Positions 1-25,088 of a stretch of 25,088 nucleotides of DNA are shown piece after piece; position 1 is the stretch's first letter, and every line of letters begins with the position of its first letter. The DNA is from a virus. The stretch is taken from positions 1 through 25,088 of the IMG/VR virus record IMGVR_UViG_3300009481_000089. One strand, written 5' to 3'. The position numbers and the translations under genes are program-made. The notes under the pieces were generated by a model, which worked only from the letters and a program-made list of their open reading frames with translations, was not told where the DNA came from and did not search any database.

Positions 1-429
1 GTAGATTTTAGAGATCCCATATTTTCATCATTGTTTGTAGGATTTGATAGTCTATTTGATAACATCTCTCAGATGTCTCAAGGTTCAAAAAGTCTACCAA
101 GTTATCCGCCTTACAATGTACTACAAGACGGAGATGATTTCATAATTGAAATTGCTCTTGCAGGAATAGCAAAAAAAGATCTTAACATAGAACTCCAAGA
201 AAACACATTGTCAATTTCTTATGATTCTTCAAACGACATTGTTAATGATGTTATCGAAGAGAATAAGATACTGCACAAAGGAATAGCACAGCGTTCTTTT
301 AAAAGACAATTTACTTTATCAGAAGATATTGTAGTTGAGGGTGCTAGTTTTAAGGACGGAATGTTAAATATCTTTTTGAAAAAAGTTCTTCCTGAAGAAA
401 AGAAACCAAAACAAATTAAAATTAAATAG
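1..429 (+). CDS. Small heat shock protein Hsp20 (IbpA-like), 5' end outside the window
   Basis: The reading frame is open from the first base and the nearest internal start is a TTG at 31. The residues before it (DPIFSSLFVGFDSLF) match the usual N-terminal region of IbpA-type proteins, so the true start lies just upstream of the window. The rest is an alpha-crystallin domain: PPYNVLQDGDDFIIEIALAG opens it, and DGMLNIFLKK near the end corresponds to the conserved G-x-L strand. A short basic tail follows. Hsp20 proteins are ATP-independent holdases that bind unfolded protein. They are a known cargo gene of marine T4-like and other ocean phages, where a role in capsid assembly or host stress has been suggested but not settled. 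It sits upstream of the plus-strand late-type genes. The family call is firm; the role is inference. Confidence 0.93.
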   Translation, partial: VDFRDPIFSSLFVGFDSLFDNISQMSQGSKSLPSYPPYNVLQDGDDFIIEIALAGIAKKDLNIELQENTLSISYDSSNDIVNDVIEENKILHKGIAQRSFKRQFTLSEDIVVEGASFKDGMLNIFLKKVLPEEKKPKQIKIK

Positions 430-436
430 TGACAAC

Positions 437-589
437 GTGGAAAAGAACGACCATAGAAAATGGGTACATATTAATAAAGAGGAGCTTGTAACATTGACAA
501 GCGACTTATATAGATATCGCTTAATGTTCCGAGTCCTTTTTGCCTATTTAATATTCGATGTTCTTATACACTTTGATTTGCTAACTTAA
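437..589 (+). CDS. Possible small membrane peptide (50 aa, GTG start)
   Basis: A short frame with a GTG start lies 7 nt after the hsp20 stop and ends in TAA. The N-terminal half is charged (VEKNDHRKWVHINKEELV). The C-terminal half, from about residue 29, is hydrophobic (FRVLFAYLIFDVLIHF) and could form one membrane helix. No good ribosome binding site is visible before the GTG. The spacing favours a real gene, since it fills the gap between hsp20 and the next gene, but no family was recognised. A membrane-active or holin-like role would be a guess. Confidence 0.42.
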   Translation: MEKNDHRKWVHINKEELVTLTSDLYRYRLMFRVLFAYLIFDVLIHFDLLT

Positions 590-617
590 TTTTTTATACT
601 ACTAAAGAGGGGGCAGT

Positions 618-1748
618 ATGAAACAAAAACTTTTATTAGGAGCATTGTTCATATCTGCTCTTTTCTTTGGTAATCCTGTTGTTGCCGATACACAAACTGG
701 AACCTGTACCGCAGGCTCAGAGTATTGTGAAGCTAATTCGTTAAATACTACTAATAGTACAACGACTACTAATACCAATACCAACACAAACACCAATACT
801 AATACCAACACCAACACAAATACTAATAGTAATACAAACGTAAATACTACTACGACTACTGGTACTAATACAAATACTAATACAAATAATAATACGAACA
901 CTAGTACAAATAATAATACAAATACCAGTACTTCGACAGCTACCAATACTAATAACAATACAAATGTTAATACAAATACAAATGCTAATACGAATGTAAA
1001 TACTAATAATTCTACTAGTACTTCCAATGTTACTAGTAATTCTACTAATACTAATAATAACAACAACAATAATGTAAATACATCTACTAGTAATAGTACA
1101 AGCAATAACACAAACAATAATAATAATACTAATAACAGTACTAGTAATAATACAAATACGAATACTAATGTAAATCAAAGTACATCTGATTCAACTGTTA
1201 CTACAGATAATACAAACAATAACAACAATACTAATACTAGTACATCCGACAACACTAATAGAAATATAAATGAGAGCAAGTCTGAACAGGTTATCACGCA
1301 AAATATCAATCAGAAAGCGCCGCCTGCTTCTGCGATTGCTCCTTCTATTATGAGTTATAGCCAAGACCTGTGTACAACCGGAGTAAGCGGTGCGTTTCAA
1401 GGACAGGTGTTTGGATTATCAGGAGGAAAAGCAGTTCGTGATGAGAATTGTGAGCGTTTAAAACTTTCTAAATATCTATATGATACTGGCATGAAAATAG
1501 CGGCAGTCGGAATACTTTGCCAAGATCCTAGAGTTTTTAAAGCAATGCACATGGCAGGAACTCCTTGTCCTTACGAAGGCATGATAGGAGAAGAAGCTAA
1601 GACTGCATGGAGACAGAATCCTGAAGATAGACCAGACTATGAAGAAGCTAAAGATAGATACGTTAAAAGATGTAAAGCCGAAAAGACAGAAGGTAAGGTA
1701 AAGAAATCAAGGCTCACTTGTGTTAGAGAATTTAAAAACCAAACTTAG
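618..1748 (+). CDS. Secreted Asn/Thr-rich low-complexity protein with Cys-containing C-terminal domain
   Basis: The gene follows a strong ribosome binding site (AGAGGGGG). Residues 1-23 form a classical Sec signal peptide (basic MKQK, hydrophobic core, VVA cleavage site). Residues about 40-230 are almost only Asn, Thr and Ser in irregular NT/NN/TS repeats. The C-terminal 125 residues are ordinary sequence with spaced cysteines (DLCTTGVSGAFQG, NCERLKLSKYLY, ILCQDPRVFKAM, TPCPYEG), which suggests disulfide bonds and therefore a periplasmic or extracellular place. It overlaps the next gene by 29 nt, so the two are probably made together. I recall similar C-terminal domains in marine phage and metagenomic proteins but know no function. 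A host-envelope or surface role is inference. The low-complexity part makes homology searches unreliable unless only the C-terminal part is used. Confidence 0.8.
   Translation: MKQKLLLGALFISALFFGNPVVADTQTGTCTAGSEYCEANSLNTTNSTTTTNTNTNTNTNTNTNTNTNTNSNTNVNTTTTTGTNTNTNTNNNTNTSTNNNTNTSTSTATNTNNNTNVNTNTNANTNVNTNNSTSTSNVTSNSTNTNNNNNNNVNTSTSNSTSNNTNNNNNTNNSTSNNTNTNTNVNQSTSDSTVTTDNTNNNNNTNTSTSDNTNRNINESKSEQVITQNINQKAPPASAIAPSIMSYSQDLCTTGVSGAFQGQVFGLSGGKAVRDENCERLKLSKYLYDTGMKIAAVGILCQDPRVFKAMHMAGTPCPYEGMIGEEAKTAWRQNPEDRPDYEEAKDRYVKRCKAEKTEGKVKKSRLTCVREFKNQT
744..1270 (+). repeat. Degenerate AAT/ACN codon microsatellite
   Basis: This stretch of the secreted protein gene consists of short degenerate units such as AATACT, AATACC and AATACA. 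They are read in frame as Asn-Thr, with Ser and Val interspersed. The repeats are degenerate at third positions. They produce long spurious open frames on the opposite strand, rich in Val, Leu and Ile, which should not be annotated. Such arrays can change length by slippage. Confidence 0.85.
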
Positions 1749-3915
1749 TTTATTTATAGGTTCTCTTTTATTATCCTTTAATCTAAGTGCTAATGAATGG
1801 ACCACAGGAACCAATAGTATTCTCGATCTGAGAAACTATACCGAAACTACTCAATATAATTTAGGCGATGACAGTCGATCGGGTGCGGTTGGCATAGGAT
1901 TTGATTTTGATTTTTACAACCAGACATACACCCAAGGCTATATTTCTACTAATGGTTGTTTTTCTTTCACCACAGCGTATTGCAACGACTATACACCTGA
2001 TCCCTTACCTGACACGAATCATACCATCTATCCTTTTTGGACTGATCTTATAAGAGATAACGGATCTAAAATACTTTCTAAAAAATTTGAGGTTGATGGT
2101 GCAAATGATTACTTTGTTGTTGGATGGTACAATCTTCGTGAGTATAACCGATCATCTGATAACACCTTTGAATTACTTCTTTATGAAAATAATTCAGCCA
2201 TAGAATTTCGATATGGCGATTTAGATATTATAAATCACGATGTACTTATAGGACTTCAAGGGACAAGTACAGAGTATACACAATATTTATTCCACGATGA
2301 ATGTAATACAGGAACTACAAATGTGGCAGGAACCTGTGTTAATACTAACTGGAATAATAGTAACTTTAATACTCTACTAGAAAATAAATCTTTATCTTAT
2401 AGTAATCAATGCGCCATCAATCCTCTTAGTAGTACTGAATGTGCAGGCTATCAAGTAGCATACTTCACTCAGCAATGTGGTTTGAATCCTTTGTATGATA
2501 ATGCTTGCGTTGGATACTGGCAGGCATTTGATGATCAGCAATGTGACTTAGATCCACAGTACGCACCTTTCTGTCCGGGATATACACAAGAGCAATCGGT
2601 AGCTTATTTTATAGCTGATGATTTTGATTATGGCTATGAAGAAGAGTACGACTATGGGTACGTAGAGGAAGAATATTTTTGGGAAGAGCCTCCTGAATAT
2701 ATAGAAGAGTTTTATGTAGAAGAATTTTATGAAGAGTTCTTGCCTGTAATGCTTGAAGAATATTCTGATGCACCAATTTGGCTAGCTCCTTCCGAAGAAT
2801 TTATTCCTTTTGAAGAACTAGTATATATGGTAGAGGAAGAACTTCCTGAAAGTATGGAAGACTTACCAATCTTTGAAGAAGAAATGTTAGATTCTATATT
2901 AGACTTTGAAGAATATGATTTAAGTTACATGGCTCAAGCTCATCCGTCTCAGGGAATAGGAAGAGAAGCTCTTATAGAAGAAGCAGAAAGATTAATTTTA
3001 AGAGAAGCTCCTATAGACGAACCCATAGAAGAAGCTATAGAGTTTGAAAGCATTGAAGAATTAGAAGAACAACTAGAAGAGTTTGAAGAATTAGAAGAAG
3101 AGATAGAAGAATTAGAAGAAGAGATAGAAGAAGAAGAACTTGAAGAAGATGAAAAAGAAAATAAGATCGAGCAACAATTAAAAGTAGTACAAGGCACAAT
3201 GCTTACCGCAATTAATAGTGTTAGTGGCACAACCGCAGGGACTTCCTTGCACTCCACAGGCACTTCGAGGGCATCAGGCGGCACATCCTCTAGCACAACA
3301 ACATCAGCAAGTGTGTCTGGTTCTACTGGTAGCGGAATATCTTTTTCAAGTTCGCCTTCTATCTCTGCACAAATTGTTAGTTCTGCGGTACAGACACAAC
3401 AAGTATTAACAATGAGTTCTGCTGTAGATACTGGTGCACAATCTTCAATGGGAGCTACGTCAGAAGCGACAACAGTAGCCAGTATGGACACAGGAACTTC
3501 AGAGGTTATGACGACAGAAACAGCCAGTACAACTGTAGATACTTCTGTTGCAAGCACAGAAAGCACAGAGACTGCTGTAGTAGAAACTTCAGAACAACCA
3601 ACACAAACTGTTGCACAGAATATAAAACAACAGCAACAAGAAATGGAAGAACAGCAATCTGAGACAGGAGAATACGCAGACTCTTCTGAATTAATTGCTA
3701 TCATGGGAACTGTAGAAGGATTTGATGTATATAGAACAGCATCAATGCCTCCTCAACCTACATGGTATGAGCCAAAAGATATTTATGCGAGCGCAGTATT
3801 GCCTGATAATGTTAGAGCATTTGCAGGTTTAGCTTCTGCAAGTATAAATCAATTAACAAATATGAGAAACTTACAACCAAACTTAGACGGAGGAAATCAT
3901 GGAATGGTTAAATAA
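1720..3915 (+). CDS. Secreted multidomain protein: NIDO-like domain, Cys repeats, acidic and Ser/Thr-rich regions
   Basis: The gene starts at a GTG inside the previous gene, with AAGG about 7 nt before it. Residues 1-24 are a signal peptide (SLFIGSLLLSFNLSA). Residues about 25-210 resemble the NIDO extracellular domain in pattern: a FDFYNQTYTQGYISTNGCFSF strand region, then IYPFWTDL, FVVGWYNL and a FELLLYENNSAIEFRYGD segment. Residues about 230-295 carry three imperfect repeats of the form QC-x-hydrophobic-NPL...CxGY. Residues about 300-480 are strongly acidic, ending in a Glu/Leu run likely to be coiled. Residues about 490-640 are Ser/Thr/Ala-rich, and a short ordinary C-terminus follows. 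NIDO domains occur in adhesive extracellular proteins. An exported adhesin or surface fibre is a reasonable inference, but a signal peptide is unusual for a virion tail protein. Confidence 0.78.
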   Translation: MLENLKTKLSLFIGSLLLSFNLSANEWTTGTNSILDLRNYTETTQYNLGDDSRSGAVGIGFDFDFYNQTYTQGYISTNGCFSFTTAYCNDYTPDPLPDTNHTIYPFWTDLIRDNGSKILSKKFEVDGANDYFVVGWYNLREYNRSSDNTFELLLYENNSAIEFRYGDLDIINHDVLIGLQGTSTEYTQYLFHDECNTGTTNVAGTCVNTNWNNSNFNTLLENKSLSYSNQCAINPLSSTECAGYQVAYFTQQCGLNPLYDNACVGYWQAFDDQQCDLDPQYAPFCPGYTQEQSVAYFIADDFDYGYEEEYDYGYVEEEYFWEEPPEYIEEFYVEEFYEEFLPVMLEEYSDAPIWLAPSEEFIPFEELVYMVEEELPESMEDLPIFEEEMLDSILDFEEYDLSYMAQAHPSQGIGREALIEEAERLILREAPIDEPIEEAIEFESIEELEEQLEEFEELEEEIEELEEEIEEEELEEDEKENKIEQQLKVVQGTMLTAINSVSGTTAGTSLHSTGTSRASGGTSSSTTTSASVSGSTGSGISFSSSPSISAQIVSSAVQTQQVLTMSSAVDTGAQSSMGATSEATTVASMDTGTSEVMTTETASTTVDTSVASTESTETAVVETSEQPTQTVAQNIKQQQQEMEEQQSETGEYADSSELIAIMGTVEGFDVYRTASMPPQPTWYEPKDIYASAVLPDNVRAFAGLASASINQLTNMRNLQPNLDGGNHGMVK

Positions 3916-4285
3916 TAGACTTGGACAAATTATTGCAGGCGTTACAGTAGCAGGAACATTAGCAGGTTTCGGCTATGAAGGCGCTCAAACAATTAACAGG
4001 ATTGATAATATAGAAAGTGCAACGAATGAATACATAACTGCTGTAGATGGAATGGCAGATACAATGGTTGAGCTAGAAAAGAAAATGGCAGTCATTGATG
4101 AACAATTAAAATCTTTAGATGTTCCTGATATAGGAGCAATTGAAAAAGATATAGTAGCTTTGAAAGCACATGGACATCCTGCACAAGCGATGCCTGATCT
4201 ATCAGGAATTAAAGAAGATATAGCAGTTCTTAAAACAACTGTTGAATCTTTAAAGAATAAAGACGCTAATCCTTTAGCTAATTAA
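3899..4285 (+). CDS. Small protein with N-terminal hydrophobic segment and coiled coil
   Basis: The ATG lies 17 nt before the end of the preceding gene and has a good ribosome binding site (GGAGGAAATC before ATG). Residues about 10-28 are hydrophobic and Gly/Ala-rich (IIAGVTVAGTLAGFGY), consistent with one membrane segment. The remaining 100 residues show heptad-like patterns (NRIDNIESATNEYITAV, MVELEKKMAVIDEQLKSL) broken by Pro and by a HGHPAQAMPDL linker. It is the last gene of this rightward group and its stop overlaps the stop of the facing gene. Possible roles are a spanin-like or membrane-scaffold protein, but no recognisable motif supports either. Confidence 0.72.
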   Translation: MEWLNNRLGQIIAGVTVAGTLAGFGYEGAQTINRIDNIESATNEYITAVDGMADTMVELEKKMAVIDEQLKSLDVPDIGAIEKDIVALKAHGHPAQAMPDLSGIKEDIAVLKTTVESLKNKDANPLAN

Positions 4286-4995
4286 TTATGGCTATGTCTG
4301 TTTATGTCTTTGGCAAAATCAGGCACAGGTAAATCTTCTTCTTTAAAGTCAGATAGTTTAATCCATTTAATCTTGCCTTCTTTTTCTAATTGAAGGGCAT
4401 GATCTCTTTCAACAGTAATTCCGGTGTGTGGGTTGTCTGTTTCAATAGGAGTATCTAAGCGTGGCTTATGCCAACTATGCGGTCTTCCTGATCCTACCTT
4501 ATTTGAATAGGTCTTAGCAAAGAAATCAAAACCTATTAGTGTAAGGCTTTTATAAGCAGGAAGTTTTCTTGTGAAAAAAAGAAGGGAGATAAAACCTTGG
4601 GAAGGTCTGGGTGAGTGCAGATCAGGATCTGTAAAATTAAACTCTTTATAAATCTGATCTAGTTCTTTATCCGAATACATATTAACATGTGGGAAATTTG
4701 GAAGCTTGTTTTGTTTTATTTCTTTATCTAAATAAATTCTACTTCTATTAAACAATCTGACTTGGGCATCAGAAAATTTCATAAACATATGTCTTCTTAA
4801 TATTCCAGTCTGCCAAATATCTGTGCGCTTTCCTATAGCATGTTCTATTGCAGGTGTTGGGAATCCTTTACCAAATCTTACAATCGTATCATAAGAGTCT
4901 ATTAGTTCTCCGTTATTGTATTGCAGAATCTCTACTGAGTTTCCTACAAGAATAACATCTTTATTTATTACTAAATTTTTTAGCGCGTTTTGCAT
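4282..4995 (-). CDS. Sialyltransferase-like glycosyltransferase (GT29 family)
   Basis: GT29 enzymes move sialic acid from CMP-sialic acid to a glycan. The hallmark sialyl motifs are visible. The L-motif region is at residues 14-43 (VILVGNSVEILQ, then GELIDSYDTIVRFGKG). An S-motif-like segment is at about 130-157 (PSQGFISLLFF, then LTLIGFDFF). An HxxxxE motif at H199-E204 corresponds to motif VS. Length (237 aa) is short compared with eukaryotic GT29 proteins because the membrane anchor and stem are absent, so it is probably cytoplasmic. It overlaps the SDR-like gene by 35 nt, and its stop overlaps the facing gene. With the next genes it forms a glycan-modification block. Donor and acceptor cannot be read from sequence; related bacterial and phage members may use other nonulosonic acids. 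Confidence 0.85.
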   Translation of the reverse strand: MQNALKNLVINKDVILVGNSVEILQYNNGELIDSYDTIVRFGKGFPTPAIEHAIGKRTDIWQTGILRRHMFMKFSDAQVRLFNRSRIYLDKEIKQNKLPNFPHVNMYSDKELDQIYKEFNFTDPDLHSPRPSQGFISLLFFTRKLPAYKSLTLIGFDFFAKTYSNKVGSGRPHSWHKPRLDTPIETDNPHTGITVERDHALQLEKEGKIKWIKLSDFKEEDLPVPDFAKDINRHSHN

Positions 4996-5473
4996 TTTGG
5001 ATCTGTTTATAATTAGCAGGATGCTGAATAGTTATATCTGGAACATCTAAATCAGAATTGATAATAGATTCAATAGTGTCTGCTACGTCTTGATAAGAGA
5101 TACTTGGTAATGTTCTGTGTCGCATTAATCCTAAATTAAGAGTAGATACTTTACAAACCTTATTAGAATTGTATACAATGTTATTTGTATAATGATTCAA
5201 TGCGGCTTTCTGAGAAGCATAGAGATAACCTTTAGATATATTAGGCTGAGAAGCTCTTGAAGAAATATTAATTATGTGCTTGTCTGTTTGCTTACGCCAT
5301 TTATTAAAATATAAATCTAATAATTCAACCTGTTTAAAATCTTTATGTTCACAGTTAATGAGTATGTTATCTTCTACTGGTTCTTCCAGTAATTTATAAA
5401 CGCTATAATACTTAGCGTCTTTAAAGTATTTACTTAGGTATACTGCTAGTCCGTATGTTCCTGATATTATCAT
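4961..5473 (-). CDS. Short SDR-like NAD(P)-binding protein
   Basis: The sequence has the late half of a short-chain dehydrogenase/reductase: a HIINISSRAS strand with Ser71 in the usual catalytic Ser region, and a YxxxK motif at Y85-K89 (YLYASQKAAL). The N-terminal Rossmann part is reduced: only SGTYGLAVYLSKYF recalls the glycine-rich turn, and the classical TGxxxGxG is incomplete. At 170 aa it is far below the usual 250. It may be a minimal phage version or a trimmed enzyme with altered function. The start is close to the end of the radical SAM gene (4-nt overlap), which points to one co-translated operon with the neighbouring sugar genes. Reduction or epimerisation of a sugar nucleotide is a possible but unproven role. 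Confidence 0.68.
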   Translation of the reverse strand: MIISGTYGLAVYLSKYFKDAKYYSVYKLLEEPVEDNILINCEHKDFKQVELLDLYFNKWRKQTDKHIINISSRASQPNISKGYLYASQKAALNHYTNNIVYNSNKVCKVSTLNLGLMRHRTLPSISYQDVADTIESIINSDLDVPDITIQHPANYKQIQNAKRAKKFSNK

Positions 5474-6357
5474 ATGTTATTCATAATTAAATCAAAAGAT
5501 TTTTTTCCAAACAACGTACCATCAACACTACATTTATTACAAGGAGACATCTCTCTGTTTCCTTTAGCTAGTTTGCGTCTGATTTTATTCATAGGCTTAC
5601 TAAACCAAACATCTTCTAGGGTTTGTTGTTGTAAGTTTCCAACTATATGTTCTCTTCCCCAATCATTAGAGCAGAAAAGAACATCCCCATTCCAGTCAAC
5701 AAACATTTTATAGAACGGATAGTGGCATGGTTTTCCTTTCAATGCTTCTACCTCACTCTTATCAATACCAATCCAATCAATAGTTCCGCTACGATTGTTA
5801 AGAAACAATCCATAATCTTCTTCGCTATAGTGCATTCTATATTTATATTTGGAGCCATCAAAATGTTTCATTTGATCTTGAAAGATTTTTATTTGTTCTA
5901 TGCCATCATATAAATTTATATAAAGCAAGTCGAGTCCGCTATTAAATAATCTTTTAGCATAGTCTGTTGTAAGTTTGTCTCCGTTTGTATTACATTCAAG
6001 AGTAGCGTCTGGTAAGTATAGGCGGAAACGAAATATAATTTCAGGGAATTTAGGATTAAGAAAATTTTCTCCGAACCCACTAAAAGAAATCTTTCCTTTA
6101 TAATTATTTCTTCCTAGTTCTTTTGCAATAGCTTCTGCACCTTTGGGTGTCATGTGTAAGTTTCTATTTGGAAATACTTCTGGGTCGTGTCGGGGACAAA
6201 AGACACAGGTACGATTACAAAGTTCTGTGGTGTTTACTTCCACAGTAAGAATAGAGTCAAGAGGTTTTACTTCTTTAATTTTATTAAAGTGTTTTTCTTC
6301 TTGCTTTTTTCTGTGTTCGAGAAAACTTATTTTATTGTGTTGTGTACTCTGAGCCAT
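5470..6357 (-). CDS. Radical SAM enzyme with C-terminal SPASM-like cysteines
   Basis: The radical SAM [4Fe-4S] motif CxxxCxxC is at C47, C51 and C54 (ELCNRTCVFCPRHD). It is followed by the GFGENFLNPKF segment matching the usual G-E-P-L region, and NTNGDKLT. Late cysteines (KPCHYPFYKMF, DVLFCSNDWG and a terminal SPCNKCSVDG) resemble the SPASM/twitch cluster region, preceded by the typical WNGDV turn. I chose the ATG at 6357, with AGAAGA before it; a longer frame needs a TTG at 6396. It overlaps the glycosyltransferase gene by 31 nt. SPASM proteins modify peptides or carbohydrates by radical chemistry. In this cluster a sugar or surface-glycan substrate is plausible, but peptide modification cannot be excluded. 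Confidence 0.88.
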   Translation of the reverse strand: MAQSTQHNKISFLEHRKKQEEKHFNKIKEVKPLDSILTVEVNTTELCNRTCVFCPRHDPEVFPNRNLHMTPKGAEAIAKELGRNNYKGKISFSGFGENFLNPKFPEIIFRFRLYLPDATLECNTNGDKLTTDYAKRLFNSGLDLLYINLYDGIEQIKIFQDQMKHFDGSKYKYRMHYSEEDYGLFLNNRSGTIDWIGIDKSEVEALKGKPCHYPFYKMFVDWNGDVLFCSNDWGREHIVGNLQQQTLEDVWFSKPMNKIRRKLAKGNREMSPCNKCSVDGTLFGKKSFDLIMNNI

Positions 6358-7016
6358 TCTTCTGCGTAATCTACATTTGTATAATCTTTTAACCAAGGAC
6401 CGCCATCTGTAAAGTGTACGGCTCTAGGTATCCTTGTATAAGGAAGATCTTTAAAATTATAATAACCCACTAGCATGTTGTATGCAACAGGAAGTTCTCC
6501 TATTTGATCATCACTATCTAACCATTTAAATCCATGCAGGTTTCCTGCTTCTGTTGTACTAACATAATCAATATTTAATCGTTTACATTTTTCATTATTA
6601 AAGTACATAAGACTTGACCAATACTTTTTATCGTAAGGTCTATTTGTTTTATCCATCATCTTACCATGAGGACGTGTAACTAATTGAGGATGCTTAACTA
6701 CATGGACTGCATGGTCATCTTCACAACATATGCTTGCGTAATCAGCAATCTCTTCAGGATCACAGCGCCAAAGAAAATCAACATCACAAAATAAAGCATG
6801 ACCTTTAAAGTTGCAGAGGTGAGGAACGAGGAAACGAGTGAACGCAAAGTCTGTAGACTCTCCTTGAACTGGTCGGTAATACATCTTAGCATCTTCTAAA
6901 TCCTTTTTTATCAATGGTATAATTTCATGTTTGTTATTCGATCTATTTTCAATAGAGCGTTTACAAACTTCATAAACTTCGGGGTAATAAGAATCGTAAC
7001 CTATAAAAATTTTCAT
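6327..7016 (-). CDS. GT-A type glycosyltransferase
   Basis: The protein opens with MKIFIGYDSY, the beta-strand start typical of GT8-like glycosyltransferases that use nucleotide sugars. It has the metal-binding DxD motif as D78-V-D80 in GHALFCDVDFLWRCDP. A TRFLVPHL helix precedes it, as in many bacterial members, and a VHFTDGGPWL segment near the C-terminus supplies the usual late His. Length (229 aa) fits a single catalytic domain with no membrane segment. The start codon overlaps the stop of the preceding 46-aa gene. It belongs to the same operon as the GT29-like, SDR-like and radical SAM genes and probably extends or decorates the same glycan. Substrate unknown. Confidence 0.82.
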   Translation of the reverse strand: MKIFIGYDSYYPEVYEVCKRSIENRSNNKHEIIPLIKKDLEDAKMYYRPVQGESTDFAFTRFLVPHLCNFKGHALFCDVDFLWRCDPEEIADYASICCEDDHAVHVVKHPQLVTRPHGKMMDKTNRPYDKKYWSSLMYFNNEKCKRLNIDYVSTTEAGNLHGFKWLDSDDQIGELPVAYNMLVGYYNFKDLPYTRIPRAVHFTDGGPWLKDYTNVDYAEEWLRVHNTIK

Positions 7017-7153
7017 TCTTCTTTTTCCTTTTCTTCCATTCCTTTATTTAAAATATCTAAGATTTGCTTTTGATCTTCAATAGGTAAAGACCAAAAGAAT
7101 CCTAGTATGTCTACGATTTTAGAGTCGTCACTCTTTTCAGGGGGTGAAGTCAT
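7013..7153 (-). CDS. Small acidic protein of unknown function (46 aa)
   Basis: This short gene fills the gap between the JmjC-type oxygenase and the glycosyltransferase. ATG is preceded by AGGAGA at good spacing. It starts inside the last codons of the oxygenase gene, and its TGA overlaps the next ATG (ATGA), so it is translationally coupled on both sides. The product has a Pro/Ser start (MTSPPEKSDD), an amphipathic middle (SKIVDILGFFWSLPIEDQ) and a charged end (GMEEKEKEE). No family was recognised. The coupling makes it a credible gene despite its size. Confidence 0.72.
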   Translation of the reverse strand: MTSPPEKSDDSKIVDILGFFWSLPIEDQKQILDILNKGMEEKEKEE

Positions 7154-7880
7154 AGTATCTCCTGTCTAATGGTTTTTTATTTCCTTCTCCTAAAGGAATC
7201 GAAATAGATATTCTCGGTCCTTGAGGAATTGCTTTGTGATAAAGTCCAGTAGGTATATAAATCATATCTCCTACTGTCAATGTTTCATCATATCTTAATT
7301 GCATTTCTTTTTCTTGTTGTGCTGTTAAATTAGCAGGAGCATTCTTTCCTGCAAATACTCTATAAACTTTCCATCTTACTTTTCCTATGGCATGGACAAG
7401 AAAGTTATTATCACTATCTCTATGACAAGGGAATGTTAAAGCATTCTTAATTGGTGAACAATATAAATGTGCGTCCGCCGCACTACCTTCAAACTGTCGC
7501 TCAACCGCACCGGAAAGAGCAGACATAGCAGGACTTATTAAAGATGCTTTAGTTAATATAATACTACATCCTTGATTCCAGAGTTCGTGTATATATTTTT
7601 TATCAAAGTAATCTATCCTAGACCAACTAGGTTTCCTGCCTTTATATGCGTTATTTTTTTCCATGCAAAGCTTTCCTTCAGGTGTAATTATTTGAAGTCC
7701 TGATACTGCTCTATCATTATGTATATAATCAGAAAGCTTTTCCCAAGTTATTATCTGGCTCATAATATCTTTGCGCATATCATTTGCTTTCACTATGAGA
7801 GGTTGTTTATTTTTATAATTACCTATAAACTCATCAACTGATAGGGGATGTATTAAGTCTGCAAAACTTATATCATACAT
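7137..7880 (-). CDS. JmjC/cupin Fe(II)/2-oxoglutarate oxygenase (Cupin_4-like)
   Basis: The fold is recognised from HxD at H153-D155 (FPCHRDSDNNFLVH), the following GKVRWKVY strand, and a distal His at H215 in MIYIPTGLYHKAIP, together the usual two-His-one-Asp iron site. The early part (LSVDEFIGNYKNKQPLIVK) resembles the N-terminal region of ribosomal-oxygenase type proteins (YcfD/RoxA family). Those enzymes hydroxylate ribosomal proteins; here the target is unknown and may equally be a phage protein or a small molecule. The start overlaps the preceding 76-aa gene by 8 nt. All three metal ligands are present, so an active enzyme is expected. Confidence 0.83.
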   Translation of the reverse strand: MYDISFADLIHPLSVDEFIGNYKNKQPLIVKANDMRKDIMSQIITWEKLSDYIHNDRAVSGLQIITPEGKLCMEKNNAYKGRKPSWSRIDYFDKKYIHELWNQGCSIILTKASLISPAMSALSGAVERQFEGSAADAHLYCSPIKNALTFPCHRDSDNNFLVHAIGKVRWKVYRVFAGKNAPANLTAQQEKEMQLRYDETLTVGDMIYIPTGLYHKAIPQGPRISISIPLGEGNKKPLDRRYYDFTP

Positions 7881-8103
7881 CCTTATATACCTTAGCGTCT
7901 AGTTCTATTTCTAATTTATTATGTATCTTATAAAATTCTTCTTTTGCTACACGAGTAATTGTTTGTAGTGTAGAATATGTAATTGGATTTAATTTAGATT
8001 CTATCACAGAGATGTCTGCAATACTTTGCTCAGTTGTAATTTTACCTTTAGGATCAATGAGAACACTATAGCTTATTACGTTTGCTTCGTTTTTTCTAGG
8101 CAT
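7873..8103 (-). CDS. Hypothetical protein (76 aa)
   Basis: The start ATG shares a base with the stop of the ribonucleotide reductase gene (TAATG), and its end overlaps the oxygenase gene by 8 nt, so it is embedded in the operon. The product is soluble: a basic start (MPRKNEANVISYSVLIDPKG) and an alpha-helical second half (TLQTITRVAKEEFYKIHNKLEIELDAKVY). No motif was recognised. Its place directly after the reductase suggests it could assist that enzyme or the oxygenase, but this is position only. Confidence 0.72.
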   Translation of the reverse strand: MPRKNEANVISYSVLIDPKGKITTEQSIADISVIESKLNPITYSTLQTITRVAKEEFYKIHNKLEIELDAKVYKDV

Positions 8104-10025
8104 TACAATATCTCACAAGCACCTGCTGTGCAAGCAAGCTCTTTAGTATTCTCTGTCATGTCTTCTGTTTCATAATTAGAAAGCAACGACCAGTCTACTG
8201 AGTCTGTTGTTTTCTTTAGCCATTGTTTATATTCTTTAGCAGTTATCTCTTGATAAGGTGCTTGTTGATAAGAGTGATCTGCATAAGGTAAGAACGAAAC
8301 ACCAGAGATGCGATCAAAGTTATCCCATACCCATGCACCTACCTTCAACCATTCAGGTTCTCTAATTGAAATAGTAGCGGAAGGTTTATGTTCACACCAA
8401 TGATCTTGATATGCTTTCCACAAATCTAAATGCCCTATAGCTGATAAGTCTATTCGTGTTAAAGATTTATCAGGAGATTTAATAGGGAAATAAAAGACTA
8501 GGGTGTGGTCTGGTTTAGTTATATCATCTTCATGATACACGCCTTGGTCAACCATCAGTTGTGCAATAGGATCTTTCTTATCTGCTCTTACTGTTCTTAA
8601 ATAGTATTCGCTATGTCTGGGGTGTATTCCGCTAGAACTATCGACTAATTGACTAACAGTTCCACTAGGTTTAACACAAGTAATTGCGGCAGATGGTTTT
8701 ATCTTTAATTTTTTTGCCCATAACTTATTAGTCTCGACTGCTACTCTTTTTAATTTTTCTAGGTTACCCTCAAGAACAGGGGTGATGCTGTTTAACTTAG
8801 TATTGTCCATGATACCAGTAAGAGAAACACCAAGCAATGCTTCTTCTTCTGTATTATCTTTCCAAGATTTTGTTAAGTATCTAAAGTTAGTGAGAGTTGC
8901 TTGGAATGTACCTAAGATTGTAGCTAATTCAATCTTACGAGAAAGAGAAGACCAACTATCATTAGGTCTTACAACAACCTCTGTTAAATTACAGAACTGT
9001 TTATTGCGCAGGATGATTTCACTACAAGGGTTACATCCAAAGTCTTTGTATTCTTCTCGCCTGCCATTCTTAGCCGCTTGTTCTTCAGCCGCTTGACGAT
9101 TAAAGATACCACGCTCACCGCTTTTAGATTCATATAGGGATGCCCATTCTTTTATAAAGGCTCCCATTTCTGCTGAATCTGTATAAGCTACTGAGTTATT
9201 AGATAATGCACGATGTTGGTTGTGCTCCCACCAAGAGCCTGACTTAGCATTACGCATACGTTCATCTGAAAGATTGCTGAGTGAAATCAAAGCACTACGT
9301 CTAACACCGCCTACTACTACAACCTCAGCTATCTTACACATTAGATCATGGCAATCTATTGATACCAATTTCTTTTGTCCTTTAGCAATAGCATCTTTAA
9401 ATATATTAATGGTGAAGTGCATGAGATCATCTAAAGGAGCAGGACCACTAGCTCTTCCGCCAAAAGTTTTAAGCCTTGCGCCTTGTGGTCTGATGCCACT
9501 AAGATCCCATTCGGGAATTTGTCCGGCGTATAGTAAGGACATAAGTTCTTTGTATGCTTTTGCCCAACCAATTTTAGAGTCAGCTACTTTTATAACTGTG
9601 TCTGTTTTATATAAACTTTCAGGAAGATCAGGAAGTTTATTAATGTACTGTCGTTCAACACTAAAGCCAACACCTGTGCCACACATAAGTATATATAATG
9701 TTTCATCAAAGGCTCTTGGGTGATCGACTGCTACATAACTACAATTAAATCCTGCAACATTATCTCTAGCTAATGCGTTGCCTGCTGACATTAAAGCTCT
9801 CATGCTTGGCATAACTTCTAAATTAAGAACAGCTTGTTCTAGTGTAGGTCTTTCATTAGATATATCTATCTTATGTTTCCATTTTAAATGCTCTTGCATA
9901 AAATCGAAATACCTAGCAACTGTTTCTTGCCAAGTCTCTCTTCTTCCTAAGTCTTCATTCCATCTTGCGTATCTACTAAGATGAATAAACTCTTGATATT
10001 GAGTTGGTAAACTAACTTTTTTCAT
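8103..10025 (-). CDS. Adenosylcobalamin-dependent ribonucleoside-triphosphate reductase (class II, monomeric type)
   Basis: It reduces ribonucleotides to deoxyribonucleotides for phage DNA synthesis, using coenzyme B12. The presumed thiyl-radical Cys is C334 in FGCNPCSEIIL with E336 nearby. The redox pair is probably C95 (GFNCSYVAVD) and C345 (FCNLTEV). The C-terminal CX4C at C632 and C637 (ACTAGACEIL) fits the swinging thiol pair of Lactobacillus-type RTPR. At 640 aa it is somewhat shorter than bacterial RTPR (about 740). I chose the ATG at 10025, with AAGGA before it and just after the stop of the previous gene; an upstream ATG at 10067 would overlap that gene. No small subunit gene is present, as expected for class II. 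Marine phages often carry this class. Confidence 0.95.
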   Translation of the reverse strand: MKKVSLPTQYQEFIHLSRYARWNEDLGRRETWQETVARYFDFMQEHLKWKHKIDISNERPTLEQAVLNLEVMPSMRALMSAGNALARDNVAGFNCSYVAVDHPRAFDETLYILMCGTGVGFSVERQYINKLPDLPESLYKTDTVIKVADSKIGWAKAYKELMSLLYAGQIPEWDLSGIRPQGARLKTFGGRASGPAPLDDLMHFTINIFKDAIAKGQKKLVSIDCHDLMCKIAEVVVVGGVRRSALISLSNLSDERMRNAKSGSWWEHNQHRALSNNSVAYTDSAEMGAFIKEWASLYESKSGERGIFNRQAAEEQAAKNGRREEYKDFGCNPCSEIILRNKQFCNLTEVVVRPNDSWSSLSRKIELATILGTFQATLTNFRYLTKSWKDNTEEEALLGVSLTGIMDNTKLNSITPVLEGNLEKLKRVAVETNKLWAKKLKIKPSAAITCVKPSGTVSQLVDSSSGIHPRHSEYYLRTVRADKKDPIAQLMVDQGVYHEDDITKPDHTLVFYFPIKSPDKSLTRIDLSAIGHLDLWKAYQDHWCEHKPSATISIREPEWLKVGAWVWDNFDRISGVSFLPYADHSYQQAPYQEITAKEYKQWLKKTTDSVDWSLLSNYETEDMTENTKELACTAGACEIL

Positions 10026-10026
10026 T

Positions 10027-10302
10027 TCATTCCTTGTCTTGTAAGATTTGCAAAAGCTTTTCTTCATACCAATCTGCTTTTAATAAATCTTGTATTCCAT
10101 TTTTATATTTAAATCTCCAACGATACTTAAGTGAATTACCTCGTAGATATCCTACAAATTCATCATGTGTAAGCATCGCTTGGATTGCGTCTATGCACTC
10201 AATCTTTCCGTTATTATAATGCGGAGGATTATTAACTGCATCTTCTTCTATTAAGTTGTGTGCTTCTTCCATTACCGAAGCAGGTATTGTTCTGTCCACC
10301 AT
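10027..10302 (-). CDS. DUF3310 protein (SaV-like / T7 gp1.7-related region)
   Basis: The central part PPHYNNGKIECIDAIQAML, then GYLRGNSLKYRWRFKYKNGIQDLLKADWYEE, is the DUF3310 signature shared by many tailed phages. A related region occurs in the T7 gene 1.7 nucleotide kinase. Here the protein is only 91 aa, so it has the small domain without an obvious P-loop kinase part. It lies one nucleotide before the ribonucleotide reductase start, which fits a link with nucleotide supply. The family call is firm; kinase activity is not shown by the sequence. Confidence 0.8.
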   Translation of the reverse strand: MVDRTIPASVMEEAHNLIEEDAVNNPPHYNNGKIECIDAIQAMLTHDEFVGYLRGNSLKYRWRFKYKNGIQDLLKADWYEEKLLQILQDKE

Positions 10303-10316
10303 TTGTTTGCCCTCTC

Positions 10317-10772
10317 TTATATAAAGTTTTTAGAACCATCAATCATTCGCTGATATAGTCGCTCGCTTCTTGGTCCTACTTGTTTTGCCCATCGACTGTC
10401 CATCATCTGAACTGCCGCCTCTTCATAATCTTTATTTTCTAAAGCATTAAGAAACTTTTCAAATTGTAGCAGTCTATTTATTCCTAAATTAAATCCCATA
10501 TTAACTACAACTCTTTGTCTTTCTTCATCTAGATCTCTCCAAAAAGGAATGTTTCTATCTAGATCCTTACAAATATTATCAATGTCTTTATCAAGACATG
10601 ACATAATTCTTTCTTCAGAAACCTCTGTGCCTACAGGTTTTCCACATTCATCATCAGCATCTAATATTAAATGACCTACACCAAAAGTAGGGTAACCTAA
10701 ATGATCTGTGTAAATCTCTGTAACTTTCCCTTCATCAAAAATTAATTCTTGCATCAACGCTTTGCGATCCAT
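10317..10772 (-). CDS. Phage lysozyme (T4-type, glycoside hydrolase 24) endolysin
   Basis: The catalytic triad pattern E-x8-D-x5-T is intact at E14, D23 and T29 (LIFDEGKVTEIYTDHLGYPT), followed by FGVGHLI. The C-terminal part RQRVVVNMGFNLGINRLLQF is the usual GH24 helix, and WAKQVGPRSERLYQRM matches the end of the family. It cuts peptidoglycan at lysis. I prefer the ATG at 10772 because AAAAGGA precedes it at good spacing. An ATG at 10817 overlapping the previous stop (ATGA) would add a hydrophobic MNYLFLILFL, a possible signal-anchor, so the longer form cannot be dismissed. It is unusual that the lysis gene sits within the replication operon and not with late genes. No holin is next to it. 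Confidence 0.9.
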   Translation of the reverse strand: MDRKALMQELIFDEGKVTEIYTDHLGYPTFGVGHLILDADDECGKPVGTEVSEERIMSCLDKDIDNICKDLDRNIPFWRDLDEERQRVVVNMGFNLGINRLLQFEKFLNALENKDYEEAAVQMMDSRWAKQVGPRSERLYQRMIDGSKNFI

Positions 10773-10813
10773 ATCTATATCCTTTTCTAAAAATAATATT
10801 AAAAATAAATAAT

Positions 10814-11236
10814 TCATTTAGTCCAAGAGGTAGGAATAGTTCCTCTACCAAACCATCTGAATCCGTTTTTTGTTGCCCATTCTGCGTGGCTACGCTTAGT
10901 GCCATCCTTTCTTTTCTTAGCCGCAGGCATCGGCGCATAAGGATCTGAGAATAAAAACACTAACTCGCAACCCTTCGGTAAGTATTCTCTAATCCATTTG
11001 TATTTATTGTATTCGGCATAGTCCCAAAACCTACCCTTTGCTTCTAAGTATATGGTTTTCTTACCAATGATTTTAATAAAGTCAGGATGGTATTTGTGGG
11101 GAATTGAATATTTTATTATGCCTTCATGGTGTGTCCAACTCTTCAGTTCATTCTGATGAAGCTCGTGCTCCCATTTGGAATCATAACCTTTAGGCAGACC
11201 TTTTTCTATAGGTCTTCTCTTTCTAGGTTTTCTCAT
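10814..11236 (-). CDS. T7-type endonuclease I (Holliday junction resolvase)
   Basis: Metal-binding residues of the family are visible: D52 in the KYHPDFI strand, and E65-x-K67 in TIYLEAKGRF. A further acidic residue in SKWEHEL (E23) may complete the site. The C-terminal HAEWATKNGFRWFGRGTIPTSWTK parallels the T7 gp3 ending (gly-aromatic, IP..W). The enzyme cuts branched DNA, removing replication and recombination junctions before packaging and helping host DNA breakdown. Length (140 aa) fits T7 gp3 (149 aa). It overlaps the gene before it by 4 nt (ATGA), in a block with exonuclease, polymerase and primase-helicase as in T7-like replication modules. Confidence 0.93.
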   Translation of the reverse strand: MRKPRKRRPIEKGLPKGYDSKWEHELHQNELKSWTHHEGIIKYSIPHKYHPDFIKIIGKKTIYLEAKGRFWDYAEYNKYKWIREYLPKGCELVFLFSDPYAPMPAAKKRKDGTKRSHAEWATKNGFRWFGRGTIPTSWTK

Positions 11237-11505
11237 ACAACATTAACCTCATAAGATTTTTGAAGTTCGCTTTCTAATTCTTCATATGTTAAATTAATAT
11301 TCTTCTTTAGTCTTTTCTGAACAAACTTATCAGACATAAAAGAATGACGAAGGCTTCCGCCTTTAATATAGTATTGCTGTTCAGGCAACGCCTGATCTAC
11401 TGTCTCTATTGTAACATGATTAGAGTCAGGAAGCAAGGTATTTATCCATTCAACCTGCAATTCTTTTGCTTTCTTTCTAATTAGTTTTGCTTTTCTTCCG
11501 TTCAT
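11233..11505 (-). CDS. Hypothetical protein with basic N-terminus (90 aa)
   Basis: The product starts with a basic helix (MNGRKAKLIRKKAKELQVEW) and later has SFMSDKFVQKRLKKNINLTYEELESEL. Both look soluble and nucleic-acid-friendly, but no domain is recognised. It overlaps the exonuclease by 4 nt and endonuclease I by 4 nt, so it is part of the same translationally coupled replication block. Similar short basic genes occur at this spot in marine podoviruses as I recall, without a known role. Confidence 0.75.
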   Translation of the reverse strand: MNGRKAKLIRKKAKELQVEWINTLLPDSNHVTIETVDQALPEQQYYIKGGSLRHSFMSDKFVQKRLKKNINLTYEELESELQKSYEVNVV

Positions 11506-12305
11506 AATGTCTCGCTTGGATCATAGTTCTTAGAAAGTTTCCAGTAATTCAATATACTATTAAACATTTCTAAATGTTTTGTATGTGATTCTTCATCCCA
11601 TATGTAACAAGCAATCAAGTCTGTTTGTTTTCTATCTACAAATATAGACACTCTTTCAGGATTATCAAACCCACAACCTTGTGCATAAGCGGAAAGTTGC
11701 ATAGCATGACTATCATATACTAATCGTTTAGGATTTTTACCTTCAAGATTATCTTTTGTCTTAAAGTCTACAAAGATTCCTGACTTAGAATACAGATCTA
11801 TCATGCCACCATATCCTTGATCGGCACAGAAAGAGTCCTCCGCTATCCATTCTTCGTCTGGATAGTGTTCATCTAAATAATTTTTGATTGCTTTATAAGG
11901 TTTGTTCGTGGATTGTCCAAGGAATCCTCGTTCAATTTGAGCGTGGATTTTAGTTCCTAACTCTGCCGCTTCCATTCCAACCTTGCGAGAGTCTTGCTTA
12001 CATCTGTAAGTGAAAGCAGACATAGTTTCTCCTTCCTCTCTTTCTAATGTAAGAGCAGAATTTAATGCTTGATCTATCTTCCAGTTTTCTAAGGAAGGCT
12101 TAGCTATTAAATTCATTATAGTAGTAACGGAAGGAACTAATCCAAGAGAACGAGCGTCCCTTAATGTGGTGTTTCTTTCTTTTCCATTAGCGCCTACTAT
12201 AGTATACATTGGCGCACCTTCTTTGGTATACCAATGACCAGACTCTTTAGTAAAAGTATTACTATTATGAGGTGATGTATTTGTGTTGTCAAGTTTTTTG
12301 TCCAT
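11502..12305 (-). CDS. PD-(D/E)XK exonuclease (RecB/Cas4-like)
   Basis: Motifs of the RecB-type nuclease fold are present: GTKIHAQIERG with H121, GYGGMIDLYSKSG with D170, FVDFKTKD with D180 and K182, and QLSAY (Q203, Y207) as the QxxxY motif. This is a complete active site for a metal-dependent exonuclease. Given its place beside endonuclease I and DNA polymerase, it probably fills the role that gp6 exonuclease has in T7: host DNA degradation, primer removal or recombination. The start ATG has GAGG before it. The N-terminal 35 residues look unstructured. Confidence 0.88.
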   Translation of the reverse strand: MDKKLDNTNTSPHNSNTFTKESGHWYTKEGAPMYTIVGANGKERNTTLRDARSLGLVPSVTTIMNLIAKPSLENWKIDQALNSALTLEREEGETMSAFTYRCKQDSRKVGMEAAELGTKIHAQIERGFLGQSTNKPYKAIKNYLDEHYPDEEWIAEDSFCADQGYGGMIDLYSKSGIFVDFKTKDNLEGKNPKRLVYDSHAMQLSAYAQGCGFDNPERVSIFVDRKQTDLIACYIWDEESHTKHLEMFNSILNYWKLSKNYDPSETL

Positions 12306-12315
12306 GTCTATACCT

Positions 12316-12855
12316 CTATATGGATTTAATTATATGTTTTGCTTCATCTACAGAAATTTTAAACCATTCGTGAATAGATTCTTCTGCCCTATTTGCAACA
12401 AGAGAATGCGCAATTCGTTCCGCATGTAATCTGTTTTTAAAGTATTTAGTATAACAAACTTTAAAATCTCTGAACGGACTGCTTGTTTGATAGTTGTTGC
12501 ATCTATCTTCAGGGTGAACTGCCATTCCTATTTTAATCCAACCTTCCCAAGCAGGGTTAGTTATAATATATACATAGCCATCTTTAACTTCATTAAACTT
12601 AGCTACATATTCTTTGCTAATTTCTTTAGCAGTTTTCTTTAATGTATATGATTTACTCTCTTGGTTTTTACAAGAGCCACATACATAGTGATGTCTTACA
12701 ACTTGAGCGTGTCTCCAATTATAATCATCACTTGTTTTGTCATAACATAATCTAATGTCACAACGAATACAACGAGGATCTTCTCTAAACTTATGTTCCT
12801 CGATAGGAGTATTATAACCTTGGTGTTTTCTACTGTGCTTTCTAATGCGTTTCAT
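12316..12855 (-). CDS. GIY-YIG family nuclease with zinc finger (T5orf172/MUG113-like)
   Basis: The N-terminal part has two Cys pairs, C29-x2-C32 and C59-x2-C62, likely to bind zinc. The C-terminal part is a GIY-YIG-type domain: YVYIITNPAWEGWIKIGMA (YVYI and KIG), then RCNNYQTSSPF with an Arg, and Glu in HAERIAHSL (E146), with EWF near the end. This pattern fits the T5orf172/MUG113 branch. I chose the ATG at 12855 for its strong GGGGAGG site; it overlaps the polymerase gene by 14 nt. A nuclease directly after the polymerase gene is a common place for a free-standing homing endonuclease, but a replication or host-DNA role is equally possible. Confidence 0.84.
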   Translation of the reverse strand: MKRIRKHSRKHQGYNTPIEEHKFREDPRCIRCDIRLCYDKTSDDYNWRHAQVVRHHYVCGSCKNQESKSYTLKKTAKEISKEYVAKFNEVKDGYVYIITNPAWEGWIKIGMAVHPEDRCNNYQTSSPFRDFKVCYTKYFKNRLHAERIAHSLVANRAEESIHEWFKISVDEAKHIIKSI

Positions 12856-14578
12856 GCCAAGCCTCCCCAATTTTATATTCGCCATCTAAAGGACAGCGCA
12901 TACTGAAATGTTCTCCTGCTTCTATAATGGCTTCTACTCCAAGTTTACCAAAGTATTCAGCATGAGAGTTATGAACTTCTGATTGCCATTCATCGTGAAT
13001 GTTCGCAACAAATTTATAATTTAAGTTTCTTTCTCTTGCTTTCTTATCCAACAAGACTAAAGCTTTCTTCATTACTATGGCGCCTGCACTTTGTAATAAA
13101 GAATTTAAAGCGGCATGTTTACTTCTGATTGTTATCTTCCTACCATCTAATCCTTTGATGAATCCTCTGTTCGATGCGATTTCAACTCTGTCTCGAAGAC
13201 TTTTAAATGCCGGGAGATTATCAAAGAAATGCCTTCTAACTCTTGCGCCATCAGCTTTGCTTCCTCCAACCACAGCGCCAAGCTTTGCATCTCCTGCTCC
13301 GTAGCATAATGCATATATCGCACTCTTTGCTTGATTTCTTGATTGAAGTCCTGCAATTTGCTGATTGTGGGAGTGTATGTCGCCTTCGGTGATTTCATGT
13401 GTAAATTCCTCGTCTTTCATGTAGTGAGCAAGCATTCTTAATTCAAGTCCTGAAGCATCTATGCCCACTAATTTATAGTCTTCAGGGACTGTCCAACAAG
13501 CACGACATTCTTCGCCATATTCACTACCAGTATTCGGAACCTGTCCGGTGTTAGGACTGCGATGTGCCATGCGTCCTGTGATTGTGCCGTTTGATATAAC
13601 AAAGCCATGTATTCTATTATCATCTTTAACTGCGTTAAGCCATGACTCTATTTGTGCTATTCGTTTCTGATAAAGCAAAAACTCTGCAATAAGTTTTGCT
13701 TCTGGTATATGTTTTACTTTCTTCAATGAAGCCTCATCTACAATAGGCTGACCAGTCGGTGTAAATTTTGTTGGTTTCCAACCAAAGTCTTTTAAGTATT
13801 CACCTATTTGTTTACGAGAACCAAGATTAAATTCTTGTAGTTTCTTTCTCATAAAAGGCTCATAACTCTTTGATTCTATTAAAGAATTGTATTCTTCAGA
13901 AGTAAGTCCTGATTTAGATAGCTCACCATCTTTCTTAAATTTAGGAAAAACTTTCTTAACATCTACCCATTTAGGTTTGAAAGTAGAGCGCACTTCTCTT
14001 TGAACCTTAGTCATCTTTTCTTTAAGCTCAGCAACCAACATGCTTGCTTGTCTTGTGTTAAAATAAAAGCCATTGTCTTCTTGTTGCTTTATAATTTTAA
14101 ATACATCATGCTCAAGAACGATTGCTTCTTCTGAGAATCCTTTACTTTCTTTTTGATTCTGATGATTGTATATCAACTCATTTAAAACAACATCCTGCTT
14201 ACAATAGATCAGCATGTCTTCTGTAAAGTATTCCCATTCTTCAGGTTCTTCTCCTTTAGGAGAGCCTACTATATATCCCCAATTCTTTAAGCTGTGTCCG
14301 CCTTCACGAACAGGATCAAATAATCTAGATAAAACAAGAGTATCTATGATGGTAGAATCTTCTCCAACATTTGTATTATATAATTTATTGATGACAGGAA
14401 TATCAAAGCCTAATATATTATGACCAATTAAAACATCAGCTTGTAACAATAAGTTAATGCCTTCTCTAATTTCATCAGGTCTAAATAATATAGGATCTTT
14501 TCCTAATTCTTTTACAACCATGCAATGAACCTTATCGGGATTCAATCCATTGGTTTCTATGTCAAATACTAATTCCAT
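12842..14578 (-). CDS. DNA polymerase, family A, with 3'-5' exonuclease domain
   Basis: The exonuclease motifs are complete: FDIETNGL (D6, E8), NILGFDIP (D59) and YCKQDV (D129). Polymerase motif A is DASGLELRMLAHYM (D374). Motif B is RNQAKSAIYALCYGAG, with K418 and Y422 at the position of T7 Tyr526. Motif C is HDEW (D529, E530). The distance from the last exonuclease Asp to the motif A Asp is 245 residues, versus about 300 in T7 gp5, so much or all of the T7 thioredoxin-binding insertion appears missing. It replicates the phage genome together with the primase-helicase encoded 8 nt upstream. Tyr at the 762-equivalent site is known from lytic marine phages. All catalytic residues are present. 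Confidence 0.97.
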   Translation of the reverse strand: MELVFDIETNGLNPDKVHCMVVKELGKDPILFRPDEIREGINLLLQADVLIGHNILGFDIPVINKLYNTNVGEDSTIIDTLVLSRLFDPVREGGHSLKNWGYIVGSPKGEEPEEWEYFTEDMLIYCKQDVVLNELIYNHQNQKESKGFSEEAIVLEHDVFKIIKQQEDNGFYFNTRQASMLVAELKEKMTKVQREVRSTFKPKWVDVKKVFPKFKKDGELSKSGLTSEEYNSLIESKSYEPFMRKKLQEFNLGSRKQIGEYLKDFGWKPTKFTPTGQPIVDEASLKKVKHIPEAKLIAEFLLYQKRIAQIESWLNAVKDDNRIHGFVISNGTITGRMAHRSPNTGQVPNTGSEYGEECRACWTVPEDYKLVGIDASGLELRMLAHYMKDEEFTHEITEGDIHSHNQQIAGLQSRNQAKSAIYALCYGAGDAKLGAVVGGSKADGARVRRHFFDNLPAFKSLRDRVEIASNRGFIKGLDGRKITIRSKHAALNSLLQSAGAIVMKKALVLLDKKARERNLNYKFVANIHDEWQSEVHNSHAEYFGKLGVEAIIEAGEHFSMRCPLDGEYKIGEAWHETH

Positions 14579-14586
14579 ATTTCCCC

Positions 14587-16266
14587 CTAGAAGTCTTCAT
14601 TATAAAAAGTGAGATCGTCTGTAAGTTCATGCATTCTACCAGAATCTTTATCGTATTTAAGAAGACACGCTAACCCTGTGTCTCCTGTATATCTCGATTT
14701 TAAAACTCTAACCTTAGTAGTGTTTGCTTCTACAGGATCTTCTGCTTGTTGATTTCTCTCAAGTGCAATAACACAATCACTCAACTGTGATATACCTTGA
14801 GATCCTTTTAGATGTGACAAGGAAACTACAACACCTTGTTCGTGTCCTCGATCTCCTAATGCTCTGCGTAAATGAGATACCAAGAACAATCCTACTCCTG
14901 TTTCTTCAACAAGAGAACGAAGCCTTTGCATTAGCTGATCTATACCTCGTCTTTCATCTGATTCAGTAAGGCAATTAACTAACATATGCAGGTGATCTAC
15001 AACTATCCATTCACATTCACACCCTACTATCATATACCTTAGCTTAGAAAAGATCTCGTCTATATTGGTTGCACCTAAATGAGAGTGAATAAATACTCTA
15101 CCTTTCTGTATAACCTTATCAAACAGTTCGCTTAATTCTTCATCGCTATAATTCTCTCGTCTTTCGGTAAGATATAAGCGGTCGTTTGCTTCAATAGATA
15201 AGATTCCGTCTGCGGTGCGCAACCAGTTCTCTTCTAACGCTATGATACCCACATTTTCTGTGGTATTTTTAATGAGATAGTGACTGAGTTCTCTAGTAAA
15301 ACTAGATTTACCTAGTCCTGTGCCACCAGTTAAGGTAACAAGTTCTCCTTTTCTCATACCAAATAGTTTCTTATTAAGTCCTTCCCAAGGATAAGCAAGG
15401 CTTTCCTTTTCTTCTCGATGTAACCATTTGGATTTCTCATTGGAAAGTTCTAAGATACCTGCCGGAGTATACTTCTTGGCATCCCACCATGCTCTGTTAA
15501 ACTCAGCAAACTTTGCTTGTTGTAGCATAGCATTGGCATCTTTGTGTCCATTAGGTAGTGTCATTATCTTAACCTTGCCCGGCTTTATAATGTTCGCTAC
15601 TTCTCTAGCCGCTTTCCTGCCTGCTTGATCATTATCAAAACACAATACAACATTCTCAAATGCTTCAACAAATTCAATGCTATCTCTGATATCACGAACA
15701 GCAGACTGAGCACCTCGTTTAATAGACACGACTGCCCATTTACTATCCATCATTTCATGTGCCGCCATCGCATCACATTCACCTTCACATATTGTAAGGT
15801 GCTTGCCACCATTACGGAATAGCTGTTCTCCAAACAGTCCAGTATTCTCATATGTTCCGTTGAATCTAAAATCTTTTCCTTCAGAAACTAATCTTGTTTT
15901 AGTTCCTACGATTTCATTGTTGTTATAAAAAGGATAGATGTGTTTGGCTATCTTACCTTGCGCATCATATACTATTCTAGTGCCATACTTACGAGCAACC
16001 TTTTCGCTTATACCACGATCAGTTAGCTCAGCAAATACACCTGTATAAGAATTTAAAAATGATGTTGGTTCTTTTTCTACCACGAAATCTTTTTTGCTGA
16101 TTCCATTACTAGAACTGTCCATAGTAGACGCATAGTCTGTAAACCATTCGCCACAACTAAAACATTTAGCTGTCCCATTTAAGTTTCTAGCTACTGGATC
16201 AGAGCCACCACACTTAGGACATGGTAGTTTATATTCTGCCCAAGTGCTACCTCTCTCTTTCTCCAT
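14587..16266 (-). CDS. T7 gp4-type primase-helicase
   Basis: Order of domains: zinc ribbon (C16, C19, C35, C38), TOPRIM primase (E161 in ICEGECDA, D211-x-D213 in CFDNDQAG), then RecA-like helicase with Walker A GGTGLGKS (314-321), catalytic EEN, and VDHLHML as Walker B. RYTGDTG near the end matches the T7 arginine-finger region. The protein ends in an acidic tail with a terminal Phe (YNEDF), as T7 gp4 does, the part that contacts polymerase. I chose the ATG at 16266 because GGAGGG precedes it at ideal spacing. A GTG at 16302 would put the start inside a predicted terminator hairpin. It unwinds DNA and primes the lagging strand. Confidence 0.97.
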   Translation of the reverse strand: MEKERGSTWAEYKLPCPKCGGSDPVARNLNGTAKCFSCGEWFTDYASTMDSSSNGISKKDFVVEKEPTSFLNSYTGVFAELTDRGISEKVARKYGTRIVYDAQGKIAKHIYPFYNNNEIVGTKTRLVSEGKDFRFNGTYENTGLFGEQLFRNGGKHLTICEGECDAMAAHEMMDSKWAVVSIKRGAQSAVRDIRDSIEFVEAFENVVLCFDNDQAGRKAAREVANIIKPGKVKIMTLPNGHKDANAMLQQAKFAEFNRAWWDAKKYTPAGILELSNEKSKWLHREEKESLAYPWEGLNKKLFGMRKGELVTLTGGTGLGKSSFTRELSHYLIKNTTENVGIIALEENWLRTADGILSIEANDRLYLTERRENYSDEELSELFDKVIQKGRVFIHSHLGATNIDEIFSKLRYMIVGCECEWIVVDHLHMLVNCLTESDERRGIDQLMQRLRSLVEETGVGLFLVSHLRRALGDRGHEQGVVVSLSHLKGSQGISQLSDCVIALERNQQAEDPVEANTTKVRVLKSRYTGDTGLACLLKYDKDSGRMHELTDDLTFYNEDF

Positions 16267-16283
16267 AGGAGAACCCTCCATAT

Positions 16284-16316
16284 AAAAATGGGGCAGGCTC
16301 ACTTAGAACCTACCCC
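16284..16316 (-). terminator. Intrinsic terminator or attenuator before the primase-helicase gene
   Basis: On the minus strand GGGGTAGG pairs with CCTGCCCC (8 bp, one G-U), with an 11-nt loop, then A and five T. An upstream ACCCC at 16335-16339 could pair instead with the GGGGT arm, so termination may be partial. It lies between the ssDNA-binding protein unit and the primase-helicase. Confidence 0.65.
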
Positions 16317-16338
16317 AACCACACTAAACGCACAGGGG

Positions 16339-16563
16339 TTAGTCGGATTTGTTAGGGGTATCTGATGGACTGTCAGATTGATATTCGCTAATCAATTCAT
16401 TTTGAAAAGCCTTCAATACAATATCCTTCTCTTGAAGTTGAATAAGTAAATGATTCTTTTCATCAGTCAATCTGTGAAGACGACCAACAATTAGCTTACC
16501 TTTATCTGACAATTCATCAGGATTTATTTGAACACCATCAATTGTTATGGTCTTAAGTTCCAT
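16339..16563 (-). CDS. Small coiled-coil protein of unknown function (74 aa)
   Basis: The ATG shares one base with the stop of the ssDNA-binding protein gene (TAATG), so it is translated with it. Residues about 18-55 show a heptad pattern (GKLIVGRLHRLTDEKNHLLIQLQEKDIVLKAFQNEL). The C-terminus is a short Ser/Asp/Pro tail (SDSPSDTPNKSD). It is the last gene before a predicted terminator. No family was recognised; a partner of the ssDNA-binding protein is suggested by position only. Confidence 0.75.
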   Translation of the reverse strand: MELKTITIDGVQINPDELSDKGKLIVGRLHRLTDEKNHLLIQLQEKDIVLKAFQNELISEYQSDSPSDTPNKSD

Positions 16564-16976
16564 TAAAACTCTTCTCCGTCAAGGAGTTCAGCACCATCTT
16601 CTGATCTGTATTCAATAAGATCAAGAACTTGGACAGCTTGTAGGTCTAAACCTTTATAGTCTCCAAATTTATTTGATCCTTCGTATTCAGCATACTGGAC
16701 TTTTACTTTAGAGCCATTACCAACTGCGTAATTAACCTCTTGTTTGTTGACATCCAATAGTCTTGGCGCAGGTCTAACCATACCATTAGGACCATTTACT
16801 TTCCTTTTGATAATGATTGCAGGACCTTCATCCATTTGTTTGATCTTGTGTCCACGACCTGCAAAATCATTTGCATCGTCTTCACTAACAACTAAGTTAA
16901 GTGTATACACAGGTTCAAATCGTGTGTTAGGCGTTTTAATGCTTGCCCAATAAGCCGTTCCTTCTGCTATAGCCAT
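16563..16976 (-). CDS. Single-stranded DNA-binding protein (T7 gp2.5-like)
   Basis: The protein (137 aa) is rich in beta-strand pattern consistent with an OB fold (YTLNLVVSEDDAND, GPAIIIKRKVNGPNG, GSKVKVQYAEYEG). It ends in an acidic tail with a terminal Phe (DGAELLDGEEF), as T7 gp2.5 does. Such tails dock on polymerase and helicase and shield the DNA-binding groove. It is the first gene after a strong promoter and a structured leader, and its start has GAGG about 9 nt before it. It coats single strands during replication and recombination. Family assignment rests on pattern, tail and position in the replication block, so it is likely but not certain. Confidence 0.85.
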   Translation of the reverse strand: MAIAEGTAYWASIKTPNTRFEPVYTLNLVVSEDDANDFAGRGHKIKQMDEGPAIIIKRKVNGPNGMVRPAPRLLDVNKQEVNYAVGNGSKVKVQYAEYEGSNKFGDYKGLDLQAVQVLDLIEYRSEDGAELLDGEEF

Positions 16977-17024
16977 AGTTTTTTACCTCGCTGTTTAGCA
17001 TGTTATAGTTAAATCAATCCTTCA

Positions 17025-17158
17025 ATCTTGTCGGATCGAGCCACAAACTCTGCACCCATTTGTGCGGTTCATCTTAGTAAGCAACCAAGATTAAGACGCA
17101 TCTAGAGGGAACAGAGACAGGGCATTGTGCGTCTTAGTGGCTCTCACCTGAACAAGAT
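17025..17158 (-). ncRNA. Structured RNA with predicted four-way junction, leader of the ssDNA-binding protein gene
   Basis: Read on the minus strand, five helices fit together. P0 is 17152-17158 with 17025-17031 (7 bp). P1 is 17137-17143 with 17038-17044 (7 bp). P2 is 17128-17136 with 17092-17100 (9 bp, 27-nt pyrimidine-rich loop). P3 is 17085-17091 with 17071-17077 (7 bp, 7-nt loop). P4 is 17062-17065 with 17052-17055 (4 bp). P1/P2 and P2/P3 have no linker and could stack. P3 needs a G-U pair that works only on the minus strand, the strand the promoter at 17166-17195 transcribes. The RNA starts about where transcription should. A 48-nt A/U-rich segment with GAGG separates it from the ATG. 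It could be a cis-regulator of the downstream gene or a stand-alone RNA. Confidence 0.68.
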
Positions 17159-17165
17159 AAGTGCC

Positions 17166-17195
17166 AGTATAGCACAAGTGCCTACTGTTTGTCAA
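17166..17195 (-). promoter_or_regulatory. Sigma70-type promoter for the ssDNA-binding protein unit
   Basis: TTGACA at 17190-17195 and TATACT at 17166-17171 are separated by 18 bp. The -35 overlaps the end of the upstream coding region. A perfect 10-bp palindrome AGAATATTCT (17197-17206) abuts the -35 and may be an operator. Expected start is near 17159. Confidence 0.82.
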
Positions 17196-17586
17196 GAGAA
17201 TATTCTTTATCAATACTTTTAATTAGTTGGTTGTATTCATCAACCATTCCTAATTCTATCATTGAATTATAATTCTCCCTCAATTGAGACAAGTCTTTAT
17301 ATTTCATGTCCCAACTATCGTTATCATCTACACAAGTAACACGACCAATAGCTTTAATGTTTCCTAAAGCTATCATGTTATGTAATACTCCTGCAATTCC
17401 ATTAGCAAAAGTCTTGAGGTCTAATACAACACCCTCAATATCTTTCACACTCAAAATAAATTCTTTCATGGTTGTGTCCAAGTCGTTAAGTCTACAGAGA
17501 TTATACCACAAATCTTCCTTCAATGCAACTTCTTCATCATCTAAAAAGATATCGTGTTCGATCATGTAATCAGACAGCTTACTCAT
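17182..17586 (-). CDS. Hypothetical early protein (134 aa)
   Basis: The protein is acidic and probably alpha-helical (MSKLSDYMIEHDIFLDDEEV at the start, MKYKDLSQLRENYNSMIELG near the end). No catalytic motif is seen. Its start overlaps the end of the 70-aa gene by 8 nt. Its last codons include the -35 box of the promoter for the replication genes, so its 3' end is under double constraint. Together with its small neighbours it belongs to the early region. Confidence 0.78.
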   Translation of the reverse strand: MSKLSDYMIEHDIFLDDEEVALKEDLWYNLCRLNDLDTTMKEFILSVKDIEGVVLDLKTFANGIAGVLHNMIALGNIKAIGRVTCVDDNDSWDMKYKDLSQLRENYNSMIELGMVDEYNQLIKSIDKEYSLDKQ

Positions 17587-17791
17587 CTTGATACATGATC
17601 TCTGGATATTCTCCTAGTAAATCATCTGTTCGTTGCGATATATAATCTATACGACTATCATAAGAATCAAAGTCCATTGTCTTTGCTTCTTCAATTGCTT
17701 TTCTTGCACACTTAGCATACAGCATTGTCTGATTTTTAATTCGCTCAACCAGATTTTCTGTGATAGTTAAATCCAAATCTTCCTTGTTCAT
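17579..17791 (-). CDS. Hypothetical early protein (70 aa)
   Basis: A small, helical, acidic product (LVERIKNQTMLYAKCARKAI in the middle, DDLLGEYPEIMYQDE at the end). Its start overlaps the stop of the 42-aa membrane peptide gene (ATGA) and its end overlaps the next gene by 8 nt. The tight coupling supports it as a real gene. No family was recognised. Confidence 0.75.
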   Translation of the reverse strand: MNKEDLDLTITENLVERIKNQTMLYAKCARKAIEEAKTMDFDSYDSRIDYISQRTDDLLGEYPEIMYQDE

Positions 17792-17916
17792 TTTTCTTCC
17801 TCTCTATATTGCTCTGCATATTCTTCATACTTTTTATCTTCTTTGTAGTCTATGTGTGTATAAACTGCACCTGTAAAAATTGTTGCAAGCATAATTACTA
17901 CTGTTAAAAATTCCAT
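17788..17916 (-). CDS. Small membrane peptide (42 aa)
   Basis: A short frame fills the gap between the Gp88-like gene and the 70-aa gene. Residues 3-19 form a hydrophobic helix (FLTVVIMLATIFTGAVY), followed by a charged tail (DYKEDKKYEEYAEQYREEEK). This suggests an N-out or N-in single-pass inner membrane peptide. Its TGA overlaps the next ATG (ATGA) and AGAAGA precedes its own ATG. It resembles small early membrane peptides of many phages in architecture only. Confidence 0.68.
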   Translation of the reverse strand: MEFLTVVIMLATIFTGAVYTHIDYKEDKKYEEYAEQYREEEK

Positions 17917-17938
17917 ATTCTTCTGCCGTTCAATCAAG

Positions 17939-18628
17939 TTAATTATCAATTACAAAGCCAGACTCATCTGTCTTGGCTTCAGCTTTAGCAATCAATCCCA
18001 CAATTGAATTAGATTTATCTAAGAATCTCATGTCGGACTCATCACCATCAATTACCTTAACACCTTTGAATGTTTTAGGCAAGTCTTTTCTAAAAACAAC
18101 TGCGGTATTATAAGGTATGCTATCAAAATACTTGGCATACTTTTCGTTTGCTTCTGAGTATGACCAAGTAAGATGATAGTTTGAGATACCCTCAACTTTT
18201 CTATTAGGTATCTTGGTGTAGTCATAGAACTGCACCTCAGGAAACTCATCAAAGACATGACTGCCATCAACCTTAATAGTTTCCCATTGAATATCAGATG
18301 TGCCATTTAATCTAATGGCAGGCTTCTTACCTTTACGATCACAAGCTCTGATAAACTTTTCAATATCTGAGTAAAGCTGTTGCATAAATGTTTCACGATC
18401 ATCAAGAAACAACCTAGTCTTTCTATTCCTTGCCTTATGTATGGTAGGGAATACTCTTGCACGACCTGAGTTATCTAAGCACACAGCCTTACATTTGGCA
18501 ATGTTTTGAAAGGGGCAAATCTTAGTATTAATAGGTCTTAGGTGCATGATACATGACCAAAACTTATCACTAAGATTATTGCCCTTCTCAATTTTAGTGT
18601 TGCCATTAACTGTTAGCAACTTATACAT
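17939..18628 (-). CDS. Gp88-like conserved phage protein
   Basis: The layout matches a widespread phage and plasmid family (Gp88-like, also filed as a DUF): an N-terminal segment on metabolism of Cys motifs (TKICPFQNIAKCKAVCLDNSG), then KARNRKTRLFLDDRETFMQQL, KPAIRLNGTSDIQWE, FPEVQFYDYTKIPNR, NYHLTWSYSEANE, VVFRKDLP and VIDGDESDMRFLD. The strand-helix rhythm suggests a barrel fold and the Cys trio (C38, C45, C49) may hold metal or an iron-sulfur cluster. The biochemical role is unknown to me. The start codon shares a base with the stop of the DUF932 gene, so the two are co-translated. Recognition of the family is from memory of its motifs. Confidence 0.76.
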   Translation of the reverse strand: MYKLLTVNGNTKIEKGNNLSDKFWSCIMHLRPINTKICPFQNIAKCKAVCLDNSGRARVFPTIHKARNRKTRLFLDDRETFMQQLYSDIEKFIRACDRKGKKPAIRLNGTSDIQWETIKVDGSHVFDEFPEVQFYDYTKIPNRKVEGISNYHLTWSYSEANEKYAKYFDSIPYNTAVVFRKDLPKTFKGVKVIDGDESDMRFLDKSNSIVGLIAKAEAKTDESGFVIDN

Positions 18629-19578
18629 TACGCCACCAACCTTAATGCAGGAAGCATCTTGTTATTTAAAGTCTTTCTAACTTTATCAAGACGATCCATC
18701 TTAATAGAAGCCACATTCTTAATGGCGTTCCTTTTAACTGGTGTCTGATGCGTTGCCCATTCAGTCATAGCATTATACAATGCCCACGCTGTCGTATCTA
18801 AAGACTTAGAATTATTCAACCATCTAGTCCACAAACTAGAAAGCGTTTTGTTTCTAACAACATCTGGCTCATATAATATATCTGTGATATAAAACGATCT
18901 ATCACTTGACTTTAAATGATTATCAACTGTCTTAGCATCAGCTAAGTATGCAAGTATTGACATAGCTGTATCGTGTTCGACTTTAGTATCAACCATCTCT
19001 TGCCACAACTCAGTCTCTTGGTCATAGAACTTAACAGCTTGGGATAGTTTGTCAGCTACACGCTGTAAGTTAAGACCACTAGTATGCTTAGACTTATGTA
19101 TTGCAAAGTTATTAGCGAACACTTGCATATTAAGACAGATGAATCTATATCCGCCTACCTCAACAGTAAACGACCACGATCCATCAAAGCTATTACGTGC
19201 TGATATAGTAAGAGCTACATCATCATTCTGTCTACCCAAATTAACTTTGTGTTCTGGTAGTGTATAGATACTGAAAGCTCTTGCGCCATCATGAGAACAC
19301 TCAGTCTTTCTAGTGATTCCTGTGATGTCTAAGTCAGATAGTTTAATAACTTCTTCTGCTGTTTTAAATGCGTCAACATGATTGACAGGCTTATACTTTG
19401 TGCCGACCACGCTCAACAATTGATTGGTATCTTCACGAACCAAACCAACATGAGTGTCAACAATCTGTTCTGATGCTATACTATGTGTTATTGGATAAGT
19501 TAAAGGGACTCTGCGAACTGTGAAATCCGCACCATTATAATTGCCTAGATTAGCTAGGACTTCTGCTCTGTTTTCCAT
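18628..19578 (-). CDS. DUF932 family protein (phage/plasmid-like)
   Basis: Typical DUF932 traits are seen: HVGLVREDTNQLLSVVGTKYKPVNHVDAF near the start, ISARNSFDGSWSFTVEVGGYRFICLNM in the middle with the conserved N-S-x-D/G-S pattern, and SKHTSGLNLQRVADKL after it. The C-terminal part (WALYNAMTEWATHQTPVKRNAI) fits too. The family is common on plasmids and phages and is sometimes placed near replication or anti-restriction genes; its function is not established. AGGGGG precedes the ATG at good spacing. It follows a 143-bp leader with alternative hairpins. Confidence 0.84.
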   Translation of the reverse strand: MENRAEVLANLGNYNGADFTVRRVPLTYPITHSIASEQIVDTHVGLVREDTNQLLSVVGTKYKPVNHVDAFKTAEEVIKLSDLDITGITRKTECSHDGARAFSIYTLPEHKVNLGRQNDDVALTISARNSFDGSWSFTVEVGGYRFICLNMQVFANNFAIHKSKHTSGLNLQRVADKLSQAVKFYDQETELWQEMVDTKVEHDTAMSILAYLADAKTVDNHLKSSDRSFYITDILYEPDVVRNKTLSSLWTRWLNNSKSLDTTAWALYNAMTEWATHQTPVKRNAIKNVASIKMDRLDKVRKTLNNKMLPALRLVA

Positions 19579-19721
19579 AATACCCCCTATGGATTAAGTT
19601 AAGGTTTGTGGCAGTTTTGATAAGCAGGTCTGCCAACTGCTGATAAAGCGTTGTTTATATGATTGTCGGAAGCAATCAAATAGGATTTATACTTTAAATG
19701 CTATCCTCTTTTCCGCATACT
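19579..19721 (-). other. Intergenic leader with two mutually exclusive hairpins
   Basis: GGCAG (19610-19614) can pair with CTGCC (19630-19634), or GCAGTT (19611-19616) can pair with AACTGC (19635-19640) around an inner GCAG/CTGC stem. The two folds exclude each other. No convincing promoter or open frame was found in this gap. The DUF932 ribosome binding site lies at its downstream end. Confidence 0.4.
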
Positions 19722-20165
19722 TTATCTAGTGATGATAAATTTATCAGCAATATCAGATATGATTTGCATGATATTATCTTTAGCATCTTTTGGTAAGAGC
19801 GCTACAGTTAATTCACTAGCGATACTTGCTCTTGCACCATGATAGCCATTAAGGTTTTCCTTGAATTCAATACTACTTTTACAGCTATAACCTTTGCTGT
19901 ATTCTAAGTGAAAGACCTCATTACCAAATTGCTCATTGAAATCCGCAACATCATCAGTAAGAGTATATTGCAACTCTTCTAATTTTGCTTCTGCTTTTCT
20001 AATTGACTCTTTAGCTTTTTCAATAGCTTCCAAATCTTTATTAAGCTGAGAATATTCTGCTGTGGTTTTAAATTGAGCTTGAACATACTCTCTGTTGGCT
20101 CTCAATTTAGTGCAGATGCCATCAACCATTGCATCTATTTCGTATTTTCTAAGTTGTTGTGTCAT
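19722..20165 (-). CDS. Hypothetical protein with central coiled coil (147 aa)
   Basis: Residues about 38-75 form a charged helix suited to coiled-coil pairing (YSQLNKDLEAIEKAKESIRK, then AEAKLEELQYTL). The C-terminal part is mixed (DAKDNIMQIISDIADKFIITR). The start lies next to the stop of the 116-aa gene, which suggests coupling. No family recognised. Some phage early proteins that alter host enzymes look like this, but no evidence points to a target. Confidence 0.75.
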   Translation of the reverse strand: MTQQLRKYEIDAMVDGICTKLRANREYVQAQFKTTAEYSQLNKDLEAIEKAKESIRKAEAKLEELQYTLTDDVADFNEQFGNEVFHLEYSKGYSCKSSIEFKENLNGYHGARASIASELTVALLPKDAKDNIMQIISDIADKFIITR

Positions 20166-20166
20166 A

Positions 20167-20517
20167 TTAGACCAACCTTGCAGGAATACGAATCATCTGC
20201 ATAGTAGTATTAGTCTGACTAATTGGTGTCATTTGGTATTTGCCATCAACTAGAGTGCGCTTAAACCACAACGGATTTCTAGGTGTGCTTGCTGATCTGT
20301 AAGCAACCCATTTGCCGAAGTTAAAAGCGGTGAAAGTATCTTTAAGTTCGATACTAAATCCTCTGCTTTTCTTAGCATTGCGCTTGATTATATTGAACCC
20401 CAATACATTACCAATATTCCAAAGAACCCTAAAGAATAAAGGTGCATCAGTAATGGGAAGTGTTGCGTCTATCGTATCAGATAGATTGCCCTTCTTAGTA
20501 AAAGTTATGCGTGACAT
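20167..20517 (-). CDS. Hypothetical early protein (116 aa)
   Basis: A basic protein (MSRITFTKKGNLSDTIDATL, then NIIKRNAKKSRGFSIELKDT) with a beta-rich look and a positively charged end (TTMQMIRIPARLV). GAGGAG precedes the ATG at good spacing. It is the first gene after a promoter at 20704-20732 and after a leader with predicted pseudoknot, so its expression is probably controlled at RNA level. No family recognised; nucleic acid binding is possible from its charge. Confidence 0.75.
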   Translation of the reverse strand: MSRITFTKKGNLSDTIDATLPITDAPLFFRVLWNIGNVLGFNIIKRNAKKSRGFSIELKDTFTAFNFGKWVAYRSASTPRNPLWFKRTLVDGKYQMTPISQTNTTMQMIRIPARLV

Positions 20518-20539
20518 AATTTCACTCCTCTATTAAAGT

Positions 20540-20697
20540 GAGCAGTATTATAAAGGCAACTGCTCTTTAGCCTGTTGAAAAAGTATTAGGTGCAGTATCT
20601 TTAACTCCGCTATATCTGCCTTGTCTATTATAGTATTTCAACTGGAGAACCTAATAATTATACTAGGAGTATATAAGTTCGCTCCTCCGAGCCAACG
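20540..20697 (-). promoter_or_regulatory. 5' leader with predicted pseudoknot and competing hairpin
   Basis: Minus-strand pairs: 20649-20656 with 20584-20591 (8 bp) and 20636-20642 with 20574-20580 (7 bp) cross each other, so they form a pseudoknot. Its long loop holds a hairpin (20612-20619 with 20592-20598, 7 bp and one bulge). Upstream, 20661-20667 can pair with 20650-20656 (one G-U, 4-nt loop) and would disrupt the pseudoknot. A last hairpin GAGCAGT/ACTGCTC (20559-20565 with 20540-20546) sits just before the GAGGAG site. Layout is switch-like. Confidence 0.58.
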
Positions 20698-20703
20698 CCA
20701 AAT

Positions 20704-20732
20704 ATTGTAGCACAGCGAAGCCTCCGCGTCAA
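20704..20732 (-). promoter_or_regulatory. Sigma70-type promoter (cassette 1)
   Basis: TTGACG at 20727-20732 and TACAAT at 20704-20709 with 17-bp spacing. A dyad ACCGC-AG-GCGGT and a GTGTGGT motif lie just upstream. After the start comes a small hairpin, GCTC/GAGC at 20681-20692, containing CTCGGAG on the minus strand. Confidence 0.82.
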
Positions 20733-20761
20733 GACCACACCGCCTGCGGTATAGGGACATA

Positions 20762-20998
20762 TTAGAAAGACCTAATATGCCACGTTGTTCCTAATATGCT
20801 GTCATATTTGGGTGTAAGTATACTAGACTTCTTACCTTTACGGAACAGATACCATTTATCCTCTCTTACATTAGACTGCTCTTTCTTCTTAAAGCCTTTA
20901 TTTATAAGAGATTCTTGAGCTTCTAAGAAAGACTCAAATACTTGAGTCCCTCTATCTATTTCCCCTTGAGATATAAAGTTATGGTCTTTAGTGTGCAT
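20762..20998 (-). CDS. Hypothetical protein (78 aa)
   Basis: A small, basic protein (FKKKEQSNVREDKWYLFRKG) ending in TTWHIRSF. The aromatic and basic pattern WYLFRKGKK-S-S suggests a small beta-rich fold, but no family was recognised. Its start overlaps the zinc-ribbon gene by 11 nt, so the two are probably one transcript from promoter 21239-21267. Confidence 0.7.
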   Translation of the reverse strand: MHTKDHNFISQGEIDRGTQVFESFLEAQESLINKGFKKKEQSNVREDKWYLFRKGKKSSILTPKYDSILGTTWHIRSF

Positions 20999-21185
20999 AA
21001 CAATCTCCTTGAATTTCCCAAGTTATTTTACATGATACACAATAAAGCTCTTTAGTATATCCATTATCATCTTCAGTCAAATCTGAATCACATGAAGGAC
21101 AAGAAGTTAATACTTCTTCTTCAAAATCTATTGACTTGTTGTTTAAAGTAGACTCAATAGTATCTACTAACTCGTTGATATCCAT
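20988..21185 (-). CDS. Small zinc-ribbon protein (65 aa)
   Basis: Two Cys pairs, CPSC at about residue 29 and CVSC at about 49, with spacing typical of a zinc ribbon. The rest is acidic (NNKSIDFEEEVL, TEDDNGYTKELY). Such small ribbons often bind nucleic acid or RNA polymerase. It is the first gene after promoter cassette 2, with AGGGGA before the ATG. A role in early host takeover is plausible but unproven. Confidence 0.74.
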   Translation of the reverse strand: MDINELVDTIESTLNNKSIDFEEEVLTSCPSCDSDLTEDDNGYTKELYCVSCKITWEIQGDCYAH

Positions 21186-21210
21186 AAGGAAATCCCCTAT
21201 ATAGTTAATT

Positions 21211-21267
21211 AAAGTTTCTGCTCCGAGAAAGCCTGTATAGTATGCCAGAAATCCTCGAAGGAGTCAA
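21211..21267 (-). promoter_or_regulatory. Sigma70-type promoter and leader hairpin (cassette 2)
   Basis: TTGACT at 21262-21267 and CATACT at 21239-21244 with 17-bp spacing. Upstream is ACCACGTGTGGT, a dyad. The start would be near 21232. The leader hairpin is TTTCT/AGAAA (21215-21230) with CTCGGAG on the minus strand, then AACTTTAATTAA, which also follows cassette 3. Confidence 0.8.
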
Positions 21268-21293
21268 GATGAAACCACACGTGGTATAGTGCA

Positions 21294-21461
21294 TCAATGT
21301 AATTTGCTCCGTTCTCTAATCCATAGAACAAAAAACAATATAATCAAAGCAGGTTCAATGATAACAAAGATAATAATATTTGCTAATTCATATCCCCAAC
21401 CTGTATGATAGCCTATAACTTCTAGGACATACACACACCAATCAAAAAATTCACTAATCAT
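21294..21461 (-). CDS. Small membrane protein (55 aa)
   Basis: The frame begins 10 nt after the 25-aa peptide gene, with AGGAAAA before the ATG. Residues 1-25 are amphipathic (MISEFFDWCVYVLEVIGYHT), then one long hydrophobic helix (ELANIIIFVIIEPALIILFF) and a basic end (WIRERSKLH), which suggests a single-pass protein with a cytoplasmic C-terminus. I recall similar short membrane proteins in marine phages and bacteria, with no known role. Confidence 0.72.
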   Translation of the reverse strand: MISEFFDWCVYVLEVIGYHTGWGYELANIIIFVIIEPALIILFFVLWIRERSKLH

Positions 21462-21471
21462 ATCTATTTTC

Positions 21472-21549
21472 CTATTGTTTTGTTGCGTTTATACCACAAA
21501 TAGCTAATATTACAGCTACTATAATCCCAAGTATTAAAAAAGTTTCCAT
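21472..21549 (-). CDS. Very small membrane peptide (25 aa)
   Basis: A 25-aa frame that is nearly all one hydrophobic helix (ETFLILGIIVAVILAICGIN) ends in ATKQ. AAGAGG precedes the ATG at good spacing, and it is the first frame after promoter cassette 3. A strong promoter, a leader hairpin and a ribosome site for such a short peptide favour a real product. It could also serve as a leader peptide for the 55-aa membrane gene. Confidence 0.6.
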   Translation of the reverse strand: METFLILGIIVAVILAICGINATKQ

Positions 21550-21572
21550 ATAATTACCTCTTAATTAAGTTG

Positions 21573-21624
21573 CTCGGAGATTTCCGAGTCCATATAGTAT
21601 CGCAAATTCCGCAGAAGATGTCAA
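21573..21624 (-). promoter_or_regulatory. Sigma70-type promoter and leader hairpin (cassette 3)
   Basis: TTGACA at 21619-21624 and GATACT at 21596-21601 with 17-bp spacing. GCGTGGT lies upstream, and further up the dyad ATAACT-CGA-AGTTAT (21643-21657). After the start a perfect 6-bp hairpin CTCGGA/TCCGAG (21573-21588) is followed by AACTTAATTAA. Confidence 0.83.
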
Positions 21625-21669
21625 GAGGACACCACGCGAGCCATAACTCGAAGTTATAAGTGTGTAATC

Positions 21670-21678
21670 TGTGGATAA
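21670..21678 (-). promoter_or_regulatory. DnaA box (TTATCCACA)
   Basis: Perfect match to the bacterial DnaA box on the minus strand. It is the only perfect one noticed in this region. One 9-mer can occur by chance, but AT-rich sequence and repeats beside it support an origin reading. Confidence 0.5.
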
Positions 21679-21766
21679 GTTGTAGATTAGTTGTAGATAT
21701 TTACCCTCAACTTGTTAATAACTATAGATATATAGCTAATTATGCCCTCAACAAGTCGGACCTCTA

Positions 21767-21831
21767 CTTCTTCGCGCGCTTGAACTCTAGCAGTTACTAC
21801 AAATTCAATCTGAAACTGCGCGCGCTAGAAG
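21767..21831. repeat. GC-rich stem-loop
   Basis: CTTCT/AGAAG (5 bp), a small internal loop, then GCGCGC/GCGCGC (6 bp), with an inner CAGTT/AACTG pair. Alternating GC runs are striking in this AT-rich genome. The function is unknown. Confidence 0.5.
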
Positions 21832-21907
21832 TTAGGGGCACTTTAGGCATCCTGACTATCCCGTATAAAAGGCAGGAGCGTAGCGACTATAACTTTGAAC
21901 CGTAGCG

Positions 21908-22029
21908 TAGACTTTGCCAAATCTATCTGCCTGTCACGAATGGAGTGAGTGCCAGGCTGATTTGGTCGTTCTGTAAGGATGAACAAGCCCCAAAGGGGCC
22001 TGTGATTCCTGAAAGAACGATAGACTTTG
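21908..22029 (+). repeat. 104-bp folded element between 9-bp direct repeats
   Basis: TAGACTTTG stands at 21908-21916 and again at 22021-22029. The sequence between them folds into two abutting domains. The first pairs CCAAATC (21917-21923) with GATTTGG (21959-21965), with GCCTG/CAGGC inside. The second pairs TCGTTCT (21966-21972) with AGAACGA (22014-22020), with AGGA/TCCT and GCCCC-AAA-GGGGC inside. The paired region fills the interval between the repeats exactly. It could be an inserted element with target duplication, or a non-coding RNA. Confidence 0.55.
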
Positions 22030-22062
22030 AAGTGAATGGAAATATAACTTGAAGTCGGAGAT

Positions 22063-22098
22063 AAAAAAAACTTGGGGACTCCGTTAAGAATCCCCAAG
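22063..22098 (-). terminator. Intrinsic terminator of the 89-aa gene
   Basis: CTTGGGGA/TCCCCAAG, an 8-bp perfect stem (22071-22078 with 22091-22098) with a 12-nt loop, followed on the minus strand by eight T. A textbook rho-independent terminator, 22 nt after the stop codon. Confidence 0.93.
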
Positions 22099-22119
22099 GT
22101 ATCTACTCTAAATTACCTT

Positions 22120-22389
22120 CTACCCCTGTGCGATATAGGCTTTAATAGCTTGAGATACTTTAGTTGGCAGTCTTTTTTTCTGTAGAAGATTATTCACATC
22201 TTTAACAGTAAGGTTGCCTTCCTTAGATTGATTGTAGAAATGCGATTTGATTCGCGTGAAGTTAACCCAATTTCTCTTACCTTTTGTTTCTGTGAAATGG
22301 TAAGCTAGACGCATGCAAGCATTATAACTTGCCGGGTTTACGAGTTGCTCTTTTGAGAGGTTAGAAATGTCGAACTTTGACTGTGCCAT
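22120..22389 (-). CDS. First leftward early protein (89 aa), function unknown
   Basis: The gene has its own promoter (TTGACT, 17 bp, TATACT), AAGGAG before ATG, and its own terminator, so it is a single-gene unit expected to be transcribed strongly and early. The product is basic and helical: FDISNLSKEQLVNPASYNAC, then KGKRNWVNFTRIKSHFYNQS, then DVNNLLQKKRLPTKVSQAIK. The late part has a helix-turn-helix feel, but no family was recognised. A decayed inverted copy lies at 22575-22838. Position and expression signals suggest a regulator or host-takeover protein. This is inference. Confidence 0.8.
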   Translation of the reverse strand: MAQSKFDISNLSKEQLVNPASYNACMRLAYHFTETKGKRNWVNFTRIKSHFYNQSKEGNLTVKDVNNLLQKKRLPTKVSQAIKAYIAQG

Positions 22390-22426
22390 AATATACTCCT
22401 TATATTGTTAAATTATTGACATTTAT

Positions 22427-22455
22427 AGTATAATCCGAAGAGACTGCAAAGTCAA
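22427..22455 (-). promoter_or_regulatory. Sigma70-type promoter of the 89-aa gene
   Basis: TTGACT at 22450-22455 and TATACT at 22427-22432 with 17-bp spacing. A mirrored copy is at 22507-22540 on the plus strand, where the spacing has grown to 22 bp and the promoter is probably weak or dead. Confidence 0.85.
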
Positions 22456-22574
22456 ATCGCCTATTATAAATATAATATCTACATGTTAATAGGCGCTTTA
22501 GCTTATTTGACTTTGCAGTCTATTCGGTGCACATTATACTTTGTCAATAATTTGGCGATAGAAGGTGATATATT

Positions 22575-22838
22575 ATGAGCATTGTCAGGGTTCGTCAGTT
22601 CTTAGCTGTCAGAAGAGTGACTTGGAAACCCTTGCAAGTTGTTATGTTTGCAGGTGTTGACGATTAGTATTTTGCAGGGACGAAAGGTTAGAGAAATGGG
22701 TTAAGGGCATGTGAAACAAATTGATATTTATACATCAATGTAAGGAAGGGAGCCTTGCCTACAGCTATTGGATAATCTTTTACATAAAAAAAGATTGTTT
22801 TATTCTTTTGTCTCAAGCTATTAAAGTTTATATTGCAC
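22575..22838 (+). pseudogene. Decayed copy of the 89-aa early gene
   Basis: From the ATG on, this stretch aligns with the intact gene at 22120-22389. Shared blocks include AAACCCtTGCAAGTT against AAACCCgGCAAGTT, an AAAGG-T-AGAGAAA block, the CTAAGGAAGG-like block, and TCTCAAGCTATTAAAG. The protein end still reads QCKEGSLA...LLSQAIKVYIA against QSKEGNLT...KVSQAIKAYIA. Near the start the frame is shifted by one base relative to the functional copy, and it stops after 30 codons. No intact product can be made. A small frame in the second half (22721-22906) is part of this relic. Confidence 0.83.
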
Positions 22839-22868
22839 TTAGAACTATGTTGATTTTGCTACGATTCT

Positions 22869-22890
22869 TTGGGGATTTAGGAGTCCCCAA
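22869..22890 (+). terminator. Relic terminator of the decayed copy
   Basis: TTGGGGA/TCCCCAA stem matching the functional terminator at 22071-22098, but the loop is shorter and the T run is replaced by TTCCACAG. It should terminate poorly. Confidence 0.6.
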
Positions 22891-22954
22891 GTTCCACAGA
22901 TCGTAGAAAGAACTACAATCTGAATGAACTTCAAAGTCTACAAAGTCAAGCGAA

Positions 22955-23128
22955 GGTGAAGGGGGTAGGCAGGATGCCAGTGCCCCCCCACCATATATAG
23001 ATGTAGTGATCAAACATTTTAAGAAGATTTGAGTTGTAAACCAGATCCGCCGCCTATTAGACCTAATAGAGGGATGGTAAGAAAAGGGGAGTGCTGAGGG
23101 GGTATTCAGCCTTGGGGGGTACAAGGCT
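22955..23128. other. G-rich, hairpin-rich gap before the terminase operon
   Basis: This part of the gap has no gene. It holds a strong hairpin (GGGGG/CCCCC with GGCA/TGCC inside, 22961-22987), a dyad CTATTAG-AC-CTAATAG (23054-23069), and two overlapping hairpins with G-run loops: GCTGA/TCAGC (23093-23110) and AGCCTT/AAGGCT (23108-23128). G runs of 4 to 6 on one strand stand out in this AT-rich genome. A packaging start site is possible because the terminase-like gene follows. Confidence 0.5.
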
Positions 23129-23182
23129 CCATTGTATAGTTGTAATCGCCATTTGTCAAGTAATATTTATTTTAATTAGGTA

Positions 23183-23211
23183 TTGACAAGACTGCTATAC
23201 GACTGTAAACT
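23183..23211 (+). promoter_or_regulatory. Sigma70-type promoter of the rightward operon
   Basis: TTGACA at 23183-23188 and TAAACT at 23206-23211 with 17-bp spacing. The -35 is half of an inverted repeat with TTGTCAA at 23153-23159. The expected start is about 23218, one base before the ATG chosen for the next gene. Confidence 0.68.
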
Positions 23212-23218
23212 AGATGGC

Positions 23219-23647
23219 ATGACTGGATTACTGGACACTTACAATAAAAAGAAAGAGCTTACACCTAAGCAAGAATCTTTCTTAGGACATTTGGTTGAAA
23301 CAAAGGGTGATGCCAAGCGTGCGGCAGAACTAGCAGGCTACTCAGGCAATCACTATCAAGTCTTGAAAGCTTTAAAGAATGAAGTATTGGAAGTAACCAC
23401 AAATGTTTTAGCGCAGTCTGCACCGCAAGCCGCCTTTAAGATAATTGAAATGATATCTTCAGACGAAACAATTCCACAGGCTAATGTTAAATTACAAGCG
23501 GCACAGACCTTATTAGATCGTGTAGGAGTCTCCAAGTCTGAAAAGTTAGACGTGAATCATAAAGTATCTGGTGGTATTTTTATTATGCCCGAAAAAGAAA
23601 CTATTGTGATAGATGCGCAAGATGCTGAGTTTAAGGATGCCGACTAA
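23219..23647 (+). CDS. Terminase small subunit-like protein
   Basis: The N-terminal LTPKQESFLGHLVETKGDAKRAAELAGYSGNHY has the helix-turn-helix pattern common in small terminase subunits (LTxKQ.xFv...G....AA..AGY). VLAQSAPQAAFKIIEMIS and QAAQTLLDRVGVSKSEKLD follow, as in that family. It would recognise phage DNA and direct the large subunit during packaging. Length (142 aa) is normal. I chose the ATG at 23219; a TTG at 23183 lies in the -35 box and is unlikely. No ribosome site is visible before 23219, and the transcript may start almost at the ATG. No large terminase gene is seen in the rest of the window. Confidence 0.78.
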   Translation: MTGLLDTYNKKKELTPKQESFLGHLVETKGDAKRAAELAGYSGNHYQVLKALKNEVLEVTTNVLAQSAPQAAFKIIEMISSDETIPQANVKLQAAQTLLDRVGVSKSEKLDVNHKVSGGIFIMPEKETIVIDAQDAEFKDAD

Positions 23648-23852
23648 GTTTAAACCCACGGAAAGAAACTATGATAGGCGTACTGGAAGACATGCCCTCA
23701 TCTATCACTATATGAAAGCTACATCTAAACAAGATCTATTTGACTATATTAATTCTAGTAATGCAAAACCTAAAAAGGTTCATAAAGTTTTAAAAGAACT
23801 TAATCGAAGAGGAATCAATCTCGTTTGGAAAACGAAAAAAGAAAATGCTTAA
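23637..23852 (+). CDS. Conserved-looking basic protein (71 aa)
   Basis: Starts at ATG 23637 inside the end of the terminase-like gene (11-nt overlap). The sequence MPTKFKPTERNYDRRTGRHA, then IYHYMKATSKQDLFDYINSS and a KVHKVLKELNRRGINLVW helix-strand end, is basic and looks like a compact nucleic-acid-binding fold. I recall similar short proteins beginning with KFKP in marine phages. No function is known to me. Confidence 0.75.
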   Translation: MPTKFKPTERNYDRRTGRHALIYHYMKATSKQDLFDYINSSNAKPKKVHKVLKELNRRGINLVWKTKKENA

Positions 23853-23961
23853 AACTTTTAAAAACATACACAAATTTATGAAGTCTGGAAGGCTTCAAAA
23901 AGTTGTACGAGTAACATTTAAAAAACAAAGGAAGAAACATGGCAGAAAAAAGAAAAAGTAA
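23845..23961 (+). CDS. Very basic small protein (38 aa)
   Basis: Begins 8 nt before the end of the previous gene and ends 23 nt inside the next one. The product is highly basic (MLKTFKNIHKFMKSGRLQKV, then a KKQRKKHGRKKKK end). The overlap on both sides and the lack of a gap fit a real small gene, but the coding signal is weak because of its length. An RNA or DNA-binding peptide is a natural guess. Confidence 0.5.
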   Translation: MLKTFKNIHKFMKSGRLQKVVRVTFKKQRKKHGRKKKK

Positions 23962-24217
23962 AAAAGATTCAAGACTAACCAGAGCAGGAGTCAGTGGTTA
24001 CAACAAACCCAAACGTACTCCAAAACATCCAACCAAGTCACATGTGGTTGTAGCAAAAGAAGGCGACAAAATAAAATTAATAAGATTTGGACAGCAAGGA
24101 AAGACTGGTGATAGAACAAACACAGCACGTTCCAGATCTTTTAAGGCTCGACACGCTAAGAACATCGCAAGAGGAAAGATGTCTGCGGCGTATTGGGCAA
24201 ACAAAGTAAAATGGTAA
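23939..24217 (+). CDS. Conserved-looking basic protein (92 aa)
   Basis: ATG at 23939 with AGGAAG before it. The product is strongly basic at the start (MAEKRKSKKDSRLTRAGVSG), has a beta-hairpin-like KSHVVVAKEGDKIKLIRFGQQG, and ends with SFKARHAKNIARGKMSAAYW-ANKVKW. I recall this C-terminal pattern in marine phage proteins of unknown function, so it is probably a conserved family. A nucleic-acid-binding role would fit its charge. Confidence 0.8.
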   Translation: MAEKRKSKKDSRLTRAGVSGYNKPKRTPKHPTKSHVVVAKEGDKIKLIRFGQQGKTGDRTNTARSRSFKARHAKNIARGKMSAAYWANKVKW

Positions 24218-24230
24218 AGGAGTGCAGTTC

Positions 24231-24410
24231 TTGGAAAAGGATAAGATAGAAGAAGAAATTAAATTAATAGGTAGGCGTACCGAAGAAACCTTACATATTA
24301 TTGTAGATCATTTTAAAGAAGTAGATGAACGCTTAGAAGAGCTTGAAGATAGAATTGAAGAGCTAGAACAAAAGAGCCATACGCCTTGTGGGGAAAAGAA
24401 TGCCAATTGA
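24231..24410 (+). CDS. Small coiled-coil protein (59 aa, TTG start)
   Basis: AAAGGAG followed by eight bases points to the TTG at 24231. A GTG at 24222 would have no spacing to the same site. The product is mostly one charged helix (HFKEVDERLEELEDRIEELE), a likely coiled coil, with a short Cys-containing tail (THTP-type end, PCGEKNAN). It overlaps the next gene by 11 nt. No family recognised. Confidence 0.66.
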   Translation: MEKDKIEEEIKLIGRRTEETLHIIVDHFKEVDERLEELEDRIEELEQKSHTPCGEKNAN

Positions 24411-25088
24411 AACATTAGCATTAAATGATGTTTTAAATGATAAGACTGCTCATTTCTTTAAGTCTGGTAGTGTTTTAAGAAATGAAGAGAACGAAAGATT
24501 AAGTGAAGTACATAAGCTGTTGCCCGCCAAGGGCAACGCCGGAACAAATCTTGAGTACGATATTTGGTATGATTTTCCCAAAGATCCTAGAATACATGGT
24601 TATGTTTACACAGATGCTATGTCCAAGTTTATTTATATGAAGCCTGCTTCGTTTCAATATGCTAGTCAAGTAATGATTGAATCAATGAAAGAAGTTGTTA
24701 CTGAAGAAGGCGACATGCTTTTTAAAGAACTAGCAATTAAAAGTTTAGATAAATATAAACTAAGAAGAACAAAGTTTAAACCAAAGTATGTTATCTTCTT
24801 GCCGGGTACGAATATACTATATGATATAGTAGACATGGAAAAAGTAGAACAAGAAGTAGATAAAGGTGCATATCTTAAATGTCATCCCCTTACTTCTGCC
24901 TATGCTTTTGCAGATTTAAAAAGAAAGTTTAAAGATCGTATAATAGACAAGAAGCTATCTGGACACGCTATATTAAAACAAGCAGAGATTGTAGGTTGCT
25001 GTAGTAACTCTGAAATGGGATTAATTGGACTAGCGCAAGGAAGCGAAGTAAACTTATTTGATAAAGAAGGATGTAACCCTAGAACATA
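24400..25088 (+). CDS. Capsule/polysaccharide-enzyme-like protein, 3' end outside the window
   Basis: The frame runs from ATG 24400 to the window edge, 229 codons without stop. No ordinary domain is certain. The late part has CHPLTSAYAFADLKRKF, then HAILKQAEIVGCCSNSEMGL followed by IGLAQGSEVNLFDKEG. A 'KxHP' turn and then a conserved Ser/Glu stretch before a Gly-rich helix is the pattern of nucleotide-sugar binding in capsule synthesis (KpsC/KpsS-like) GT-B enzymes. The PKYVIFLPGTNI segment may be a Rossmann strand. It would extend the glycan theme of the minus-strand block. Its place among packaging-side genes is odd. The family call is tentative. Confidence 0.5.
   Translation, partial: MPIETLALNDVLNDKTAHFFKSGSVLRNEENERLSEVHKLLPAKGNAGTNLEYDIWYDFPKDPRIHGYVYTDAMSKFIYMKPASFQYASQVMIESMKEVVTEEGDMLFKELAIKSLDKYKLRRTKFKPKYVIFLPGTNILYDIVDMEKVEQEVDKGAYLKCHPLTSAYAFADLKRKFKDRIIDKKLSGHAILKQAEIVGCCSNSEMGLIGLAQGSEVNLFDKEGCNPRT

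Follow-up and report, generated by a model that had tools for sequence, protein, structure and literature searches.

A structured leader between a promoter and ssb

The stretch of viral DNA analyzed here (hereafter the window) comprises 25,088 nucleotides of IMG/VR record IMGVR_UViG_3300009481_000089, and its replication genes are closest to those of the Pelagibacter phages HTVC103P, HTVC104P and HTVC115P. The window single-stranded DNA-binding protein (SSB) is 46-51% identical to the SSBs of these phages, and the DNA polymerase has 48% identity to the nearest Pelagibacter phages. The minus strand carries, in order, a sigma70-type promoter, a 134-nt element (17158-17025) and ssb. The initial annotation had described the promoter as strong, and we find that TTGACA-N18-TATACT (17166-17195) scores 11/12 matches, with a TG ahead of the second hexamer; the same promoter is visible in the leaders of relatives. 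From its position, the transcript is expected to start at about 17159-17160, exactly at P0, the outermost helix of the element. An A+U-rich linker (16977-17024) carries the Shine-Dalgarno-like GAGG of ssb (16989-16986). The ssb gene (16563-16976) encodes a 137-aa protein with an acidic DGEEF tail and a predicted fold like that of T7 gp2.5 (AlphaFold pLDDT 84; top solved structure in Foldseek 1je5, T7 gp2.5, E = 4.9e-7).

Downstream on the same strand are a small ORF of 74 aa in the ssb/primase interval (16339-16563), an intrinsic-terminator-like hairpin of 12 pairs (16289-16317) and the DNA primase-helicase gene (14587-16266), whose ATG at 16266 was chosen by its ribosome binding site (RBS), UGGAGGG (16274-16280). 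The hairpin parts the small ORF from the primase gene in the window, and comparable hairpins are found in many relatives. Elsewhere in the window, the opposite strand carries a 731-aa ORF (1720-3915, plus strand) that has no PHROG match.

The element had been proposed, from the letters alone, to fold into five helices, and all five are present on the minus strand where they had been drawn. P0 (ATCTTGT/ACAAGAT in DNA letters) pairs AUCUUGU (17152-17158) with ACAAGAU (17025-17031) and delimits the entire structured leader (17025-17158), which is supported by folding and by a covariance-model match. In the nearest relatives the P0 strands have other sequences and are still complementary (67% of cells paired), and group A, one of the two closest groups, has counterparts of the window P0. 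P1 (GAGCCAC/GTGGCTC), which is always paired in relatives, joins GAGCCAC (17137-17143) to GUGGCUC (17038-17044). P2 (TAAGACGCA/TGCGTCTTA), which covaries among relatives, is formed by UAAGACGCA (17128-17136) and UGCGUCUUA (17092-17100); it encloses a large loop (17101-17127) with a conserved pyrimidine motif (GCCCUGUCUCUGUUCCCUCUA in the window), which we propose to be an antisense loop. P3 is the hairpin AUCUUGG-UUGCUUA-CUAAGAU (17071-17091), the helix that had been said to depend on a G-U pair (ATCTTGG/CTAAGAT). The P4 arm (17045-17070; core GCAC/GTGC), which is divergent in the window, reads GAAC-C-GCAC-AAAUGG-GUGC-AGA-GUUU and shuts the junction without linkers. Two linker-free junctions had been counted, which is too few: the P4 extension, GAAC (17070-17067) with GUUU (17048-17045), lets all four arms meet without a linker.

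The leader is predicted to be markedly stable, with a minimum free energy of -48.7 kcal/mol versus -33.3 +/- 3.6 for shuffled sequences (0/200 shuffles as low; z = -4.3). Folding thus bears out a stable structure, but the minimum-energy fold is a rod and not the four-way junction. In the rod, CUCUGU (17116-17111) pairs with GCAGAG (17048-17053), with pair probabilities of 0.73-0.98 in the nested model, and P2 is broken. The four-way junction, at -47.3 kcal/mol, lies 1.4 above the rod, and in these models the two folds compete; this gap decides nothing, because the nested model scores neither coaxial stacking nor pseudoknots. The initial annotation had suggested that CTCTG in the P2 loop (17116-17112) could also pair with CAGAG (17052-17048). 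Both segments exist, and relatives in groups A and B (see below) have a counterpart, CUCCA with UGGGG, that differs by two compensatory changes (by hand alignment), but the pairing rivals P2 and P4 instead of adding to them. For the window leader, the homologs support the junction.

Relatives define an RNA family

Using SSB-based scans together with a motif scan of marine viral contigs, we gathered 184 distinct leaders, part of which were retrieved through the motif itself; approximately 170 of the 184 carry the RNA. Wherever true members were parsed (61/61) the RNA lies directly upstream of ssb, and the same is true in the window. Matches from a 14-mer scan of genome contigs look like chance, and four chance motif matches (L088, L110, L124 and L141) were discarded. 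The RNA is absent from the leaders of more distantly related SSBs that lie in other contexts (L058, L072-L074 and L076-L081), from the isolates HTVC103P, HTVC104P and HTVC115P (L082-L084) and from phage ctwe8250 (L085). A nucleotide search of the phage collection returned zero matches, and therefore no named isolate of that collection has the RNA. A gene annotated as a toxin-activating lysine-acyltransferase stands two genes upstream of ssb in HTVC104P (L083) and HTVC103P (L084). The initial annotation had recognized no known riboswitch family; in agreement, Rfam 15 gave no meaningful match at gathering or relaxed E-value thresholds, and neither Rfam nor the literature searched holds a description of the RNA.

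The relatives closest to the window by SSB fall into groups A and B (82-93% identity), and a larger main subgroup is referred to here as type C. At E <= 10, a covariance model of the main subgroup only failed to recover the window. A bridging model was built from ten group A/B sequences, excluding the window and type C. This model matches the window at 17143-17038 (minus strand) with E = 6.3e-7, the next match in the window being at 0.27, and it also retrieves members of type C, such as L358 with E = 4e-7 (all of these E-values are rough, coming from a shortened calibration). Groups A and B bridge the gap from the window to the main subgroup. Because one model matches both the window and type C, we conclude from these sequence comparisons that the window carries a divergent member of the family. 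A covariance model was among the checks put forward at the outset, and one made of relatives without the window does recover it.

The type C leaders share the layout GAGY, AACC..loop..GGUU, the P3 hairpin, CAACU-CC-GAGAGU-AGUUG and GCUC-ACA-ACUCUC, in which P1-P4 form a four-way junction with zero unpaired linkers. RNAalifold, applied to 24 main-subgroup relatives, yields the identical linker-free junction unaided. Covariation was measured on a MAFFT alignment that was not fitted to the structure. In this alignment 94.3% of cells are paired, and changes on both sides are seen in 15 of 25 pairs, compared with 7.3 in shuffles, although these pair counts come from sequences chosen by a structure-guided parse and are biased to paired cells. 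Less touched by that selection are the covariation score, 0.338 versus 0.181 +/- 0.011 for shuffles (0/500), and its slide control, at most 0.098 when the partners are slid. Covariation in homologous leaders had been named in advance as the test of the fold, and the score stands far above both controls. Comparative sequence evidence thereby confirms the four-way junction of the leader and indicates that this previously undescribed phage RNA family is real.

Groups A and B retain P1-P3, and their P4 and pseudoknot are weaker. In group B leaders (for example L004 and L010), a second hairpin 3' of P1, AUAGC..GCUAU, contains a C-run able to pair with the GGGG segment, which suggests another layer of alternative pairing.

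A pseudoknot and possible autoregulation by SSB

The type C leaders also contain a pseudoknot that the initial annotation had missed, in which GAGAGU of the P4 loop base-pairs with ACUCUC of the tail just 3' of P1. Its two strands vary together, as GAGAGU/ACUCUC, GGGAGU/ACUCCC, AGGGU/ACCCU, GACAGU/ACUGUC (L333) and GGGGUU/AACCCU. In the window, a 4-bp GGGU x AUCC pairing is the sole candidate, and a pseudoknot there is unsupported.

This arrangement bears on an early suggestion that SSB represses its own mRNA as in T4 gene 32, with surplus SSB binding the pseudoknot, spreading over a UUAA-rich tract and covering the ssb Shine-Dalgarno sequence. Part of the analogy gains from the main subgroup: an H-type-like pseudoknot (S1 4-5 bp, L1 1-3 nt, S2 5-7 bp) is followed by a tract of 30-49 nt to the start codon, and the linkers are enriched in UUAA (96 versus 43.6 +/- 5.3 in shuffles) and UUUAA (50 versus 12.9 +/- 3.5), in counts that ignore kinship. 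The invariable position of the RNA ahead of ssb would also fit. However, the protein has the gp2.5 fold rather than that of gp32, the window is without a supported pseudoknot, and autoregulation leaves the junction and the invariant P2 loop unexplained. By analogy, then, autoregulation is possible but somewhat doubtful. It is compatible with the antisense function that we propose below for the P2 loop, and the two roles can coexist.

In most relatives, the P2 loop matches the primase-helicase ribosome binding site

The most conserved part of the RNA is a 13-nt motif in the P2 loop, mostly GCCCUCUAUCUCCA. When the 1.5 kb past the ssb start was swept without bias, the best matches to the loop clustered near the primase-helicase start. 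In type C, the primase-helicase RBS, (U)UGGAGAUAGAAUG, is the exact antisense of the P2 loop, and the two form 9-12 Watson-Crick pairs. Using automatic RBS and start assignments, we find that among 68 distinct primase RBSs of type C, 63 form at least 9 contiguous Watson-Crick pairs, with imperfect matches in a few relatives (L342 and L443). By comparison, the runs are 4-7 for the ssb RBS and for most other RBSs. In a test against loop shuffles that preserve CUCC, 37 of 40 were observed versus a mean of 0.13 of 40, and 2 of 2000 shuffles reached the observed number. Base composition was assessed with the reversed loop, which gives -13.3 kcal/mol with the primase RBS and -10.4 with other RBSs, compared with -16.7 for the real loop and the primase RBS. 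This shows that composition accounts for part of the pairing energy but not for the runs.

In divergent lineages, loop and RBS also change in parallel. For instance, L011 pairs loop UUAUCUCCA with RBS UGGAGAUAA, L483 pairs CACUCUCC with GGAGAGUG, L493 and L009 pair CAUCCCUC with GAGGGAUG, and group B shows a shift of register, CCUCCUCA with UGAGGAGG. These parallel changes support real pairing. When loops were swapped over 24 variants, the mean run was 8.58 with the own RBS and 7.69 +/- 0.23 with swapped ones (0/5000), a test that overstates independence because the variants are few and related. Among the relatives, the loop thus shows what is expected of an antisense RNA: it is complementary to its target, and the two coevolve. 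In the window, the loop and the primase RBS have a Watson-Crick run of 5 (CCCUC x GAGGG; 7 pairs with one G-U), which 9 of 23 other RBSs equal. The antisense match is degraded in the window, where we infer the function by homology only.

Other explanations for the conserved loop were weighed against the same data. Kissing between the P2 and P4 loops was rejected as the cause of the conservation, as the type C P4 loop changes with the tail and the P2 loop is constant. A cis switch in which the P2 loop sequesters the ssb Shine-Dalgarno itself would fit the nested folds, where no other single segment pairs with that sequence as often as the loop does (mean probability 0.31). The ssb RBS pairs with the loop at -9.1 kcal/mol, though, versus -10.2 for other RBSs of the same loci, which are as good or better in 65% of cases, and its Watson-Crick runs reach just the 4-7 given above; we discarded this candidate as improbable. 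Still less credible is a riboswitch for a small, nucleotide-type ligand. The conserved junction, pseudoknot and loop, along with possible alternative folds, are what such an RNA might have, but the nucleotides that stay invariant are those of a terminal loop with complementarity to an RBS and not those around the junction, ssb is the sole gene ever found downstream, and Rfam gave no match. From the sequence comparisons, an antisense match to the primase RBS appears to account for the conservation of the P2 loop better than either autoregulation or ligand sensing.

The loop may have several targets, of which primase is one. In the broadest form of this idea, the leader acts in trans as an antisense RNA on a large set of phage RBSs (consensus GGAGAUAG) as well as on an early-gene cassette, AUAGAGGGCAAGG, and primase is no more than its strongest target. 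In whole contigs, with primase left out, runs of at least 9 occur in 13 of approximately 489 RBSs, as matches to sites of the GGAGAUA type, versus 1.0 +/- 1.9 for CUCC-preserving shuffles, but the ten genomes involved are related. In most of the group B loci whose upstream sequence extends far enough, the 5' half of the loop is matched by the cassette; in other genomes the cassette drifts, and it is also found as UCGAGGGC and UAGAGGAC beside an unchanged loop. The cassette as a second target is suggestive, and we consider multi-target action as a whole unlikely.

Several further features of these genomes contain loop-complementary sequence. The short conserved cassette, (C/U)UACAAA...UAUAGAGGGCAAGGNAAAUG, precedes early genes that differ entirely from phage to phage, 0.4-2.2 kb upstream of ssb (L488, L025, L358, L464, L423 and others), and contains AUAGAGGGC, which could pair with the 5' half of the P2 loop by complementarity. 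GGAGAUA(G), a common form of RBS in the whole contigs L500-L531, is complementary to the 3' half. The codons of the DGEEF tail (about 16580-16563 in the window, and in relatives too) also serve as the RBS of the small ORF that follows, and this RBS can pair with the P2 loop (GAUGGAGA x UCUCCAUC in group A; GACGGAGA x UCUCUGUU in the window).

A proposed link between SSB and primase-helicase

The element is the 5' leader of the ssb mRNA and a member of the new RNA family, most members of which present a P2 loop that is complementary to, and varies with, the primase-helicase RBS 0.65-1.05 kb downstream. Based on these data, we propose that the loop pairs with this RBS. Pairing would block translation of the primase-helicase and would thereby tie its output to the ssb transcript. 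The pairing could occur in trans or in cis; pairing in cis would need read-through transcripts, because the terminator-like hairpin stands between ssb and primase, and pairing in trans would need none. The purine segment of P4 may act as a switch, being paired either with the tail, which would leave the P2 loop exposed, or with the P2 loop, which would mask it. Taken as a whole, a structured leader that is both scaffold and switch for an anti-RBS loop against the primase-helicase is an explanation that we favor with moderate confidence. Its core, an antisense loop against the primase-helicase RBS, is the best-supported function in the relatives and extends to the window by homology only. The loop probably tunes the production of replication proteins in these marine phages.

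A more speculative extension concerns what sets the switch. SSB, or ribosomes at the ssb start, might disturb the tail and free the P4 loop, so that the P2 loop is masked or unmasked. The ssb leader would then be dual-function, an SSB- or ribosome-set switch, one state of which exposes a universal anti-RBS loop directed, both in cis and in trans, at the primase-helicase and at early genes. We hold this fuller scheme to be rather improbable; if it were true, a single 5' UTR would run the replication programme of these marine phages.

Phages need balanced amounts of their replication proteins. If the proposed pairing is correct, a leader that is built on a linker-free four-way junction, and whose loop coevolves with the start site of a second replication gene, would link the levels of SSB and primase-helicase through RNA only. 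Members occur widely in marine viral contigs, and the family offers a concrete test of DNA-phage mRNA leaders as antisense regulators, beside the classical gp32 model.

Comparison with known systems

In the RNA phage MS2, a long-distance interaction with upstream RNA masks the replicase start. The function proposed here is similar in that upstream RNA would mask the start of a replication gene; it differs in that the phage is a DNA phage, the leader is a separate structured RNA and its action is possibly in trans. Long-range pairing on an operon mRNA is also known from the E. coli infC-rpmI-rplT operon, where a long-range pseudoknot in the bL20 operator exerts translational control (PMC10931766). 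In our proposal, by contrast, a dedicated structured 5' leader serves as the upstream partner, its target is 0.65-1.05 kb off and beyond a terminator, and the phage leader has no known protein involvement.

In the leader of T4 gene 32, a pseudoknot lies 67 nt ahead of the start and is accompanied by A+U-rich UUAA(A) repeats (PMC3014915). Like the operators of T4, T2 and RB69, the type C leader belongs to a phage SSB gene and runs from a pseudoknot through an A+U-rich, UUAA-containing tract to the RBS. However, the pseudoknot here is part of a larger RNA, a four-way junction without linkers that also bears a conserved antisense loop, and the SSB is gp2.5-like rather than of the gp32 type. By this analogy, the likeness is one of layout and not of membership. 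Lastly, the lambda OOP RNA is a phage antisense RNA that controls cII by base pairing (PMC12197685). The leader described here would similarly be a phage RNA controlling a phage gene through base pairing, with the difference that its antisense loop sits inside an mRNA leader encoded elsewhere.
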